Position numbers and translations under genes: made by a program | Part shown: piece after piece, positions 1 to 64,000 of the stretch | Numbering within the stretch: position 1 is the first letter of the stretch | Layout of the letters: every line of letters starts with the position of its first letter | NCBI GenBank assembly: GCA_001028815.1 | Contig: LDJB01000002.1 | Span: forward strand, 248,001 to 312,000 | Length of the DNA: 64,000 nucleotides | Direction: 5' to 3' | Origin: Peptococcaceae bacterium 1109 | GTDB lineage: Bacteria > Bacillota > Limnochordia > Darwinibacteriales > Darwinibacteriaceae | Notes under the pieces: generated by a model | Seen by the model: only the letters and a program-made list of their open reading frames with translations | The model's database searches: none | What the model was told of the DNA's origin: nothing

Positions 1-289
1 TTCGGCTGATTTCCAGGGCTGTGCCGGAGAGTTTGACTATAGGGCGGCCTGTCTCTAGGGTAAGGATCTCAATCTGCCCGAAGCCAACTCCCCGGCTCCA
101 GCCTGTGCCAATGGCTTTCATCACCGCCTCTTTAGCGGCAAAGCGCCCCGCCCACGACTGCGTCCCCTTACCCGCAAGCTGTTCCCGTTCAGCCTGGGAG
201 AAAACTCGCTCCTGGAACCGGGTTCTAGCCACGGCCTTGGCGATCCGTTCAGTTTCCACAATGTCCACGCCGCAGCCTAGAATACTCAT
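1..289 (-). CDS. acpS: holo-[acyl-carrier-protein] synthase, 3' end cut by window edge
   Basis: Transfers 4'-phosphopantetheine from CoA to a serine of acyl carrier protein, activating fatty-acid synthesis. The first 96 residues are visible. They begin MSILGCGVDIVETERI, with the metal-binding Asp near residue 9, and carry the family motif RFAAKEAVMKAIGTG with the second metal-ligand Glu at about residue 54. The usual length is about 120-130, so roughly 25-30 residues lie beyond the left edge. The ATG at 289 overlaps the glmM stop (TGATG), so the two are translationally coupled. It is the distal gene of the cdaA-cdaR-glmM operon. Confidence 0.93.
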   Translation of the reverse strand, partial: MSILGCGVDIVETERIAKAVARTRFQERVFSQAEREQLAGKGTQSWAGRFAAKEAVMKAIGTGWSRGVGFGQIEILTLETGRPIVKLSGTALEISR

Positions 290-1644
290 CAGTCCATCCC
301 CAAGCAGATTTGAATGCATTCTGCCACCTTTTGCACAGTAGAGTTGACCAACTCACCGTTGGGATGCTCACCCATGATGCGGATCACCGGTTCGGTCCCA
401 GAAGGCCGGATGAAAATCCGCCCCTCTGGGGCGAGGGCTTGCTTCGCTTCTTCCACTGTAGCAGCGATTTCTGGGGTGCTGTCCCAGCCATTCTTATCCC
501 TGACTCGCACATTAACTAGGGCTTGAGGGAATACAGGCATAACCTTTGCCAATTCTGCCAGAGGCTTTCCAGTCCGGGCCATAACCTCCAGGAGCTTCAG
601 CGCGCTAAGGATGCCGTCCCCGGTAGTGCTGTCTCGCAGGAAGATGATGTGCCCCGACTGCTCGCCTCCCAGCACTAAGCCTTCCTTCAGCATAGCCTCG
701 AGGACATACCGGTCCCCCGCCTGCGTAATTACCACATCTCCCCCTGCATCCCTGAAGGCCTTGATGAGCCCGCCGTTGGAATAAGCAGTAGCAGCGATTT
801 TACCCTGAGCCAGCTCTCCTCGGCTAAGGAGATCAAGCCCGCAGATGGACAAGATCCTGTCCCCGTCCACAAGTGCTCCCGTATGATCCACCGCGATCAC
901 TCGGTCCGCATCACCATCGTGCGCTATCCCCAGATCAGCCCCAACCGCCTGTACTAAGGCCTGCACGCTTTCAGGGTGGGTAGAACCGCATTCTAAGTTA
1001 ATATTAGTCCCATCAGGATCGTTGTGGATCACAGTCACCCGGGCCCCTAGGCGGCGCAATACTTCCGGGGCGCACGCGGATGCCGCGCCGTTGGCACAGT
1101 CCAAAGCCACGTGAATCCCTTTTAGATCAACAGGTACTGCCTGGCAGAGATAGGCGATGTACCTCCGCAGGCCGTCCTCGCAGCGAATTACCCTGCCCAC
1201 CTCAGCTCCAATGGGCCGGGGGCCGTTGGGCGGGTTGTGTACCAAGGCTTCGATTTCATCCTCCAGCTCATCTGGGAGCTTAAAACCGTTGGCCGCGAAG
1301 AACTTAATGCCATTATCTTCTACCGGATTGTGGGAAGCGGAGATCACTACCCCTGCATCACACTTCAGCTCCTGGGTAAGAAAGGCCACTGCTGGGGTGG
1401 GCATGACCCCTACCAGCACCGCATCAGCCCCAGCGGAGGTGACTCCTGCCACCAGGGCCGCTTCCAGCATTTCTCCGGAGATGCGCGTATCCCGGCCGAT
1501 CAACACTTTGGCCTTCCCACTCTCACTGCTCCGGCCCCTAGACAGCACCAAGGCCCCTGCTCGTCCTAGAGCGAAAGCTATCTCTGGGGTTAACTCTTCG
1601 TTGGCAACCCCCCGTACTCCATCGGTACCAAACATACGCTTCAT
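289..1644 (-). CDS. glmM: phosphoglucosamine mutase
   Basis: Interconverts glucosamine-6-phosphate and glucosamine-1-phosphate on the way to UDP-GlcNAc and peptidoglycan. The protein has 451 residues, normal for the family. Visible motifs: N-terminal MFGTDGVRG; phosphoserine loop ISASHNP with the catalytic Ser at about 104; Mg-binding DGDADR at 243-248; sugar-binding GEQSGH; and the C-terminal phosphate-binding RPSGTEPVIRI. An in-frame TTG at 1647 is possible, but the ATG at 1644 sits 7 nt after GAGGGGG and overlaps the cdaR stop as TGATG, so I chose it. The gene lies third in the cdaA-cdaR-glmM operon. In other Firmicutes GlmM binds and inhibits CdaA, which ties c-di-AMP to wall synthesis. 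Confidence 0.97.
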   Translation of the reverse strand: MKRMFGTDGVRGVANEELTPEIAFALGRAGALVLSRGRSSESGKAKVLIGRDTRISGEMLEAALVAGVTSAGADAVLVGVMPTPAVAFLTQELKCDAGVVISASHNPVEDNGIKFFAANGFKLPDELEDEIEALVHNPPNGPRPIGAEVGRVIRCEDGLRRYIAYLCQAVPVDLKGIHVALDCANGAASACAPEVLRRLGARVTVIHNDPDGTNINLECGSTHPESVQALVQAVGADLGIAHDGDADRVIAVDHTGALVDGDRILSICGLDLLSRGELAQGKIAATAYSNGGLIKAFRDAGGDVVITQAGDRYVLEAMLKEGLVLGGEQSGHIIFLRDSTTGDGILSALKLLEVMARTGKPLAELAKVMPVFPQALVNVRVRDKNGWDSTPEIAATVEEAKQALAPEGRIFIRPSGTEPVIRIMGEHPNGELVNSTVQKVAECIQICLGMD

Positions 1645-2333
1645 CAAGATTCCCCCTCTGGCTCCTCTGCATAGACTTGCTCGATTGTGAGAGTAATCTC
1701 CTGTGGATTGATTTGAACGTTTTGAACAGGCCTACCTGCCTGATCAATGGCTGTTAAGGGCACTACAGCGGTTAGGTCATCGGCAATTTCATCCACACTA
1801 ATATATGCCACTACCTGATCCACCTGCGCCACAATACTGCGGGGAGCCGTCACCAAAACTTCCGCAGGATTAGGTTTCACCTGGAAAGTTAAGGCACGGG
1901 GATATACATCTAGCAAACCTACCCGCACAGGGAACGCATCTGCCAAGACCTGCTCAGTCCGGACAGTAACCCGCGCGGGGGCGATGCTCACAACCTCCAC
2001 CCCTACAGGGGCCGGGACTTCCACTTCATAACTGCTGCGGCCTTCCTCTGCCCCAGATAAGTCAATGAACGCCTGCAGGTCATCTTCCACTAAGGCCAAG
2101 ATGGGGCTGAGCCCCCGCAGCCTAACCCGGGCAACAGGTAGGGGATCAATGAGGGCTTGATCCGCGGGCAGGTTCCGGGCAGTAAGTGGTAGGGAAAACA
2201 CCCGCTCCGTGCCGCCTAAGTCGCCTTCCCCCGCGGCTAACAGCCAAAGGATCACTGCCAGGGCAAGGGAAAACAGGCGCCAGTAAATGTGTGGTTCGGT
2301 GAGGTGAGTCCAAAGATTACGCAGCCTGCGCAC
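1644..2333 (-). CDS. cdaR: YbbR-domain regulator of diadenylate cyclase (CdaR)
   Basis: Membrane-anchored regulator of the diadenylate cyclase CdaA. The 229-residue protein has a short charged N-terminus, one membrane segment at about residues 17-34 (YWRLFSLALAVILWLLAAG), then beta-rich YbbR repeats predicted to lie outside the membrane. It is short for the family: B. subtilis CdaR is about twice as long, so fewer YbbR repeats are present. The start is GTG at 2333, preceded by GGAGGTGA placed inside the last codons of cdaA. Its stop overlaps the glmM start. The assignment rests on the membrane-anchor architecture plus the diagnostic cdaA-cdaR-glmM order. Confidence 0.88.
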   Translation of the reverse strand: MRRLRNLWTHLTEPHIYWRLFSLALAVILWLLAAGEGDLGGTERVFSLPLTARNLPADQALIDPLPVARVRLRGLSPILALVEDDLQAFIDLSGAEEGRSSYEVEVPAPVGVEVVSIAPARVTVRTEQVLADAFPVRVGLLDVYPRALTFQVKPNPAEVLVTAPRSIVAQVDQVVAYISVDEIADDLTAVVPLTAIDQAGRPVQNVQINPQEITLTIEQVYAEEPEGES

Positions 2334-3113
2334 CTAGTAATCACCTCCAAAGGTAAAGCGCCGTTCACCTTTGTTTTGCAGGTGATACTCTAAGCGCTCT
2401 CTTAGACGGGCTTCGTTGAAGTAGCGCTGAAGCCGCCCGCCAACGGCCAGGGAAATAATTCCCGTCTCCTCTGAAACCACTACCACAACCGCATCAGATT
2501 GCTCTGCTAGTCCTACTGCAGCCCTATGCCTCGTTCCTACCCCGCTCCCAAGGTCGCCGCTGGTGAGGGGCAAGACGCACCGGGCACTTCTGATCCGGTT
2601 GCCTTGGATGATCACCGCCCCATCGTGGAGGGGGCTGCGCGGTTCAAAGATGTTCCGCAGTAGTTCCTCGCTGACCAACGCATCCAAGGCGATCCCTGAA
2701 TCGATGTACTCTTTTAAGCCCAGCTCCCGCTGGAGGACAATCAGCGCTCCAATGCGCTGCGCGCTTAGAGCCGCGGCAGCCCGGGCCACAACTCCGCTTA
2801 CCTCCGCATAGGGAGAGGCAGAGCCGCTCCGCCATCTGGCCAGGAACTGTCCTCGGCCGATTTCTTCCAAGGTGCGGCGCAATTCAGGATAAAACACCAC
2901 TGGCAGAGCTACAATCACTGCAGTGGTCACATTATCCAAAAGCCAAGTAATAGTGCGCAGCTTCAAGGCGCGGGCTACCACACTGCTGGCAAAGACTACT
3001 GCCAGCCCCTTGACTAACGTGATGGCGCGAGTGCCTTGGATGGCGTAAATGACCCGGTAGATCACATATGCCACTACCAAAATGTCGACTGCGTCACGAA
3101 CTGTAAAGCGCAC
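2334..3113 (-). CDS. cdaA: diadenylate cyclase CdaA (c-di-AMP synthase)
   Basis: Condenses two ATP into cyclic di-AMP, the Firmicute messenger for potassium, osmotic and wall homeostasis. Three hydrophobic segments occupy roughly residues 8-25, 31-49 and 54-75, followed by the DAC domain. Catalytic motifs are intact: LHDGAVII with DGA at 164-166, and GTRHRAAVG with RHR at 195-197. The open frame runs upstream to 3377, but the conserved start of the family matches GTG at 3113, preceded by TAGGAGG at 7-nt spacing, giving 259 residues. That ribosome site overlaps the stop of the upstream aminotransferase gene, so the two are probably cotranscribed. Confidence 0.96.
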   Translation of the reverse strand: MRFTVRDAVDILVVAYVIYRVIYAIQGTRAITLVKGLAVVFASSVVARALKLRTITWLLDNVTTAVIVALPVVFYPELRRTLEEIGRGQFLARWRSGSASPYAEVSGVVARAAAALSAQRIGALIVLQRELGLKEYIDSGIALDALVSEELLRNIFEPRSPLHDGAVIIQGNRIRSARCVLPLTSGDLGSGVGTRHRAAVGLAEQSDAVVVVVSEETGIISLAVGGRLQRYFNEARLRERLEYHLQNKGERRFTFGGDY

Positions 3114-3124
3114 TAGGCTTCCTC

Positions 3125-4249
3125 CTATTGGGCCTGTTTCCAGACTCTCTCTGCCGCACTGGTGGCCGCGCCTGGCATATCCAGGCTCATCTCTAACACC
3201 GCCAGGCTGGTAAGCATGTCTAAGGGAGTCGCGTACCCCATGTGGCCGATGCGGAAAATCTTCCCCGCAAAGGGGCCTTGCCCTCCAGCAAACTCCACTC
3301 CATATTTTTCCCGAATCTCCGCCCGGAAAGCATCTGCATGGGCAAGCTTTACCCCCGTAACTGTGGGAGAAGCACATTTATCTTCCGTTAACGGTTCCAG
3401 TCCTAAGGCCCGTACTCCAGCGCGCACCATATCCCGCATCAACAGGTGCCGAGCAAAGGCCCGTTCCAGCCCCTCTGCTTCCAGGATATTTAAGGCCTCG
3501 TCCAAGGCGAAACACAGGGAAACACTAGGCGTATAAGGGGGCTCCTGCCTCTGGAAGTAGGCATCGTAGATTTCCAGGTCGAAGTAGTAGCGGCTCCCCG
3601 AACTTGCCCTGGCCTTTTCCCTGGCCCGCTTTGAGAAGCATACAAAGGCAAGCCCAGGCGGGGCCATGAGACACTTCTGCGAAGCGGTCACCACCACGTC
3701 CACACCCCATTCGTCCATGGCAAAGGGCACTCCACCCAAGGAGCTGACCGCATCCACCACTAAGAGGGCTTGGTGGCTGCCACGGGCCTCTGCCAGGGCC
3801 TGGATATCATTGATTACTGTTGTGGAAGATTCATTGTGTGTGGCAAACACCACTTCGATCTCTGGATGGCTGAGGAGATACTCCCGAACCTGATCGGGGC
3901 TGGCCGCGGTATCCCACGGATAGGAAAGCTCATGCACTTCCCCACCATACGCCCTGCACATTTTGGCCCACCGTTCGCCAAAGAAACCGCCCACTAGGCA
4001 CAGCACAGGGGTTCCTGGGGAAACAAGGTTGGCAACGGCCATCTCCATCCCGGCAGTACCTGAACCGGTTACCATATAAACTTGCTCTGTGGTGCCGAAC
4101 AGCGGCTGCAGCCGCCTGAGGATTTGAGGCAGTTTTTCCTTGAATACACTGCCCCGGTGGTTGATCATGGGAGAGCTGGCTTTAGCCAGGACTTGGGGGG
4201 GTACTGGCGTGGGCCCAGGTATGCGCAATTCCTGCTTAAACCGAAACAT
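3125..4249 (-). CDS. class V PLP aminotransferase (alanine-glyoxylate / serine-pyruvate type)
   Basis: Fold-type I PLP enzyme of the alanine:glyoxylate/serine:pyruvate aminotransferase group, 374 residues. Family marks: IPGPTPVPPQV near the N-terminus; TGSGTAGMEMA in the cofactor-phosphate loop at about 61-71; VVDAVSSLGG with the PLP-nitrogen Asp at 166; and TASQKCLMAPPG with the Schiff-base Lys at 192. The C-terminal FRIGHMGYA motif is typical of this group. The start ATG at 4249 has GGGAGG upstream. The substrate pair cannot be read from sequence: serine-glyoxylate, alanine-glyoxylate and 2-aminoethylphosphonate members share these motifs. It lies 11 nt before cdaA, whose ribosome site overlaps this stop. 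Confidence 0.88.
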   Translation of the reverse strand: MFRFKQELRIPGPTPVPPQVLAKASSPMINHRGSVFKEKLPQILRRLQPLFGTTEQVYMVTGSGTAGMEMAVANLVSPGTPVLCLVGGFFGERWAKMCRAYGGEVHELSYPWDTAASPDQVREYLLSHPEIEVVFATHNESSTTVINDIQALAEARGSHQALLVVDAVSSLGGVPFAMDEWGVDVVVTASQKCLMAPPGLAFVCFSKRAREKARASSGSRYYFDLEIYDAYFQRQEPPYTPSVSLCFALDEALNILEAEGLERAFARHLLMRDMVRAGVRALGLEPLTEDKCASPTVTGVKLAHADAFRAEIREKYGVEFAGGQGPFAGKIFRIGHMGYATPLDMLTSLAVLEMSLDMPGAATSAAERVWKQAQ

Positions 4250-4276
4250 ATATAACCTCCCTCGGTTAGATGTATA

Positions 4277-4314
4277 GAAAAAGAAACGCCGACTCCCGTA
4301 AGAACGGAAGCGGC
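4277..4314 (-). terminator. intrinsic terminator after the flavodoxin-like gene
   Basis: Read on the minus strand, an imperfect stem (GCCGCTTCCGT against ACGGGAGTCGGC) closes a TTCT loop and is followed by GTTTCTTTTTC. It lies just downstream of the flavodoxin-like gene and upstream of the aminotransferase. It could therefore end the upstream unit or act as a leaky attenuator before the cdaA operon. Confidence 0.6.
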
Positions 4315-4328
4315 TTCTTTTGCTCCTG

Positions 4329-4739
4329 CTACCGGGCTGTACTTGCTAAGCGCTGTGCCGCACTTTGGGCGTCCGCTGGAGAGCTTAGCGTACTGAAGTA
4401 GTCAACGATCATGCCCTGCCTTTCCATGAGGCTCATTAGGAGTCTGAGGGCTTTGGTGGAGCCCAGTTTCGCTGGGACAAAGGCTGCACCCTTCTTCCCT
4501 TCTAAGCGGGTACACCGCTTCAGAATATTGTCTATCTCCACAGGCACTTTCGGCTTAAACAGTCCGCTGAAGGAACTGAGCAGGCAAACTAGATCGTATG
4601 GTGCACTGCTGATCGGGGTACTCCCTTCAGCGGCTGAGACTAGGTCGGCTCTACTGCCTTCTTTCTCAAAAGACCGCTGCAGGGACTGTGCCAAATCCGC
4701 AATTTTGCCCTCGCCGGAGTGCATAATTAAAACACGCAC
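4329..4739 (-). CDS. small flavodoxin-like protein of unknown function
   Basis: 136 residues. The start MRVLIMHSGEGKIADLAQSL resembles the first beta strand and phosphate-binding loop of a flavodoxin-like fold, and the alternating strand/helix pattern with a central YDLVCLLSSFSGLF strand is consistent with it. The FMN-contacting loops of true flavodoxins are not recognisable, so redox function is not supported. The start is GTG at 4739 with a weak GGGGGT nearby. It lies 73 nt downstream of the ADP-dependent kinase gene and is followed by a hairpin terminator, so it may be the last gene of that unit. Confidence 0.6.
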   Translation of the reverse strand: MRVLIMHSGEGKIADLAQSLQRSFEKEGSRADLVSAAEGSTPISSAPYDLVCLLSSFSGLFKPKVPVEIDNILKRCTRLEGKKGAAFVPAKLGSTKALRLLMSLMERQGMIVDYFSTLSSPADAQSAAQRLASTAR

Positions 4740-4812
4740 CTTAACATACCCCCATCCGTCACTCGCTGCCTATCAAATGATCTTTCGCTAAGTTGGGTGC
4801 AAATCCTGTTTA

Positions 4813-6249
4813 TTAGCCTATAATTCTTCCCGCGGTGTGGAACTTGCACTCATAGGCGTACGAAGAGGAGGAGATGGTATCACCCATACCCACCGTGCTC
4901 ACAGGATTGGGGACCACGTGGGCAGGCACCACTAAGAGATAGTGATCTCCCATGTCCGCAATGCCCGTGGTTTCGAAGTCTTCGGGGAGCTCAATGCCCA
5001 TACTCCGCATTTCCACGCCGCAGAGGCGAAGCTGCTCTAAGCCAATGTCGGAAAGGGGGATTTCCCCTGCTTCTGCCAGCTGTTCGGCCTTCACATATCC
5101 GCCGTATTTGGCCTTAATGGCATTCACGGAGGAAGCAAACAAGCAGGCGTCACGGACCAGTTCTGGATCAATTGCATACGGCTTTTTCAGCACCAAGACA
5201 TAGTACCCTAAGTTGTGGAGCTGAATGCGCTCAAAGCCCAGGGCCTTAGAGAGGCACAGTACGCCGCGGTATAGGCAGAAGGCCCGCTCGTCAGAGGCAA
5301 TCGCCTCGCACTCCCCTTGGAAGCCGAACTCGCTCAATACGCGCTTGATCTCGTTTTCATTGATCCCGAACGACTGAATCTCTTGAGCAATAGTCTTGAG
5401 CACGGTCTTCTCCGCGTTCTCATCGCTCATGGGAACGTACTCATAGTGGAGGCGCAGTTTAGGGTTAGCCTCTTTCAAGCTGTGTACGCTGGCCATGCTC
5501 TCTTTCAGGTACGCATTGAGGCTTTCGGGATCTGGGGACGCGTAGTGGTAACCCGCTAAGAAAGCCACATCAATCTTCTGGCCTAACTCTGGGAGGTGAG
5601 GGGCGATTTCATCGGAGAAACCCATGACTACGCCCGCGGGGCGTGTGGCCACGATCACCCGGTTTGCCCGGGGTGTTCTTACAGTCTCGCCGCAGAAGTC
5701 GTACTCAGCATTCTTAGGATACTCAAAAATCCAGTTGACCTTCGTCTGATGAGAAGGGTTTACTGCCTCGCCCACAGGCACGACCTTTAGGCCGTTGTCC
5801 ACCACAGGGACCTGGACCGCGGGGAAGAACATATCCACCTGTTTCTGAGAGAGCAAAGAGGTGTAGACCAGCGACCTAGCACCAAGTGCGGCCATCTGGT
5901 TGGCAATAACTCCAGCCTGGCCCCCCATGCTTGCCCTGCGGCTGGGGAACTTCTCATCGAGCCAGTCGAGAAGCTCATGATTGCGGAGAATAACATATGA
6001 AGATTTGCCGTAACCTAGAGCACCCTTCAGCACTGCCACAAACTCGTTGGCGGTATGGATCTCTAGGATATCATCGCTGGCAATCTTGTTCACTTCGTCC
6101 AAGCTAACCTGAGGATCCTGGCAAAGCTCAGCAACGTGTTCATTGGTGAGGTGAACCACCGCATCCACGTTTGTGTTAAACGCGGCCAACGTGGTCACGG
6201 AAAGCTCGTGGTTGACTATTTCTCTAACTCTTTCCTGCCATCTATGCAC
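4813..6249 (-). CDS. ADP-dependent sugar kinase (glucokinase/phosphofructokinase family), copy 1
   Basis: Ribokinase-superfamily enzyme of the ADP-dependent glucokinase/6-phosphofructokinase family, which uses ADP instead of ATP as phosphoryl donor. It is 478 residues, close to the archaeal enzymes. Visible: the sugar-binding start AAFNTNVDAVV with Asp 29; the SMGGQAGVIANQ loop near 107-118; HNLGYYVLV; and the catalytic STVGMGDTISSSSY near the C-terminus with the base Asp at about 457. The GTG start at 6249 has GGAGGT 8 nt upstream. A second, clearly homologous copy lies at 23830-25254. Whether it acts on glucose, fructose-6-phosphate or another sugar cannot be decided here. The family is best known from archaea and animals and is uncommon in bacteria. 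Confidence 0.88.
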   Translation of the reverse strand: MHRWQERVREIVNHELSVTTLAAFNTNVDAVVHLTNEHVAELCQDPQVSLDEVNKIASDDILEIHTANEFVAVLKGALGYGKSSYVILRNHELLDWLDEKFPSRRASMGGQAGVIANQMAALGARSLVYTSLLSQKQVDMFFPAVQVPVVDNGLKVVPVGEAVNPSHQTKVNWIFEYPKNAEYDFCGETVRTPRANRVIVATRPAGVVMGFSDEIAPHLPELGQKIDVAFLAGYHYASPDPESLNAYLKESMASVHSLKEANPKLRLHYEYVPMSDENAEKTVLKTIAQEIQSFGINENEIKRVLSEFGFQGECEAIASDERAFCLYRGVLCLSKALGFERIQLHNLGYYVLVLKKPYAIDPELVRDACLFASSVNAIKAKYGGYVKAEQLAEAGEIPLSDIGLEQLRLCGVEMRSMGIELPEDFETTGIADMGDHYLLVVPAHVVPNPVSTVGMGDTISSSSYAYECKFHTAGRIIG

Positions 6250-6314
6250 TAATATTACCTCCTACACTACATGGTCCTTAAATATACTATCATAGGATTT
6301 CCTTCACGGCAATG

Positions 6315-7328
6315 TTAACGAAATGCCTCTTTTATAACATACGGAGAGGTACAAAGTGCGAGGAGGGCCCAATAGTCTACGGCGAAGGCCAGCACGCTGC
6401 CTACCTCTACGTGAGGGCCCCCGGTGACATCCACCACCGCGTGATCGCTGGTAATCCCTTTCACTTCCATACCTTCCTGGATGGGCCTGATGCTCCCTGT
6501 TCCCAGATCTTGCTTGCCCAGGGCCACCAATGCCCGGCGCCGCAGGCCCTGGGGCGTTGGTTTATCCTGCACTTCAATTACTTCCCCCAGCAGGCGGCAC
6601 ACATCTTGGTAGCAGCCTGGGAGGGGTGTCTGATCAATAATATCCCATCCGAGAAAGGCGCTTTCCCCGATGCGAAGATTGCTGACATGGCTTGTCCACT
6701 CCCCAGGCCACAGGCCCTGCCTGATGATGTGCAGCGTACTTGAGTTGCCTCCAGATATCACCAAGCTGGGATCCCCGCAGGCCTGAGCCAGCTCTGCTAA
6801 GCGCTGGTACTGCCCTCGCCACGGCGGAGATCCGTTTAAGCAGGCAAAATTCGCGCCCAACCCCCATACCTCGATGCCCGGCAGCTTTCTAGCATAGGCG
6901 TATAAGTCCAACAGCTTGTCGTCCCATACCCCTTCCCGCATATCCCCCAAGTCCACCATGAGAAGAACTTGGTGCACCACTCCCCGGGCCGCTGCTGCAT
7001 CGCTCAGGGCTTTGAGCACAGCCTTTTCCGAGTTCAGGCTGATCTGCGCGGTTTCTACAACTTCCTCCACCTCACTTAGGGCTGGGCTGCGGAGGAGCAT
7101 TAACGGGGAGAGCCCTGCCTCTTTGAGGCGCCTGAGATTGCGAAGGCGGGAGTCGGCCAAGCCAATGGCTCCACCTTCTAGAAGAGCCTGTCCCACTTCT
7201 GGCCAGCCCAAGCACACCTTCGTAACGCCAAAGCTGGATATGCCAAAAGGCCGGCACATCTCCACTATGGCAGCCATATTGTGCTGCAGTTTAGCTAAAT
7301 CCACTGTAAGTTTCGGATACACAGACAT
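6315..7328 (-). CDS. PLP-dependent amino-acid racemase, ornithine/alanine racemase-like
   Basis: 337-residue fold-type III PLP enzyme of the alanine-racemase family, closest in pattern to the single-domain-like ornithine racemase group. The Schiff-base Lys lies in GVTKVCLG at residue 37. GLGANFACLNG, SGGNSSTL and NLRIGESAFLGWD are the active-site and phosphate-binding motifs of this subgroup. It would interconvert L- and D-forms of an amino acid such as ornithine; the substrate is inferred only. It sits 7 nt downstream of cwlD, so both probably share a transcript. The start ATG at 7328 has only a weak GAGGG close by, consistent with coupling to cwlD. Confidence 0.8.
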   Translation of the reverse strand: MSVYPKLTVDLAKLQHNMAAIVEMCRPFGISSFGVTKVCLGWPEVGQALLEGGAIGLADSRLRNLRRLKEAGLSPLMLLRSPALSEVEEVVETAQISLNSEKAVLKALSDAAAARGVVHQVLLMVDLGDMREGVWDDKLLDLYAYARKLPGIEVWGLGANFACLNGSPPWRGQYQRLAELAQACGDPSLVISGGNSSTLHIIRQGLWPGEWTSHVSNLRIGESAFLGWDIIDQTPLPGCYQDVCRLLGEVIEVQDKPTPQGLRRRALVALGKQDLGTGSIRPIQEGMEVKGITSDHAVVDVTGGPHVEVGSVLAFAVDYWALLALCTSPYVIKEAFR

Positions 7329-7335
7329 CCCTCAA

Positions 7336-8046
7336 CTATAAACCTAAATACCGCAAAATGCCGCTGTAAATCGCTGCTGCCACCCGGGATTGGTAGTTGC
7401 GATCCCCCAAAAGGGCGGCTTCCCTCGGGTTGGAGAGGAACCCTACCTCCACCAAAGCAGCGGGCATGGACGTATCCCGGAGGACCCTGAAGTTTCCCGG
7501 GCGAGCCAGGCGTTTGTTGGGGCCCAGGGCCTGTACAAGCTCGGCTTGGATCGCCTCTGCCAAACGCTTGCTCTCGCCCTGTCCCTCATAGTAGAAGGTC
7601 TGGGCCCCTGACCAAACGGAGGATGGGAAGTAGTTTGCGTGGATAGCGATGTAGAGGCCCGCATTGCTGTCCTCTGCCAGCTCTACCCGGCGCTGCAAAT
7701 CTTGGCGCTTGCGCTCCAAGAGGTTTTGCTGGACGTTGTCGGCCAGGTCATAGTCGCCCCGGCGCGTCATGACCGTCTTAATATCCGCCTTGTTCAGGAG
7801 CACCTCCAGCTCCCGGGCAATGGCCAGCACAATGTCCTTTTCTAAGAGGCCGCCGCTGCTGACTGCTCCCGGGTCAATGCCTCCGTGGCCTGGATCAATC
7901 ACGATTGTCAGCCCAGAAGCCTGGTTTGGAGCATAGCTTGCCGCAGGGATGTAGCCTCCAGAAAAGACTCCCGCAACCATGCCCACCGCAAGGGAGGAGA
8001 ACACCCACCACAGCACCGTGCCCAGGCGGACAACGTAGACACGCAT
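7336..8046 (-). CDS. cwlD: N-acetylmuramoyl-L-alanine amidase CwlD (spore cortex)
   Basis: Zinc amidase that removes peptide side chains from muramic acid so that muramic-delta-lactam of the spore cortex can form. It has 236 residues with an N-terminal membrane segment at about 9-29, then an Amidase_3 domain. Zinc and catalytic residues are all present: VIDPGHGGIDPG with His 54, LLEKD with Glu 69, IAIHANYF with His 136 and ALVEVGFLSN with Glu 200. The length and single-domain form match CwlD rather than autolytic amidases with SPOR or SH3 domains. The ATG at 8046 follows GGGGGTG, which is part of a strong hairpin with the end of the upstream gene (8049-8094). Confidence 0.92.
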   Translation of the reverse strand: MRVYVVRLGTVLWWVFSSLAVGMVAGVFSGGYIPAASYAPNQASGLTIVIDPGHGGIDPGAVSSGGLLEKDIVLAIARELEVLLNKADIKTVMTRRGDYDLADNVQQNLLERKRQDLQRRVELAEDSNAGLYIAIHANYFPSSVWSGAQTFYYEGQGESKRLAEAIQAELVQALGPNKRLARPGNFRVLRDTSMPAALVEVGFLSNPREAALLGDRNYQSRVAAAIYSGILRYLGL

Positions 8047-8048
8047 AC

Positions 8049-8094
8049 AAACACCCCCATGCTCCTAAGAACATATTCAGGAGTGGAGGTGTTT
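8049..8094 (-). promoter_or_regulatory. RNA hairpin masking the cwlD ribosome-binding site
   Basis: In the minus-strand RNA, AAACACCTCC (8094-8085) pairs with GGGGGTGTTT (8058-8049) with one G-U pair, and a second stem CTCCT/AGGAG (8083-8079 with 8066-8062) continues it. The 3' arm contains the cwlD Shine-Dalgarno GGGGG and the 5' arm overlaps the stop of the upstream methyltransferase gene. There is no U-tract, so it is not a terminator. I infer that ribosomes reaching the upstream stop would open it. Confidence 0.55.
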
Positions 8095-8688
8095 ACGACA
8101 GAAAAAAACCCGAAATCCAGAACCCCGGGCGATGGTCTCACATCCCCCAAAGAGTGCTGTAAGGTGTTTTTCCAGGCTCGCGGCTCCTTGTTTGGTGCGG
8201 ATCACAACCATCAGCCCTCCGCCAGGTTTGAGGCGGTTGTAAGCTTCGTCCATTAAGCCGTACACCACGGCCTTACCTGCCCGGATGGGCGGGTTGGTTA
8301 CGATCCAATCTACATCCTCTGGGGGCCAAACCGTCTCTTCCTCGCCCCCAAGGACTGTAGCGTTGGTAATGTGATTCAAGCGGAGGTTTTGCCGCGCAAG
8401 GCCCACTGCCCTCTGATTCACGTCTGTGAGGTAAACATGGCCCGTGGGGCCAACCAAATCTGCTGCGGCGATGCCGATAGGGCCGTACCCGCAGCCAAGA
8501 TCAAGGACTGTGTCCCCAGGCCTGCACCGCAAAGCTTCGATAAGCAGGGCTGTCCCTTTATCGATCCCTTGCCGGGAAAAGACCCCTGCATCAGTCTGGA
8601 AGCGGTACTCCTTTCCTCTGAGTACTGCCTGAAACTCCCCGACGTCATGCTGGGAACTGGGGGACTGGGTGTAATAGTGGTCAGTCAT
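8077..8688 (-). CDS. class I SAM-dependent methyltransferase, RsmC/YbxB-like
   Basis: 203-residue methyltransferase of the small RsmC-like (MTS) family, probably acting on guanine N2 of rRNA. It shows SAM motif I in LDLGCGYGPIG at about 62-72, the acidic end of strand 2 in VYLTDVN, and the catalytic TNPPIRAGK at 131-139, the NPP(I/F) signature of N2-guanine RNA methyltransferases. The open frame extends to 8715, but MTDHYYTQSP is the typical family start and begins 7 nt after the upstream stop, preceded by GGAGGGTGA at a longish 14-nt spacing. It closes the 13-gene minus-strand cluster that begins with rbsK. Confidence 0.85.
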   Translation of the reverse strand: MTDHYYTQSPSSQHDVGEFQAVLRGKEYRFQTDAGVFSRQGIDKGTALLIEALRCRPGDTVLDLGCGYGPIGIAAADLVGPTGHVYLTDVNQRAVGLARQNLRLNHITNATVLGGEEETVWPPEDVDWIVTNPPIRAGKAVVYGLMDEAYNRLKPGGGLMVVIRTKQGAASLEKHLTALFGGCETIARGSGFRVFFCRKHLHS

Positions 8689-8695
8689 GGAACCG

Positions 8696-9919
8696 TCAAT
8701 CACCCTCCAATGCATGATACACCATTTCTAGGTGAAGCTCAATCTCCCCGCGGCTCTCTGCGCTGACAGATTCATCCACGGCAGCCAGGGCTTCTTCCAA
8801 GATTGCCTGTGCGAGATCATACTGCCCTAACAGGAAATAACCATACCCGAGCGTATCCAGGTAGACAGCCCGCCGGCTCTGGGCTACCGCTTGTTCTGCC
8901 ATCCTCACCGCTTCCCCCAGGTTAACGCGGCGCTCCATGTAGATGTAGGCCAAGTTGTTCAGGAGAAGGGCATTATCTGGCTGGAGCATCAGCCCCTGCT
9001 GGAGGTTTTCTACTGCCCCGAAGTAGTTGTCCATAAAGTAGAACGCATGTGCTAGGAAGAAGTAACCAGGCAGGTAATAGGGGTCAATGTCCACCACTTT
9101 GGAAAACGAAGCGATGACATCTTCCCACTGCCCCAAGTTGTATGCAGTTTCTCCCAAACTGATTTCCCATTCCAGAGTCTTGAGGATGGACAGATCGCCC
9201 ACCTGATCAGTATGCAGTTCCCAGTTTCGGAATGTCAAGGTGTTGGTCAAGTTTCCCTCTGTGATCACCATCTCCACAGGAACCCACGCGGCAAAATCCC
9301 CCCACCACAGGGTGAGTTTGCCAGAAACCCCCTCTCCGCCTAACTCCAGCTCCACGTAGCGGTACTGCTGCGTATCCCCAGAGTCAAAGCGGTAGTTTGT
9401 CACCGAGAGGCTCGCCTGCTCCCCTTCCATGATCAAGAGGGGGATATTGGTCTGCTGATCGATCCACACAACCTTCCTGGGGTCTGACTCTAGATAATAG
9501 CGGTCCACATCCCTGTGAGCTAGCCGCTCCGCAGCCACAAACACCAGGGGCTCCTGATGGATCTGGGTTAGGGGCCAAAAGTACGCCTTCCACAGCTCAA
9601 AGAGGGGATATCCACCGTAGCCGTAGGCAGTTTGCGCTTGGAACTGGGTGGCAGTGAAGTTTCGGTATCCCCTGATGCGCCTCAGGGACAGGTTTGACTC
9701 TTGATAGGCAAAGGAGAACTCCTCAGGTGCCCGCAGGGAAAAGGTGCCGGAGAGCTCGCTCCGAAACTCTCCTTGTTCTGCAACCCAGGTCAGGTCGGCA
9801 ATGGCCCGGTCATAAGTAACCCAGGCACCTGGCTGTTTCGCTTGCACGGCCTGCCCATGCCACAGGCTCAGAGCCAGGCACGCAGCGAACAGCGCCACAT
9901 AGATAGATCTACGGGCCAT
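8696..9919 (-). CDS. secreted LolA-like and TPR-containing protein, function unknown
   Basis: 407 residues. A signal peptide (about 1-27, ending QAVQAKQ) is followed by a beta-rich region of about 200 residues resembling the LolA/LolB-like lipoprotein-sorting fold (SGTFSLRAPEEFSFAY, VVWIDQQTNIPL, WVPVEMVI). The C-terminal 150 residues hold tetratricopeptide repeats, for example LGQWEDVIASFSKVVDIDPYY and GAVENLQQGLMLQPDNALLL. It probably sits outside the membrane and scaffolds a protein or lipid. DeoC stops directly before this ATG. I do not recognise a named family for the combined architecture; the LolA-like reading is by pattern only. Confidence 0.7.
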   Translation of the reverse strand: MARRSIYVALFAACLALSLWHGQAVQAKQPGAWVTYDRAIADLTWVAEQGEFRSELSGTFSLRAPEEFSFAYQESNLSLRRIRGYRNFTATQFQAQTAYGYGGYPLFELWKAYFWPLTQIHQEPLVFVAAERLAHRDVDRYYLESDPRKVVWIDQQTNIPLLIMEGEQASLSVTNYRFDSGDTQQYRYVELELGGEGVSGKLTLWWGDFAAWVPVEMVITEGNLTNTLTFRNWELHTDQVGDLSILKTLEWEISLGETAYNLGQWEDVIASFSKVVDIDPYYLPGYFFLAHAFYFMDNYFGAVENLQQGLMLQPDNALLLNNLAYIYMERRVNLGEAVRMAEQAVAQSRRAVYLDTLGYGYFLLGQYDLAQAILEEALAAVDESVSAESRGEIELHLEMVYHALEGD

Positions 9920-10714
9920 CTAGTATTCACCTGCACCTTCCACGCCTCTGATGATGGCTGTCCCAGAACTGGTCCCGATCCTGGTGGCACCGGCCCGAAT
10001 CATGGCCACTGCTGTTTCGTAGTCCCGCACACCCCCTGACGCTTTCACGCCAAAGTCGGGCCCCACCACAGCCCGCATAATCCGAATGTCCTCTACGGTT
10101 GCTCCCCCAGGGCCAAAGCCGGTGCTCGTCTTGACAAAGTCTGCCCCAGCCATCTTAACCAAAATGGAACCTCGCACAATATGCTCTTTTGTTAGGAGGC
10201 CTGTTTCGAGAATGACCTTTAACACCACCCCTGGGGCTGCATCCCGCACAGCCTTAATGTCGCTTAACACAGCGGCATAATCCCCTTCAACCAAGGCACC
10301 CACATTCAGGACCATATCCAGTTCCTGGGCACCGTTTGCGATGGCATCCCGGGCTTCCATGACTTTCGTCAAAGTAGTGGAGGCTCCTAAGGGGAAGCCG
10401 ATAACCGTGCATGGCCGTACCGCAGTGCCCTGGAGCAGTTCAGCAACATAGGGGATATGCACTGGGTTTACACACACGGACCGGAACTGATACTCCCGGG
10501 CCTCTTCACAAATCTGCTTCACTGCCAAGCGGCTCGCATCTGGCTTGAGCAGCGTATGGTCAATGAACCTTGCCAGGTTGAGCTTGCCTTCAGGGACCTC
10601 CGCCACCTGGGGAGGCTGGCGATCCACCACCATGGGCACGCTGCCCCGAAAACCTTGCTCGGCAAGGGCTAGTTCCAGCTCTTGGGTCTGCTCTCTCAGC
10701 CACTTCTGGTCCAT
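9920..10714 (-). CDS. deoC: deoxyribose-phosphate aldolase
   Basis: Cleaves 2-deoxyribose-5-phosphate to glyceraldehyde-3-phosphate and acetaldehyde in deoxynucleoside catabolism. The TIM-barrel motifs are intact: IDHTLLKPDA, VCVNPVHIPYV, ELDMVLNVGAL with Asp 133, DFVKTSTGFGPGGAT with the Schiff-base Lys 195, and FGVKASGGVRD with the proton-relay Lys 224. It is 264 residues, about 40 longer than the shortest DeoC proteins because of an N-terminal helix-like extension of about 44 residues. The start is strongly supported by AGAAAGGAG upstream of ATG 10714. It follows glpP by 2 nt in the same cluster as ribokinase, suggesting pentose or nucleoside salvage. Confidence 0.95.
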   Translation of the reverse strand: MDQKWLREQTQELELALAEQGFRGSVPMVVDRQPPQVAEVPEGKLNLARFIDHTLLKPDASRLAVKQICEEAREYQFRSVCVNPVHIPYVAELLQGTAVRPCTVIGFPLGASTTLTKVMEARDAIANGAQELDMVLNVGALVEGDYAAVLSDIKAVRDAAPGVVLKVILETGLLTKEHIVRGSILVKMAGADFVKTSTGFGPGGATVEDIRIMRAVVGPDFGVKASGGVRDYETAVAMIRAGATRIGTSSGTAIIRGVEGAGEY

Positions 10715-10716
10715 CC

Positions 10717-11325
10717 CTACGACTCCTTTCTATAACTCCACAACCTCATTTGACTAGTAGACACAGCTACCACCGGTGTCTTCAGCACCATGTCTAACTC
10801 TTCAGGGGTTTCCACCAACCCCCCAGCGATGATCGGCGGCAGTTTTTGGGGAAGCCGGCTCGCAATATATGGGAGGATGGGCGCGGGCAGCAGCTCCACC
10901 GCATCGGGATGGGATACCTGGATCATTTTCAGCCCCGTCTGCAGCGCCTCAGAATCTAACATGAATAGGCGTTGGATCCCCAGCAGCCCAGCTTTCTGGG
11001 CTGCTGTTATGAGGTGGCTGCGGGTGGTGAGCACCCCATCAACTTGGAGTTCATCAGCAAGCATCATCATACCGTGACTGTCTTTCGCGATCCCGTTTAT
11101 CAGGTCCACATGGGCAAAGATCATCTGCCCGTTGGCCCGGCAGACCTTGGCCAGCTCCCTGAGGTCGAAGATGTTCCCTGTTAGGTAAAAGCAGGCCAAA
11201 ATGCCGTGATCAGCAGCAGCCTGCACGTGTTCAATGCCCTTAAGGCCCGCAATCACCGGTTTTTTGGCCAAGGCAGCGCGAAAGCGCAAGAGTTTTTCGT
11301 CACGGAGTCTGTCAGTCTTGGTCAT
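10717..11325 (-). CDS. glpP: glycerol-3-phosphate responsive antiterminator GlpP
   Basis: RNA-binding antiterminator that, with glycerol-3-phosphate, permits readthrough of glp leader terminators in Bacillus. The 202-residue protein has the family features: [16 protein letters not shown] at the start, [37 protein letters not shown], and the phosphate-binding end [16 protein letters not shown]. Its ATG lies inside the last codons of glpK, a 14-nt overlap. The order is unusual: in B. subtilis glpP precedes glpF-glpK, whereas here it follows glpK. I see no glpF and no obvious leader terminator in front of glpK. Confidence 0.92.
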
Positions 11326-12826
11326 GGATATCCCAACCTCTGGACCGCTCTACGGCCCGTTTCCAACCGCGGTAGAGCACTGTTTGGCGCACCCGATCCC
11401 CCGCTGGCTGGTATTCCTGGTCACAGCGCCAGTTATCTGCAATAGCCTGTTGGTCTGGCCACAAGCCCACCGCAAGGCCTGCAAGGTACGCGGCACCCAG
11501 GGCCGTGGTCTCAAAAGTCTCAGGCCTGCACACTCGCGTGCTGGTTTGATCCGCTAGGAACTGGCAGATAAAGTTGTTCACAGAGGCACCGCCGTCCACC
11601 TTCATCTCAACAATGGGCAGCGCCGCATCTTCCGCCATTAACTCCACCACGTCCCTGGTTTGGTAGACAATGGATTCCAGGGCCGCCCGGACAATGTGGG
11701 CTCGATTCGTGCCTCTGGTCATACCCAGGATGGTCCCTCTGGCGTAAGGATCCCAATAGGGAGCTCCTAGGCCCACAAAGGCGGGGACTAGATAGACGCC
11801 GTTAGTTGTTGGCACAGACAGGGCAAGCCCCTCCGTCTCTGAGGACTTCTCAATGATCTTCAGTTCATCCCGGAGCCACTGCACGGCGGCACCAGCCACG
11901 AACACGCTCCCCTCCAAGGCGTACTCCACTTTTCCCTGAAGCCCCCAGGCGATGGTGGTGAGCAGCCCCCGCTCTGAAGAGACTAGGTTCTCACCGGTGT
12001 TCATAAGGATAAATGCCCCTGTGCCGAAAGTGGCCTTTACCATGCCAGGGCTAAAGCATGCTTGTCCAAAGAGGGCTGCCTGTTGGTCCCCTGCTGCTCC
12101 TGCAACGGGTATACCCGCGGGAAAACAGCCAATAGCTGCCGTTCGGCCGTAAACCTCGCTGGAGGATCGCACCTCTGGAAGGACCGCTGGAGGGATATCC
12201 AAGATCTCCAGCAGCTCTTGGTCCCACTTCAGCTCCTCGATGTTGAAGAGCAGAGTTCGGGAGGCGTTCGAATAATCGGTAACATGCACTTCGCCCCCGG
12301 TGAGGTTGTAGATCAGCCACGAATCCATGGTGCCAAAGGCAAGCTCCCCCCGGGCCGCCCGGGCCCGCAGGTGAGGATCGCTGTCTAACAGCCACTTCAG
12401 CTTCGTTCCAGAAAAATATGCGTCCAAGACCAGCCCGGTCTTGGCGCGAAAAACCGGGGCCAATCCCCGTTCCCGCAGCTCATCGCAGAGCGGAGCTGTC
12501 CGCCGGCACTGCCAGACAATGGCAGGAGCCACAGGTTTGCCGGTGGCCCGATCCCACAAGACAACTGTCTCACGCTGGTTGGTGATGCCAATCCCCGCAA
12601 TCTGCTGCGGTTTGATCCCTGTCTGGGCCACAATCTCGTCCAGCAACGCGCAGCAATCCCGCCAGATCTCCTCTGCATCATGTTCCACCCAACCTGGACG
12701 GGGATAATGCTGGGTGAACTCCTTATAGACGCGCCCCTTCACTTTTCCCCAGGCATCAAAGAGCATCACGGTGTTGCCAGTCGTTCCTTGGTCAATTGCG
12801 AGAATGAAGTTATCCTCCACACGCAT
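11312..12826 (-). CDS. glpK: glycerol kinase
   Basis: Phosphorylates glycerol with ATP to sn-glycerol-3-phosphate. The FGGY-family enzyme has 504 residues, the normal length. Signatures: [17 protein letters not shown] at the N-terminus, [50 protein letters not shown], the ADP-binding [13 protein letters not shown], and [16 protein letters not shown]. Start choice: ATG at 12826 lies very close to AAGGGGGT, and the conserved part begins a few codons later after an internal GGAGG, so the extreme N-terminus is uncertain. It is part of the long minus-strand cluster between 5-formyl-THF cyclo-ligase and glpP. Confidence 0.96.
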
Positions 12827-12837
12827 ACCCCCTTCTG

Positions 12838-13413
12838 TTAAGGGGTTATTTCTTCAGAGGGAAACTGTTTCCTCCTTATGCCAAGCTCGGTGCAGAGGTA
12901 CTCCACAGGCACATCCCAGGGCTCCACAGGCAAGGGCTGGATGAACTGGCTGTAGCACACCCCAACGCTCACTCCCCCTGCCTGGGGCAAAAAGCGGTCG
13001 TAGTACCCGCCGCCAAAGCCAATGCGGTACCCCTCTGGGGAAAAAGCCAATCCTGGCACAATCACCAAGTCAAGTTCGCCAGGATGGAGCTCTGGGCTGT
13101 CCACAGGCTCTTCCATGCCAAAAGGGGCCTTAGCAAGCTTAGTGTCCGGCCCAAACAACAGCGGGACAAGCCTGCGGCCAGGCCTAGTAACGGGCACATA
13201 CACTTCCTTCCCATCCTTCCACATGCGCTTTACCAAGGGCCAGGTGTTAATCTCCCAAGCGAAAGCCAAGTAGGTCATGCAGCGCTTGGCCTCACGGTAA
13301 ACCTCCCACCCAGTGAGGTGTTCACACAGGGCCTGGTCCCATTCTTCCCGCAAAGCTTCAGGCACTGCCCGCCGTTCCTGCTTGAGCCGGCGGCGCAGTT
13401 CATCCTTGGCCAT
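12838..13413 (-). CDS. 5-formyltetrahydrofolate cyclo-ligase
   Basis: ATP-dependent conversion of 5-formyl-THF to 5,10-methenyl-THF, rescuing a stored folate (MTHFS, YgfA/YqgN family). It has 191 residues. The Mg-ATP/folate motif [11 protein letters not shown] and the preceding [18 protein letters not shown] are diagnostic, as is the basic N-terminus [13 protein letters not shown]. The ATG at 13413 is preceded by GGAGGGGG and overlaps the M16 peptidase gene by 14 nt. Its stop lies 11 nt before glpK. Confidence 0.94.
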
Positions 13414-14692
13414 GTCCTTCCCCCTCCGTGGGCAGCAAGACGGAGACAGCAGAGTTCTCCAGATCCAGATAGTTCACGGCCGCTTCCTGCACCTCTTGTG
13501 CGGTGATGGATTGCAGGATGGAGAGGTACCTAAGGTAGGGCGTGCCGTTGAAGTAGTGGGCGATATAACTGTTCGCGGTGTACTCTAGGGAATCGAAGGA
13601 CGCAATAAACCCGCCGTAAAGCTGGCGCTTAAGGCGCTCCACATCCGCTTCAGGAACAGGCCCACCCTGGACTTCCCTTACAATTGCCTTAATCTCCTCG
13701 ACAAACCGCTCTGGATCGTCCGTTTGAGAAGTGACCACGGAGTAGCTGTAATAGGGAGTTGTGCTGAAGCTGGCCCCAAAAGAGTCATCGATGAGCCCTG
13801 CATTATACAGCCGCTCAAAGTGGGGTGAACTGCGGGCAGCGATCAAGCGCCACGCAATACCCATGGTGAGGTAGCGCCGCAAGCTCTCTTCCCCATCGCT
13901 GGTGGGCACGTTCTTAAAGCCCACCGCACACCGAGGCCGGGAGATGCTGAGCCGGTCCTCAACCCAAGCCTGATTGATGTGGGGCGGCTCCTCTGGATAA
14001 ACCCGCTCGCCCACGGGCTGGGCAGCCCCATTGGGGAAATGTTCTTGAACCACATCGAGAACGCCCTCAGGACTTACATCCCCCACCACAAACAGGGCCA
14101 TGTTGGTAGGCTGGTAAAAAGTGCGATAGCATTTCATAAGCCAGTCCACAGTGATACGGTTCACTGATTCAGGAGTGCCACCAATATCCAGACGGATGTG
14201 ATTCTCGTGGTAGAGGGCATTTAAGAGGTTGCGGTGCAAGCGCCGATCAGGGTGGTCTTCATACATGCGCAGCTCCTGCACGATGATGCCTTTTTCTTTT
14301 TCCACGTTTTCTTCCGTAAGATATGGGTGGGTCACGAAGTCAACTAGCTGGGCTAAGGCCTCAGAGAGGTAGTCTACTGTGGAAAACAAGTACGCCGTTT
14401 GAGTGTAGCTTGTAAAAGCGTTTACCGACGCTCCCAACTGTGCAAAGCGATCGAACACATTCCCTTCTGGCTCTTCAAAAAGCTTGTGTTCAAGGAAATG
14501 AGCGATGCCATCGGGCACTTCCACAATGCCCTCTCCGGGAACTTCGAATTTTGAGTCCAGGGAGCCGTACTTCGTTGCCAAGACCGCATACTTTTTCACA
14601 AAACCCCGTTTCGGCAAAATGCCATAGTGCAGGCCGTTGGGGAGATAGCCAGTGAGCAAATCCTCACCTGTTGGCGTTTTCAGCTTTTCCAC
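13400..14692 (-). CDS. M16 family zinc peptidase, catalytic (YmfH-like)
   Basis: Pitrilysin-type metallopeptidase, 430 residues. The inverted zinc motif HFLEH is at residues 65-69, with the third zinc-ligand Glu within EKEKGIIVQE at about 133-140. The C-terminal half is the second M16 domain, including GFKNVPTSDGEE. The GTG start at 14692 follows AAGGAGTG. It is 6 nt downstream of a second M16 homologue that lacks the zinc motif. The pairing of an active and an inactive subunit is the YmfF/YmfH arrangement of Firmicutes. The substrate is unknown; it probably degrades peptides. Confidence 0.9.
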   Translation of the reverse strand: MEKLKTPTGEDLLTGYLPNGLHYGILPKRGFVKKYAVLATKYGSLDSKFEVPGEGIVEVPDGIAHFLEHKLFEEPEGNVFDRFAQLGASVNAFTSYTQTAYLFSTVDYLSEALAQLVDFVTHPYLTEENVEKEKGIIVQELRMYEDHPDRRLHRNLLNALYHENHIRLDIGGTPESVNRITVDWLMKCYRTFYQPTNMALFVVGDVSPEGVLDVVQEHFPNGAAQPVGERVYPEEPPHINQAWVEDRLSISRPRCAVGFKNVPTSDGEESLRRYLTMGIAWRLIAARSSPHFERLYNAGLIDDSFGASFSTTPYYSYSVVTSQTDDPERFVEEIKAIVREVQGGPVPEADVERLKRQLYGGFIASFDSLEYTANSYIAHYFNGTPYLRYLSILQSITAQEVQEAAVNYLDLENSAVSVLLPTEGEGHGQG

Positions 14693-14698
14693 CGTGCC

Positions 14699-15973
14699 TC
14701 ACTCCTTCTCCAGGCTGCCCCGCAAGACGTAGATGGTATCTAGCTTGAGGGCCTTCGCCGCCCTTTGCACATCCTCCGCGGTGACGCTTCGGATAGCGCC
14801 TAGCACATCGTCAAAACTACGCATTTCCCCATTGACCAAGCCCACCAAGTTCCGGTCGATGATAGAACCAGGGTCATCGGCCATGGAAGCGATGCTGCTG
14901 CACAGCCCAATCTTGGTCAGCTCCAGCTCTTCTTCGGTAATATCCCCCTGCTGGACTGCTTCAACCTGTTCCTTAATGATCCGCACTGCATCCTCAACCT
15001 TTGCAGCGCTGACCCCCCCGTTCACCATGAGGATGCCCTTGGTGCCGTCGACGAAAGATCCTATGTAGTAGGCGAGGCTGGCCCGCTCTCGGACGTTCAC
15101 AAACAGCTTGGAATGGGGGAAGCCCCCTAAGATGCCGTTCATCACCACGAGCCCGTAGTAGCCCGGGCCCATGTAGCGTAAGTTGGTGCGATATCCCAAG
15201 ACTAAGACAGACTGCTGGGCAGGGAGCTCCTCTATGTGCCAGCGTTCCTCCGCTGCTTCCCGCAGCACAGGCGGTTCCAGCTGCGCCGTGCCGTTCCGGG
15301 GAAACTCAAGGCGGGCGATTTCATTGGCTATCAAGTCCAGGTTCCGGCCCACGAGGAAGATGTCCATGGGGCGTGTGGCTAAGAGCTCCTGGTAGTAGCG
15401 GTACTCTGCACCGTTTTCCAAGGCCTCGATTGCCGGCACACTGCCGTATCGGTAAACCCCGTAAGGTTCTTCACTGCACATTAACTCCACTGCCCGGGCC
15501 AAAGCGTAGCCCCGCTTGTCGTTGATTAAGCCCTCCACTTCCCGCCGGAGGTTCAGCTTTTCCTGATCAAAGTATTCTGAGACAAAGGCGCCGTCCTGAG
15601 TTACTGGATGGAAGGCAATATCCCAAAAGGTGGCCAATCCCCGCTTCCAGTTCTCGTCCCCATCGGGAAGGAGGGTGGGGTCAATCATATCGAAGTAGAA
15701 CTCTAGGAGCTGGCGCTCGCCGATCTTGAGCACGTCCGCGCTGAAGCTGGCCGCGTGGAGGTATTCCAGTTCCCTGGCAATCTGCCGCGTTGAGGGAAAC
15801 TTCTGGGACCCCCGCTTCAAAATGGCAGGAATTAAGGCTGTAGCTGCCGCGGTCTCTGAGGCGAGGTTTTGCTGAACAAACAGCTTGCAGGTGACTGTGT
15901 TGAACTTGTCTGTTTCGCAGAGGTGCAGGCGCACCCCAGCGCCAAGGCTGCAGTGGGTAAAATCCAAGGTCAT
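14699..15973 (-). CDS. M16 family peptidase-like protein without zinc motif (YmfF-like)
   Basis: 424-residue M16-fold protein, the likely non-catalytic partner of the following gene. The position where HxxEH should occur reads ARELEYLHAASFSAD, so zinc-dependent catalysis is not expected. The rest of the fold is recognisable, including HVTQDGAFVSEYFDQEK-like sequence, GGFPHSKLFVNVRERASLAYY and ELTKIGLCSSIAS. The open frame extends to 16000, but the ATG at 15973 overlaps the addA stop as ATGA and matches the family start (MTLDFTHCSLG), so I chose it. In other M16 pairs the inactive subunit supplies an arginine/tyrosine substrate-gripping motif. Confidence 0.88.
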   Translation of the reverse strand: MTLDFTHCSLGAGVRLHLCETDKFNTVTCKLFVQQNLASETAAATALIPAILKRGSQKFPSTRQIARELEYLHAASFSADVLKIGERQLLEFYFDMIDPTLLPDGDENWKRGLATFWDIAFHPVTQDGAFVSEYFDQEKLNLRREVEGLINDKRGYALARAVELMCSEEPYGVYRYGSVPAIEALENGAEYRYYQELLATRPMDIFLVGRNLDLIANEIARLEFPRNGTAQLEPPVLREAAEERWHIEELPAQQSVLVLGYRTNLRYMGPGYYGLVVMNGILGGFPHSKLFVNVRERASLAYYIGSFVDGTKGILMVNGGVSAAKVEDAVRIIKEQVEAVQQGDITEEELELTKIGLCSSIASMADDPGSIIDRNLVGLVNGEMRSFDDVLGAIRSVTAEDVQRAAKALKLDTIYVLRGSLEKE

Positions 15974-18900
15974 TCCTCCCATTCCCCACACTCGCTGCAA
16001 TGGGGACTCCTGGGGAACCCAGCTATCCCATGCTGTTCCCCGGCGATAATACTCTCACAGGCATGGAGCAGATCCGCTTCCACCGCATTCAAATCAAGGG
16101 CCGGCCCATCTAGGGCAAACACGCTGTTGGGTATGAGAAAGTAGGCCTGAGAGCGAATCACTGGGCGGCCAAAAAGCTTCGCCGCGGCCCAGGCGTACGC
16201 CCGGAGCTGCCAGCGGTATCTCTCCCCTTCCTGGGGTACCTCTTCTGGGCGGATCCAGTTTGACTTAAAGTCCACGATTTCCAGCTCATCGTCTAAGAAA
16301 ACCTGGTCAATGGTGCCATTTATTACAAACCTAGTGCCTAAAGGAACGGCAAAGTCGTATTCTCGGTGAATCTCCGTTTCGCCCCGCTGGACCTTCTTAA
16401 AGAAGGGACTCTCCAAGTATGGCTGCACAGTGCTGGCAATGTCCCGCACCTGGGAGGGGCTCAACACTACACCTTCCAGGGCCGCTGCAAAGGTAATTAA
16501 CTCCGTAAGCTCAGCTGGGTCAGAAATGCGCTCGCACACCCGGTGTACGATGTTCCCCCGCTCCAATCCTGTCAAGCGAGTGGAAGGCGCCTTCACCTGC
16601 CCATCTGACCCCAGGCCCCGAATCTGCTCTGGGATACCCAGAATGTAGCGGAGGTAATAACACCGGGGGCAGCGGGCATAGGTCATGAGGGCTGTGACGG
16701 AAAAAGCCACCTGGGTGTAGCTTGGGGCCGGCGGGCCAAGGAGCTCTTCCCCTGCCGCGGTTTCCTCCCGGCCCACTTCCACTAGGGCCGCGGGTGGCGC
16801 CTCCGCGGGAGAGGCAAAATCGTAGAGCTCGCCCGGGACCACGGGGAGAATCTCGCTGATCCACTGCCACCAGCTTTTCGAAGTGGCCGCCCCCGTAATG
16901 CCGCAGAGGTACAGCTCTTCCTCTGCCCTGGTCACGGCAACATACAAGAGGCGCCGGGCTTCACTGAGTTCCTCTGCTTCGTGGAGCTCCTTTGCCCTTT
17001 CATAGGCGGTGGTGCCCTTGTATGCCAATCCCACTTGGGGATGGTAGACTACTTGTGCGCCCATGCTCTTGGTAAGGCGTCCGCTGGTATCTGGGACAAA
17101 GACCACTGGAAACTCCAAGCCCTTGGATCCGTGCACGGTGCGGATCACCACCACATCCGCGTGCTCCGCATCGAGCTGAGCTTCACTTTCATCATCACTG
17201 CCCCTGCGCACAATGGAGATGTACTGCAGCTGATCCGCGCAGGAGATGTGCCCCCGGGTAAACAAGTCCCAGCTCTGCTGGAGGAGCTTCTCCACGTTCG
17301 CAGCCTTCTGCTCGCCAAAGGGCAAGCGGGAGGTTGTACTAATATAGTCTGTCCGTTCCAGCATCTCCTGCATAACATAGGGGGCTGGCCGGGTTCTTAC
17401 AAATTTCACCAAATGCTCACGATCCCGGTGGGCCTGCTCAACCCCTGCCCGATCCTCAGGTGACATATGTTCTCGCTTGCCCTGCTGTTCCCAGTACAGC
17501 CCTTCATCAGAGACATTGTAAAAGGGTGAGCGAAGCACCGCGAGCTTGGCCACATAATCGTCAGGATCTTCCAGCCAGGCAAAGTAGTTCAGGATGTCCT
17601 GGACTTCTTGACGGGAGTAAAAACCTCGGCCGCTTAAGTTCACATAGGGGATACCCGCTGCCTGCAAAGCCCGTTCGTAGATGCGCATATAGGTACGAGT
17701 GCGGAATAGCAAGGTGATTTGCTTGTAAGCATAGCGCCCACTGTCTACCAGTTCCCGAATCTGCCAGGCAATGCGTTCCGCTTCCAGCTCACGGCCTTCC
17801 CCCAGGCTGGCGTTCTCTCCATCGATCTCCAAAACATGAACCAAGGGCCGCCCCGCGGCTTCTTTGTCATACTGGCTCTTTTCGTAGCCGATGGGATCGC
17901 CCTCCATGAGTTCTTTAAAAAAGGCATTGGTGAACTTAATGATCTCGGGGCGAGAGCGGAAGTTAGTGTCCAAGGGAACATGTTGGCCAGAAACTGTGAT
18001 ATCCTCCCGGGCTTTAGCAAATACCTTCACTTCTGCGCCCCGGAAGCGGTAGATGGACTGTTTGGGATCGCCCACGATAAACAGCTTCGCGCCTTGACTG
18101 CACAGCCCCTGGACGATTTGCATCTGCACCGGGTTTGTGTCTTGGAACTCGTCCACCATGACGTGGCGGAAGTCGTAGTCCCGCACCACGTTGGGATCTT
18201 TAAGAAGCTCCGCTGCGGTGAGTTCTAAGTCGCCAAAATCGATTATGCCCAGGTTGCGCTTGGCAGCTCGGTATCTCTGGTGGACTTGTTCAAGGAGATC
18301 CCCTAACTGAGTGAGGACTAACGCTGCCTGGCTCTCCCGCAACGCGAGGCGCACCGCGCCCGCTGCTTCCTTCACTTCACCCACCACTGGTTTCAGCTTG
18401 CCCCAATTTCCCCCCAGGAAATCCTCAAGGGCTTCTAGGCCATCCTCCACAAAAACCCCTCCCCCAGATTGGAGATCTACTTTAATCTGGGGCCACCTTG
18501 CCTCAAGCCGGCTTATGACCACTCCCTGCCGCTGTGTAAGGGTAGTTCTCCCCATCTCCCGGAGGAAGCTTTCCACTACCTGGCACAGCTCCTCCACAGC
18601 CCCCTCCACGTCCACAGCGGGATAATGCTTTCGAAAGGAAGTATCTCCCCGGCGGAGCATCTCTTTGTACAGGGTGTAGATGAGCTCAACGGCATCTGTC
18701 GTGGTGCGGTACTCCCCCTCTAGTTCCACGCTCTGGACCAGCTCGGTTATTACCTGAACGAGGATGGCATCTGCCTCCCATTCTTCCACCACCCGGCAGC
18801 GGGGGTCGATGCCCGCCTCCCGAGGATGCTCCAAGATGATGCGTTGGCACAGGCTGTGGATGGTGGAAATCTGAGCTGTTTCCACCAAATCCTCCATATG

Positions 18901-19119
18901 GGGCAGGGCGTGGCGGATGCGGTCCTTCATCTCTTGAGCAGCTTTTTTGGTAAAGGTAATCGCGGCGATCTGGTCCATGGTAAAGCCATTCTCCAGGAGA
19001 TAGATAAACCGCTCCACCAAGACCTTGGTCTTTCCCGAACCTGCACCCGCGGTCACCACCGTGTCTTGAGCAATGCTCTGAATTGCTGCAAGCTGCTGCG
19101 GTGTTGGGTCAAAACTCAT
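15970..19119 (-). CDS. addA: ATP-dependent helicase-nuclease subunit A (AddA type)
   Basis: UvrD/Rep-type 3'-5' helicase fused to a RecB-type nuclease, processing double-strand breaks for RecA. It has 1049 residues (B. subtilis AddA about 1230). Walker A TAGAGSGKTKV is at 23-33, motif II VDEFQDTNPVQM near 325, QSIYRFRGAEV and the late TVHGSKGLEFPVVF and LLYVAVTRAEEEL motifs follow, and the nuclease IVDFKSNW lies near 950. Two CxxC pairs bracket the nuclease domain (RCPRCYY near 813 and HCSECGE at 1041-1044). That suggests a metal or Fe-S cluster, which B. subtilis AddA lacks. It overlaps addB by ATGA. Confidence 0.93.
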   Translation of the reverse strand: MSFDPTPQQLAAIQSIAQDTVVTAGAGSGKTKVLVERFIYLLENGFTMDQIAAITFTKKAAQEMKDRIRHALPHMEDLVETAQISTIHSLCQRIILEHPREAGIDPRCRVVEEWEADAILVQVITELVQSVELEGEYRTTTDAVELIYTLYKEMLRRGDTSFRKHYPAVDVEGAVEELCQVVESFLREMGRTTLTQRQGVVISRLEARWPQIKVDLQSGGGVFVEDGLEALEDFLGGNWGKLKPVVGEVKEAAGAVRLALRESQAALVLTQLGDLLEQVHQRYRAAKRNLGIIDFGDLELTAAELLKDPNVVRDYDFRHVMVDEFQDTNPVQMQIVQGLCSQGAKLFIVGDPKQSIYRFRGAEVKVFAKAREDITVSGQHVPLDTNFRSRPEIIKFTNAFFKELMEGDPIGYEKSQYDKEAAGRPLVHVLEIDGENASLGEGRELEAERIAWQIRELVDSGRYAYKQITLLFRTRTYMRIYERALQAAGIPYVNLSGRGFYSRQEVQDILNYFAWLEDPDDYVAKLAVLRSPFYNVSDEGLYWEQQGKREHMSPEDRAGVEQAHRDREHLVKFVRTRPAPYVMQEMLERTDYISTTSRLPFGEQKAANVEKLLQQSWDLFTRGHISCADQLQYISIVRRGSDDESEAQLDAEHADVVVIRTVHGSKGLEFPVVFVPDTSGRLTKSMGAQVVYHPQVGLAYKGTTAYERAKELHEAEELSEARRLLYVAVTRAEEELYLCGITGAATSKSWWQWISEILPVVPGELYDFASPAEAPPAALVEVGREETAAGEELLGPPAPSYTQVAFSVTALMTYARCPRCYYLRYILGIPEQIRGLGSDGQVKAPSTRLTGLERGNIVHRVCERISDPAELTELITFAAALEGVVLSPSQVRDIASTVQPYLESPFFKKVQRGETEIHREYDFAVPLGTRFVINGTIDQVFLDDELEIVDFKSNWIRPEEVPQEGERYRWQLRAYAWAAAKLFGRPVIRSQAYFLIPNSVFALDGPALDLNAVEADLLHACESIIAGEQHGIAGFPRSPHCSECGEWEE

Positions 19120-21581
19120 CCGATCCCCACCTCCCTACGGCTGATCCCTTGATAAGGGCAGTAACTGCACACCTGGCTAGAACTGGGTTCTGCAGGGAAC
19201 TTCCCTGCAAAAATGCCCCCTAGCAGACTGCTGATGGTTTCCTGAAAGAACCCCAGCTGGGCTAGGAAGTCCTCCTTGGCCAGGCAGTTGTCGCCCCGGC
19301 GAAGGAGGAGGGGCTCAGTCCAATCTTCCTGGAAAATCCCCACCCGTTTGGCGGTAGTCGTGAGGTAGTAGCCCACCCCCACGTTTTCTGCAGCAGGCAG
19401 GAGTTCTTGGGCCGCTAACAGGTAGGCGGCAATTTGCACATCTTTTCCCAAACGCACCTCTGTTGCTGTAGGGGCGCTGCCTGTCTTGTAGTCGTACAGC
19501 ACATAACTGCCATCAGGGGCAAGGTCAATGCGGTCGATGACCCCCCTAAGCTCCACCTGGTACTCGCTGCCATCCGCCAAAACCACTGGGATCATGAGGC
19601 CCCGGAACCTCCGCTCTAGGAAGGTGGGCCGCCAGCCCTGGGAAGCCAGGCCCAGGTCATACCGGATAAACCTTCTCAGCATCCTCAGCAGACGGGGGGG
19701 CGCAGGCATCCCCAGCTCGGCATAGTGCTCCTGGAGAAGCCCCTCAACCTCCCCCTGGCCTTGGGAAATGGTGGGCAGGGGACCTTCTGAGTGGTTCTCC
19801 CAGAACTTCTGCAGTACGCTGTGGACAATCCGCCCCTCATCCAGGGCAGTTGGCTCTAGAGACTCCTCTTCTAAGGGGTCCAGCTTCAGGACAAAGGCGC
19901 AGAAAAAGTGGTACGGGCAGCGGGCATAGCGGTTCAGCTGAGAGACGCTCAACCCTTCTGCCAGAATCCGGGCGCGGATTTCCTCCACCACTTTCGGGTC
20001 TGCCAGGCTCGTAAATTCGGGCTGAGGCCGCCAAATGGGAAGCCTATCCCCCCCTGATGCCCGGCGCTCCTCATCCACTCGGGAAATAACGGTGGAGGGC
20101 AGGTTCAGCTTCCCTTCGTGATCTGTTTGAGGATAGTACAGGAAGACATCTTCCCCAGCCGATAGGATCAGCTTATACATGGCATGGGCGTCCTCACTAG
20201 CCTTCAAGCGAGTGAGCCAGTGCCTCCGGCTGTTCCGGGGGAAATCCCCTTGCACAAGGCCCCCAACGTGCAGTGCCTTGAGCCTGGCCGCCCCCAGCTC
20301 GCTGATGGGCAGCACCGCGATGCGGTCCGCGAGGGTGCGAGGGGGATTAACTCCGTAGTTTTGCATAATAGACCTCACGAGGAGCGCAAACCGCTCCAGG
20401 CTCACTACTGTCTCTGCGAGTTTAAGATCATCGAGGATCAGCTGGAGGGCGTCCCAGCTCTTGAGAAGCTCTGCCTTGGCAAGCAGGTCCCCAACCTGCC
20501 AGCGCTCTGGAGGGAAGTGGCCTAACAGCTTCTGAAGGCTGCGGGCGTGGGCCGCTAAGGGCTGGGCTGGGAACCCTTGGCTTACTTGTCGAACGAGCGT
20601 AAGTGCCCCTTCCCAACCAGGGAACGAGCCTAAATACTCCACCCAGGCCGGGAGCCCTTCCAAGGGCGGAGCTAGCCGCAAGGCGCGCCGCTCCTCTTCT
20701 GTAAGGGAGAAGGGCAAACCCCAGCCCGGTGCTGTGAGAAGCTGAAGGTGGCTCTTGTGCCACCCTGCAATCTCTCCTGTAAGAAAAGCGGATACAGCTC
20801 TCCCTAACGGGAGGTCCGCGAGGCTCTGTCCAGGCATGTTCCACGGAATGCCGTACTTTTCAAATATGGGCAGGAGAAGAGATGCGTAGTTCCGAGGTTC
20901 TGGAAAAGCCACCCCAATCTGGCGGGGGCTAAGGCCGTCCTCAAGCTGCCTTCGGACGGCCTTGGCAATTTCCTCGATTTCTGCCGCAGGGTCCAGCGCT
21001 GCGGTAATGCTGGGCTCACCTTCCCCTGGTTCGGGCTGAGCAAGCCGTAAAACCCGCCCCCGGGTTAGTTCCCGGATAAACTCCCCCTCCAAGGGGGTGA
21101 GTTCAGGCAGCCCCACAAGCTCCACTTGCTGAAAACCCTGCAGAAACGCTGGGGGTGTATGCTGCAGAGAGATCAGGGCGCGCCGCAACTGGCCTGGGCC
21201 ATCCAGCACGCCGTAGGCCTCCAAACGGGCATGATAGGCTCGGTGCAATTTCTCCACTTCAGGGCGGGCTGCACTAGGCAGCTCGTCCAACTTTAGCTCG
21301 CCGTAATCCACCTGGTGGAGCAGCCAGCGCACTTCATCCACGAACCCGGGGTAATGGGCAATTGGGGCGAAGTATTCCAAATCAGGGAGGAGCTGTTCCA
21401 CCGCCTCCCACACAGCGACAGTCTCCAGCACCCAATCCTCCCGGTAAACCACTCCCCGCTCCTTCAGAATGCGGGATGCGAGCCCCTGAATGGTCAGGGG
21501 CTGGAGGCGGCCTTGGCTGTAAACGGCCTGCCAGCGCAGCTCCTGGAAGAACTTAGGCGGGACAATCTGGAGAACTTTCAT
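19116..21581 (-). CDS. addB: AddB-like nuclease subunit of the helicase-nuclease complex
   Basis: 821-residue partner of AddA with a C-terminal PD-(D/E)XK nuclease: RYARCPYHFFC near 585, DRIDLAPDGSYVLYDYKTGS, and a terminal CSYCPYQGIS. It is much shorter than B. subtilis AddB (about 1160) and shows no Walker A at its N-terminus (MKVLQIVPPKFFQEL), so it is likely a structural and nuclease subunit without ATPase activity. In AddB-type Fe-S nucleases the last ligand lies five residues after CxxC; here that position (814) is Ser, although an extra Cys sits in CPYHFFC. The start ATG 21581 is 7 nt after AAGGAG. The in-frame extension to 21638 runs into the helicase gene and is rejected. Confidence 0.82.
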   Translation of the reverse strand: MKVLQIVPPKFFQELRWQAVYSQGRLQPLTIQGLASRILKERGVVYREDWVLETVAVWEAVEQLLPDLEYFAPIAHYPGFVDEVRWLLHQVDYGELKLDELPSAARPEVEKLHRAYHARLEAYGVLDGPGQLRRALISLQHTPPAFLQGFQQVELVGLPELTPLEGEFIRELTRGRVLRLAQPEPGEGEPSITAALDPAAEIEEIAKAVRRQLEDGLSPRQIGVAFPEPRNYASLLLPIFEKYGIPWNMPGQSLADLPLGRAVSAFLTGEIAGWHKSHLQLLTAPGWGLPFSLTEEERRALRLAPPLEGLPAWVEYLGSFPGWEGALTLVRQVSQGFPAQPLAAHARSLQKLLGHFPPERWQVGDLLAKAELLKSWDALQLILDDLKLAETVVSLERFALLVRSIMQNYGVNPPRTLADRIAVLPISELGAARLKALHVGGLVQGDFPRNSRRHWLTRLKASEDAHAMYKLILSAGEDVFLYYPQTDHEGKLNLPSTVISRVDEERRASGGDRLPIWRPQPEFTSLADPKVVEEIRARILAEGLSVSQLNRYARCPYHFFCAFVLKLDPLEEESLEPTALDEGRIVHSVLQKFWENHSEGPLPTISQGQGEVEGLLQEHYAELGMPAPPRLLRMLRRFIRYDLGLASQGWRPTFLERRFRGLMIPVVLADGSEYQVELRGVIDRIDLAPDGSYVLYDYKTGSAPTATEVRLGKDVQIAAYLLAAQELLPAAENVGVGYYLTTTAKRVGIFQEDWTEPLLLRRGDNCLAKEDFLAQLGFFQETISSLLGGIFAGKFPAEPSSSQVCSYCPYQGISRREVGIG

Positions 21582-21592
21582 GCAATCACTCC

Positions 21593-23833
21593 TTAGAGCC
21601 AGATGGAAACTTCGTCCCGATCCATCTTGGCGATGCACTCCTTGAGCTTGCCGCTCAAGATGGGATCATCCTCCAGCACGGCGTTGCGTACCTGCCGCAA
21701 GAGATCAATCCCCCGGCGGAAGCTGAACACCAAGTCCCCCTCGTCAATGGGGGAATCCTGCAGGATATCTCCAAAGCTTTCCCCTTGGGTCCAGCGGTAA
21801 GCAAGGGCGGCAACGTGATCGTTGAACTGCACTGTGCTGTAGCCCAAGAAACGCTCTTCCATCTTGGTGAGGAAATGGTAGATCTTCTGGACGGGGCCCA
21901 TGTCAATGCGGTGCTTTAAACGGACCTCGTTCTTCCGGGGTTCGTAGCCAATCGACACACACAACGCATTAAGCTCCGCAGGTGAGTAGGAATGGAACAG
22001 CCCTTCCATGAACATTTCCACCACCAAGAGCTCGTGGCCGTGAATCCTGCCGGCAAGCTCCCCTGCGGCGGTGAGGCGATCCCCCTCCAGGTAGCCCAAG
22101 GCGCTAAGCAGGGCCTGTTTATCGTGGAACTCTTGGATATAGCGGTCCCTAGGGTCAAGTCCCCGTTCCCGCTCTAAGAGGCGCTCAAACCGCCTCAAGA
22201 GCCTCCGGAAAATGCGCAGCTCCTTCCTGCAGGTGCGAGGGTCCTTGCCTGTGCAAAACTCTTGCTCCAGCCTATCGAAGCGCTTTTCGAGTGAGCGGAG
22301 TTGAGACTTGAGGCGCCGCTTCCCTTTGCCGTGGCGCTCAGCTGCCAGGCGGATTTCTAGGTCCTGCTTCTTCCGGAGCAGGCTGTCAAATACTGGGGGC
22401 CCATAGCGGGCAAGCTCTTCTAGGACCATCTCCATCTGGATCTGGATAGCATCCCGCTCCGCAAAAGCCTGGTAAGTGGCGAAGTTCTGCCCCAAGATGC
22501 GGTAAATGGTCTCTTGATCGTAGTTGCGAATGAGGTTGACCACAGAGTTGTAGGTGAGGGAAAACTGGCTCTGGAGCGGCTCGATTTCATTCTCATTCAT
22601 GCTGGGGAACTGGGTGGGGTCGAAATAGCTCAGGTCAGCAATGGTGAAGACATAACCTACCGTGTCAATTCCCCGGCGCCCTGCCCGCCCTGCCATCTGG
22701 AAGTACTCACGGTTTGTGAGGGGGCGGAAGCTCACCCCGTCCCACTTAGTGCTGGAATCAAAGCAGACGGTGCGGCAGGGGAAGTTCAGGCCCACCGCAA
22801 AGGTTTCGGTGCAGTAGAGCACTTGGATCAGGCGCTTGGTGAACAGCTCCTCCACGATGTCCTTCAGTACGGGGAGCATGCCCGCGTGATGGTAGGCAAT
22901 CCCCCTCAGGAGAAGCCTGCGCAGAGCGGGCCAGCGTTCGCTCTCAATGGAGGGGTAACGCTGGGCCACTTCCGTGATCACAGCTTGTACCTCTTGGGCC
23001 TGCTCTTCGTCGAGGAAATTGAAGTTATCCCCCAGTTCCAACGCACTAGCCTCGCACTTCCGCCTGCTGAAAGTGAAGAACAAGCAAGGCAGATATCCAT
23101 CTTTGATCCGTTCGATTAGGTCAAGGTGGGTAGTGGGAGAAACGGTGTCAGAAGTTCGCTGCAAATGGCGGGGCAGCGCAAGGAAACTGCTGTACTTCCG
23201 CTTAATCTTGCCGATGGTGGTAAAGCCCAAGGAGCGCTCGAAGAGGGAGTGCTTAAGAGGCACCACCCGCTCATAGTGCTTGATCACTGCCACGGGCCGG
23301 CCTTGGACACTTTCAATCCATCCCGCCAGCTGATCTACGTTGGGGATGGTAGCGCTCAGGCCCAAGAAGCGCATGAAGCCCGGCATAAAGATCAGGCTTT
23401 CTTCCCACACGCTTCCCCGCTGAGGGTCATCAATATAGTGGATTTCATCAAAGATCACATAGCGGACGTCTTTCACCCGCTCCACATCTTCTTGGAGCAT
23501 GTTGCGGAAGATCTCCGTTGTCATAATCAAGATGGGAGCATCAGGGTTGATAACCACGTCCCCTGTAAGGATGCCCACGGCCTCTTCCCCTACATGGGCT
23601 TTGAACTCCTTAAACTTCTGGTTGCTCAGAGCCTTAATGGGGGCGGTGTAAATCACCCTGCCCCCTGATTTGTAAATTTTCTCGATGACATAATCGGCCA
23701 CAAGCGTTTTACCTACACCGGTTGGAGCAGCAACCAATACCGACATGTTTTCATCGATTTTGGCCACCGCTTCTTGTTGAAAGGGATCGAGCACAAACCC
23801 ACGGTAAGTTTGGTGAAGCTGGTGTCTTGTCAA
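21593..23833 (-). CDS. Ski2-like DEAD/DEAH-box helicase
   Basis: 746-residue superfamily 2 helicase of the Ski2/Mtr4/HelY group, likely an RNA helicase in RNA turnover or surveillance. Motifs: Q-motif-like LDPFQQEAV, Walker A APTGVGKT at 36-43, TAPIKALSNQKF, motif II DEIHYIDDPQRG at 129, LGLSATIPN, the second RecA domain FAVGLNFPCRTV, and QMAGRAGRRG. The C-terminal portion has a long basic coiled-coil (KGKRRLKSQLRSLEKRF region) and a DSHCT-like helical end. The start at 23833 overlaps the upstream kinase stop by 4 nt. The TAA stop and the following AAGGAG serve addB. Confidence 0.9.
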   Translation of the reverse strand: MTRHQLHQTYRGFVLDPFQQEAVAKIDENMSVLVAAPTGVGKTLVADYVIEKIYKSGGRVIYTAPIKALSNQKFKEFKAHVGEEAVGILTGDVVINPDAPILIMTTEIFRNMLQEDVERVKDVRYVIFDEIHYIDDPQRGSVWEESLIFMPGFMRFLGLSATIPNVDQLAGWIESVQGRPVAVIKHYERVVPLKHSLFERSLGFTTIGKIKRKYSSFLALPRHLQRTSDTVSPTTHLDLIERIKDGYLPCLFFTFSRRKCEASALELGDNFNFLDEEQAQEVQAVITEVAQRYPSIESERWPALRRLLLRGIAYHHAGMLPVLKDIVEELFTKRLIQVLYCTETFAVGLNFPCRTVCFDSSTKWDGVSFRPLTNREYFQMAGRAGRRGIDTVGYVFTIADLSYFDPTQFPSMNENEIEPLQSQFSLTYNSVVNLIRNYDQETIYRILGQNFATYQAFAERDAIQIQMEMVLEELARYGPPVFDSLLRKKQDLEIRLAAERHGKGKRRLKSQLRSLEKRFDRLEQEFCTGKDPRTCRKELRIFRRLLRRFERLLERERGLDPRDRYIQEFHDKQALLSALGYLEGDRLTAAGELAGRIHGHELLVVEMFMEGLFHSYSPAELNALCVSIGYEPRKNEVRLKHRIDMGPVQKIYHFLTKMEERFLGYSTVQFNDHVAALAYRWTQGESFGDILQDSPIDEGDLVFSFRRGIDLLRQVRNAVLEDDPILSGKLKECIAKMDRDEVSIWL

Positions 23834-25254
23834 CGCGGCCCTCCTATTCCTAGGGATACTTCAGCGGCAAAGGCTGAGGAGGAAATGGTATCACCCATAC
23901 CCACGGTGCTCACAGGATTGGGTACGATATGGGCTGGCGTGAGAATGCAGATGTGATCTTCCCTCTCCATTATCCCCGTGGAAGTGAATTCACTGGTTAT
24001 AGGATATCCAACCTGGCGTGCTTCTTCCGCAAAAGCCTCCAGTTGAGACATTCCTACCTCAGAAAGGGGCACGTTAGCCATCTGGCCCACTGCCTCCCAG
24101 GGAACAGCGCCCCCTTGCTTGGCCTTTACCCCATTTACTGCAGAAGCAAACAAGCAGGCCTGGCGCACTTTCTCTGGGCTGACAGGATAGGGCTTGCGGA
24201 TCAGCACAATATAATAACCGAGGTTGTGCAGGTGCAGCCTAGGGAGGCCGAACTCCCTAAAGAGCCGGAGAGCCCCTTGATAAAGGCTGAAACTCCGCTC
24301 ATCCCGAGCGATCTCCCCTGCCTCTTCCGCAAAGCCCAAGCAGTCCAACGCCCGCATGATTTCCGCTTCATTGATCCCGAAGCTGTGGAAGCGGGGAATG
24401 AGAGCCTTAAGAAGCACAGACTCTTGCTCTGGGTTAGACATGGGCAGGTACTCGCAGTGCAGCCTAAGGTTGGGGTTCCCCGAGCGCAAGGCTGTGAGCT
24501 GCCTGAGACTGAGCTGGATAAACTCCTCTAAGGTCTCTGCCCGCCCCTCAATCCGCCCGTGATGATAACCTGCCATAAACCCGCAGTCCACTGCGGCACC
24601 CACTTCTGGGAGGAACGCCTCCATCTCTTCGGAAAAGCCCATTGCGGCCAAGGGATTACGGGTCCCTAGGATGATGCGGTTGGCCCGGACGGTGGTGACC
24701 ACCCGATCCCCAAAGACATAGGACGTATCTTTGGGGTATTCAAAGATATAGTTTATCTTTGTCCAATCGCTGTTTACTCCATCCCGAATGGGCACCCAGT
24801 TGAGAGCCCCCTCGATGGTTACAGGGAACTTCACCCGGCTGTCGTACATCTCTGCCTGAAGCTTAGACAGGACGGGGTTGTAAACATAGGCATCCCCGCC
24901 CAAGGCGGCCATCTGATTGGCAATAATCCCCGCTTGGCCACCCATGGCTTCGGTATGCTCGGGGAAGTACTGCAAGAACCACTCCCCAAGCTCAGCCTGG
25001 ACGATGTCGTAATAGGACTTCCCCGCAGCCAAGCATTCTTCTAGCAGGGCAAGGAAATGTCCGGGCGTGGACACTGGGCGGCCTGGGAGGCGGCTGTGAT
25101 CGCCTGCCAAGAGCTCGGGATGATCCCGGCAGATAGCAGCCACATCCTCTGGACGCACACTGATCACCATATCCACATTGGCATTAAAGGCGGAAAACAC
25201 TCGGCAGTCGATGGTTGTGGCCACCGCTTCCCGAAGATAGGCGTTCCAACTCAT
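23830..25254 (-). CDS. ADP-dependent sugar kinase (glucokinase/phosphofructokinase family), copy 2
   Basis: 474-residue homologue of the kinase at 4813-6249. Shared blocks include SAFNANVDMVI with Asp 28, AMGGQAGIIANQMAALGG, HNLGYYIVLIRKPY, ACLFASAVNGVKAKQGG and the catalytic STVGMGDTISSSAF with Asp about 455. All key residues of the ADP-dependent glucokinase/phosphofructokinase family are retained. The ATG at 25254 follows AAGGAG located in the last codons of rbsK, and its end overlaps the helicase gene. Position next to ribokinase suggests a sugar-phosphate role, but the substrate is unknown. The two copies differ in most residues outside the motifs, so this is not a recent duplication. Confidence 0.87.
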   Translation of the reverse strand: MSWNAYLREAVATTIDCRVFSAFNANVDMVISVRPEDVAAICRDHPELLAGDHSRLPGRPVSTPGHFLALLEECLAAGKSYYDIVQAELGEWFLQYFPEHTEAMGGQAGIIANQMAALGGDAYVYNPVLSKLQAEMYDSRVKFPVTIEGALNWVPIRDGVNSDWTKINYIFEYPKDTSYVFGDRVVTTVRANRIILGTRNPLAAMGFSEEMEAFLPEVGAAVDCGFMAGYHHGRIEGRAETLEEFIQLSLRQLTALRSGNPNLRLHCEYLPMSNPEQESVLLKALIPRFHSFGINEAEIMRALDCLGFAEEAGEIARDERSFSLYQGALRLFREFGLPRLHLHNLGYYIVLIRKPYPVSPEKVRQACLFASAVNGVKAKQGGAVPWEAVGQMANVPLSEVGMSQLEAFAEEARQVGYPITSEFTSTGIMEREDHICILTPAHIVPNPVSTVGMGDTISSSAFAAEVSLGIGGPR

Positions 25255-25258
25255 GGCT

Positions 25259-26182
25259 TTATGACTCCTTTAGGAATGCTAATACTTCCGCGCGGGTGGG
25301 AACGGAGGGCTGGGCTCCAGGCCGGGTTACCGCGATAGCCGCGGCGGCGTTTGCATATTGGGCCGCTTCCTCTAAGGACTTCCCTTCCCCGAGCATCACC
25401 GCAAGGGCTCCGGTGAATGTATCTCCAGCAGCCACCGTATCAACAACCTCTACTTTATGAGCGGGGATGTGGAACTCCCCTTGAGAACTGAGGCCGTAAA
25501 CACCCCGAGCTCCTAAGGTAATGATTACCTGGCCTACACCCTTGCCCCGGAGAATCTCCGCTGCCTGGCGGGCGCTGTCCACATCACTTACTTCGACCCC
25601 GGTAAGGAGAGCCGCTTCTGTTTCGTTAGGAGTGATGACGGAAACATGCCGGAACAGCTCAGCAGGGAGCTCCGCGGCTGGGGCCGGATTAAGGACAGTA
25701 AGTTTCCCCAGTTCCCACCCGACCTTTAGGGCGCGGGCAACGGCATCCAAGGGCGTTTCCAGCTGTACCACCAGGGCATCGGCTTCCTCAATTAGGGGAC
25801 GGATGTTTTCCACATCCTCTGGGGTATAGGCGCCGTTGGCACCAGGGACCACAATAATGCGATTGCTGCCCCGCTCATCTAAAATGATGGACGCGATCCC
25901 TGTGGGGTGCTCCTTGTCGATGATTATCCCTTCTGTGGAAATCCCCTGTTCTGCTAAACTGCGCACCTGGTCCTGGCCAAAAAGGTCATCCCCGACCCTG
26001 CCTGCCATGACCGTATGGGCGCCCTGCTTGCAGGCGGCAACGGCTTGGTTGGCCCCTTTGCCCCCAAAAAACCGGCTAAATTCCTTGCCCACGATTGTTT
26101 CCCCATCTTGCGGGACCCTGGGCGTCCGCACCACCAGGTCCACATTTAAGCTGCCTACTACTACGATTTTTACTGGTTCCAT
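25259..26182 (-). CDS. rbsK: ribokinase
   Basis: PfkB-family sugar kinase, 307 residues, phosphorylating D-ribose at O5. The N-terminal GSLNVDLVVRTPRVPQDGET, the FGGKGANQAVAA loop at 39-50, VITPNETEAALLTG, and VVDTVAAGDTFTGAL with the catalytic Asp 254 match ribokinase rather than fructokinase. The start ATG has GGAGG upstream at slightly long spacing. It is the first gene of the minus-strand run extending to 8077. No ribose transporter is adjacent; ribose could come from nucleosides, which would fit deoC further down the same run. Confidence 0.92.
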   Translation of the reverse strand: MEPVKIVVVGSLNVDLVVRTPRVPQDGETIVGKEFSRFFGGKGANQAVAACKQGAHTVMAGRVGDDLFGQDQVRSLAEQGISTEGIIIDKEHPTGIASIILDERGSNRIIVVPGANGAYTPEDVENIRPLIEEADALVVQLETPLDAVARALKVGWELGKLTVLNPAPAAELPAELFRHVSVITPNETEAALLTGVEVSDVDSARQAAEILRGKGVGQVIITLGARGVYGLSSQGEFHIPAHKVEVVDTVAAGDTFTGALAVMLGEGKSLEEAAQYANAAAAIAVTRPGAQPSVPTRAEVLAFLKES

Positions 26183-26288
26183 ATTTGCTAACCTCCACCC
26201 TCAAGGAAAAGGGCAATCTCGCCCACTGTAATTTTCTAAAGGCAGTCCCAATCTTCCTGCAAAAGAAAGGGTTTCCCCAACCCCGCTG

Positions 26289-26317
26289 TTGTAAACGACA
26301 AATAGAAGGTGTATACT
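26289..26317 (+). promoter_or_regulatory. sigma-A-type promoter for the NifU-like gene and queG
   Basis: TTGTAA at 26289-26294 and TATACT at 26312-26317 are separated by exactly 17 bp, 35 nt upstream of the GTG start. Match is 4/6 and 5/6 to consensus. It is the only strong plus-strand promoter in this 170-bp divergent gap. Confidence 0.65.
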
Positions 26318-26351
26318 AATAAATAACTGAATAGGCAAGGAGGTGTCTGGC

Positions 26352-26579
26352 GTGAAAGAACGCGTTGAAGCGGTTTTGGATAGAATTCGTCCTGCGATTC
26401 AGGCCGATGGAGGCAACGTTGAACTTGTTGATGTGAATGAGGACACCAAAGTTGTTACGGTGAAGCTGACGGGTGCATGCGTTGGCTGCCCAATGTCTCA
26501 ACTGACGTTGAAGGCTGGTATAGAGAGAATTATTAAGCATGAAATCCCCGAAATTGTGTCGGTGGAATCTGCTAACTAG
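26352..26579 (+). CDS. NifU C-terminal-domain iron-sulfur protein (NfuA-type)
   Basis: 75-residue Fe-S scaffold or carrier of the NifU C-terminal domain family. LDRIRPAIQADGGNVELVDV is the domain start, and GACVGCPMSQLTLK supplies the CxxC (Cys 43 and 46) that binds a 4Fe-4S cluster across a dimer. The start is GTG 26352, 8 nt after AGGAGG; an in-frame GTG at 26343 abuts the Shine-Dalgarno and is rejected. The next gene encodes QueG, an enzyme with two 4Fe-4S clusters, so a cluster-delivery role for it is plausible. Confidence 0.93.
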   Translation: MKERVEAVLDRIRPAIQADGGNVELVDVNEDTKVVTVKLTGACVGCPMSQLTLKAGIERIIKHEIPEIVSVESAN

Positions 26580-26637
26580 GTGTACGGGGGAGGACAGTGT
26601 TCTCCCCTTTTTCGTTACCAGAAAAGGATGGTGCTCC

Positions 26638-27654
26638 GTGGACAGGCTCCGCCAAGCGGCTTACCGGGCAGGGTTGGATGGGATAGCTGTTACCCATGCC
26701 CGGCCCTTGACCTATATAGAGAGCTTTCTCCGGGAGGCCCAGGCGGAAGGGCGCTATGCCCAGTTTGCTCATGAAGACATAGGCCTTCGCCTGGACCCTA
26801 AGAACGTCTTCCACGCAGCTAAGTCGGTAATCAGCGGGGCTGTAGCTTACAAAACCGTTGAGCCCGGCCCGGCAGCCCCCCTTACAGGGCGGATTTCCCG
26901 CTCAGCTTGGGGCAAAGACTACCACAAAGTGGTAAGAGAAGCCTTGGAGCGGCTCGTCCCCTTCCTACAGGCGGAATACGGGGTAAAACAGTGGCACATT
27001 GCTGTCGATGATACCCCATTGATAGAACGGGCGTTAGCAGGCCAGAGCAAGCTAGCAGCCATAGGCGCGAACTGCGCTGCCTACGTCCCTCCCTTTGGAT
27101 CTTGGGTTTTCCTTGGGGAAATCGTGGTGGACGTCGAGCTCCCTACCTTTCCTGAGACGGCACCGAGCCTGCCTTGCGAGGAATGCGGGGAGCGCTGCGT
27201 GAAAGCTTGCCCCACCGGTGCCCTTATGGCACCTGGAAAAATCGATGCTAAGCGCTGCCTCTCATTCCTTACCCAGAAGACCGGCGCGATTCCCCCAGAA
27301 TTCAGGAAAAAACTGGGCAATCGGCTGTGGGGCTGTGACACGTGCCAAGAAGCATGCCCCATCAACCAGCGCGCTAAAAGGGCGCCGCGGGAAGAGTTTT
27401 CGCCGATAATTGGCCCCCACTATCCTCTCTTGGAACTCCTCGCCATGGGCAAAGCCCAAATTGCCCAGGCCTTTGGGGAGACAAGCATGGCCTGGCGGGG
27501 GAAAAACGTCCTGCAGCGAAACGCCTGCCTGATCCTGGGCAACCAAAAAGCTGCTGCTGCCTTGCCCGTGCTGAAAGACACTGCGGATCACCATCCCAGC
27601 CCTACAGTGAGGGAAGCGGCAGCCTGGGCCGTGGCTGAAATCGAGGGTGCTTAG
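26638..27654 (+). CDS. queG: epoxyqueuosine reductase
   Basis: Cobalamin-dependent, two-cluster enzyme catalysing the last step of queuosine biosynthesis in tRNA. The protein has 338 residues from GTG 26638, preceded by AAGGA. The catalytic-acid region [11 protein letters not shown] lies near 122-132. Cysteines form [13 protein letters not shown] at 170-181 and, with Cys 197, CDTCQEACP at 223-230, giving the two 4Fe-4S sites. The first motif has C-x2-C-x3-C-x3-C, one residue longer in the middle than I would expect (C-x2-C-x2-C-x3-C). The C-terminal tail resembles a HEAT repeat. The stop overlaps the convergent threonine aldolase stop by 3 bases. Confidence 0.92.
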
Positions 27655-28694
27655 AAGCCTTGCCCCATAATCCTTCCGGTGGCATCAATTACCGCTTCCA
27701 CATGGGCATCGCTGATCTGGTAGTGGGTCACCAGCCGAATCCTTCTTGGGGATACGGCGTTTGCGAGGATCCCCTCATCCCGCCAGGCCTTGACCAAGCG
27801 GGCACTGTCCCACTGGGAAGCGCGGACTTCCAGGATCACGATGTTGGTTTGGACTTCGCCCACAACCTGCAAACCAGGAATAGACTTGAGTCCCTCGCCC
27901 AGGCGCCTCGCCCGGGCGTGGTCTTCTTTGAGCCTCGCAGGCATCTCTGTGAGGGCGATTAAGCCTGCTGCCGCAAGTACCCCTGCCTGCCGCATGCCCC
28001 CACCCAAAAGCTTCCGGGCTCTCCTTGCCCGGTCAATAAACTCCCTGCTGCCCACTAACACCGAGCCCACCGGCGCGGCCAAGCCTTTGGAAAGGCAGAG
28101 CATCACTGAGTCGAATGGCTGCGCAAGGCGCGCTGGCGGTAAGCCTTGGTAAACCGCGGCGTTCATGAGGCGAGCCCCATCGAGGTGAGCCTTAAGCCCA
28201 AGCTCTTTGGCCCTGCTCACCACCGCATCCACTGCCTCTTGGGGAAGGACTACTCCCCCGGCGCGGTTGTGGGTGTTCTCCAAACAGAACAGGGATGCAG
28301 GGGGAAAATGTATATCCCACGGCCGCACTGCCTGGTCCAACTGTTCTGGAGTGATGCACCCATCGGCAGTTTCGATTAAGCGGGGAATGAGCCCTGCGAT
28401 TCGGGCTAGTCCACCGGCTTCGTAAAAATAAATGTGAGCGTTGGCATCCAAGATCACTTCGTCACCTGGGCGGGTGTGGGCCAGCAGGGCCACAAGGTTT
28501 CCCATGGTCCCACTGCTCACCAAGAGTCCCGCTTCCTTCCCCAAGAGCTGGGCCGCTGTTTCTTCTAGGCGCTTGACTGTGGGGTCTTCCCCGTAAACAT
28601 CATCCCCCACTTCCGCAGCGGCCATCGCCCGGCGCATACCCTCCGTAGGTTGTGTTACCGTATCACTGCGCAGATCAATTAGGTGCCTTTCCAT
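27651..28694 (-). CDS. ltaE: low-specificity L-threonine aldolase
   Basis: PLP enzyme cleaving threonine or allo-threonine to glycine and acetaldehyde. It has 347 residues. Motifs: [19 protein letters not shown] at the N-terminus, [24 protein letters not shown] around the PLP phosphate, [21 protein letters not shown] with the PLP-nitrogen Asp, and [14 protein letters not shown] with the Schiff-base Lys 203. Its ATG overlaps the unknown upstream gene by 20 nt, so translation is coupled. Its product acetaldehyde is also the DeoC product, though no direct link is shown. Confidence 0.94.
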
Positions 28695-30039
28695 TCTCCA
28701 TTCCCCGCTCTCTAAGATACTGCACAGCCCGCTCTAAATAGGGTTGGTACTGCCGCTCAGGTTCAGAGAGGCTAGCTATGGTCTCCTGGAGGAGAGCTTC
28801 GGCCTCTGGCCCGCCAAACCGTGCCACGGCCATGGCCACTTCTTCCTTGCCGTGGCCCCACTGGATCTCTTGAAAAATGTCTGATAATAGGGCGAGCTTC
28901 CTTTTGCCCTTGGATCCCCGGGAGAGGAGATCGGCAAAAACCACAGCTAACCCTGTGTTTTTATAGTTTTTCAGATGCCGGCGCATGGCAGAAACGGCCT
29001 TGCCATCTAAGGAACGGAGCAAGTCCAGCACCACTTGGAATTCTGGATCCCAAGGGTCCAACTTCTCCAAGAGCCTGACAGCCACTTGTGCCGCTTCACG
29101 TACCTTCCACTTCGCGAGGACCGCCGCGGCTTGCTCCAGGAACACTTCGTCCAAATCTGGAGTGACAAGGCGGGCTTCTAAGACCGCGAGCAGGATGTTT
29201 ACCACGGTGGGATCGGGATCAGGCTGGATCTCAGGGAGCTTGCCGTCACGATAGCGGACAAAGAGCTCTTCGAAGAAGCGGTCGTATTCATCCTGGTCCA
29301 AGACGATCCTCAGATCGGTGTAGCCTGTGATGGCTCGGCGGAAATTGCGGAACGCCCCCAGATCTACCACCACGTTGTTCCCGACCTTGGTGCGCTTCTG
29401 GCGCTCCGTAGCAATATCCTCAAAGGGGAAACCGAAATAGGGAGCGACTTTGAAGTTATTAACCATGGTCTGCATCCCCGAAAGGACGATCCGAATGCGT
29501 GGATGAGTAATATGGAGCCAGATGGGGCGAAGATGCTCACCCCTAAGCATCCGGGCCCCCACCAGGCCCAGGATATGATCAATGGCCGAATCCGACGTCC
29601 CGTACAAGCGCTGTTGCCCTTCCCGGAGCAAATCGTCAATGGACGAGTAAGCCTCGTAAATCCCACTGCGGTAATACTCCATCATCTTCCCGTACACCGG
29701 CAGGCGCATCTGGGCAGCATAGGCCGCCCCCCGCACGTAGTGTTCACCCAAGTATTGGATATCCAAAGGGAGGAGGGTGTTGTGCAGCGACTCAATCAAG
29801 CCCCTCAGGGCACTGCTCAGCTCTTCGTAAACCTCTTCTGCACAGTCGTCCCCTTCCAAACTCGCAATAAAGAGCGCGCCGATAGTGAGGAGCTCTACGG
29901 ACGCACCGTAAGCCGCCAGCACTAAGTCTCGCTCGTAGAAGAACATGCTTTCTTTGATTTCGAGGCATGCCGCAATAAAACCGTCAAGGGACGTAATCTC
30001 CTTGACCTCTTGCACCATTTCTCGGTAGTTCCGGTTCAC
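28675..30039 (-). CDS. unknown protein, helical, with HEAT-like C-terminus
   Basis: 454 residues; I do not recognise the family. No signal peptide or membrane segment is visible. The N-terminal third is helical with acidic stretches ([18 protein letters not shown]). The middle contains [18 protein letters not shown] and [18 protein letters not shown]. The last 150 residues look like alpha-helical repeats ([40 protein letters not shown]), typical of HEAT-like scaffolds. The frame is open to ATG 30045, but GGGAG is best spaced for GTG 30039. It sits between rnhA (13 nt upstream) and ltaE (20-nt overlap), so it is certainly expressed in that unit. A regulatory or protein-binding role is a guess. 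Confidence 0.75.
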
Positions 30040-30052
30040 ATGCATACTCCCT

Positions 30053-30508
30053 TCAGTTCATCCCCTTGCGAATGGCCGCCCGGGCCAACTCGTCACAGTG
30101 GTTGTTCCACTTGTTATCGCTGTGTCCCTTCACCTTAATCCACTGGATGGAGTGTTTCTGGGAAAGCTCCACCAACGCTCTCCACAAGTCAGCATTGCTT
30201 ACTGGGGCCCCCCGGGAGTTCCGCCAGCCATTCTTCTGCCAATTGTCAATCCAACCCAGTGTGAACCCGTTGATCAGGTAGGCGCTATCTGAGTATAGTT
30301 TAACGTTACAAGGCTCCTTCAGCTGCTGAAGGCCTTTAACGGCGGCGGTGAGCTCCATCCGTTGGTTGGTGGTGTGCGGTTCGAAACCGGAGAACTCCCG
30401 CACGTGGGGCCCGTGGAGCAGGACAGCTCCCCACCCACCCGGGCCAGGGTTGTTGCTGCACGCGCCGTCGGTGTAAATCTCCACTAGCTTCTTGCCATCT
30501 TTCGCCAC
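30053..30508 (-). CDS. rnhA: ribonuclease HI
   Basis: Cleaves the RNA strand of RNA-DNA hybrids. The 151-residue protein carries the four catalytic acidic residues: IYTDGACSNNPGPGG with Asp 14, RMELTAA with Glu 52, LYSDSAYLI with Asp 74 and CDELAR with Asp 139, plus the flexible-loop His 129 in KGHSDNKWN. It closely resembles the proteobacterial type I enzyme. The GTG start at 30508 is 8 nt after AAGGGG. It heads the rnhA - unknown - ltaE unit, divergent from the RING-like gene. Confidence 0.95.
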   Translation of the reverse strand: MAKDGKKLVEIYTDGACSNNPGPGGWGAVLLHGPHVREFSGFEPHTTNQRMELTAAVKGLQQLKEPCNVKLYSDSAYLINGFTLGWIDNWQKNGWRNSRGAPVSNADLWRALVELSQKHSIQWIKVKGHSDNKWNNHCDELARAAIRKGMN

Positions 30509-30606
30509 TGCTCAAGCCCCTTCTAATAGTATTGGCACCCGTCCACGAATTGTGTTATGTTTAATATAATACCACATTCTATCAAAGAAAGTCGGGGGAG
30601 GTCACC

Positions 30607-31377
30607 ATGGAAGAAAAACTTGAAGTGCTCGCATCAGATTCCCCACAAGTGGGCCGTCCCTGCAACCACTGCGCCCAGGAGTTCGCTCCCGGAGATGAAG
30701 TGGTTGAATGCCCCCGCTGTCACAAGTACCACCATGCGGCCTGCTGGAAAGAGAAGGGCGGGTGCGCGACAAGGGGTTGTCCCCAAGTGGCCCAAGCGGT
30801 GGTGGGGGAAAAGCCCCGTGGTGATGGGCCGCCGCCCCCCATGCCCAAGTGGTACTTCGCGGTTGGTGGTTTGGTTATTCTTGGCCTGATTATGCTTTCT
30901 ATCTTCTGGCCCAAACCGCCGGATCCCGCTGCGGGGCGGACGAAAATTACAGTAATGGACACGTCATACCTGGAGGCACAAGAAACCTTGGTGCCCGCAG
31001 TAGAACAGTTTAACGCGGAGAGCACCACCACCTATATTGACCTGCAGCTCTTACCCAGCGTGGGCCTCAACCAGAAGCTGATTGTGCTCATCGCTGCCGG
31101 GGAAGCCCCGGATATTTTCGCCCTAGATGAGGATCAATTTGCCCAATTTGCCCGGGAAGGGATCTTGCTAGAGCTGGGGCAGACGCCGGAAGGCGAGCCC
31201 ATCTACGGGGTACAGCACCCCGGGCGCCTGGCTAAGCTTGTGATTTGGGGCCAAACCAAAAGCCCTGAGGTTGCCCAGGAAGTCTTAGCCTTTCTCCTAG
31301 AGCACATTCCACCAGTTGATCTAGACAAACTGCGGGAACTCCAATCTGGGCAGGGCTTGCCGTTCATCGGTTTTTGA
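30607..31377 (+). CDS. RING-like zinc finger, membrane segment and solute-binding-protein-like domain fusion
   Basis: 256 residues in three parts. Residues 19-58 carry eight metal ligands in a RING/PHD-like order: Cys 19, 22, 35, 38, His 43 (or 42), Cys 46, 53 and 58, within CNHC, CPRCHKYHHAAC and CATRGC. This resembles prokaryotic RING-finger family 1. A proline-rich linker leads to a membrane segment at about 82-101 (YFAVGGLVILGLIMLSIFW). Residues 112-256 resemble one lobe of an ABC solute-binding protein: ITVMDTSYLEAQETLVPAVE, QKLIVLIAAGEAPDIFALDE and FAREGILLEL. With N-in topology the finger is cytoplasmic and the lobe outside. ATG 30607 follows GGGGGAGG. A GT4 glycosyltransferase gene starts 10 nt after its stop. 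Confidence 0.8.
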   Translation: MEEKLEVLASDSPQVGRPCNHCAQEFAPGDEVVECPRCHKYHHAACWKEKGGCATRGCPQVAQAVVGEKPRGDGPPPPMPKWYFAVGGLVILGLIMLSIFWPKPPDPAAGRTKITVMDTSYLEAQETLVPAVEQFNAESTTTYIDLQLLPSVGLNQKLIVLIAAGEAPDIFALDEDQFAQFAREGILLELGQTPEGEPIYGVQHPGRLAKLVIWGQTKSPEVAQEVLAFLLEHIPPVDLDKLRELQSGQGLPFIGF

Positions 31378-31387
31378 GGAGGCCGCT

Positions 31388-32563
31388 ATGAAAATCGCGT
31401 TTTTCACAGACAGTTATGCACCGTATGTCAGCGGTGTGGTCCGCTCTTTGCAGCGGTTTACAAAGGGCTTAGTCCAGGAAGGGCATGAAGTCTATATTTT
31501 CGCGCCCTTCTATTACGGCAAGAAGTTCAGAGGGGAAATCGCGCAGCAGTCCGATCCGTATGCTACCAAAGTCTTTCGGTTCTATTCAGTGCCCGCGCCC
31601 ACATGCCCTGACTACTTCCTTCCCATTCCCATCTCCATCAGGGCATTCAAAGTACTGCGGGAACTTGACGTGGATATAATCCACACCCATGCGCCGTTCC
31701 TCTCGGGCCAGCTAGGAGCTAATCTAGCCAGGAAGCTGGGTGTGCCCTTGTTCTTTACGCACCATACAGTGTACCAGGAGTATGTCCACTATGTGCCCGC
31801 ACCCCAAAAGGCCACCAAGGCGGTGGTAATCAACTTCCTAAAGTGGTACTGCCGCCAATGCGATCACATCATTGCTCCTACAGAGATGACCCGGGAGATG
31901 ATCTTAGACCTGTATAAGCTCCCCACCCCAGTCACGACTCTGCCTACAGGGGTGGATTTGGATCCCTACGATGATGCGGATCCCACTTGGCTCAGAGCCT
32001 CCCTGGGAATCCCTCAGGAGCAGCCAGTCATCTTGTCCCTAGGGCGGCTGAGCAAGGAAAAGAGCCCTGGGATGCTGCTCCAGGCCTTCAGCATCATCCG
32101 GGAACGCCTGCCGGAAGCGGTTTTCGTCTTTGCTGGGGGCGGCCCCATACGGGAAGCCCTAGAGCAGGATGCCCAGCGGATGGGCTTGGGATCTCACACC
32201 TACTTCACCGGGCCCCTGGATGCAGACCAAGTGGCCGCGGCTTACATGGGGGCAGACTTGTTCATGTTTGCCTCCCAGACTGAAACCCAAGGATTGGTCT
32301 CCTTGGAAGCCATGGCAGGGGGCCTGCCCATCGTTGCCGTTGATGCTAGCGGCACCAACGCTGTGGTGGTTCACGGCAAGACAGGGTTCTTAACACCCCC
32401 AGACCCAGAGGCCCTTGCAGAAAAAGCACTGCAAGTCCTCCAATCCCCTGAGCTAATGGCAGAATTCAGTGCCCAAGCGCGCAAGCAGGCGGAGCAGTAT
32501 AGTGTAACTGCCACCGCCAGCCGCCTGGTTAAGCTGTATGAATCTGTGTTAAACCAGAGCTAA
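31388..32563 (+). CDS. GT4 family glycosyltransferase, glycolipid-type
   Basis: 391-residue GT-B glycosyltransferase of CAZy family GT4. FFTDSYAPYVSGVVRSLQRF at the N-terminus and IIHTHAPFLSG are typical of the diacylglycerol glucosyltransferase (MgdA/UgtP-like) and mannosyltransferase subgroup. The donor site shows ILSLGRLSKEKSP, FAGGGP and the E-x7-E motif in TETQGLVSLEAMAGG. No signal peptide; it probably acts on the inner membrane face. The start ATG follows GAGGAGG. It shares a transcript with the RING-like membrane protein. The TAA overlaps the convergent lemA stop. Acceptor and donor are not determinable here. Confidence 0.88.
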   Translation: MKIAFFTDSYAPYVSGVVRSLQRFTKGLVQEGHEVYIFAPFYYGKKFRGEIAQQSDPYATKVFRFYSVPAPTCPDYFLPIPISIRAFKVLRELDVDIIHTHAPFLSGQLGANLARKLGVPLFFTHHTVYQEYVHYVPAPQKATKAVVINFLKWYCRQCDHIIAPTEMTREMILDLYKLPTPVTTLPTGVDLDPYDDADPTWLRASLGIPQEQPVILSLGRLSKEKSPGMLLQAFSIIRERLPEAVFVFAGGGPIREALEQDAQRMGLGSHTYFTGPLDADQVAAAYMGADLFMFASQTETQGLVSLEAMAGGLPIVAVDASGTNAVVVHGKTGFLTPPDPEALAEKALQVLQSPELMAEFSAQARKQAEQYSVTATASRLVKLYESVLNQS

Positions 32564-33123
32564 AACCCTACTCGAGGGACTTCCTGGGCCCCTGGGGATG
32601 CCTGGAAGAAAGCCCGGGCCTCTTTGCCAAACATGTTGGCAAGCAACACTGTGGGGAAACGCCGAATAGTCTTGTTCCATACCTCTACCGCATCGTTGTA
32701 CCGCCTCCGGGCAGTGGCGATGCGGTTTTCTGTTCCCGCGAGCTCATCCTGGAACCTGATGAAGCTGGCATCGGCCTTCAGCTCTGGATAGCTCTCACTA
32801 ATGGCGAGCAGCCGCCCAAGGGCAGAGTCCAAGCTGTTGTTTGCGTCCATCTGGTCTGTGGGGCTTTGAGCCGCAAGCAGCCTGCTGCGGGCATCGGCAA
32901 TTTCTGTGAAGACCCGCTCCTCATGGGCTGCGTAGCCCTTGACCGTTTCCATCAAGTTGTAGATGAGGTCGGCCCGCCGCTGGAGCTGGTTTTCCACTTC
33001 CGCCCAGCCTGAGTCTACTGAAGTCTCCAGATCCACCAAGGAGTTGTAACCACGCACAATCCCTAGGCCCACAATCAGCACGAGCAATCCCAATACTAGT
33101 AATACTGCCACCGATTTCTTCAT
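32560..33123 (-). CDS. lemA: LemA family membrane protein
   Basis: 187 residues with one N-terminal membrane segment (about 4-22, VAVLLVLGLLVLIVGLGI) followed by the LemA helical bundle. YNSLVDLETSVDSGWAEVEN and QLQRRADLIYNLMETVKGYA are the family signature, and ARRRYNDAVEVWNKTIRRFP ends the bundle. The start is ATG 33123, 7 nt after GGAGGAA; the longer frame to 33147 is rejected. It follows a TPM-domain protein by 20 nt, a pairing common in bacteria where LemA and YgcG-like TPM proteins are encoded together. The cellular role is not established. Confidence 0.93.
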   Translation of the reverse strand: MKKSVAVLLVLGLLVLIVGLGIVRGYNSLVDLETSVDSGWAEVENQLQRRADLIYNLMETVKGYAAHEERVFTEIADARSRLLAAQSPTDQMDANNSLDSALGRLLAISESYPELKADASFIRFQDELAGTENRIATARRRYNDAVEVWNKTIRRFPTVLLANMFGKEARAFFQASPGAQEVPRVGF

Positions 33124-33143
33124 AGTTCTTCCTCCTTCCCGTA

Positions 33144-33893
33144 TCAAAACCGCCTGCCTGCTCCACCGCCGCCGCTGCGCCCACCCCCGAAACCGCCAAA
33201 CCCGCCCCCTCGGCCGCCAAAACCGCCCTGCGGGGGCCTAGGTATGCCGGTTGGAATGAATACCGTGGGCCGGCGTGAACCAGAACCGCCTCCCATTCCG
33301 CCGGGCGGGTAGTGCTTTCCCCGGCGCATGAGGACTGCAATCAGCAGAAAGATGCCAAGGGCGATGAGCCAATCACCGGCAGATTCTGAGCGCTTATCCT
33401 CACCGGGGTCGAACTCTTCCCCTGCCAATTCTTTCTGAAACGCTTGCGCGAGGTATGAGAGCCCCGGCCCAAACTCGTTTTGGGCAAAATAGCGGTTCAC
33501 CGCTTGATCCAAATAGGCACCGACCTTCCCATCTGGCAGCACCCCTTCCAAGCCGTATCCCGTTTCCACCTCTATGGCCCGTTCCTCCATGGCAAGGAGG
33601 ATTAAAAGGCCGCTGTCTTCAGGCCCGCCAATCCCCCACTCCTCAAAGAGGCGAGTACGGTATTCGGTGGGATCGTAAGGATCAGTGGTTTGGATGGTTA
33701 CCACTGCAAGCTCGATGCCCTGCTCTTTCTTTAACTGGGCCGCAACCACTTCCAGCTCCGCGCGGCTGCGCTGGTCAATCACCTTGGCAAAATCGTTGAC
33801 GTACCCTTGGGGAGCGGGAAACTGTGCGGACGCCAGCTGCGCCCAGAGAACCACTAATACTAAGGCCAGTACAATCCCGGCACTTTTTCGCAT
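33144..33893 (-). CDS. TPM-domain (YgcG-like) exported membrane protein
   Basis: 249 residues: a signal peptide (about 1-22, cleavage after LASA), then a TPM/Psb32-type domain. QGYVNDFAKVIDQRSRAELE, GIELAVVTIQTTDPYD and GLLILLAMEERAIEVETGYG are characteristic. A membrane segment follows at about 174-190 (WLIALGIFLLIAVLM) and a glycine-rich tail of FGG/GGG repeats to the end. Starting at ATG 33893 puts AAGGAG at 7 nt. It is cotranscribed with lemA downstream and the YigZ-family gene upstream. TPM domains are implicated in membrane protein quality control; here the role is inferred only from family. Confidence 0.9.
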   Translation of the reverse strand: MRKSAGIVLALVLVVLWAQLASAQFPAPQGYVNDFAKVIDQRSRAELEVVAAQLKKEQGIELAVVTIQTTDPYDPTEYRTRLFEEWGIGGPEDSGLLILLAMEERAIEVETGYGLEGVLPDGKVGAYLDQAVNRYFAQNEFGPGLSYLAQAFQKELAGEEFDPGEDKRSESAGDWLIALGIFLLIAVLMRRGKHYPPGGMGGGSGSRRPTVFIPTGIPRPPQGGFGGRGGGFGGFGGGRSGGGGAGRRF

Positions 33894-33912
33894 ATATGCA
33901 CTCCTTCCCAAC

Positions 33913-34551
33913 TTACGGGCCTACAGGCACTGGATGGTAGAACTGGCCTTCTACTGACCATAGGAAGTTTCCTGCGGTAATGTCCCTGATCAGATCCTCC
34001 GCCCGCTGTTCCTCACCTTCTAATAAGCGCAGGTCAAAGGTGACATCAGTCAAATATTCTGTACCGCTGATGGCAATCCCTGCAGCTAGCAGTTCGTTTT
34101 GAACTTTCCCAGCTGTGGCGTAATCTACCGTCACTTTCACCTGGGTGGCTGGGAGCATGCGCACAATTCCCGCATTGAGCAGCGCCGCTTTCGCAGCCCC
34201 GCCATATGCTCTGATTAGGCCGCCTCGGCCGAGGAGAGTTCCCCCAAAGTAGCGGGTCACCACGATCACCGCATCCACAACTTCATGGGCCTTCATGATT
34301 TCCAAAATGGGCAAACCAGCAGTGCCGCTCGGTTCCCCATCATCGCTGAACTTCTGGATGTTCTGGTTAATCCCAATGATGTAAGCTGGCACATTGTGGG
34401 TGGCGTTCCAGTGTTCCTTGCGCACCGCTTCCACAAAGGCTTCAGCTTCCTCCGCGCTCGTTACAGGCCGCACCTGGGCAATGAACTTGGACTTCTTCTC
34501 GATGAGTACGGCTTCGCCGGGGCCAGCCACCGTTGTGTACTCCACCAGCAT
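33913..34551 (-). CDS. YigZ/IMPACT family protein
   Basis: 212 residues. The N-terminal UPF0029/IMPACT domain has KSKFIAQVRPVTSAEEAEAF, the family signature SDDGEPSGTAGLPIL near 70-84, and VTRYFGGTLLGRGGLIRAYGG. A shorter C-terminal DUF1949-type domain follows. The family shares its fold with ribosomal S5 and EF-G domain IV, and its function in bacteria is unsettled. It is first in the yigZ - TPM - lemA unit on the minus strand, divergent from tex. Confidence 0.93.
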   Translation of the reverse strand: MLVEYTTVAGPGEAVLIEKKSKFIAQVRPVTSAEEAEAFVEAVRKEHWNATHNVPAYIIGINQNIQKFSDDGEPSGTAGLPILEIMKAHEVVDAVIVVTRYFGGTLLGRGGLIRAYGGAAKAALLNAGIVRMLPATQVKVTVDYATAGKVQNELLAAGIAISGTEYLTDVTFDLRLLEGEEQRAEDLIRDITAGNFLWSVEGQFYHPVPVGP

Positions 34552-34656
34552 AGTCTAATCACCTCGACTAAGAGTGGTTCCACATTGGGGGGATTGTTCC
34601 TTCTCCTTGCATGGAAAGCTGTGCTTCTGCTATCCTAGTGAGGTAGGAGGCAGAAC

Positions 34657-36810
34657 ATGGATATCATAAAAAAACTTGCCCAAGAACTATCCCTAAGGGA
34701 ACATCAAGTGCAGCAAACCGTCACCCTCTTGGATCAGGGGAACACCATTCCCTTCATCGCCCGCTACCGTAAGGAAGCCACTGGCGAACTGGATGAGGTG
34801 CAGATCAGGGCCCTTTCTGAGCGCCTCGCGTACCTCAGGGGCCTAGAAAGCCGCAAAGCAGAAGTCCTGCGCCTCATTGGCGAACAGGGCAAACTCACAG
34901 CTGAAATTGAACAAGCGGTGAGAGGCGCGAGTTCTCTCCAGGAAGTGGAAGACCTCTACCAGCCCTTCCGGCCGAAGCGGAAAACCCGGGCTTCCGCGGC
35001 CAAGGAAAAGGGCCTCGAACCGTTGGCAGAGCAGATCCTGAAACAGGAAAAGGGGGACCCCGCATCCTGGGCAGGAGCGTTTCTATCAGAAGAAGTCCCC
35101 TCGCCTGAGGAGGCCTTAAGCGGGGCACAGGATATTATTGCAGAGTATCTCACCGATCTCCCGGAAATCAGGCAGCTGGTGCGGAAGTACACCTATGAAA
35201 CGGGGATAATCAGTGCGTCCCTTGCTGTCAGCCCAGAGGAAGCCAACGCCAAAGAATTCCAGATGTATTGGGATTATGCGGAAGAAGTGCGGAAAATTCC
35301 TCCCCACCGCATTCTGGCCCTAAACCGGGGGGAGCGCTTGGGAGTGCTCCAGGTCAAGATTGCTGTAGACGAACAAAAAGCCCTGGCTAAGCTGTCTCAA
35401 AAAGCCATCACCAACCCCCACTCTCCCTCGGCTCCCATAATTGAAGCCGCCCTCGCGGACGGCTACAAGCGCCTCCTCGCGCCTAGCATTGAACGGGATA
35501 TCCGCCGGGGGCTCACTGAAACAGCAGAAGCCCAGGCCATCGAGATTTTTGCCACCAACCTCCGCAGCCTGCTCATGCAGCCCCCAGTGCGGTGCCAGAA
35601 TGTGCTGGGGATCGACCCTGCGTTCCGCACAGGCTGTAAAGTGGTGGCAGTGGACCAGTACGGAGTGCTCCTCGACTACACTACTATCTACCCCCATGAG
35701 CCCCACAAACGCCGGGCTGAAGCCCTGAATGCCTTAAGCCGCATGGTGGAACAGTACAAGATCTCCTTGATCGTGATCGGCAACGGCACTGCCAGCCGGG
35801 AAACGGAGCAGTTAGTTGCAGAGCTAATTAAATCTCAAGGAAAAAGCTTGAGGTACTTGGTAATAAACGAAGCAGGGGCTTCAGTGTACTCTGCTTCAGA
35901 AGTCGCCCGGGAAGAGTTCCCCCAGCTGGATGTGGCCATGCGAGGAGCTGTTTCCATTGCCCGGCGGGTCCAAGACCCCCTGGCAGAGCTGGTGAAGATT
36001 GACCCTAAGTCCATTGGTGTAGGGCAGTACCAGCACGACGTGAACCAAAAGGAGCTGAGCCGCACCCTAGATGCGGTGGTGGAAAGCTGCGTGAACTACG
36101 TAGGGGTAGAGCTGAACTCCGCCTCCCAGGCCCTGCTGGGTTATGTCGCGGGGCTCTCGAAAAGCGTGGCTAACCAGATCGTGGAGCACCGGGTAGCCAA
36201 TGGGCCCTTCCGCCGCCGGAGTGAGCTGAAAAAAGTGAAAGGTTTAGGCCCGAAAACCTTCGAACAAGCTGCAGGATTTCTCCGCATCGCTGGGGGCGAG
36301 GAGCCATTGGATAACACCGCGGTTCATCCAGAATCATATGACACAGCCAGGGAGATTCTGGTTCAGATTGGATTTCAACCGCAAGATATGGCCATTCCAG
36401 ACAGGCTCAAAGAAATCCGCAGCGGGCTGAAGGCCCTAGATCCGGCCCAAACTGCCCGGGCCTTGGGCGCGGGAGAGCCTACGGTGCGGGATATCATTGC
36501 CGCCCTGGGCCAACCAGGGAGAGATCCCCGGGATGAGCTGCCCCCACCTCACTTCCGCGCGGATGTGCTGAAGATTGAAGACCTGCAGCCTGGCATGATC
36601 CTGACAGGGACTGTCCAAAACGTGGTGGATTTCGGCGCCTTTGTGGATATTGGCGTGGGTAAGAGCGGCTTGGTGCACATCTCTGAGCTCAGCACGGAGT
36701 ACGTCCGCCACCCCACCGATGTGGTGCAGGTGGGCGATGTAGTGAGCGTCCAAGTCTTAAAGGCAGATCCGGAGCTAGGGCGCATCAGTTTGACGATGAA
36801 AATAAGCTAG
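34657..36810 (+). CDS. tex: Tex family transcription accessory / RNA-binding protein
   Basis: 717-residue nucleic-acid-binding protein related to eukaryotic Spt6. Order: an N-terminal helical Tex domain (NTIPFIARYRKEATGELDE), a YqgF/RNase H-like domain (VLGIDPAFRTGCKVVAVD and VIGNGTASRETEQLV), helix-hairpin-helix motifs (FRRRSELKKVKGLGPKTFEQ), and a C-terminal S1 domain from about 640 (GMILTGTVQNVVDFGAFVDI). The start ATG is preceded by GTAGGAGG. It is monocistronic, and its last codons and stop form one arm of a hairpin that acts as terminator for the convergent arabinose operon. Confidence 0.96.
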   Translation: MDIIKKLAQELSLREHQVQQTVTLLDQGNTIPFIARYRKEATGELDEVQIRALSERLAYLRGLESRKAEVLRLIGEQGKLTAEIEQAVRGASSLQEVEDLYQPFRPKRKTRASAAKEKGLEPLAEQILKQEKGDPASWAGAFLSEEVPSPEEALSGAQDIIAEYLTDLPEIRQLVRKYTYETGIISASLAVSPEEANAKEFQMYWDYAEEVRKIPPHRILALNRGERLGVLQVKIAVDEQKALAKLSQKAITNPHSPSAPIIEAALADGYKRLLAPSIERDIRRGLTETAEAQAIEIFATNLRSLLMQPPVRCQNVLGIDPAFRTGCKVVAVDQYGVLLDYTTIYPHEPHKRRAEALNALSRMVEQYKISLIVIGNGTASRETEQLVAELIKSQGKSLRYLVINEAGASVYSASEVAREEFPQLDVAMRGAVSIARRVQDPLAELVKIDPKSIGVGQYQHDVNQKELSRTLDAVVESCVNYVGVELNSASQALLGYVAGLSKSVANQIVEHRVANGPFRRRSELKKVKGLGPKTFEQAAGFLRIAGGEEPLDNTAVHPESYDTAREILVQIGFQPQDMAIPDRLKEIRSGLKALDPAQTARALGAGEPTVRDIIAALGQPGRDPRDELPPPHFRADVLKIEDLQPGMILTGTVQNVVDFGAFVDIGVGKSGLVHISELSTEYVRHPTDVVQVGDVVSVQVLKADPELGRISLTMKIS

Positions 36811-36825
36811 GCCGAAGCCTAGCTT
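36797..36825 (-). terminator. bidirectional hairpin ending the araBDA-abfA operon
   Basis: A perfect 9-bp stem, AAGCTAGGC (36804-36812) with GCCTAGCTT (36817-36825). On the minus strand the loop is TTCG and ATTTTC follows, a good intrinsic terminator for abfA. The tex stop TAG lies inside the stem, and on the plus strand the U-tract is missing. Confidence 0.75.
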
Positions 36826-36851
36826 AGGTATGCCATTCAACACGCTCTGCA

Positions 36852-38372
<1,521 letters not shown>

Positions 38373-38383
38373 TTAAGACCCTC

Positions 38384-39898
38384 CTAGATTCCGATACCTT
38401 GGGCAATGTGGTAGTAGATCTCGTTCCAGCGCAGTTCCTTCTTGAACTGGGCCAGATCTGTGTGTTCATCGATGAGCACCATTTCGATATCTGCTATCTC
38501 GCAGTAGTCCTCAATGTATTCTGCGGTAAGGGCTTGGCTGTACACTGTATGGTGGGCGCCGCCAGCTAGAATCCACGCTGCGGCCGCGACCTTCAGATTA
38601 GGCTTGGGATCCCACAGAATCCGCGCCACAGGGAGCTTGGGCAGATCCGCGGGTGGAGCGGCTGCTTCCACTTTGTTCACCAACATGCGGAAGCGGTTTC
38701 CTAGATCAATTAAGGACGCATTGATGGCTGGCCCAGGAGCCCCGACGAAGATTAGGCGAGCAGGGTCATCCTTGCCGCCGATGCTGAGGGGCTGCACGTC
38801 AAGGACCGGCTTTTCACCAGCCACCGACTCGCAGACTTCCAGCATATGTGCGCCAAGGACCCGCATCCCCTGGGGATCAAAGTGGTAGACATAGTCCTCC
38901 ATGAAGGATGTCCCTTGGGGCATGCCCGCGGCCATCACCTTGGCAGCCCTGAGGAATGCGGCTGTTTTCCAATCCCCCTCCGCACCGAAACCATAGCCCT
39001 CTTTCATCAGGCGCTGGCAGGCCAGGCCGGGAATCTGAGCAATGCCAGGGAGATCCTGGAAGCTGGTGGTGAATCCCTTAAAATCACCGTCTTTGAGGAA
39101 CTTACGAAGGCCTAGCTCGATCCGGGCTGCCTCCAACAGGGAATCCCGCGCGGGGCCACCTTGTTTAACCCGATCTGTTAAGGTATACGACTCTTCGTAC
39201 TCCTCCACTAACCCCCGCACCTCTTGGTCTGTAACCCTATTTACATACGCCGCCAAATCACCTAAGGAGTAGCCGTTCACTTCATAGCCGAAGCGGATCT
39301 GGGCCGCGACCTTATCCCCTTCCGTTACCGCCACATCACGCATGTTGTCACCAAAGCGGGCGATCTTAGCCCCTTGCCCATCGTGCCAAGCTGCTGCGGC
39401 CCTGAGCCATACATTCAGCCTTTCCAAGACTTCTTTGTCCTGCCAGTGGCCTACAATGACTTTGCGGGCCTTGCGCATGCGTGTGTTGATAAACCCAAAT
39501 TCCCGGTCACCGTGGGCAGACTGGTTGAGGTTCATGTAGTCCATGTCGATCTCAGACCAAGGGATATCCCGGCTGAACTGGGTGTGGAGGTGTACATAGG
39601 GTTTTCTCAGCATGTTCAGGCCGGCAATCCACATCCGAGCTGGGGAGAAGGTGTGCATCCACATGATCAGGCCAATACAGCGCTGATCCGCATTTGCTTG
39701 GGCAACCAGATCCCTGATCGCGGCAGCGCTGGTGAGCACTGGTTTGTAGACCACCGTTACGGGGATCTCCGGTTGCTCGTTAATGGCCAGGGCAATTTGC
39801 TTGGCTTGCTCCTCTACCTGCCGCAGCGTCTCTTCGCCGTAGAGATCCTGACTTCCGGCAACGAACCACACTTCCAACTTCTTGAGATTAATCTCCAT
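38384..39898 (-). CDS. araA: L-arabinose isomerase
   Basis: Converts L-arabinose to L-ribulose. The 504-residue protein shows the family's Mn site: [14 protein letters not shown] and [15 protein letters not shown] supply the two Glu, LGAHMLEVC and [11 protein letters not shown] the two His. The N-terminus [20 protein letters not shown] and [16 protein letters not shown] are also diagnostic. The ATG has GGGAGG upstream. The third gene of the operon; its product feeds AraB. Confidence 0.97.
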
Positions 39899-39919
39899 GC
39901 CAAAACCTCCCTCACATCT

Positions 39920-40609
39920 TTATTTTTGGCCGTAATAGGCATTAGGGCCGTGCTTGCGCATGTAGTGTTTATCCGCGACATGCGTAGAGATGGGTTTAAC
40001 CTCACCAACCAGTGCTACCGTGTGGTAGGCCATCATGGCAAGCTGCTCCATGACTACGCTGTTGTACACAGCCTCCTCTGGATCTTTACCCCATGTAAAG
40101 GGGCCGTGTTCTGCTACCAGGACGCCAGGCACGTGCTTGTAGTTCTTCTCCTGGAACACTTCCCCGATGACCCGCCCCGTGTTCAGTTCATAGTCCTCCT
40201 CCACCTCTGCCTTGGTCAGAGGCCTGGTGCAGGGGATTTCTCCATAAAAGTAATCTGCATGAGTGGTGCCTAGGCAGGGGATGGGCTTCCCAGCCTGTGC
40301 CCAAATGGTTGCCCACGATGAATGGGTATGGACGATTCCCCCCGCCTCTGGAAAGCGGCGGTAGAGCTCGAGGTGGGTGGGGGTGTCAGAGGACGGCCTA
40401 AGGCTCCCTTCCACCACATTCCCTTCTAAATCCAAGACGACCATATTATCTGGGGCAAGGTCCTCATAGGGGACTCCGCTAGGCTTGATGACCACCAAGC
40501 CTTCGTCCCGAAGGATGCCGCTCACATTTCCCCAAGTGTAGATCACAAGGCCACGGCGCTCTAGTTCACGGTTGGCCTCCACAACTCGCTCTTTAAGTTT
40601 CTGCAGCAT
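39920..40609 (-). CDS. araD: L-ribulose-5-phosphate 4-epimerase
   Basis: Class II aldolase-family enzyme converting L-ribulose-5-phosphate to D-xylulose-5-phosphate. It has 229 residues. Zinc ligands are His 94 and His 96 in [12 protein letters not shown] and His 168 in [40 protein letters not shown] and [14 protein letters not shown] match the substrate-phosphate pocket of AraD. The ATG follows GGGGGAGG. It sits between araB and araA in the operon. Confidence 0.96.
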
Positions 40610-40627
40610 TGGTGCACCTCCCCCAGC

Positions 40628-42301
40628 CTAAAGCTGCCGCAGAGTATCGCCGAGGAGTTCTCCTGCCTGGTGATACTTCGCATACAGCCGGTCATAGTGT
40701 TCCTTAAACTCTGGGCGGGGCTGGTATTCTTTGGCAAATCCACTGTTCATAGCTGCTTGCGCCGCCGCGATATCTGGGAAGAGCCCGGCCACTACCGCGC
40801 CAAACATGGCCGCGCCTAAGGCCGTAGCTTGGGTGGAGCGTACGACCTTGATGGGCATCCCCAAGATATCCGCGGTGACCTGCATGACAAACTCGTTTTT
40901 CCCCGGTATGCCGCCCTGGGCATTTACCTGGTCAATTTGGAGCCCTTCCTCCCGGAAACGTTCCACGATGGCTCGGGCACCAAAGGCCGTTGCTTCTACC
41001 AGGGCTCGGAAGATCCGGGGCGCATCTGTTCCTAGAGTGAGCCCCAACAGAGCACCCTTCAGCTTCTGGTCCGCATCAGGAGTGCGGCGGCCGTTCAGCC
41101 AATCCAGGGCCAGCACTGTGGTTTCCTCTGGATCGATTTGCGCCGCGGCCTCTGTCAACTTGACCAGGATCCGGTCCTTAATCATAGATTGCTGCTCGGG
41201 GGTGAGCCCTGCCTCCGGCCCGATAGCATCAATGGGCCAGCTCAGGACAGACCTGAGCCACGCATAGACATCGCCAAAGGCTGATTGGCCCGCTTCTAGC
41301 CCGATCATCCCGGGGATGACGGAGCCATCAACTTGCCCGCAAATTCCTGCAACGGTTTTTGCGGAAATCTCTTCGTAAGAGCCCACCATCACATCGCATG
41401 TGGATGTGCCCATGATTTTCACCAGGGTGTTCGCGGCAATCCCACCCCCGACCGCGCCCATGTGCGCGTCGAAGGCGCCAACTGCCACGGGGATCCCCGC
41501 AGGCAATCCCAGCTTCTCAGCCCATTCGGGAGTCAAATCGCCCGCCTTTTGATCAGAAGTGTGTGTGTCCTCATACAGCCTCTCCCTCAGGCCCCCAAGG
41601 AGGGGATCAAGCTTCACCAAGAACTCCTCTGAAGGCAGGCCGCCCCATTCCCCATGCCACATGGCCTTGTGGCCCGCCGCGCAGCGGCTACGCTTCATGG
41701 CCTGTGGATTTTCTGTACCTGTGAGGACAGCAGGGATCCAGTCGCAGATTTCCACCCAGGAGTAGGCTGCTTCCCGCACCGTGGGGTCTTTCCGCAAGAT
41801 GTGAAGGACCTTCGCCCAGAACCATTCTGAGGAGTAAATGCCCCCTTCATACTTGGTGTAGTCCGGGCCGCCCCAGGTTTTGGCCAACTGGTTGATCTCA
41901 TCGGCCTCCGCCACTGCAGTGTGGTCTTTCCACAGCACAAACATGGCGTTAGGGTTATCCTTAAACTCCGGCAAAAGGGCCAAGGGGGTCCCCTCTTCAT
42001 TTACAGGCCCTGGTGTGGAACCGGTGGTGTCGATCCCGATTCCCACTACGTTCTGGGCCACTTCTGGGCCCAACTTGCCCAGAGCACCGATAATGCATGC
42101 TTCCAATCCTTCTAAATAGTCCAGCGGATGCTGGCGGAACTGATTGGCCGCGGGATCGCAGTAAAGCCCCTTGCTCCATCTGCTATACAGCGCGACATCA
42201 TCTGCTAGTTCCTCACCGGTGCGGGCATCTACTACGAGTGCGCGCACAGAGTCACTCCCAAAGTCAACTCCGATAACATACTTTGAGGTGTCAACTACCA
42301 A
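40628..42301 (-). CDS. araB: ribulokinase
   Basis: FGGY-family kinase phosphorylating L-ribulose to L-ribulose-5-phosphate, 557 residues. YVIGVDFGSDSVRALVVDAR opens the first domain; GIGIDTTGSTPGPV, AVGAFDAHMGAVGGGI, IMGTSTCDVMVG and QVNAQGGIPGKNEFVMQV mark the active site. The start is taken as TTG 42301, with GGGGGG 8 nt upstream; no other in-frame start fits. It is the first gene of the arabinose operon. I see no canonical promoter or AraR box in the roughly 80 bp between it and the upstream terminator. Confidence 0.95.
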   Translation of the reverse strand: MVVDTSKYVIGVDFGSDSVRALVVDARTGEELADDVALYSRWSKGLYCDPAANQFRQHPLDYLEGLEACIIGALGKLGPEVAQNVVGIGIDTTGSTPGPVNEEGTPLALLPEFKDNPNAMFVLWKDHTAVAEADEINQLAKTWGGPDYTKYEGGIYSSEWFWAKVLHILRKDPTVREAAYSWVEICDWIPAVLTGTENPQAMKRSRCAAGHKAMWHGEWGGLPSEEFLVKLDPLLGGLRERLYEDTHTSDQKAGDLTPEWAEKLGLPAGIPVAVGAFDAHMGAVGGGIAANTLVKIMGTSTCDVMVGSYEEISAKTVAGICGQVDGSVIPGMIGLEAGQSAFGDVYAWLRSVLSWPIDAIGPEAGLTPEQQSMIKDRILVKLTEAAAQIDPEETTVLALDWLNGRRTPDADQKLKGALLGLTLGTDAPRIFRALVEATAFGARAIVERFREEGLQIDQVNAQGGIPGKNEFVMQVTADILGMPIKVVRSTQATALGAAMFGAVVAGLFPDIAAAQAAMNSGFAKEYQPRPEFKEHYDRLYAKYHQAGELLGDTLRQL

Positions 42302-42376
42302 CCTCTATTCCCCCCCAAAACATAGAACTTAATACATATCTTTCGCCTCTAGCCAGTTTTAACCTTCTCTTCCTTA

Positions 42377-42404
42377 GTGTAAAACGGGGCTCGCGCCCCG
42401 TTTT
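42377..42404 (-). terminator. intrinsic terminator after the GH127 gene
   Basis: A perfect 10-bp stem AAAACGGGGC/GCCCCGTTTT (42381-42390 with 42395-42404) with a 4-nt loop. On the minus strand it ends in TTTTAC. The stop codon of the GH127 gene (42403-42405) lies in the stem base. It insulates araB from the upstream unit. Confidence 0.85.
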
Positions 42405-44319
42405 ATTGTTCATTGATCCACACTCGCATTTCTCCCGGCTGCCTATTGTTCCACGCGAAGTAGGGCACAGCTGTTACAGGAACCGCCTCGTCCTGCGGCC
42501 CGGTAGTAGTGTAGAGACTCTCGGTCCCTTGCCGGCGCAGTCCTGTGCCCACGAGGACAGGCAGGCCTAAAGACGGGTCTTCCTCCACCTGAAACTCACT
42601 CTCCCGGGGGATAAACAGTGCTGCCAGGTGGGGCCCGTTATCCACTTCTTCAAAGCAATATACGATGGGCCCGCGCTGTAGGGCGACTTTCCCCACATTT
42701 TCCTCGACCTGCGGGTTTGCCCAAACCCGCTCTACGGGCATGAAGAGGGTGAGGGTTACGGTGTCTCCCGGGGCCCACACCCGCTTCAGGCGCAGGTAAC
42801 CGTCGTGCACTTCCAAAGAACTCAGCTCCTCATCCCCCACCTTCACCCTATGCTGGGTGCACCATCCTGGGATGCGAAGGTTAAGGGAAAACTCCTGGGC
42901 CCTTTGCATATTCAAGGTAAACTGCACCGTCCCATCCCAGGGGTACTCCGTCTTCTGTACTACTTCCACCTGACCTGAACTAAGCTGGATAGTGGCAGTG
43001 CTCCCTGCATAGAGGTGGACAAAGAGTTCTGCTCCGCCAGCACTGTAGATATAGCTGTGGATGGAAGCCAAGAGCCGAGCGATATTTGGCGGGCAGCACG
43101 CGCACCCGAACCATTCCTGGCGCACGGGATTGACGTGGCGCAGATCGTGGCGGGCAGCGCACACCTTAGGGTCTACCGCAAGCGGGTTAACATAAAAGAA
43201 CTTCGTCCCTTCCATGGACATACCGCTTAGCACCCCGTTGTAAAGGGCCCGTTCCATCACATCTGCATACTCAGCCTTGGGTGCGAGAGCCAGCATACGC
43301 TGGGCAAAAAAGACCAGCCCAATGGCGGCACAGGTCTCTGCATAGGCCGTGTCATTGGGGAGATCGTAATCGATGGTAAAGCCCTCGTGGTAATCTTGGG
43401 AACCGATGCCTCCGGTAATGTACATGCGCCGCTGGACCGTGTTATGCCACAGCCGCTCACACACCTGAACCAGTTCAGGATCGTCTTTCTCCAGGGCAAG
43501 TTCTGCAACGGCTGCGAGAAGGTACATGGCCCGCACAGCATGGCCTTCCACAGTGTCCTGCTCCCGCACGGGCAGGTGGGACTGGCTGTAAGAATAGTCA
43601 AAGCGATAGGCAGCAGGATCTTCCCCCCGGGCTTTCGCCTCTGCGTCAAAATAGTGGGGCTGCTTCCCCCGTTCCTCGATGAAAAACTCCGCGAGTTTCA
43701 GGTGCGCGGGGTTATTGGTGACCCTGTACAACTTGAGCAAAGCCAGCTCAATCTCTTCGTGCCCGGGGTAGCCCCGCTTTTGGCCCTCTCCTGGGCCGAA
43801 GACTTCCCCGATGTGATCTACCATCCGGCACACGATTTGCAGCAGCTGGTCTTTCCCCGTCGCTTGGTAATACGCCACAGCAGCTTCAATAAGGTGCCCT
43901 GCGCAATACAGTTCATGGTGGTCCCTGAGGTTGGTCCAGCGGCGCTCAAGACCTGTGATGGTGTAATATGAGTTAAGGTACCCGTCCCTTTGTTGGGCCC
44001 GGCCGAGAAGGCCGATCACTTCATCTGCATGAGCCTCCCACTCTGGGTTAGATTCTGCCATCAAGCTGTAGGAGACAGCCTCTAGCCACTTTGCCAGATC
44101 ACTGTCTTGGAACACCCACCCCCGGTGCTGGCCATCTTTTTCCCCCGCGGCAATGCGCAGGTTCTCAATCGCGTGACTGGGGGCAGCTCCAGGGATGCTG
44201 TCGTTGAGAGCCCTCCACTGATAAGGAATCACTTTGTCCCGTACTGCCTGTGCCCGCTCCCCAAGTAGGCCTTCTGTTAAGCGCACATCCCAACAGAACT
44301 GTGTCGCTGGATTTCCCAT
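42403..44319 (-). CDS. beta-L-arabinofuranosidase, GH127 (HypBA1-like)
   Basis: Zinc- and thiol-dependent retaining glycosidase that removes beta-linked L-arabinofuranose, known from plant hydroxyproline-rich glycoproteins. 638 residues from ATG 44319, with GGGGAGG upstream; the open frame to 44427 lacks a ribosome site. The catalytic centre is complete: YAETCAAIG with acid/base Glu 328 and Cys 330, and WFGCACCPPN with Cys 406, 408 and 409. Spacing matches the HypBA1 catalytic Cys/zinc set. RDGYLNSYYT and GGIGSQDYHEGF are further marks. No signal peptide, hence intracellular. It stands alone between two hairpins and the transporter operon. Confidence 0.92.
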   Translation of the reverse strand: MGNPATQFCWDVRLTEGLLGERAQAVRDKVIPYQWRALNDSIPGAAPSHAIENLRIAAGEKDGQHRGWVFQDSDLAKWLEAVSYSLMAESNPEWEAHADEVIGLLGRAQQRDGYLNSYYTITGLERRWTNLRDHHELYCAGHLIEAAVAYYQATGKDQLLQIVCRMVDHIGEVFGPGEGQKRGYPGHEEIELALLKLYRVTNNPAHLKLAEFFIEERGKQPHYFDAEAKARGEDPAAYRFDYSYSQSHLPVREQDTVEGHAVRAMYLLAAVAELALEKDDPELVQVCERLWHNTVQRRMYITGGIGSQDYHEGFTIDYDLPNDTAYAETCAAIGLVFFAQRMLALAPKAEYADVMERALYNGVLSGMSMEGTKFFYVNPLAVDPKVCAARHDLRHVNPVRQEWFGCACCPPNIARLLASIHSYIYSAGGAELFVHLYAGSTATIQLSSGQVEVVQKTEYPWDGTVQFTLNMQRAQEFSLNLRIPGWCTQHRVKVGDEELSSLEVHDGYLRLKRVWAPGDTVTLTLFMPVERVWANPQVEENVGKVALQRGPIVYCFEEVDNGPHLAALFIPRESEFQVEEDPSLGLPVLVGTGLRRQGTESLYTTTGPQDEAVPVTAVPYFAWNNRQPGEMRVWINEQ

Positions 44320-44603
44320 TTTGATCCTCCCCGCCTCTGAAATCGATCCCAGGATTCCGAACATAGTAATATTACCAGTGATTACCAGCTTAACATAGGA
44401 AAAGACGCCGGTCAACATGTAACGCATCCCTGGGTTTATGTTTATTTTAGCAGTGATATGTGCAGGATTAGTGGAACGGGTGTAATATATTAATAATTGT
44501 GTTGTGCATTTTTTACGGGTGTGCGGGAGGTGATGGGGAAAAGCTTGGTGGATTTGAGTGCAACGATGGTCAGTCTACTAAATCTTCAAAAGGGGGTTTT
44601 TTT
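44320..44603. other. divergent intergenic region, GH127 gene / sugar transporter
   Basis: 284 bp between the divergent GH127 and binding-protein genes, AT-richer than its surroundings. It presumably holds both promoters, but I find no convincing -35/-10 pair: the TAATATATTAATAATT stretch at 44484-44499 lacks a good -35. A short coupled reading frame (44533-44607) lies in front of the binding-protein gene. Confidence 0.5.
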
Positions 44604-44607
44604 GTGA
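44533..44607 (+). CDS. possible 24-residue leader peptide coupled to the binding-protein gene
   Basis: ATG 44533 opens a 24-codon frame (begins MGKSLVDLSATMVSLL, ends GVFL) whose TGA overlaps the GTG start of the binding-protein gene as GTGA. GGGAGG precedes the ATG, but only 2 nt away, which is poor spacing. It may be chance; the exact stop/start overlap is the main argument for it. Confidence 0.25.
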   Translation: MGKSLVDLSATMVSLLNLQKGVFL

Positions 44608-45566
44608 ACCGGAAGTTGTTAGTGCTGTCACTCACACTCATGCTGATCTTTGCCGCGGCTGTGACCGCTTCGGCTCAGAAAAAGCAGCTTGACTTTGTTG
44701 TGATTACCCACAGCGCCACTATTGATTTCTGGATTCCGCTGGTGAAGGGTGCACAAGATGCCGCAGCTATGATCAATGCCTTTGACCCGGAAGTGGAAAT
44801 CACCGTGCGCCACACTGGCCCAAGCTTGTTCAACGTTGCAGAGCAAGTGAACATTATGGAGAACGTCATCCAAGCTGGTGTGCATGGCATCATCTCCACC
44901 ATGCCAGACCCCACCGCTTTTGACGCTCCTGTACAGCGGGCACTGGATGCAGGCATCCCTGTAATTGCCACCAACGCTGATGCAGGCCCTGATAACCCCA
45001 GAATGGCTTATGTAGGCCAAAGCGACTTCTCCGCAGGCCAAACCTTGGCCCGCAACCTCATCGGCCTCATCGGCACCAGCGGCAAGATCGCCATCGGCAT
45101 CGAAGACCTGGGACACACCTCCTTGCAGCAGCGCCTCGCTGGTGTACTCGACATCCTGGATCAAACTGACATCGACTACACAATCCTCCAGACCACTGCT
45201 GACCTCACCATCGGTGCCAGCATGTTCGAGACCTACCTCATCGGAAACGCCGATGCGAAGGCGATCATTAGTGTTGATGCCAACACCCAAGCCCACGGCG
45301 TAGTTATCCGCAACCTCGGCCTCGAAGGCAAGGTCATCTCCGCCGGTTGGGACCTCGTGCCAACCACCCTGGATAACATCCGTGATGGCCTCACCGCCTT
45401 TACCATTGACCAACAACCATATGTACAAGGTTTCTATCCTGTAATGGCTCTCTATCTCTACCACAAGTATGCCATCGCTCCCGCGGATATGGACTCTGGT
45501 GCGGGCGTTGTTAACATCGACAACATCGCGGAAGTCCTCGAGCTGGCCGAAAAGGGATATCGTTAA
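44604..45566 (+). CDS. sugar ABC transporter substrate-binding protein (RbsB/CUT2 type)
   Basis: 320-residue exported binding protein of the periplasmic-binding-protein/LacI superfamily that delivers a monosaccharide to the ABC importer encoded next. A signal peptide (about 1-24, KLLVLSLTLMLIFAAAVTASAQ without an obvious lipobox Cys) precedes the first lobe DFVVITHSATIDFWIPLVKG. Family marks are GVHGIISTMPDPTAFDAPVQ, AGIPVIATNADAG, MAYVGQSDFSAG and KAIISVDANTQAHGVV. The GTG at 44604 lies 7 nt after GGGGG. Position opposite the arabinosidase genes suggests arabinose or another released pentose as ligand. The absence of a lipobox is odd for a Gram-positive binding protein. Confidence 0.9.
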   Translation: MNRKLLVLSLTLMLIFAAAVTASAQKKQLDFVVITHSATIDFWIPLVKGAQDAAAMINAFDPEVEITVRHTGPSLFNVAEQVNIMENVIQAGVHGIISTMPDPTAFDAPVQRALDAGIPVIATNADAGPDNPRMAYVGQSDFSAGQTLARNLIGLIGTSGKIAIGIEDLGHTSLQQRLAGVLDILDQTDIDYTILQTTADLTIGASMFETYLIGNADAKAIISVDANTQAHGVVIRNLGLEGKVISAGWDLVPTTLDNIRDGLTAFTIDQQPYVQGFYPVMALYLYHKYAIAPADMDSGAGVVNIDNIAEVLELAEKGYR

Positions 45567-45584
45567 GCATAGGATGCAAGAATA

Positions 45585-45612
45585 GGAGCGTGCTGCCGAA
45601 GCGGCACGCTCC
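45585..45612 (+). other. stem-loop between binding-protein and ATPase genes
   Basis: GGAGCGTGC pairs with GCACGCTCC with a GCCG/CGGC inner option. No U-tract follows. Such hairpins between the binding-protein and ATPase genes of importers usually protect the upstream mRNA or cause partial termination, so that more binding protein is made. Confidence 0.6.
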
Positions 45613-45639
45613 CCACTCCTCTATAGGGGGGACTTTTTT

Positions 45640-47136
45640 ATGGAAAACAACGTGCTCATAAGTTACCAGTCCATCAGCAAGCGGTTTGGTGGAGTGCAAG
45701 CACTGCAGGAAGTGTCCTTTGCCGTCAATAGAGGGCAGATCCACGGCCTCGTGGGGGAGAATGGCGCGGGGAAGTCCACCTTGATTAAGATCACAGGTGG
45801 GATCTACATTCGGGACTCAGGAACGATACTCTGGGAAGGCAATCCAATCGAGGTCCACAGCCCTCTGGAAGCGGAGCGGTACGGGATTTCCATTGTCCAC
45901 CAAGAAATACCCCTGTGCAATAATCTCACTGTTGCCCAAAATGTGTTCCTGGGCAAGCTCATCACAAACCGCTTCGGCCAGCCAGATTGGGGCTTAATGG
46001 AAGAAAGGACTGTGGAGGTCTTCCGCCAGATCGGCCAGGACATTGACCCCAGGGCTAAGGTAGGGGAGCTAAGCGTAGCTTTGAAGCAGCTCACCGCAAT
46101 CGCCCAGTGCCTGAACCGCAAGAGTAAGTTCATTATTATGGACGAACCCACCTCCGCGCTGACCCCTGGCGAAGTGGGCACTCTCTTTGAGGTACTCCGC
46201 CGGCTCAAGGCGGAAGGTACCACCATCATGATTGTGAGCCATATTCTCAGCGAATTGATGGAAATCACCGACCGCTTAACGGTACTGCGCAACGGCCAGC
46301 ATGTAGCCACCATGGATACAAAAGACACCTCCATTGATGGTATCGTCCACATGATGGTTGGGGGAATTACTCTTCCGCCGCCCCTCGATGCCAGTTCAGT
46401 GAAGGACGAAGTTGTCCTGCGGGTGCGCAATCTCAGCCAAACCAGGCTGCGCCTAAAGGACATAAATTTCGACCTGCGCAAGCAGGAAATCTTGGGCATC
46501 GCGGGTATTCAAGGGGCTGGCCGCACAGAACTTGCCACCACCCTCTTTGGCGTGCATCAACCCAGCGAGGGGACTATTGAACTGGAAGGACGGCCAGTGC
46601 GCATCCGGTCGCCGCGGGACGCGATTAACCTGGGGCTAGGTTACCTCACAGAAGACCGCCGGAACTTAGGCGTGTTCTGGGATATGTCCGTGTGGCAGAA
46701 CATGAGCAGTACAATTATTGACCAGCTCACAAACTTGCGCGGGGTTCTGGACAACAACCGCATTCGGGAAACGGCCACCGGGGCCATTGACCAGCTCCAA
46801 ATCAAGACGCCCAGTATCCATCAGTTGATCCGCTACCTCAGCGGCGGCAACCAGCAGAAAGTCTTGCTAGCCCGCTGGCTCAATGCTCGGCCCAAAGTCC
46901 TAATTCTGGATGAACCCACCCGAGGCGTCGATGTGGGGGCAAAAGCGGAGATCCGCCGGGTAATCCAGGAACTGGCCCAGCAGGGCATCTCCGTGATCGT
47001 GATCTCTTCTGACCTGGAGGAGCTCTTGGCCATCAGCCACCGAGTAATGGTGATGGCAAACGGGTCGGTGAAGGGTGAGTTCCTCGCAAAAGACGTTTCT
47101 ACGGACGAGGTTATGGCCCTCGCTGTACAAAAGTAG
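45640..47136 (+). CDS. sugar ABC transporter ATP-binding protein, double ABC domain (RbsA/AraG type)
   Basis: 498-residue CUT2-family ATPase made of two fused ABC domains. Domain 1: Walker A VGENGAGKST at 38-47, signature ELSVALKQLTAIAQ near 146, Walker B IIMDEPTSAL. Domain 2: degenerate Walker A GIQGAGRTELA near 287 with Arg for Lys, which is normal in this family, intact signature YLSGGNQQKV near 400, and LILDEPTRGVDVGAKAE. The first domain signature is less canonical than the second. ATG 45640 lies 7 nt after GGGGGGA. Middle gene of the transporter operon. Confidence 0.94.
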   Translation: MENNVLISYQSISKRFGGVQALQEVSFAVNRGQIHGLVGENGAGKSTLIKITGGIYIRDSGTILWEGNPIEVHSPLEAERYGISIVHQEIPLCNNLTVAQNVFLGKLITNRFGQPDWGLMEERTVEVFRQIGQDIDPRAKVGELSVALKQLTAIAQCLNRKSKFIIMDEPTSALTPGEVGTLFEVLRRLKAEGTTIMIVSHILSELMEITDRLTVLRNGQHVATMDTKDTSIDGIVHMMVGGITLPPPLDASSVKDEVVLRVRNLSQTRLRLKDINFDLRKQEILGIAGIQGAGRTELATTLFGVHQPSEGTIELEGRPVRIRSPRDAINLGLGYLTEDRRNLGVFWDMSVWQNMSSTIIDQLTNLRGVLDNNRIRETATGAIDQLQIKTPSIHQLIRYLSGGNQQKVLLARWLNARPKVLILDEPTRGVDVGAKAEIRRVIQELAQQGISVIVISSDLEELLAISHRVMVMANGSVKGEFLAKDVSTDEVMALAVQK

Positions 47137-47151
47137 GCAGGAGGTTTGGGA

Positions 47152-48105
47152 GTGATGCATTTACTCAATACATTGAGATCGCGCAGAGAAATTGGAGTCT
47201 TGGCAGCCTTGGTAGTATTGTGCATCTTCTTTACTGTAGTAACGAATACATTCCTCACGGTGCCAAACATCCTGAACATTCTCCGCCAAGTCTCCATTAC
47301 CGGTCTGATCGTGATGTTCATGACCATGCTCGTCATCGGTAACGACATTGATCTGTCTGTGGGCTCTAACTTCGCCACAGTGGGGATGATCGTGGCCCTG
47401 CTCTTTCAAAATGGGACAAATATCTGGCTGGCCAGCCTCATCGGGTTAATTGTAGGGGGATTGCTTGGTTTGGCCAACGGCCTTATCACAGTCAAGGCTG
47501 CCCTGCCGCCGTTCATTGTTACCCTAGGAACCCAGATGATCTACCGGGGCCTCGCGCTGGTCATCTCAGGGGGTGCCCCAGCATCTGTTCGCCTGCCTGC
47601 TGCATTCTACAACATCACTGGGGCCCGGACATTCTGGAACCTGCCAGTCCCGGCCCTGTGGTTTATTGGAATCACAATACTGGCTGCGTTCCTCCTTCAC
47701 AAGACCAGCTATGGGTTTAAGGTGTATGCCACTGGAGGGAACGAAGAAGCGGCTCGCCTGTCGGGAATTAACACGTCCCGGGTGCGCATCATCAACTTTG
47801 TGCTCGTAGGTATGTCCGCTGCCCTCGCGGGCATCATTCAGATGGCATACTTGCGAGGTGTGACCCCCACCGCTGGGCAGGGAATGGAACTGATGGCAAT
47901 TGCCTCTACAGTTATAGGCGGCACATCCATGTTCGGCGGAGTGGGAACCATCGGAGGCGCGTTTATCGGTGCCATCTTCATGGGAGTGGTCCGGAACGGC
48001 CTGGTGCTCATGGGTACCAACGCCTACCTGATTGACTTGATCATTGGTGCGGTCTTGATTTCCGCAGTATGGTTTAGCACCTTCTCCACCCGGGAACGGC
48101 GCTGA
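47152..48105 (+). CDS. sugar ABC transporter permease (RbsC/AraH type)
   Basis: 317-residue integral membrane permease with about eight to ten hydrophobic segments. CUT2 permease marks: IDLSVGSNFATVGMIVAL, GLANGLITVKAALPPFIVTL, GTQMIYRGLALVISGG, the cytoplasmic coupling loop TGGNEEAARLSGINTSRVR, and GVGTIGGAFIGAIFMGVV. GTG 47152 is 7 nt after AGGAGG; ATG 47155 is also possible. It completes the importer. No kinase or regulator gene follows; a strong terminator does. Confidence 0.94.
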   Translation: MMHLLNTLRSRREIGVLAALVVLCIFFTVVTNTFLTVPNILNILRQVSITGLIVMFMTMLVIGNDIDLSVGSNFATVGMIVALLFQNGTNIWLASLIGLIVGGLLGLANGLITVKAALPPFIVTLGTQMIYRGLALVISGGAPASVRLPAAFYNITGARTFWNLPVPALWFIGITILAAFLLHKTSYGFKVYATGGNEEAARLSGINTSRVRIINFVLVGMSAALAGIIQMAYLRGVTPTAGQGMELMAIASTVIGGTSMFGGVGTIGGAFIGAIFMGVVRNGLVLMGTNAYLIDLIIGAVLISAVWFSTFSTRERR

Positions 48106-48133
48106 CCGCTGGGCACAGCATGCCCATGCCGCG

Positions 48134-48170
48134 ACTAAGGGGTTAGCCTTGAGCTAACCCCTTAGTTTTG
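48134..48170 (+). terminator. bidirectional terminator between the sugar permease and merR genes
   Basis: Perfect 14-bp stem ACTAAGGGGTTAGC (48134-48147) with GCTAACCCCTTAGT (48153-48166), a 5-nt loop and TTTT. The right arm encodes the last codons and stop of the convergent MerR-type gene. Confidence 0.92.
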
Positions 48171-48921
48171 CGGTATAAGCCTTGATGCAGTCCCGGAGAA
48201 ACTCCGCTGCTCCCGGCCGGTACTGGTCATAGTAGGCAGTAAACCGCTCATCTGCCACGTACATCTCACCCAGCCCCACATGGGCCTCTGGAGAGTATGT
48301 GCTCCAGGTGCAGCCCAGCCATTGTCGGTGAAGCTCTCCAACCTTCAGGCCCAGCTCACTTTCGGGGCTGCCCTGTTCCATGGCCTCTAGGAGAGTGCGG
48401 ATAACCTCCTCACCTAAGGCGCTAAAGCGCTTCCATTCTTCCTCAGACATGCCGAGGAGCTTGGCATTGGACGCATCCACCGCAGCGTCGCCGTACTTCT
48501 CCCGGGCTTCCTGGCCATACTTCTCCTCGTTTTCCGCAATCAACTGCTTTTTGAAGCCTTCAAACTTTTCCTTGTCGCTCATCTTAATTCTCCCTTCTAG
48601 CCCAGCCAAGGATCGCTCCACTGTCTCTAGGAGCTGGTCCAGGCGGTTTCGTTTTCGCAGAAGGCTGTCTCTGTGGGAAAGCAATGCTTCTTTGAGATCA
48701 AAATCAGGGGAATTGACGATCTCCCGGATCTGCTCTAGCTCCATCCCCATTTCTCGGTAAAACAGAATTTGCTGGAGCCGATCCACTTCTACGGCGCCGT
48801 ATAATCTGTAGCCTGCCTCAGTGGTACCCGCGGGTTTGAGTAGGCCTATCTGATCGTAGTACCGAAGCGTCCTGGTGCTGACCCCTGCCAGATCTGCTAG
48901 CTGTTTCACTGTATACTCCAT
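48154..48921 (-). CDS. MerR family regulator with TipAS-type effector domain
   Basis: 255-residue transcriptional activator. Residues 1-70 are the MerR winged helix (YTVKQLADLAGVSTRTLRYYDQIGLLKP), 75-115 the dimerising coiled-coil, and 115-250 a TipAS-like antibiotic-recognition domain (SALGEEVIRTLLEAMEQGS, GELHRQWLGCTWSTYSPEAH, YVADERFTAYYDQYRPGAAE). TipAL proteins bind thiopeptides or other multidrug ligands and twist a promoter with an overlong spacer. This gene's own promoter has exactly such a spacer (48943-48973), so autoactivation is likely. ATG 48921 follows AGGAGGTGAG. The target genes beyond itself are unknown; the divergent GIY-YIG gene is the nearest candidate. Confidence 0.92.
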   Translation of the reverse strand: MEYTVKQLADLAGVSTRTLRYYDQIGLLKPAGTTEAGYRLYGAVEVDRLQQILFYREMGMELEQIREIVNSPDFDLKEALLSHRDSLLRKRNRLDQLLETVERSLAGLEGRIKMSDKEKFEGFKKQLIAENEEKYGQEAREKYGDAAVDASNAKLLGMSEEEWKRFSALGEEVIRTLLEAMEQGSPESELGLKVGELHRQWLGCTWSTYSPEAHVGLGEMYVADERFTAYYDQYRPGAAEFLRDCIKAYTAKLRG

Positions 48922-48942
48922 GTTCTCACCTCCTGCACTTTA

Positions 48943-48973
48943 ATCATAAACCTTGACGTTGCGTCAAGGTCAA
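48943..48973 (-). promoter_or_regulatory. MerR-type promoter with 19-bp spacer and operator dyad
   Basis: On the minus strand TTGACC (48973-48968) and TATGAT (48948-48943) are 19 bp apart. A perfect 9-bp inverted repeat, ACCTTGACG-TTG-CGTCAAGGT (48950-48970), fills the spacer. This is the architecture used by MerR-family activators, and it lies directly upstream of the merR-type gene. Confidence 0.85.
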
Positions 48974-48983
48974 GGGTTTAAAA

Positions 48984-49012
48984 TTGACTTTTTTTCGTTG
49001 GCGGAGTATACT
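48984..49012 (+). promoter_or_regulatory. sigma-A promoter of the GIY-YIG gene
   Basis: TTGACT (48984-48989) and TATACT (49007-49012) with a 17-bp spacer, both 5/6 to consensus, 50 nt upstream of the ATG. It lies back to back with the MerR-type promoter, 11 bp from its -35. Confidence 0.8.
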
Positions 49013-49062
49013 CATCTAGTAAACTACTAAATTACTACCTCACGAGAAAGTAGGTGACTACA

Positions 49063-49410
49063 ATGGAACAACGGAAAAAGGAACTGAAAGAGCAGTACAA
49101 ACAAATGAAGCCCGAGATGGGCATTTTGATGGTGACTTCCCTTGCGAACAACAAGCACTTCCTCATCGCGGCCCCCAACCTGAGGGGCATGGAGAACCGC
49201 ATCAAGTTCCAGCTGAGCATGGGATCATTCCCCAACCGCACCCTGCAGCAAGATTGGGACGCCTACGGTGAAGGGAACTTTAAAATCGAGACCCTGGATA
49301 CCCTGGAGTACTCCAAAGACGAAACAAAAACCGATCACAGGGAGGACCTGGAGGAGCTCCGGGAGATTTGGATAGAAAGGTTCCGAGAGGAGCAAAAAGA
49401 GCTATACTAA
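49063..49410 (+). CDS. GIY-YIG nuclease family protein, degenerate
   Basis: 115 residues. The layout matches the short Firmicute GIY-YIG proteins that begin KKELKEQYKQMKPEMGI, with the motif strands reading GILMVTSLANNKHFLIAAPN. Normally these are GIY and YIG with Arg and Glu; here both tyrosine motifs are replaced (GIL, LIA), so nuclease activity is doubtful. FPNRTLQQDWDAYGEGNFKI and ETLDTLEYSKDETKTD follow the family pattern. ATG 49063 has AGGTG at 6 nt. A strong promoter precedes it, suggesting it is well expressed. Possible control by the adjacent TipA-type regulator is inference. Confidence 0.7.
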   Translation: MEQRKKELKEQYKQMKPEMGILMVTSLANNKHFLIAAPNLRGMENRIKFQLSMGSFPNRTLQQDWDAYGEGNFKIETLDTLEYSKDETKTDHREDLEELREIWIERFREEQKELY

Positions 49411-49544
49411 GATTCCCCGGGCCCGGCCTTCGCCAGAAACTCTAAAACCCTTGCCATTACCTGTTCATCAAGGATCCAGCCACCGCACATGAACACCTGC
49501 CTCTCTATCCTCCGGCAGGGAAACCCTACCATCTGCCGAAACAT
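49407..49544 (-). CDS. candidate small protein, 45 residues
   Basis: The only reading frame that fills the otherwise empty 180-bp stretch after the GIY-YIG gene: starts MFRQMVGFPCRRIERQVF, contains MCGGWILDEQVMARVLEF and ends GPGES. Its TAG overlaps the convergent TAA with the same four-base geometry as three certain pairs in this window. AAAGGA abuts the ATG, so the start is weak. No family recognised. Confidence 0.3.
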   Translation of the reverse strand: MFRQMVGFPCRRIERQVFMCGGWILDEQVMARVLEFLAKAGPGES

Positions 49545-49592
49545 TCCTTTGGAGAACTTTTAAAAAGAATTAGCGCAAAGGATGTGAGCTGT

Positions 49593-50588
49593 ATGCTGAA
49601 GTTCGCCATGCTTAGTGCTTGGCACGTGCACGCGGAGGGCTACGCCCACGAGATTAACGCACATCCAGAGACGGAAGTGGCTCTGGTGTGGGACGACGAT
49701 CCAGTGCGGGGGGAAGCGTTCGCCCGCAAGCTCGGGGTCCCCTTCGAACCCAGCCTGGAAAAGGCCCTCCAAGATGAGAATATTGATGCAGTCTGTGTAA
49801 ACACAGCTACAACCATGCACCTGGAGGTTATTACTGCCGCGGCCAGGGCAGGCAAACACATTTTCACAGAAAAGGTGCTGGCCACAACCAGTGAAGAAGC
49901 TTATGCCATCGCTAAGGCAGTGGAGGAAGCAGGTGTCAAGTTCGTGATCTCCTTCCCCCATCGGGCCAAACCTCACAACCTCTTTGCCAAAGAAGTAGTG
50001 GAGAAGGGGCTCCTGGGGGATATCTCCCTCTTACGAATCCGCAACGCCCACAATGGGGCATCTGCAGGCTGGCTGCCGCCCCACTTCTACAGTATGGCAG
50101 ATTGCGGCGGCGGCGCGATGATGGACCTTGGTGCCCACGGGATGTATCTGGCCGCCTGGATTTTAGGCAAGCCAAAACGGATTTCAGCAGTCTTCAGCCA
50201 CATCACTGGGAAAGAAGTGGAAGATAACGCAGTGGCGGTCATGGAGTTTGAAAGTGGGGCCACTGCCATCAACGAGACTTCATTCCTCTCCTCCAACAGC
50301 CCCTTCGCGCTGGAACTGTACGGCACTGAAGGAAGCCTCTTAATTGGCGGCCCTGGCCCGACCATCCAGCTCAACTCCAATTTGGTTGAGAGCAAGGTCA
50401 AAGGCTGGATTCAGCCCACTAATCTGCCTAAGCCTCTCCCCAGCGCTCTGGAACAGTTGGTTGGTGCCATCCTCCGGGACGAACCTGTCCACTTCACCAT
50501 GGATGATGCCATCGTCCTCACAGAGCTCATGGACGGAGCGTACCGCTCCCACAAGCTTGGCAGCCACGTAACCTATCCCCTGAGTTAA
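49593..50588 (+). CDS. Gfo/Idh/MocA family NAD(P)-dependent oxidoreductase
   Basis: 331-residue sugar or cyclitol dehydrogenase-like enzyme. The N-terminal Rossmann part departs from GxGxxG (FAMLSAWHVHAEGYAHEI), as in some subfamilies. AVCVNTATTMHLEVITAAARAGKHIFTEKV contains the conserved EK (TEKV) after strand 4. The C-terminal domain shows GGGAMMDLGAHGMYLAAWIL, with the His often used in catalysis. Start ATG 49593 follows AAAGGA at 10 nt; the GTG 9 nt earlier abuts it and is rejected. Monocistronic with its own terminator. The substrate is unknown. Confidence 0.88.
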   Translation: MLKFAMLSAWHVHAEGYAHEINAHPETEVALVWDDDPVRGEAFARKLGVPFEPSLEKALQDENIDAVCVNTATTMHLEVITAAARAGKHIFTEKVLATTSEEAYAIAKAVEEAGVKFVISFPHRAKPHNLFAKEVVEKGLLGDISLLRIRNAHNGASAGWLPPHFYSMADCGGGAMMDLGAHGMYLAAWILGKPKRISAVFSHITGKEVEDNAVAVMEFESGATAINETSFLSSNSPFALELYGTEGSLLIGGPGPTIQLNSNLVESKVKGWIQPTNLPKPLPSALEQLVGAILRDEPVHFTMDDAIVLTELMDGAYRSHKLGSHVTYPLS

Positions 50589-50592
50589 ACGC

Positions 50593-50625
50593 ATGGAGCT
50601 GGGTCTAACCCAGCTCCATTTTTCT
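50593..50625 (+). terminator. terminator after the Gfo/Idh/MocA gene, shared with the patatin gene end
   Basis: Perfect 11-bp stem ATGGAGCTGGG (50593-50603) with CCCAGCTCCAT (50609-50619), then TTTTTC. The convergent patatin gene has its stop in the loop and its last codons in the right arm. Confidence 0.92.
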
Positions 50626-51720
50626 GCTTCGCACCATCCTGTAAATATACTGCCACAGATTGGGCTTAGGTGGGATGGGCAAAATCTTTCCCGTGATCTG
50701 GTTTTCCAGGAGTTCATCGAAGTATGGTGTCCCTGGTGCGGGGAACGTCTCCGCTCCCTGTACTTGAGAGAACAACAAGCGGCGGTTCTCTGCGGGGCTG
50801 TTGGTGCCGGCAAGCCCCTTGGCCCGCAGCATTCGTTCGGCAACCTCGTAGCCGCGGGCGATCATCTGAGGAATATACTCCACCTCGAAGGTCCCCACAT
50901 CGTAAATTAGGGGGTTGATGGTTACAATGGAGCAGCGCCGCACATCTGCATCGCCTAGAATATCCCGGTATTGCCCCTTCATCATAATGTCCAGGGACTG
51001 GCTCAATACCTCAAAGGGGCCGCTCCTGCAAACCGCTTCCCGGCGCATCCCAGCATAGCCCAAGTTTACGCCGATGATCTGCCTGGCCCCTCCCAGCTTT
51101 GCCGCAACTGCCACGGGATACCCGTTCCGCACTCCTCCATCCACATAACAGTCTCCAGGGCTCTCCTTGGGAAAAGCGGCAGGGACAAATATCCCGGGAA
51201 TGCTGATGCTGGCCCGCACCGCTTGGGCAATACTGAGGCTATCCCTCACCTGGAAGTTAGCGTATTCCCCTTCTTCGAGAGGAATCCCCAAGCGGCGGTG
51301 GTCGCAAAATACCACCTGCTGGCCGGTGTTCAAGTTCACAGTGGGAATTAGAAGCTGAACTCTCCCCAGCTGGGAGAAGTGCTGCACATCCCCAAGGTGC
51401 TCTCTTATAAGGCGCTCCAAGGCCCAGCCGCGTACCAGGCCCGAAATGCGCTTGAAGTTCAAGGTAAGGAGCGCTCCTAAGAATCCTGGCCAGTTCAGGT
51501 CAACCAGCTTTCTCCTGGCCGTGCGGTACTCCAGGAAAACCTCCTCGAGCTGCCACGGGGTCAATCCTGCGGCATACAGCGCAGCCACAATGGCTCCTCC
51601 AGAAGAACCTACCACCATGTCAGGCTGAATACTGTAGGCAGCGAGGGCTTTTAAGACTCCCACATGGGCAGCAGCCCGCACACTCCCTCCAGATAACACC
51701 ACAGCCAATTGTTGATCCAA
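50605..51720 (-). CDS. patatin-like phospholipase (RssA/YlbK-like)
   Basis: 371-residue serine esterase with the Ser-Asp dyad of patatins. Oxyanion loop LSGGSVRAAAHVGVL at 9-23 (usual form GGGxRG, here slightly altered), nucleophile GSSGG with Ser 40, and DGGVRNG with Asp 194. No signal peptide is present, so it acts inside the cell on lipids or membranes. The start is TTG 51720, with GGGAGGGAG about 8 nt upstream; no in-frame ATG or GTG is near. The upstream frame to 51804 overlaps the lepB terminator and is rejected. Confidence 0.88.
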   Translation of the reverse strand: MDQQLAVVLSGGSVRAAAHVGVLKALAAYSIQPDMVVGSSGGAIVAALYAAGLTPWQLEEVFLEYRTARRKLVDLNWPGFLGALLTLNFKRISGLVRGWALERLIREHLGDVQHFSQLGRVQLLIPTVNLNTGQQVVFCDHRRLGIPLEEGEYANFQVRDSLSIAQAVRASISIPGIFVPAAFPKESPGDCYVDGGVRNGYPVAVAAKLGGARQIIGVNLGYAGMRREAVCRSGPFEVLSQSLDIMMKGQYRDILGDADVRRCSIVTINPLIYDVGTFEVEYIPQMIARGYEVAERMLRAKGLAGTNSPAENRRLLFSQVQGAETFPAPGTPYFDELLENQITGKILPIPPKPNLWQYIYRMVRSRKMELG

Positions 51721-51800
51721 AAATACTCCCTCCCATGCATGAGCGCACGCTCCCTTGGGCGAGAGTACTGCACTAATTCTGCGCGAAGCTCTGCACTCCT

Positions 51801-51835
51801 GCAAAAAAATCCCAACCAGGTTGCTGGTTGGGATT
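51801..51835 (-). terminator. intrinsic terminator after lepB
   Basis: Perfect 12-bp stem AATCCCAACCAG/CTGGTTGGGATT (51808-51819 with 51824-51835), followed on the minus strand by TTTTTTGC, 16 nt past the lepB stop. Confidence 0.92.
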
Positions 51836-51850
51836 AAGTATTAGCAGATA

Positions 51851-52414
51851 CTACAGGTTGGCAAAGACCTCGGGCCTCTGCATAACTTCCATTTCCATTA
51901 AGGGCCAATAACGCCAAATGGCCCTACCAATAATATTCTCCTTCGGCACAAACCCCACTCCACTGAAGCGGCTGTCTTCACTGTTGTTGCGGTTGTCACC
52001 TAAGACAAAGTAGGTGCCCTCTGGAACTCGCTGTTCCCTAAAGCCGATGCGAGGGGGGGCACTGATGTAATCTTCCTCCAAGGCAACGCCGTTAACGTAC
52101 ACCGTACCGCTGCGGATGGAAACAACATCTCCCGGAACACCGATAATGCGCTTGATGAACTGTTCCTTGGGGTTGGCAGGGTATCTAAATACCACAATAT
52201 CCCCCCGGGCAGGTTCTATAAACCGATACGAGATTTTATCTACTAAGAGGCGTTCTCCGTGGTGCAGGGTGGGAAGCATTGATTCCCCATTTACGGTATA
52301 AGCCCGGGCCACGAAAGTCATAATTAAAGCGGCCATAATTCCCGCCATGATAAGTGTTTCCACTAGTTCGCGAATGCTGCTTTTTTCCTTGTGGTGGACA
52401 ACTGTGCGCAACAT
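51851..52414 (-). CDS. lepB: signal peptidase I
   Basis: Membrane serine protease that removes signal peptides. 187 residues with one N-terminal membrane segment (about 18-36), catalytic Ser 45 in NGESMLPTL, catalytic Lys 88 in FIKRIIGVPGD, and the box E motif VLGDNRNNSEDSR. The size and single anchor are of the Gram-positive SipS type. Start ATG 52414 lies 5 nt after GGAGG; the longer frame to 52450 lacks a ribosome site. It is monocistronic with a strong terminator. Confidence 0.96.
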   Translation of the reverse strand: MLRTVVHHKEKSSIRELVETLIMAGIMAALIMTFVARAYTVNGESMLPTLHHGERLLVDKISYRFIEPARGDIVVFRYPANPKEQFIKRIIGVPGDVVSIRSGTVYVNGVALEEDYISAPPRIGFREQRVPEGTYFVLGDNRNNSEDSRFSGVGFVPKENIIGRAIWRYWPLMEMEVMQRPEVFANL

Positions 52415-52483
52415 GACAACCTCCATCAATGGGTTGTATAAAGGTTCCACAATCGGAAGGTAAAATCCTGCTCCCTGTCCACC

Positions 52484-53071
52484 TTAAGATAACCTCCAAA
52501 AACACGAGCGGCACACCTGTTTGTACAGGGCAACCTTTTCCCGGAAAAGCTCCTCATTCCGGGCCTTGAGAGCTTCATCGATTTCATGCCTTAAGGTGAT
52601 GCCCAAGAGGGCCAAATCGATCTGATCCCGGATGAACGCGGCAAATCCCGGCATCAACGGGGGAGTGCGGGGCGCAGGGGCCACAACTTGCCCCTGATAC
52701 CAGCTGGGAACTTCCCCCACGAAGGCAAACTGTACGTGAAGCGTGCCTTTAAAAGTGTGCAGCACTTCTGCTGCTTCCACCGGATCACACGTCCAAATCT
52801 TGCGGTTCTTGCGCTTCTCCTTCACCAAGCGGTCGTTCACAATTGAAATATGTTCCGTCTCCACAACACCCAGCTCAAGCTCGAATCCCATCCCCTCCAC
52901 GCCTGCCTGCGCAATGTACATTGTGTTGGGCAGGTTTGCTCTGTCTAGGACAAATACAATCCGCTCGAGGAGGCCTTCATCCCCGAGGATTTTCTCTAAG
53001 AGATAGCGGCTCATGCAGTGCTTGAGAGGGGTTTTGCTGAACTGGCGCACAACGTATTCGGTAGTGTACAT
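52484..53071 (-). CDS. YpiB (UPF0302)-like protein with IDEAL-type C-terminus
   Basis: 195 residues. The segment order resembles UPF0302 proteins: N-terminal helical pair (HCMSRYLLEKIL, LLERIVFVLDRA), a beta section ending LHVQFAFVGEV and a proline-rich turn (APRTPPLMPGF), then a C-terminal helix EIDEALKARNEELFREKVAL, which contains the IDEAL motif. In Bacillus the homologue is encoded near menaquinol-cytochrome genes, but not here. The function is unknown; the IDEAL domain is thought to mediate protein contacts. The start ATG follows GGGAGGAG. Assignment is by pattern only. Confidence 0.65.
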   Translation of the reverse strand: MYTTEYVVRQFSKTPLKHCMSRYLLEKILGDEGLLERIVFVLDRANLPNTMYIAQAGVEGMGFELELGVVETEHISIVNDRLVKEKRKNRKIWTCDPVEAAEVLHTFKGTLHVQFAFVGEVPSWYQGQVVAPAPRTPPLMPGFAAFIRDQIDLALLGITLRHEIDEALKARNEELFREKVALYKQVCRSCFWRLS

Positions 53072-53152
53072 GATCTCCTCCCCTACTGGCAGAAAATGAG
53101 GGTCATTACACTATATGCCGACTGTTATGCTGAATGACCGGAGATGCGTTTT

Positions 53153-53923
53153 TCAATCCACCGTTATGCGAAGGCCGTCAAAGGCCAGCTCTACCCCTGG
53201 AGGCAGACTCCGGTTTACCTCATCGTGGTCCAAAAGGTGCGAGAGGTGGGTAAAGAATGTCCGCTTAGGGCGGAGCCTTTCCACGAGCTTAAGGGCCTGC
53301 TCCACGTGCATATGGGTGGAGTGGGGCTCATACCGGACTACTCCGAGGATTAACACATCTAAGCCATCTAGAAGGGCCAAGGACTCCCGGGGCATGCGGC
53401 TGCAATCAGTGACATAGGCCATTTTGCCGATTCGGTAGCCAAAGATGGGCAGTTCGCCGTGGAAAACGGGGATGGGAGTGATCTCTACTCCTTGAAAGAC
53501 AAAGGGGCCGTCCACAGCAATGGTCTCCACTTGCGGCTTCCCACCCCCCTCTTGGGTTTTGCGAAAGGCGTAGGAAAACACGCTCCGTAGTTCCCCAATG
53601 GTGGGTTCGTTGCCATATACCGGCACCGGCTGCTGCTGCCTATAACCGAACACTCTGAGGTCATCAAAGCCAAAGACGTGATCCGCATGGCAGTGGGTAT
53701 ACAGCACCCCATCTACCCGCTCAATTTGGTTGGCCAGTGCTTGGAGGCGAAATTCGGTGGCTGTATCAATTAGGAGATGGACGCCCTGCTGCTTAAGAAA
53801 AATGGAACTGCGAGTCCGCTTGTTTTTTGGGTTGGGGCTGGTGCAGACACTGCACGGGCACCCGATCACGGGAATGCCGTGGGATGTGCCTGTTCCTAGA
53901 AAAGTAAGCTCCACTGTTCCCAT
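53153..53923 (-). CDS. MBL-fold metal-dependent hydrolase, PhnP-like
   Basis: 256-residue metallo-beta-lactamase-fold phosphodiesterase. ELTFLGTGTSHGIPVIGCPC and CTSPNPKNKRTRSSIFL match the PhnP/RNase Z-like subgroup, with Cys positions that bind a structural zinc. The metal motif THCHADHVFGFDDL is intact, with later His in VFHGELPIFGYR and LSHLLDHDEV. No phosphonate genes are nearby, so a cyclic nucleotide or nucleic-acid diester is as likely. The gene diverges from the SOS-type operon, its ATG 12 nt from the TTGACT element. Confidence 0.9.
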   Translation of the reverse strand: MGTVELTFLGTGTSHGIPVIGCPCSVCTSPNPKNKRTRSSIFLKQQGVHLLIDTATEFRLQALANQIERVDGVLYTHCHADHVFGFDDLRVFGYRQQQPVPVYGNEPTIGELRSVFSYAFRKTQEGGGKPQVETIAVDGPFVFQGVEITPIPVFHGELPIFGYRIGKMAYVTDCSRMPRESLALLDGLDVLILGVVRYEPHSTHMHVEQALKLVERLRPKRTFFTHLSHLLDHDEVNRSLPPGVELAFDGLRITVD

Positions 53924-53934
53924 CCTTTCCCAAC

Positions 53935-53983
53935 TTGACTAGAACATATGTTCTGCATATAATGGGTATAGAACATTTGTTCG
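53935..53983 (+). promoter_or_regulatory. LexA-regulated promoter with two SOS boxes
   Basis: TTGACT (53935-53940), a 17-bp spacer and TATAAT (53958-53963). Box 1, AGAACATATGTTCT (53941-53954), is a perfect palindrome inside the spacer. Box 2, AGAACATTTGTTCG (53970-53983), covers the expected start site. Both fit the Gram-positive LexA box, consensus close to CGAACATATGTTCG. The ATG of the ImuB-like gene is at 53999. Confidence 0.92.
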
Positions 53984-53998
53984 TAGAGGAGGCTCATT

Positions 53999-55138
53999 AT
54001 GATTGTGTACTGCGGTATCCGCCACTTTTACATCCAGCATTTTCAGGGGCAAGATGGCAGTCCCCAGCAGGATGAGCCTTTATATATCTTAACACATGCC
54101 GGCCAAACCTGGGACTTTTCCCCAGAACTTAAGCAGCTAGGGTTTTCCACGAAAACGCCTCTGAACACAATCCACCACTTGGGCCGGCCCGTGCAGGTGC
54201 AAGCCATTGACCTGGAAGATTTCTACCCCTACACAGAGGAATGGCTGGAATTCCCCAGGCAATACAGCTCAGAAATTGAGGTGGAATACCCCCATGCTTG
54301 GTATGTAAGGCTGCCCAGTGAAAAAATGGCCCAGTACTTCTGCGCCGACTTTGCCCACTACCTTGCCCAACGGGAAGCCTCTGCTATCTGGGGCGGGGGA
54401 GAAAGTAAAATCGTGGCCAAATTCGCCGCCCACAACCTTGCCCTGCACCAATCGGGGCAAATTGTCCCGCCAGGGAAAACTGAGGAGTTCTTAGCTAAAA
54501 TCCCCATCGGCCGCCTTCCCCTCCCGGAAGCAGATATCTTGGGAAAACTGGGCATTACCTCCTTGGGGGAGCTGGGTAAGTTCCCCCTGCAAGATCTCAT
54601 GGGCCATTTCGGCTCCCGGGCAGAGGTTTTGCTGGAAATCGCCCGGGGCAAAGACCCAGTCCCCTTTCAGCCCCAGCACAGGCTGGAGTTTAGCTGGAAC
54701 AAAGACTTTACCACTACGCCTGATTTGTATCAGGCTATCGCAGGCCCACTCTTCCAGCCCTATCTAGCTGAGGCAGGGAGATTTCTCGCCCAAAAGCTTC
54801 AGTCCGCTGGGAAAGTCGGGGGAAAACTGGTGCTGAGCTGGGGAGAGGAAGGCTGTCCTGAAGTTACCGCCCAGCGGAAGTTAAAAACTCCAACTGCTGA
54901 TGCTAAAACCTTGGTGCGGAACATGGCTCATCTCTTGCCACGAACCCCTATCACCCACCTTAAAGTCACAGTACAGGACCTTGAGCCCGCCCCAGCAGAC
55001 CAATTAGAGCTTTTCCAGGCCGCAGAAAAGAAAAGGGAGTTGCCGCAAACGCTCTTGCAAAAACTCCCTGCTCAAAAGGGCCTCACTGTTTCTCGGCGGG
55101 AACTGGTTTTAGAAATGTGGAGAGAACTGGTGTTGTAA
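53999..55138 (+). CDS. catalytically degenerate Y-family DNA polymerase-like protein (ImuB-like)
   Basis: 379 residues. The thumb-type helix-hairpin-helix (ADILGKLGITSLGELGKFP, then FGSRAEVLLEIARGKDPVPF) and the following little-finger region are Y-family. The N-terminal palm is altered: the DMDAFFASVE-like strand reads IVYCGIRHFYIQHF, and the SIDE motif region reads YPHAWYVRLPS, so the metal-binding carboxylates appear absent. A clamp-binding motif QLELF lies at 335-339 (consensus QLxLF). This is the ImuB pattern: a non-catalytic adaptor that brings DnaE2 to the sliding clamp. ATG 53999 lies 6 nt after AGAGGAGG. It is first in the SOS-type operon. Confidence 0.82.
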   Translation: MIVYCGIRHFYIQHFQGQDGSPQQDEPLYILTHAGQTWDFSPELKQLGFSTKTPLNTIHHLGRPVQVQAIDLEDFYPYTEEWLEFPRQYSSEIEVEYPHAWYVRLPSEKMAQYFCADFAHYLAQREASAIWGGGESKIVAKFAAHNLALHQSGQIVPPGKTEEFLAKIPIGRLPLPEADILGKLGITSLGELGKFPLQDLMGHFGSRAEVLLEIARGKDPVPFQPQHRLEFSWNKDFTTTPDLYQAIAGPLFQPYLAEAGRFLAQKLQSAGKVGGKLVLSWGEEGCPEVTAQRKLKTPTADAKTLVRNMAHLLPRTPITHLKVTVQDLEPAPADQLELFQAAEKKRELPQTLLQKLPAQKGLTVSRRELVLEMWRELVL

Positions 55139-55372
55139 ATGAGCAAGCTCGTGAATCAACCAGTGGAAGTTGTGCTGGAAAATGGTTTCCCTCGGCGGTT
55201 TTTCTTTCAAAAACCGTTTTTTATTCACCATGTCCAAGAGTGCTGGCATGAAGTGGGCGAATGGTGGCTGGGGGAGTCAGAGCGCATTATTTACCTGGTG
55301 GTGACCGATTACGGCTTGCATGAACTTCACTATATACCTCACGATGACTGCTGGCTGCTCTACCGGCTTTAA
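55139..55372 (+). CDS. small DUF6504-like protein of the mutasome cassette
   Basis: 77 residues. It begins MSKLVNQPVEVVLENGFPRR and has FFFQKPFFIHHVQECWHEVG, then EWWLGESERIIYLVVTDYG and a WLLYRL end. The order P-x-x-F-x-W/F...V...W...WW is what I recall for DUF6504 proteins encoded between imuB and dnaE2 in actinobacteria. The start ATG follows the previous TAA directly and has no good ribosome site, so translation is probably coupled. The function is unknown. A role in joining the two polymerase-like proteins is inference from position. Confidence 0.72.
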   Translation: MSKLVNQPVEVVLENGFPRRFFFQKPFFIHHVQECWHEVGEWWLGESERIIYLVVTDYGLHELHYIPHDDCWLLYRL

Positions 55373-55390
55373 GGCTAAGGAGGAATTGAG

Positions 55391-58300
55391 TTGTTTGTCC
55401 ACCTGCACGTCCACTCCCAATATTCCATGCTAGATGGGGCATCGTCAATTTCCGCTTATCTAGAGGAAGCGGCCCGCCTGGAGATGCCTGCCTTGGCCCT
55501 GACGGATCACAATAATGTGAGCGGAGCGGTGGAGTTCCATCAAACAGCGGTAAAGCTCGGCATCAAACCGATCCAAGGAGTAGAAATTACCACCACTGAC
55601 GGCACTCACCTCACTCTTCTCGCGGAAGACAACACGGGATACGCAAGTATCTGCCGCATCCTTACCGCGGGGCACACTCAAAATCCCCGGGGGAACTGCC
55701 AAATTTCCTGGGAAATCCTGGCAAACAATAGTAAAGGGCTAATTGTACTCAGCGGCTGCCGCCGTTCGGGGGTCAGCCAAGCTGTCCTGCGGCGTAATTT
55801 AGATCAAGCCAAGGCCGAACTCTACCGCCTCATCGAGATCTTCGGCAAGGATCAAGTCTATCTGGAAATGGTTCACTCGCACCTGCCCCAAACCAAGCAC
55901 CTCTTGGAGGGGTTGTTTGCCCTTCACGAAAGCATGCAAATCCCTCTTGTGGCCACAAATAACGTCCACTACCTAGATAAAGAGGCTTTTCCCGTACACG
56001 ATCTCTTGGTCTGCACTAGGACCCAAACCAAGCTCCATGATATCCACCCGGAGCGGCCCTTAAATGGGGAAAACTACTTTGCCTGCCCAAAGGAAATGGC
56101 CCGGCGGTTTGCCCCCTATCCCCAGGCACTGACAGCCACCTTAGAAATTGCCCAGCGGTGCACCCCAGCTTTGGAGCTGGGGAAAAACCACTTTCCCCGT
56201 TTCCTCCCAGGGCAAGGCCAGGAAGCCGCGGCGCAGCTTCTCACCGAGCTGACCTGGTCTGGGGCTAGAGAGCGCTACGGCAAGATCACTTCTGGCCTGC
56301 AGGAACGGATTGAACATGAGCTTAGGATTATTACCACCCTTGATGTGGCCGATTACTTCTTGGTGGTGTGGGATATCGTGCAGTATGCACATCAAAAGGG
56401 AATCCGCTGCGCAGGAAGGGGGTCCGCCGCAGACTCTGTTGTAGCTTACTGTTTGGGCATCACCAATGTGGACGCCTACGCGCGGGGGCTCCTCTTTGAG
56501 CGCTTTCTAAGCTTGGAGCGAGCCCAAAAACCTGATATTGACATCGACTTTGATGCCCGTTTCCGAGATGATATAGCAGATTACGTCTATCAGCGCTATG
56601 GCGAAGAGCATGTGGCTTCTGTTTGCATGTTCCAAACCTACCACGCCCGCTCTGCCCTGCGGGACTTCGGGCGGGCCTTTGGCTATTCTCAAGCAGAACT
56701 GTCGCAGCTCACCAAGAACATCACCCACTGCCACGCGGATGGGATCCGTTCCCTCCTTAAGCGCCTCCCAGAACTTAGGCGGCATCCGTTAAACCAGCCG
56801 AAATACGCTAAACTCCTAGATTACTGTGGGGCAGTGGCAGGCTTCCCCCGCCATATTGGCACCCACCTTGGTGGGTTGGTAATCAGTGCCCGGCCCCTCA
56901 CAGCGGTTACTCCTCTCCAACCCTCTGCTAAAGGGGTGCTCATCACCCAGTTCGATAAGAACACCATCGAAGATCTGGGGCTGATCAAGATCGACCTTCT
57001 CTCCCTCCGCACTTTAGCGGCGGTCTCTGATGTGGAGCAGATACTCAAGCCCAGGGGATTTTCCTATGATCGCATTCCCCACGATGATCCCCAAACTTAT
57101 GCCCGCCTCCGCACGGGGGAAACTGTAGGAGTGTTCCAGCTAGAAAGCCCTGCCCAGCGATCCCTCCAGTCCCGCCTAGGTTCGGAAGCCTTCGAAGATT
57201 TAGTGGCTAGTGTGGCCCTGATCCGCCCAGGCCCCATTAAGGGAGATATGGTGGAACCTTTTATTGCCCGGCGGCGGGGCTTGGAGGAAGTCACCTATAT
57301 CCACCCCAAACTGCGAAAAATCTTGGAAAAGACCTATGGCGTGGTTCTTTACCAAGAGCAAGTGATCGAAATCGCCACTGAAATTGCTGGGTTCACCCCA
57401 GGAGAGTCGGACCGCCTGCGGAAAGTAATGACTCGCTTCCGCTCTCACAAGGAAATGGAGAGCATCGGCGAAGAGTTTATCGCCAAGGCAGTGGCAAACG
57501 GCGTAGAACGGGAAGTTGCAGAGGTTATCTTCTCCTACATCGTAGGCTATGCGGGCTATGGCTTCTGTGAGGCCCATGCAGCTGCTTTTGCAGATACAGC
57601 CTACCGCACAGCATATCTTTTAGAACACCACCCCGCTCAATTCTACGCGGCCCTTCTCAATCAGCAGCCCATGGGGTTTTACCCCCCCAACACGCTCTGC
57701 GTCCAAGCTAGGCAGCGAGGGATTAAGATTCTACCCCTGGATATCAACTGCAGTGAAGTGGATTATACCGCGGACGAACACACCATCCGCATCGGCCTCA
57801 AACAGGTGAAAGGGATGGAACAGGGGTTTTTAGAGTCTATCACCGGGGAACGCCGCAAGGCAAAGTTTACTTCGCTGGAAGACTTTATTTACCGCACCAA
57901 CGTAAGCCGGGACGTTGCAGAGAACCTGATCCTCGGGGGAGCCTTTGACTGGTTTTCCACCAACCGCCGCCAGCTGCTGTGGTGCGTCCCTACGTATTAC
58001 CAAAACAAACAGGGGAGCCTCTTCATGGAATCCCCTGTTCAAGTTCAAGTTCCAGATTTTCCCCCGTTAGAGCGCTGGCTGCGGGAGTACAGCGTGCTCT
58101 CTCTGTCCGCGGACCGCCATGTAATGGAGTTTTTCCGCCCCAAACTCCCAAAGGCGGTTTTGAGCAGCCGCGCAGTGAGCCAGCGGAAACAGGGCCCGGT
58201 ACAAGTTGCTGGGCTGGTCATTCGCCCTCACCGGCCCCCAACCAGAAGCGGAAAAACCGTTGTATTCCTCACCTTGGAGGATGAGTTCGGCTTAGTGGAT

Positions 58301-58447
58301 GTGACCATCTTTGAAAACACATATAAGCGGTACGGCGAGGTGCTGTTTAACTCTCCCCTTTTAGTGATCACAGGGGAGATATCTGAGCGGGATCCGAACC
58401 AAATCACCACCGTGGTCGCTAACCGCATCACTTCTCTTGTATCTTAA
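55391..58447 (+). CDS. dnaE2: error-prone DNA polymerase III alpha-like subunit (DnaE2 type)
   Basis: 1018-residue C-family polymerase for translesion synthesis. It has an N-terminal PHP domain (FVHLHVHSQYSMLDGAS, ALTDHNNVSGAVEF) with its metal-binding His largely intact. Palm aspartates lie in PDIDIDFD at 382 and 384 and in IKIDLLSLRTL at 535. GRGSAADSVVAYCLGIT and ADTAYRTAYLLEHHP follow, and an OB fold ends the protein (VDVTIFENTYKRY). It lacks the C-terminal tau-binding part of replicative DnaE, in line with a DnaE2/ImuC role. TTG start, 7 nt after AGGAGG. Third gene of the SOS operon; the TAA overlaps the ypeB stop. Confidence 0.9.
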   Translation: MFVHLHVHSQYSMLDGASSISAYLEEAARLEMPALALTDHNNVSGAVEFHQTAVKLGIKPIQGVEITTTDGTHLTLLAEDNTGYASICRILTAGHTQNPRGNCQISWEILANNSKGLIVLSGCRRSGVSQAVLRRNLDQAKAELYRLIEIFGKDQVYLEMVHSHLPQTKHLLEGLFALHESMQIPLVATNNVHYLDKEAFPVHDLLVCTRTQTKLHDIHPERPLNGENYFACPKEMARRFAPYPQALTATLEIAQRCTPALELGKNHFPRFLPGQGQEAAAQLLTELTWSGARERYGKITSGLQERIEHELRIITTLDVADYFLVVWDIVQYAHQKGIRCAGRGSAADSVVAYCLGITNVDAYARGLLFERFLSLERAQKPDIDIDFDARFRDDIADYVYQRYGEEHVASVCMFQTYHARSALRDFGRAFGYSQAELSQLTKNITHCHADGIRSLLKRLPELRRHPLNQPKYAKLLDYCGAVAGFPRHIGTHLGGLVISARPLTAVTPLQPSAKGVLITQFDKNTIEDLGLIKIDLLSLRTLAAVSDVEQILKPRGFSYDRIPHDDPQTYARLRTGETVGVFQLESPAQRSLQSRLGSEAFEDLVASVALIRPGPIKGDMVEPFIARRRGLEEVTYIHPKLRKILEKTYGVVLYQEQVIEIATEIAGFTPGESDRLRKVMTRFRSHKEMESIGEEFIAKAVANGVEREVAEVIFSYIVGYAGYGFCEAHAAAFADTAYRTAYLLEHHPAQFYAALLNQQPMGFYPPNTLCVQARQRGIKILPLDINCSEVDYTADEHTIRIGLKQVKGMEQGFLESITGERRKAKFTSLEDFIYRTNVSRDVAENLILGGAFDWFSTNRRQLLWCVPTYYQNKQGSLFMESPVQVQVPDFPPLERWLREYSVLSLSADRHVMEFFRPKLPKAVLSSRAVSQRKQGPVQVAGLVIRPHRPPTRSGKTVVFLTLEDEFGLVDVTIFENTYKRYGEVLFNSPLLVITGEISERDPNQITTVVANRITSLVS

Positions 58448-59748
58448 AAGAACTCAGGGGAACTCACCTGCACAATCTCTTCTTCCACCCCTGACTGATC
58501 ATTAATATAGACTAAGTAATAGTCATCACCTACCTGCACGCCGAGACGGTGTGTGAGCACAGTTTCATCCAAGTGATTGGGAACGAGGGCCAGCTTGTGG
58601 TCGAGCACTACCGCTTCACCGCTTACCCGCTGTTCCGCTTCTTCCCTTTCCATAGCAATTTGGGGCTCATCTTCCCCTGCATCGCTTTGAGGGGAGCGCC
58701 CCTGCGCGAGGTAGTATAAGATCCCCTGAAAACCGATAATTTCCCCGTCAGCGGCGCTCACCTGCACCTTGAGGGGCTCTGCATAGCGCAAGACGCCCCC
58801 CACCACAGGGACAAAGGTAATGGTGGCCCGGTTTTGCAGGATCTGCACATCGGTCATATGCACTGTGGGGAAATCCCGTTCTGCCAAGAACTGCCGGGCG
58901 ATTTCCACCATCTCCCCTGCCTCTAGCTCCCGGCTTCTTACTGCCCGGGAGCTGATCATCCACAGCACCAATCCACCTTGCTGGGAGACTTCCACAGTGA
59001 TGGACTCACCGTCCCTTCCCTTCGCTTCTACCGTGTAGGCAGGGATATCTCCTTCTGTTTCGTTGATCACCTCGAACTTCAGATCACTTCGGCCGCTGAA
59101 AGCCTGTGCGATCTCCCTAGCTTGTTCTGGTCTGATTTCATCGCCGGTGATCATCCCTGAGGCCCGCCGCGGCAGTGCTCCCAGCTCTTCGTCAAGCTCT
59201 TCCAGGCTGGAGTTGATCTGGGTGAGGGCCGCGGTGAGGGAATCGGAAAGCACCAATGAGGTGGTGAAATAGCGGTTCCAGGACACCCACGGAGACTCCA
59301 CTTCCTTTTCCGCGAGAAAGGCCTGAACCTCTTGACTGAGGCGGCTGACCTGCTCGTAGAGGGCCTGCAAAGCCCCGCTGGATAGCTGGCCTGCCCCGTA
59401 GGCATACGCCGAGCGGTAGCACTGCCAGAGCATCCCCTCCACCTTGCCCAGGTCTACCTCTCCTAGGGGAAGCTGCCCTAAGCTTGCCTGGGCCCCTTGC
59501 ACACTGCTCCGCATGCTTGCAGCTAAGGCCCCCATCTGCTCAGGCGCGGCCACAACCCGCGCCTTGCCCAAGTCTTGGCTGAGGGCGGCTACGTGCACCG
59601 CAAACTCCCGCATGGCCCGCCTGTAGCTAGCCTCCATCTGCTGTTGGTAAGCCTTCTGGAGGTAATACTGGCCCACGGCGAACCCCAGAACAAGCAGGGC
59701 TGTTGCGAATACTATGCCTGAAAAATTCTGTGCAAGCCAGCGTTTCAC
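58444..59748 (-). CDS. ypeB: germination protein YpeB
   Basis: 434-residue spore protein needed for deposition and stability of the cortex-lytic enzyme SleB. It has an N-terminal membrane segment (about 10-29, GIVFATALLVLGFAVGQYY), a helical middle (LSQEVQAFLAEKEVESP, NSSLEELDEELGALPRRASG), then PepSY-type repeats such as AGEMVEIARQFLAERDFPTV and KVQVSAADGEIIGFQG. It follows sleB by 12 nt, the standard operon order. I chose GTG 59748, which is 8 nt after AAAGGG; GTG 59757 abuts that site. Confidence 0.93.
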   Translation of the reverse strand: MKRWLAQNFSGIVFATALLVLGFAVGQYYLQKAYQQQMEASYRRAMREFAVHVAALSQDLGKARVVAAPEQMGALAASMRSSVQGAQASLGQLPLGEVDLGKVEGMLWQCYRSAYAYGAGQLSSGALQALYEQVSRLSQEVQAFLAEKEVESPWVSWNRYFTTSLVLSDSLTAALTQINSSLEELDEELGALPRRASGMITGDEIRPEQAREIAQAFSGRSDLKFEVINETEGDIPAYTVEAKGRDGESITVEVSQQGGLVLWMISSRAVRSRELEAGEMVEIARQFLAERDFPTVHMTDVQILQNRATITFVPVVGGVLRYAEPLKVQVSAADGEIIGFQGILYYLAQGRSPQSDAGEDEPQIAMEREEAEQRVSGEAVVLDHKLALVPNHLDETVLTHRLGVQVGDDYYLVYINDQSGVEEEIVQVSSPEFF

Positions 59749-59760
59749 CGCTATCACCCT

Positions 59761-60270
59761 TTAGGTGGCAAAAACATGCTTGCCGATGGTTTTCGTTACC
59801 GGCCGCCTGCGAATCCATGCGTTGGCGGTCTTGGTGGGGTTAAAGAAATAGATGGCGCCCCCTGTGGGATCAAACCCGTTCAGGGCATCATGGGCGGCGC
59901 GAATCGCTGATTCACCTGCAGGCTTGTTCACCGTGCCGTTGGCCACCACCTGAAAAGCTAAGGGTTCGTACACCACCCCGGAGATGGTGTTGGGAAACTC
60001 AGGGTGCTGTACCCGGTTGATAATCACCGCGGCCACAGCTACTTGCCCTTCGTAGGGTTCTCCCTTAGCTTCCGCGTGGACAACCCGGGCCAAAAGGTCC
60101 AGTTCCGCCTCACTCAAGGAAATCCGCCACGACTCGGTTTGCTTTACAAGTTCTTGCTCTTGGGCATGGTGTTGTAGCTGCCTGAGATGCAGCCACAGCC
60201 CGGAGGCTGCGGCTGCTACAATCACCAATGCCAAGATGCCATAGGGCACGTACTTTCGCCAGTTCTGCAT
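59761..60270 (-). CDS. sleB: spore cortex-lytic enzyme SleB (membrane-anchored catalytic domain only)
   Basis: Lytic transglycosylase that degrades spore cortex during germination. The 169-residue protein has an N-terminal hydrophobic anchor (about 9-27, PYGILALVIVAAAASGLWL), a short linker, and the SleB catalytic domain: DLLARVVHAEAKGEPYEGQV with catalytic Glu 67, AVAAVIINRVQHPEFP, and AIYFFNPTKTANAWI. The peptidoglycan-binding domain found in Bacillus SleB is missing, so the anchor and YpeB probably localise it. Cotranscribed with ypeB. Confidence 0.93.
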   Translation of the reverse strand: MQNWRKYVPYGILALVIVAAAASGLWLHLRQLQHHAQEQELVKQTESWRISLSEAELDLLARVVHAEAKGEPYEGQVAVAAVIINRVQHPEFPNTISGVVYEPLAFQVVANGTVNKPAGESAIRAAHDALNGFDPTGGAIYFFNPTKTANAWIRRRPVTKTIGKHVFAT

Positions 60271-60367
60271 GGAATCACCTTGTTTTCCCCACAGAAATAC
60301 GGGAAGGAGAACGTTCCACCATAGAGAAGTTTCTAGTTTGGACTTGCTACCTAGGAGGCACTACTAA

Positions 60368-63300
60368 ATGAATTTATCCAGCACTGCTGTTCGGCGGCCC
60401 GTGGCCGTCACTGTTTGCGTAATTATCGCATTGCTTTTTGGTATAGTTTCTCTCCAACGCATCGGCATTGACTTACTCCCTAACATGAGCTTGCCTTATG
60501 CAGTTGTGGTCACGACCTATGCTGGTGCATCTGCCGAGGTAGTTGAACACGATGTCACCATTCCCCTAGAGGCGCATCTCGCGGGAGTAAGCGGCGTAAG
60601 GCGCCAGGATTCATACAGCATGGAGAATTTTTCCGTCATCATGCTCGAGTTTGAATGGGGCACAGATATGCTCTCTGCCCTCGACGATATCCGCAACAAC
60701 CTGGCCCAGGCTGCCCTTAGCCTCCCCAGTGAAGCGTCAAGCCCGGTGGTTGCACGGATCGACCCCAATACCCTGCCTCTCATGCTAGTGGCAGTGAGCG
60801 CACAGGATCTCACCGAACTGGAGCTCTCGCAACAGCTGGCCAAGATAAAACCAGGAATTGAACAGCTCCCAGGGGTGGCCTCCGTGAGTTTGCTCGGCAC
60901 CACTTCAGAGGAAATTCAGGTGCTCTACGATGCGAAGCAGCTCAGTGAAGCGGGCCTCTCCCCCGCGATTTTACAGCAGCTGATCATGTACCAGAACATC
61001 ATCGTTCCCAGCGGTACGGTAACCGAAGGGGATCTGCGCTACTCCACCCGCACAGGGCGCCGCATCAGCAGCCTCGATGACCTTAAGGACTTAATCATCG
61101 GCATGAAGCAAGGCTCAGGCATCCTGGGCCTGGGAGGGCTGGTTCCCTCCCTCACCTACCTGTCGGATCTCGCAGAGATCAGCATTGCCGCCACTAAACC
61201 CGAAGGAATCACTCGCTACAATGGTGAGGACACGGTGATTATCAAGGTGATGCGGCAAAGCGGCGCCAACACGGTCCGAGTGGCCGAGTCGGTAAAGAAG
61301 GCGCTCCGCCAGATCGAAGAATCCAATCCCAACCTGCAGTTCGCAGTGGTCAGCGACCAATCTGCCTTCATCACCAGTTCCATCTCTAACCTCATGTCCA
61401 GTCTGGTCTTGGGGGGAATTCTCGCGGTAGCGGTGCTGTGGTTCTTCCTCCGAAACCTTGGCAGTATGGTGGTTATCGGGCTCTCCATCCCTATTTCAAT
61501 TATCACCAGCTTTGTCTTGGTTTATTTGTCGGACCTATCCTTGAACCTCATGACGTTAGGTGGATTAGCCCTAGGCGTGGGCATGCTGGTGGATACTTCC
61601 ATTGTGGTCCTGGAGAATATCTACAGGTACCGTTCCCTGGGGTTCAGCCCTCTGGAAGCCGCGGAAAAAGGAACCCGTGAGATTACCGGGGCGATTATAG
61701 CTTCCACAACCACTACCGTGGTGGTATTCCTCCCCGTAATTTTCCTGGAAAGCTTAGCAGGCCAGCTTCTGAAAGAGTTGGGGCTTACAGTCTCATACTC
61801 GCTCCTTGCATCGTTAGTGGTGGGCCTCACCGTCCTTCCCACCCTCGCGGCCAGGCTGTTACGGAGAGAAACCAAATCGCAGAAAGCCCAGGCTGAGCCA
61901 AGCAAGCTGCAGCGCGGTTACCTGCGTCTTCTTGATGCTGCCCTGAAGCGCAAGTGGCTTGCCCTCGGGGTAGTTATTGCAGTTGTGCTGCTGGCCGTGG
62001 CCATCTTCCCCACCATTGGGGAAGAATTCCTACCCAATTTTGATGAGGGCTTCCTCAACTTGACCTTTACCTTGCCCGCTGGACGCACCATCGACATGGT
62101 AAAGGAGGAAGTTGCTGCTATCGAAGGGGCCATCTTGGCTGTGCCGGGAGTCGCGGGAGTATCAAGCCAAGCTGGTGATCAGGGGGACACTGACATCTCC
62201 AGCCTGATTACAGGAACAGGCAACAACGTGGTGGTCATGTCCGTTCGGCTTGAGCCCGCGAATAAACGAAGTCGTTCCAGCTCTGAGATCGCCAATGAAG
62301 TTCGGCAGGTCTTGTTTGATGCTAATGTGATCCGCTCTGTTGTAGTGGAGTCGTCCCTGTTCGGCACATCGGCCTCAAGCATTCTCTCGCCCCGGTTAGT
62401 GATCGAAACAAGGGGTGACAGCATGGAACCCCTGAAAGAGGTCGCCGAACAGATCAAAGCAGAACTGCACAAAATTCCCGGTTTGCTGGAGATCGATGAC
62501 AGCTGGGCCCAGGCCAATGAAGGGCTCTTCCTTGAAGTAGATACAGCCCGGAGTATTCTTGGAGGATTTACCGCAGGGCAAGTCGGGCTGGGAGTCCACT
62601 ACGCCACCTCCGGCCTGAAGGCCACAGATGTCACCATTGACGGGCGGACTCTCCCGGTAATGCTCAGGCCCAGGCAGGTCTTTGAATCGGTGGAAGACCT
62701 CTTGGCAGCGGAAGTCTTCTCTCCTGTTTCCATCGCGGGCTTTGGCGAGAACCCCATTGTCTTGGGGGAAGTGGCAGAGGCCAAAACGGAGCTGATTCCG
62801 CCTACCATCCAGCGGACCGACCGGATGTATACTTTGAACATCAGCGCCAACCTAGGGGATAACGACCTGTCCTGGGTTACCGCTCAGGCAGAAAAGCTTA
62901 TCGCCGGGCTTGGCCTTCCGGAAAATGTCCAAGTGCGTATCGGCGGGCTTCAAGAGGTGATCGATGAGTCCCTCAGCGAGCTGTACTTCGCTGTAGGCCT
63001 CGCAGTTATCTTGGTCTTCCTAGTAATGGCCGCCCAGTTTGAGTCTTTTGCCCAGCCCCTGATCATCATGGTGGCCATTCCCTTAGCCCTCATCGGGTCC
63101 ATTTTTGGCCTGTGGATCACTGATAACAACATCGGGATTATCTCCATGATCGGTATGATCGTGCTGGTGGGTATCGTGGTGAACAACACCATCGTCTTGG
63201 TGGACTTCATAAACCAGCGGCGGCGGGAAGGATCCACAGTACGCGATGCCGTTCGGGAAGCCTGCGTAGTAAGGCTGCGGCCCATTCTCATGACCACCAT

Positions 63301-63481
63301 CACCACCGTCTTGGGCATGGTGCCTCTGGCCATGGGTTGGGGCGAGGGCGCGGAGTTCCAGCGGGCCCTGGCCGTTACCGTCATTGGAGGGCTTACGAGC
63401 TCTACAATTCTTATCCTGTTTGTCGTGCCCATCGTGTACAGCTTGATCCAGCGGGATAAGCCGCTGCAGTCGAACCAGTAA
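60368..63481 (+). CDS. RND family efflux transporter (AcrB/HAE-like)
   Basis: 1037-residue proton-driven exporter with the duplicated RND plan: TM1 (about 13-30), a large extracytoplasmic porter domain (GIDLLPNMSLPYAVVV), a TM bundle at about 335-500, a second porter domain, and a final bundle from 870. TM4 reads GVGMLVDTSIVVLENIYRYR, with Asp 409 but not the adjacent second Asp of AcrB; single-Asp variants occur in other RND groups. The second half has GIVVNNTIVLVDFINQRR and PLAMGWGEGAEF. No membrane-fusion protein or outer-membrane channel gene is adjacent, as expected if the cell lacks an outer membrane. AGGAGG precedes the ATG. Confidence 0.93.
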   Translation: MNLSSTAVRRPVAVTVCVIIALLFGIVSLQRIGIDLLPNMSLPYAVVVTTYAGASAEVVEHDVTIPLEAHLAGVSGVRRQDSYSMENFSVIMLEFEWGTDMLSALDDIRNNLAQAALSLPSEASSPVVARIDPNTLPLMLVAVSAQDLTELELSQQLAKIKPGIEQLPGVASVSLLGTTSEEIQVLYDAKQLSEAGLSPAILQQLIMYQNIIVPSGTVTEGDLRYSTRTGRRISSLDDLKDLIIGMKQGSGILGLGGLVPSLTYLSDLAEISIAATKPEGITRYNGEDTVIIKVMRQSGANTVRVAESVKKALRQIEESNPNLQFAVVSDQSAFITSSISNLMSSLVLGGILAVAVLWFFLRNLGSMVVIGLSIPISIITSFVLVYLSDLSLNLMTLGGLALGVGMLVDTSIVVLENIYRYRSLGFSPLEAAEKGTREITGAIIASTTTTVVVFLPVIFLESLAGQLLKELGLTVSYSLLASLVVGLTVLPTLAARLLRRETKSQKAQAEPSKLQRGYLRLLDAALKRKWLALGVVIAVVLLAVAIFPTIGEEFLPNFDEGFLNLTFTLPAGRTIDMVKEEVAAIEGAILAVPGVAGVSSQAGDQGDTDISSLITGTGNNVVVMSVRLEPANKRSRSSSEIANEVRQVLFDANVIRSVVVESSLFGTSASSILSPRLVIETRGDSMEPLKEVAEQIKAELHKIPGLLEIDDSWAQANEGLFLEVDTARSILGGFTAGQVGLGVHYATSGLKATDVTIDGRTLPVMLRPRQVFESVEDLLAAEVFSPVSIAGFGENPIVLGEVAEAKTELIPPTIQRTDRMYTLNISANLGDNDLSWVTAQAEKLIAGLGLPENVQVRIGGLQEVIDESLSELYFAVGLAVILVFLVMAAQFESFAQPLIIMVAIPLALIGSIFGLWITDNNIGIISMIGMIVLVGIVVNNTIVLVDFINQRRREGSTVRDAVREACVVRLRPILMTTITTVLGMVPLAMGWGEGAEFQRALAVTVIGGLTSSTILILFVVPIVYSLIQRDKPLQSNQ

Positions 63482-63498
63482 ACAGCAAATAATAAACA

Positions 63499-63541
63499 AG
63501 GCCGTGCATTGGCTCCTGGAGCCCTTGCACGGCCTCTTTTT
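63499..63541 (+). terminator. terminator after the RND transporter gene
   Basis: AGGCCGTGCA (63499-63508) pairs with TGCACGGCCT (63526-63535); an inner GGCTCC/GGAGCC helix extends the stem. CTTTTT follows. It may also serve the convergent amidohydrolase gene. Confidence 0.9.
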
Positions 63542-63547
63542 CGCGCT

Positions 63548-64000
63548 TTATCTTTCGTACACGCATTCTCCCTCCACGAACGTTGCTGCAACACGAGTTT
63601 CCTTGAGAATCTCTGGGCTGCCCGCGGCTAAAATATCCTGGGTAAGGACGGTGAAGTCTGCAAGCATCCCCGGGGCGAGCACCCCGCGATAGTCCTCTTC
63701 GCCAGCGGCGTAAGCTCCACCATAGGTGAAAGCTCGGAGGGCATCCCACATGGAGACTGCTTCCTCCCCATACCAAGGCTCCGTCTCCGGTTCATCCCAG
63801 CGCTTTCGAGCAACTGCGCTGTACATCCCTTTGAGGACGTCCGCTTCCTCCACCGGTGCATCAGAGCCAAAGGCGAGGTGAGTACCTTGCCTGAGGAGGC
63901 TTTGGAAGGGATAGGCCCAGCGGGAGCGGCCTCCCCAGTACCTATCAGCCATATAGCGGTCCTGGGGGCACTGAATGGGCTGCATTGAGGCAACGATGTT
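63548..64000 (-). CDS. amidohydrolase family protein (YtcJ-like), 5' part beyond window
   Basis: The C-terminal 150 residues of an amidohydrolase_3 family metal-dependent hydrolase. LAFGSDAPVEEADVL carries the conserved catalytic Asp at the end of the TIM barrel. YGGAYAAGEEDYRGVLAPG followed by MLADFTVLTQDIL is the typical C-terminal beta-sandwich, where the chain returns to the composite domain. The reading frame is open to the right edge (codons for NIVAS upstream of a Met that is probably internal), so about three quarters of a 530-residue protein is missing. The substrate is unknown. Confidence 0.85.
   Translation of the reverse strand, partial: NIVASMQPIQCPQDRYMADRYWGGRSRWAYPFQSLLRQGTHLAFGSDAPVEEADVLKGMYSAVARKRWDEPETEPWYGEEAVSMWDALRAFTYGGAYAAGEEDYRGVLAPGMLADFTVLTQDILAAGSPEILKETRVAATFVEGECVYER

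Follow-up and report, generated by a model that had tools for sequence, protein, structure and literature searches.

The window, a stretch of 64,000 nucleotides from Peptococcaceae bacterium 1109, carries a gene for a membrane protein in which an N-terminal zinc finger of the Prok-RING_1 family is linked through one membrane helix to a single lobe of a sugar-type solute-binding protein (SBP). Conservation throughout a bacterial class, far beyond chance, identifies the finger-lobe architecture as a real protein family. With a probability of about one half, the protein would be a single-pass membrane adaptor or sensor without a role in transport. Computation shows both Pfam domains, the conserved ligands of the finger, the predicted fold of the lobe, the excision of the second lobe, class-wide conservation, purifying selection and the existence of lobes without a finger.

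Gene and overall architecture

The list of open reading frames and reading of the sequence define a frame of 256 codons with an ATG start (Table 1). AlphaFold2 (AF2), supplied with 36 homologues, modelled the complete protein with a mean pLDDT of 91.6 and a pTM of 0.65. At this whole-protein pTM, the placement of the finger relative to the lobe is undefined in the model, which is expected for domains sitting on two sides of a membrane. NCBIfam returned nothing useful for the finger-lobe protein or for its orphan neighbours.

Table 1. Features of the finger-lobe locus, in positions of the window.
Feature	Position	Strand	Evidence
Finger / membrane helix / single SBP lobe, 256-aa protein	30607..31377	+	ORF and ribosome-binding site; Pfam above cut-off; AF2 pLDDT 91.6; full-length in 56/73 class genomes
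Ribosome-binding site GGGGGAGGT	30594..30602	+	Sequence; retained in nearest relative L007
Prok-RING_1 finger, residues 15-62, C4HC3: C19 C22 / C35 C38 / H43 C46 / C53 C58	30649..30792	+	PF14446 39.2 bits; 97-100% conservation
Predicted membrane helix, residues 81-100, conserved flanks GDGPPPP and WPKPPDPAxGRTK	30847..30906	+	AF2 helix; alignment
Lobe I first segment up to hinge, residues 111-200	30937..31206	+	SBP_bac_1 38.5 bits; PDB profile matches; Foldseek
Hinge YGVQHP, residues 200-205, site of missing lobe II	31204..31221	+	Distant homologues DGxIYGIPHP; two-block match to full SBPs
Lobe I re-entry segment (strand, helix, helix), residues 206-248	31222..31350	+	Residues 298-392 in 20/20 full-length SBPs; MBP 266-281
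GT4 glycosyltransferase, 10 bp downstream, facultative neighbour	31388..32563	+	Pfam; NF049988; absent at many orthologous loci
RNase HI, divergent syntenic neighbour	30053..30508	-	Pfam; synteny
456-aa protein without Pfam or NCBIfam family	28675..30045	-	Also neighbour in other families of the class

Zinc finger

The Pfam profile Prok-RING_1 (PF14446) matches residues 15-57 at 39.2 bits against a cut-off of 29.1, and the PHD profile scores under its own cut-off. The eight ordered ligands are conserved at 97-100% and W47 at 100% in a sample of 32 diverse homologues, each below 75% identity. The finger is thus predicted to offer eight Cys/His ligands to two zinc ions. A RING/PHD-type finger in the first 60 residues had been proposed in the initial annotation, which named a missing zinc site as evidence against itself; the profile match and ligands that are invariant or nearly so bear the proposal out. 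The label RING-like holds for the family and not for the order of ligands, which is C4HC3, as in PHD and RINGv fingers, and differs from the C3HC4 of the classical RING.

Other proteins encoded in these genomes also combine Prok-RING_1 with membrane helices. A Prok-RING-like type at L078-L084, from the same order and family, has a finger, a zinc ribbon and several membrane helices in about 320-340 aa. Proteins at L085-L088, from families f12 and f15, consist of a short finger and a single C-terminal membrane helix (about 110-150 aa), and their fingers are close in sequence to that of the finger-lobe family.

Lobe I and the excision of lobe II

SBP_bac_1 (PF01547) matches residues 125-202 at 38.5 bits against a cut-off of 26. 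The coverage amounts to positions 7-85 of a 307-position profile plus a re-entry segment, which agrees with the earlier remark that a lobe of about 145 residues is too short for a two-lobe binding protein. In the alignment of distant homologues, the sequence ...DLTPYLEADPEL...DGxIYGIPHP is followed directly by FAIWALSPNPDTAWDILVMLL. In full-length SBPs, the former covers the last stretch of the first lobe I segment and the hinge, and the latter is the return into lobe I; the hinge motif YGxxHP marks the point where lobe II is skipped.

Twenty full-length SBPs encoded in these genomes served to assess the excision. On 17 of them, the family profile aligned as two colinear blocks, with family positions 71-231 placed approximately on SBP residues 3-205 and family positions 218-255 on SBP residues 268-403. 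When the profile of the second block was used alone, its best match lay in the re-entry helix or zone in all 20 proteins, at scores from 0.3 to 26.8 bits. Shuffled sequences (169 scores) reached 7.3 at most, with 0.7 as the 95th percentile; one real SBP, at 0.3 bits, fell below that percentile, with the position of its match still correct. The second block maps to residues 266-281 of Escherichia coli MBP. Lobe I of MBP, which we take to comprise residues 1-109 and 264-309 approximately, includes these residues in its second segment. Together, the two-block match, the re-entry placement and the mapping to MBP indicate that lobe II is absent as one unit, cut at the hinge, and that a complete lobe I remains. 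The outer domain had earlier been described as part of a solute-binding protein; its being one lobe with SBP_bac_1 homology stands, and what it retains is lobe I in full after removal of lobe II rather than an arbitrary piece.

The AF2 model of the outer part alone (pLDDT 94.5, pTM 0.88) has the strand and helix order of an SBP lobe I and folds as a binding-protein lobe, the fold whose absence had been named as grounds for rejecting the assignment. The Foldseek search was rerun on the lobe alone because the finger and the helix diluted the whole-protein TM-score. The 50 PDB matches listed were either sugar-type SBPs with two lobes or an MBP fusion; alignments ran over about 80-115 columns, with, in the best local ones, about 80 residues superposed at 1.6-2.5 Å. 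With lobe II absent, the protein does not have the two lobes and cleft of an ABC solute-binding protein; one alpha/beta SBP domain makes up its entire putative extracytoplasmic part, as in single-domain SBPs.

Membrane helix and topology

AF2 predicts a single helix between the finger and the lobe (Table 1), in line with the one membrane segment noted at the outset. In the window protein, the charges on its two sides almost balance, and the charge rule alone does not settle the orientation. Zinc fingers of the Prok-RING_1 type are normally cytoplasmic. Because of this, and given that elsewhere the lobe carries a lipid anchor and that it is related to secreted proteins, the lobe is probably outside and the finger inside (N-in topology). 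The same orientation is supported by the single-lobe lipoproteins of other Firmicutes and by a RING-less homologue in genome G025, which has a K/R-rich stretch ahead of its helix. Limnochordia are diderm Firmicutes (PMC11456536), and the lobe would be periplasmic if this is the class of the host.

Distribution, selection and origin

A homologue is present in 53 of 61 relatives, the own genome included, and the family profile found the full-length architecture in 56 of the 73 genomes of the class. The latter number was counted from the listed places; an automatic tally of 59 also took in ordinary SBPs as well as one member without the RING. A single genome outside the class, G238, has the full architecture. 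Compared with the nearest relative, the pN/pS ratio is about 0.2, and it lies at 0.15-0.28 across the finger, the linkers and the lobe in comparisons of the window with its nearest relatives, values that indicate purifying selection on the gene.

The RING-less version in G025 (L069:6089-6640) is a protein of 184 aa with a membrane helix and a lobe, and its gene is still followed by a GT4 gene. Families f64 and f97 encode a single lobe without a finger in frames of 174-224 aa with a lipobox-like cysteine. Such single-lobe SBP lipoproteins, of about 175-220 aa, were seen at L111-L117, L119-L125 and L154. In the tree of origin, built on about 100 columns, the f97 lobes group with the finger-lobe family with a support of 0.90, and the f64 lobes stand beside full SBPs with a support of 0.65. 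Lobe II may, as this tree weakly suggests, have been lost more than once.

Genomic neighbourhood

The glycosyltransferase downstream has NF049988, monoglucosyldiacylglycerol synthase, as its nearest NCBIfam model, at 199 bits and below the cut-off of 400. A GT4 gene follows the finger-lobe gene within about 20 bp in the window and in G001, G005, G007, G023, G024, G025 and G034, and is close to it in G028. It is missing at the locus in G002, G003, G004, G008, G011, G014, G016, G018, G020, G027 and G031. The link to a cotranscribed glycosyltransferase, made in the initial annotation, is weak: the spacing in the window is 10 bp, but about half of the loci examined in the order lack GT4 at this place and keep the finger-lobe gene, which rules out an obligate operon.

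In the own family, the finger-lobe gene lies between the RNase HI gene and LemA/TPM/YigZ/Tex genes. The 456-aa orphan lies nearby in the own order and is conserved close to the gene in families f1, f2, f5, f9 and f10. The recurrent neighbours (RNase HI, the orphan and GT4) point to no single pathway. Neither the window neighbours scanned with Pfam nor the genes adjacent to it in the other loci examined include a permease or an ATPase. A common family for this orphan (neighbour group c2) and the HEAT-like neighbours (c7) was rejected, as the comparison of profiles gave a probability of only 3.8%.

Some other observations were made on these loci. A secreted-looking protein of about 200 aa (c8) is encoded divergently from the finger-lobe gene at L062, L063, L064, L066, L068 and L070, in families f7, f12 and f15; it appears LolA-like by eye, and the two members scanned had no Pfam match. 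At 23830-25254, the window encodes a protein of the ADP-dependent phosphofructokinase/glucokinase type (PF04587, 187 bits). This family is known mainly from archaea, and the gene adjoins one for a PfkB kinase.

The finger-less lipoproteins of f64 are encoded in a run with DUF5693, an M23/PcsB-type hydrolase, a PDZ protein and an S41 protease, in the order DUF5693-CsaB-TagA-transketolase-[lobe]-FtsE-FtsX-PcsB-like-CtpA-PDZ. CsaB, TagA, transketolase and FtsEX are presumed names, given by recognition of the sequences and not by profile search. The f64 lobe genes directly precede the FtsE/FtsX-like genes and the M23 PcsB-type hydrolase gene.

Possible function

As an adaptor or sensor, the protein would expose on the outside the entire lobe I of a sugar-type SBP_bac_1 protein, with lobe II removed at the hinge. 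A lone lobe cannot close on a ligand as a two-lobe protein does; because the open-close motion is missing, it would most likely offer a surface by which an envelope glycan or a partner protein is recognised. The C4HC3 finger at the N-terminus would lie in the cytoplasm and recruit or hold a cytosolic protein. The transmembrane sensing or recruitment suggested in the initial annotation would fit this anatomy. In a variant that we regard as quite unlikely, two anchored lobes would pair face to face and rebuild the ligand clamp between protomers, and this ligand-driven pairing would bring the two cytoplasmic fingers together to recruit an effector.

Two further proposals are special cases or rivals of the adaptor or sensor reading. 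The lobe might bind a division or wall protein and the protein might serve as a scaffold in envelope biogenesis, with GT4 making a glycolipid or an envelope glycan. This is conceivable, if doubtful: the GT4 gene that directly follows here and in several genomes is most like monoglucosyldiacylglycerol synthase, and the f64 lipoproteins lie within the FtsE-FtsX-PcsB-like-CtpA-PDZ run, but GT4 is missing beside the gene at many orthologous loci, and the f64 lobes may, at weak support, result from an independent loss of lobe II, so their context may not transfer. The anchored lobe might also dock on a CUT1 permease, replacing or joining the real SBP, and regulate uptake while the finger signals to the cytosol. 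Although the lobe is closest to CUT1-type sugar-binding proteins, and full proteins of this type are encoded in the same genomes, an importer accessory is unlikely, given that the loci examined have no adjacent permease or ATPase gene and that the surface which a real SBP turns to its transporter takes both lobes, as in the MBP-MalFG complex.

A membrane E3-like ligase, whose RING would transfer a ubiquitin-like modifier upon an outside signal sensed by the lobe, is very improbable. The Prok-RING_1 domain is present, and the C4HC3 order of PHD and RINGv fingers occurs in eukaryotic MARCH-type E3s as well. Against it, Prok-E2_B has no match in the own genome, a single ThiF protein looks ordinary, and no E1, E2 or JAB protein was found among the neighbours. 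UQ_con gave no match, and the control genomes were likewise silent. Ligase function thus appears to be without support in these limited E2 searches (Prok-E2_B and UQ_con). Moreover, prokaryotic RINGs are not all ubiquitin-related, according to a passage in PMC4029887 that cites a 2011 survey. Finally, decay would leave just such a half of an SBP, but a degenerate or chance fusion without function is refuted by conservation: the protein is full-length in 56 of 73 class genomes, pN/pS is alike in finger and lobe at about 0.2, the ligands are invariant, and lobe II has been removed exactly at the hinge.

Comparison with known systems

No description of the combination of finger and lobe was found in open-access text, a scope outside which the 2011 RING survey lies, and an earlier description may exist; nor did open-access text describe excision of lobe II from an SBP_bac_1 protein with lobe I retained. 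Few descriptions exist of natural single-domain SBPs, whose function the literature itself treats as an open question (PMC10601554, PMC10805632). The finger-lobe proteins form a large family that spans the class. Their sequences place the excision of lobe II at the hinge, and their lobe is coupled to a putative cytoplasmic finger, whose partner would give a handle on the role of a lone lobe. They also show reuse of an SBP lobe where no transport operon is recognisable. Should the one-lobe protein be a receptor, it would represent a class of transmembrane receptors made by excising half of a transport protein.

The lobe resembles CUT1 sugar-binding proteins, such as Lmo0181 (5f7v) and MalE, in the sequence and predicted fold of lobe I, and differs from them in lacking lobe II, the hinge crossings and adjoining transporter genes. 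Single lobes of binding proteins made in the laboratory (RBP, HisJ, LAO) also fold alone, but these are engineered (PMC10601554). For some type II SBPs, a separated lobe folds and still binds ligand weakly, and the lobes of ribose-binding protein fold without binding (PMC10601554). A natural SBP cut to one alpha/beta domain is known in RmSBP of Rhodothermus marinus (PDB 5Z6V), which is the C-terminal domain of tryptophan/phenylalanine-binding SBPs, soluble and encoded near chemotaxis receptor genes (PMC10805632). Compared with the published description of RmSBP, the window protein retains lobe I of SBP_bac_1, is anchored in the membrane and is fused to a finger. Its other half is comparable to RBAM_017410 of Bacillus, a membrane protein of 61 aa with a Prok-RING_1 finger and a membrane helix and without a binding-protein lobe (PMC4029887), whereas the finger of the window protein is coupled to an outer domain of 145 residues. 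Each half of the finger-lobe protein thus has a precedent, in membrane-anchored Prok-RING_1 (PMC4029887) and in single-domain SBPs (PMC10805632).

Follow-up and report, generated by a model that had tools for sequence, protein, structure and literature searches.

The ImuA-ImuB-DnaE2 (ImuABC) mutasome is known from Proteobacteria and Actinobacteria. Canonical ImuB carries the ImuB-C domain at its C-terminus (PMC3765255, PMC6511836). The ImuA-less mutasome is not new: it was predicted in 2019 for the Kyrpidia type (PMC6511836) and in 2026, in the form DnaE2X-iPolY-ImuB-C-RecA, by Timinskas et al. (PMC12926913), and was shown genetically in Deinococcus, where induction of imuY-imuB-C-dnaE2 depends on RecA and UV mutagenesis requires ImuY, DnaE2 and RecA (PMC8072749).

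The window analyzed here, the whole stretch of 64 000 nucleotides, contains at positions 53999-58447 a single operon of three open ORFs on the plus strand, with intergenic gaps of 0 and 18 nt, that encode an inactive Y-family polymerase (iPolY), a standalone ImuB-C protein and a DnaE2-type polymerase (Table 1). The source genome, from an uncultured organism, is available as a draft that is 96.75% complete, and its kin are represented by MAGs. The gene order, tight spacing and LexA boxes noticed in the preliminary description are all recovered by the ORF analysis and the box search, and its attribution of the operon to a spore-former is backed by the genes for YpeB and a cell-wall hydrolase, presumably SleB-like, that lie immediately downstream.

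Table 1. Features of the operon and its control region (positions in the window)
Feature	Position	Strand	Basis
Sigma-A type promoter: TTGACT 53935-53940, 17-nt spacer, TATAAT 53958-53963	53935..53963	+	read from sequence
LexA box 1, GAACATATGTTC, between -35 and -10	53942..53953	.	pattern match, family conservation
LexA box 2, GAACATTTGTTC, close to expected transcription start	53971..53982	.	pattern match, family conservation
iPolY (ImuY/ImuB-like), catalytically dead Y-family polymerase, 379 aa	53999..55138	+	ORF, HMM, alignment, fold model
Standalone ImuB-C (DUF6504) protein, 77 aa	55139..55372	+	HMM, profile comparison, structure prediction
DnaE2-type (DnaE2X-like) C-family polymerase, 1018 aa, TTG start	55391..58447	+	HMM, trees, alignment

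The Kyrpidia tusciae-type (DnaE2X-iPolY-ImuBC-RecA) loci likewise have an operon that combines DnaE2 with an inactive PolY and a standalone ImuB-C, in a genome that has no imuA (PMC6511836, PMC12926913). The Deinococcus cassette shares with the window the order of PolY, ImuB-C (80 aa) and DnaE2, the LexA control (predicted for the window) and the lack of ImuA, but the operon in the window does not include lexA. Common to the window and the ImuABC mutasome are a dead Y-family polymerase with a clamp motif, the ImuB-C domain, an error-prone DnaE2 and SOS control, the last two as predicted for the window; unlike ImuABC, the window has no ImuA, and ImuB is split into two proteins.

Promoter, operators and conservation of the operon

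The TTGAC element of the promoter is present in 28 of the 29 loci inspected, window included. The pattern GAACN4GTTC has only two matches in the window, GAACATATGTTC and GAACATTTGTTC. The number of boxes by itself is not beyond chance, with at least two matches in 12 of 100 shuffles, and the pattern is not enriched genome-wide (44 matches vs 72 for the reversed control), so that box counts alone were rejected as proof of SOS control. Unlike the number, the placement of the boxes is beyond chance because, in the family to which the window belongs, 20 of 21 loci (counting the window but not a 22nd locus, which begins within the gene) have both strict boxes, box 1 always 7 nt and box 2 35-39 nt into the TTGAC element. 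The lexA and recA genes of the same genome are preceded by boxes that are one base off the strict pattern and belong to the same type as those of the operon, which itself appears to carry SOS-type LexA operators.

The order iPolY/ImuB-C/DnaE2 is kept in all 23 named-contig loci that are long enough to show the trio (L084, a 33-residue fragment, is omitted from this count, and L061, L072, L075 and L083 end too early). DnaE2X was found in 69 of the 80 ImuB-C-positive genomes (Fisher p about 2e-47), where a DnaE2X carrier is defined by a score gap, 752 vs 707 bits, with two candidates scored per genome, and where, as in the PolC count given below, genome lists were matched by hand and one draw was taken to be nested in another.

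iPolY, ImuB-C and the possible docking of RecA

In HMM searches, iPolY scores above the cut-off for IMS_C and below that for IMS; its structural model has the Y-family fold (Foldseek E 4e-21), and comparison with ImuB profiles gives an hhalign E of 9.4e-22. In the alignment with the active PolY of the same genome, iPolY has G, R, H and A in place of D, D, D and E, whereas a clamp motif, QLELF (residues 335-339), and an RRE motif (366-368) are present. Judging from the alignment and the model, the catalytic acidic residues are lost, and the fold and the clamp-binding motif are retained.

The 77-aa protein scores 14.1 bits against DUF6504, under the cut-off of 24.2, and a search with this profile (PF20114) by itself misses the ImuB-C copy of this genome, although all 24 family members are matched by the same profile at E<=0.1 (the best of them at 1.2e-6), in agreement with the DUF6504-like label of the preliminary description. 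The comparison of ImuB-C with the ImuB C-terminus gives an hhalign E of 5.2e-4 (probability 31), and the D. deserti ImuB-C scores above the cut-off on PF20114; among two canonical ImuB proteins scanned for DUF6504, that of Kitasatospora gave no match and that of Agrobacterium one below the cut-off. The predicted structure is all-beta except for one short helix turn, and the model matched nothing in the PDB at E<=0.001. By these profile matches, the small protein is best classified as the detached C-terminal domain of ImuB; this assignment, which combines low single-sequence scores with family-level matches, is a weak point. The suggestion that this protein replaces ImuA is not supported and was rejected on the match to the ImuB C-terminus together with the family-wide DUF6504 matches.

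No ImuA was found in the 96.75% complete genome using a 6-sequence ImuA profile and a RecA family search; the profile matched RecA itself and one insignificant fragment (E 0.09), so that the search for an imuA-like gene envisaged in the preliminary description yielded nothing else. In the published DnaE2X-iPolY-ImuBC-RecA model, RecA joins the complex via the RecA-NT motif of iPolY (PMC12926913). In the window's family, this motif was not detected when 18 iPolY C-tails were compared with RecA N-termini (hhalign E 0.49), whereas 26 PolY tails from other Bacillota cassettes matched the RecA N-termini in the correct register (E 1.6e-4, probability 50); the comparison took the 25 of 30 RecA loci with a usable N-terminus and 26 of the 31 other-cassette tails. 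L079, a locus from the same order as the window, retains a clear match (p 0.002, ungapped test). The stretch between the clamp motif and RRE has a median of 29 residues in the family (18 of 18 rows) vs 42 in the others, that is, it is shorter by ∼13 residues, the spacing being measurable in 18 of the 31 other cassettes, two of which are equally short (25 and 26). Two outlying spacings, 63 in one family row and 64 in one order row, were probably measured from a wrong start.

Thus, the RecA-docking motif of iPolY seems to be eroded in the window's family, and this apparent shortening and loss from detection is a new observation. The family might nevertheless possess a diverged RecA-NT because the per-sequence tests have weak power: the cassette-tail HMM and the ungapped test find the motif in some of the positive controls, and most of these controls fail.

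The DnaE2-type polymerase

The best NCBIfam model for the third protein is ‘error-prone DNA polymerase' (900 bits, slightly under the model cut-off of 939), and its palm Asp residues are intact. Unlike the polymerases of ImuABC, it falls outside the ImuAB-linked DnaE2 clade (SH-aLRT 99) in a tree that followed an initial one containing long-branch rows and from which Persicobacter, the Streptomyces plasmid DnaE, the broken DnaE of the same genome, four family rows and a Caulobacter row were omitted. In a later tree, additionally without Rubrobacter and nine others, nine DnaE1 rows form a separate side at 100/100, with the window outside (no Bacilli-type DnaE3 was knowingly included). These results agree with the preliminary assignment of the protein to the DnaE2 type. 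In the later tree, which has long branches, the window polymerase does not group with the Deinococcus lineage, a clade with the Deinococcus/Abditibacteriota DnaE2 being rejected (p-AU 0.004); a constraint that groups the Bacillota DnaE2X core with DnaE1 is likewise rejected (p-AU 0.0175), and nothing is concluded from that second rejection.

The PHP metal site, strongly degenerate in the Deinococcus DnaE2, is nearly intact in the window, with eight of the nine ligands kept and Asn191 as the exception. Asn replaces the PHP Asp equivalent to D226 of mycobacterial DnaE1 in 53 of 61 DnaE2X rows (window included), the other ligands being mostly retained; this position is occupied by Asn in Bacillota DnaE2X and Thermomicrobium, and by Ala in two actinobacterial DnaE2. 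The D226N substitution in mycobacterial DnaE1 abolishes the exonuclease. The recurrent Asp-to-Asn change in an otherwise near-intact site appears to be new and suggests a simple route from a proofreading to an error-prone polymerase.

A probable mutagenesis cassette and its alternatives

Taken together, these observations make it highly probable that the operon serves translesion mutagenesis under LexA control, as a cassette of the iPolY/ImuB-C/DnaE2 type. The case is built on the conserved gene order, the co-occurrence of ImuB-C with DnaE2X, the ImuB-like iPolY with its Y-family fold and without catalytic residues, the ImuB-C profile matches, the separation of the polymerase from DnaE1, the conserved double operator and the related boxes at lexA and recA, the lack of ImuA, purifying selection and the Deinococcus genetics; counted against it are the failure to detect RecA-NT, the weak ImuB-C scores, the absence of a clade with the Deinococcus/Abditibacteriota DnaE2 and the incompleteness of the genome. 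The preliminary proposal of an SOS-type DnaE2 mutasome operon without ImuA accordingly holds with respect to ImuA, the non-DnaE1 polymerase and the LexA boxes. In such a cassette, DNA damage would produce RecA*, triggering LexA self-cleavage and freeing the doubly blocked promoter. DnaE2, with its palm aspartates, would carry out the synthesis, and the Asn at the PHP position where substitution kills the mycobacterial exonuclease would leave misinsertions unremoved. Having lost the catalytic residues and kept the fold and the clamp-binding motif, iPolY would tether DnaE2 to the sliding clamp, as ImuB does, and ImuB-C would form a bridge from iPolY to the DnaE2 PHP domain, as suggested by an AlphaFold model published for the mycobacterial complex. 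In this scheme RecA may take the place of ImuA, but the docking motif for it seems eroded in this family.

The same cassette might instead include RecA itself, bound to iPolY as an activating fourth subunit. This arrangement, published as a prediction (PMC12926913), is a serious contender that we rate at somewhat below an even chance: it is favored by the RecA-like tails of the other Bacillota, by the match retained in L079 and by the lack of ImuA, and is opposed by the shortened, RecA-NT-negative tails of the window's family, for which the tests on individual sequences are weak. The preliminary idea that RecA replaces ImuA has thus been published as a prediction, and it is weakest in this family, where the docking motif is shortened and undetected. 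An auxiliary or alternative replicative DnaE, rather than a mutagenic polymerase, would explain the ∼38-42% identity (up to 707 bits) of the third protein to the replicative DnaE1 of the phylum and the retention of most PHP ligands; however, the trees and the PHP site led us to reject this identity, which we find very improbable given also the top NCBIfam model, the position of the gene behind LexA boxes and next to those for ImuB-C and an inactive PolY, and the presence in the genome of PolC and another DnaE (broken over two frames). The loss of the iPolY catalytic residues and of a detectable RecA-NT could also mean that the operon is a relic in decay, in which one polymerase is left over beside a dead Y-polymerase, but this is scarcely credible: dN/dS relative to the nearest relative is 0.13 for iPolY, 0.09 for ImuB-C and 0.05 for the polymerase, all three genes are under purifying selection, all 21 genomes sampled from the same genus or family, and 13 of the 14 from the same order, have iPolY, and the promoter and operators are conserved. 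Decay was rejected on the selection test.

With the LexA-controlled cassette as the preferred reading, the question at stake is whether the DnaE2 mutasome needs ImuA/RecA as a subunit or only as the inducing switch. The window's lineage, with strong selection on iPolY, ImuB-C and DnaE2 and the detectable RecA-docking motif lost, offers a natural test. A bolder and, in our estimate, rather unlikely proposition is that the mutasome of this family (18 C-tails tested) functions without a RecA-fold subunit, with RecA needed only for LexA cleavage and iPolY, free ImuB-C and DnaE2 sufficient for translesion synthesis, and that, more widely, replacement of the Asp at the D226 position of the PHP site was the founding step from a proofreading replicase to DnaE2, a change that still stands nearly by itself in the Bacillota lineage.

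DnaE2 has been viewed as extremely rare in genomes that encode PolC. Nevertheless, of 398 genomes sampled from the phylum, about 92 carry DnaE2X polymerases (in the earlier tree, four of the 92, belonging to families f33 and f70, lie next to DnaE1), and PolC is also present in 29 of the 41 carriers in a 149-genome draw. This frequency of DnaE2X in the phylum, often alongside PolC, is a new finding that revises the published view.

The operon and its promoter

The operon consists of three genes, for an inactive Y-family polymerase (iPolY, 379 aa), a standalone ImuB C-terminal domain (ImuB-C, 77 aa) and a DnaE2-type polymerase (1018 aa), which are separated by 0 and 18 nt and evolve under purifying selection. 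The preliminary description of this system was nearly right, and the system is real, but its kind is already published: the cassette is a variant of the iPolY / ImuB-C / DnaE2 type, which is in print as DnaE2X-iPolY-ImuBC-RecA; DnaE2X is used below for the DnaE2-like polymerases of Bacillota. What is new here is the apparent erosion of the RecA-docking motif (RecA-NT), a recurrent change in the PHP site and the frequency in the phylum.

A beta-lactamase-fold gene diverges from the operon with its start at 53923, so that the two share an intergenic region of 75 nt. The 3' end of the polymerase ORF shares 4 nt with a convergent YpeB-domain gene, with a cell-wall hydrolase gene beyond, which fits a spore-former. 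The named relatives are metagenome-assembled 'Bacillota bacterium', 'Firmicutes bacterium', 'Clostridiales bacterium', 'Natronincola sp.' and 'Limnochordia bacterium' records and one uncultured Clostridia record. In most same-family relatives (loci L059-L079), the start of ImuB-C and the stop codon of iPolY overlap, which suggests that the two are translationally coupled; these genes abut exactly in the window and in the two relatives nearest to it.

Features of the operon and of other loci mentioned in the text (L, individual loci; G000:C1, own genome)
Feature	Location	Strand	Details
Operon	53999-58447	+	three genes
Promoter	upstream of iPolY	+	TTGACT, 17 nt, TATAAT; read from sequence
LexA box 1	between TTGACT and TATAAT		GAACATATGTTC
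LexA box 2	close to expected transcription start		GAACATTTGTTC
RRE motif	55094-55102		iPolY residues 366-368
DUF6504 gene	L127:4914-5165		Thermaerobacter plasmid
DUF6504 gene	L128:5001-5246		Alicyclobacillus plasmid, beside restriction endonuclease
Own replicative DnaE	L085 (G000:C1:769000-776500)	-	two overlapping frames, 563 + 495 aa
Own PolC	L086:2207-5638 (G000:C1)	-	1144 aa

The usual Gram-positive LexA box is GAACN4GTTC. Two boxes per 64 kb are unremarkable by chance (seen in 12 of 100 shuffles) and the pattern is rarer genome-wide than its reversed control (44 versus 72), so that the position of the boxes, not their number, is the evidence for LexA control. The TTGAC element is found in 28 of the 29 loci inspected (window included), with at least one strict box at this element in 25 of these 28 and two boxes in 21; within the window's own family, both boxes are present in 20 of 21 loci, box 1 always at an offset of 7 and box 2 at 35-39. 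The LexA boxes of the preliminary description are thus upheld by position. In the same genome, lexA (PF01726) has three boxes, each one mismatch off, in the ~145 nt before its likely start, recA has GAACACATGTTT 22 nt ahead of its start, and a gene taken by eye as uvrB has GAACGCATGTTC ~60 nt upstream; the remaining strict boxes examined lie inside or beside genes without an evident SOS link. DNA damage would probably induce the operon.

iPolY, ImuB-C and the place of ImuA

In Pfam, iPolY matches IMS_C over the cut-off and IMS under it; its family alignment matches ImuB proteins (hhalign E 9.4e-22), and the predicted structure is a Y-family fold (pLDDT 84.3, pTM 0.65), with Rev1 as the top PDB match (E 4e-21). 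The catalytic acidic residues are replaced in the alignment with the organism's own active PolY, and neither catalytic aspartate is kept in any row with letters there among the window, 14 family or order members and 31 other Bacillota cassette PolYs (those beyond family and order); the glutamate is kept in some rows and the N-terminal stretch is absent from others. The clamp motif QLELF is conserved. By sequence, then, iPolY is dead as a polymerase, the degenerate enzyme with a clamp motif originally described, and would tether DnaE2 to the clamp. Sampling of related genomes found it in every one of the 21 from the same genus or family and in 13 of the 14 from the same order; class-level matches are weak. 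A conserved RRE motif, also seen in relatives' loci, marks the end of the protein directly after the RecA-NT region in most of the ImuB-C-linked Bacillota PolYs read, is followed by ...DP.R in many other Bacillota families and, by eye, may correspond to the PER motif preceding ImuB-C in fused ImuB.

The window ImuB-C alone scores 14.1 bits against DUF6504, under the cut-off, and all 24 family members match at E<=0.1 (best 1.2e-6). On the same model, Deinococcus deserti ImuB-C (80 aa) is over the cut-off, the Agrobacterium ImuB C-terminus is under it, and Kitasatospora ImuB has no match. These family matches, the mapping of the small protein onto the ImuB C-terminus by profile comparison (E 5.2e-4, probability 31) and its nearly all-beta predicted structure (pLDDT 91.9) identify it, as far as such comparisons go, as the detached last domain of ImuB; standalone ImuB-C has already been described (PMC3765255, PMC6511836). 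The DUF6504 identity proposed earlier therefore stands, and the proposed role as an ImuA substitute is not supported. The predicted structure matched nothing in PDB at E<=0.001; likewise, PMC12926913 reports finding no PDB structure closely related to ImuB-C. ImuB-C could serve as a bridge; a published AlphaFold model of the mycobacterial complex places it against the DnaE2 PHP domain.

As the preliminary description had it, ImuA was not found: the ImuA profile retrieved from the genome RecA only, plus one insignificant fragment, and a RecA family search returned RecA and weaker matches, one RadA-like by eye. In the published model, RecA takes the place of ImuA via the RecA-NT motif behind the clamp motif (PMC12926913), and in mycobacteria ImuB cannot bind ImuA without this motif (PMC11791113). 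A match to RecA N-termini in the correct register was obtained with the C-tails of 26 other Bacillota cassette PolYs (hhalign E 1.6e-4, probability 50, 24 columns). Unlike in the published cassette, the motif was not detected in 18 tails of the window's family (E 0.49), which weakens the proposed replacement of ImuA by RecA there; 11 order-level tails match RecA in the wrong segment only (E 0.03). The median distance from the clamp motif to RRE is 29 residues in the window's family (18 of 18 measured) and 42 in the other cassette PolYs (18 of 31 measurable; two at 25 and 26). The order-level locus L079 retains a clear motif (p 0.002), which suggests that RecA-NT eroded stepwise. Few single sequences anywhere exceed the 95% shuffle level (0/18 family, 2/11 order, 5/31 others, 1/12 controls), so the window's family may have a diverged yet working motif, and RecA might be a mutasome subunit. 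In Deinococcus, UV mutagenesis is lost without ImuY, DnaE2 or RecA (PMC8072749); these genetics fit RecA as inducer and RecA as subunit alike and cannot tell them apart.

The DnaE2 polymerase and its PHP site

The top NCBIfam model for the polymerase is 'error-prone DNA polymerase' (900 bits, short of the model's own cut-off of 939); replicative alpha models score lower (868 and 835 bits). An unrooted tree of 42 rows sets the nine replicative DnaE1 apart on one side (100/100), without the window, in line with the initial DnaE2-type assignment. In another, of 52 rows, the window belongs to a clade made up of 27 Bacillota rows (99), and seven ImuA/ImuB-linked DnaE2 lie in a separate clade (99). 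Grouping of the window with the long-branched, ImuB-C-linked DnaE2 of Deinococcus and Abditibacteriota was rejected (p-AU 0.004).

The palm has all its aspartates. The PHP metal site, HHDHEH[C/H]DH (PMC12926913), has eight of its nine ligands as expected, and Asn191 replaces Asp. The same Asn is found in 53 of the 61 Bacillota DnaE2X rows (window included); five have Asp, two Ala and one Pro. At each of the other PHP positions checked, 57 to 61 rows retain the ligand (one row is truncated), and 9 of 10 replicative DnaE1 carry the Asp. Four of the seven ImuAB-linked DnaE2 are degenerate at many PHP positions and Streptomyces cellulosae at a few; the two nearly intact ones carry Asn (Thermomicrobium roseum) and Ala (Kitasatospora) exactly at the Asn191 position. 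The site is strongly degenerate in two Deinococcus and the Abditibacteriota DnaE2, whereas the window DnaE2 has one ligand changed. Asn191 lines up with residue 226 (counted by hand on the alignment) of PDB 7pu7, which we take to be Mycobacterium tuberculosis DnaE1. The D226N change in this enzyme eliminates exonuclease activity with zinc still bound (PMC5636811). Given the altered site, the window DnaE2 has probably lost proofreading and would synthesize without it. An actinobacterial DnaE2 subgroup with a mostly intact PHP site has been reported (PMC3919608); the passages of PMC12926913 and PMC3919608 examined, and a listing of other literature, make no mention of a recurrent natural Asn here. 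The Thermus aquaticus DnaE structures have Asn (3e0d) and Asp (2hpi) at this place. Five DnaE2X keep Asp (L137 and L139, of the same order, L183, L184 and L182); L182 lacks another ligand, and the other four have the whole motif, so that their PHP exonuclease might still work.

Spread and replication systems

DnaE2X-like polymerases are found in 92 of 398 genomes of the phylum (four of the 92 branch beside DnaE1) and ImuB-C in 80 of 299, with both in 69 of these 80. The other 11 (G066, G068, G091, G112, G137, G150, G183, G212, G214, G262, G277) lack a DnaE2X-like polymerase by score; in some of them the partner of ImuB-C may be an active PolY. DnaE2 adjoins 24 and a PolY-like frame 22 of the 29 short ImuB-C loci examined. 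Around the two plasmid DUF6504 genes, no polymerase gene is annotated in the stretch shown.

In a draw of 149 genomes, PolC exceeded the curated cut-off in 29 of 41 DnaE2X carriers versus 82 of 108 non-carriers, which gives no sign of PolC avoidance. PMC3919608 lists PolC with DnaE2 in 6 of 945 genomes, along with 13 PolC genomes with an unassigned DnaEX, and calls the pairing extremely rare; according to PMC12926913, DnaE2 occurs almost exclusively alongside DnaE1 alone, and the iPolY-ImuB-C-DnaE2X cassette type with all three replication systems. Our disagreement with the published rarity may stem from their complete-genome sampling.

The organism's own replicative DnaE is broken over two frames, through either an error in the assembly or a genuine frameshift. 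In the short PolC of the organism, the PHP domain is uninterrupted and no exonuclease domain was matched; PolC without internal exonuclease accounts for 16% in PMC3919608. Across the phylum, TIGR01405 matches are of two classes, which differ in length and in the range matched.
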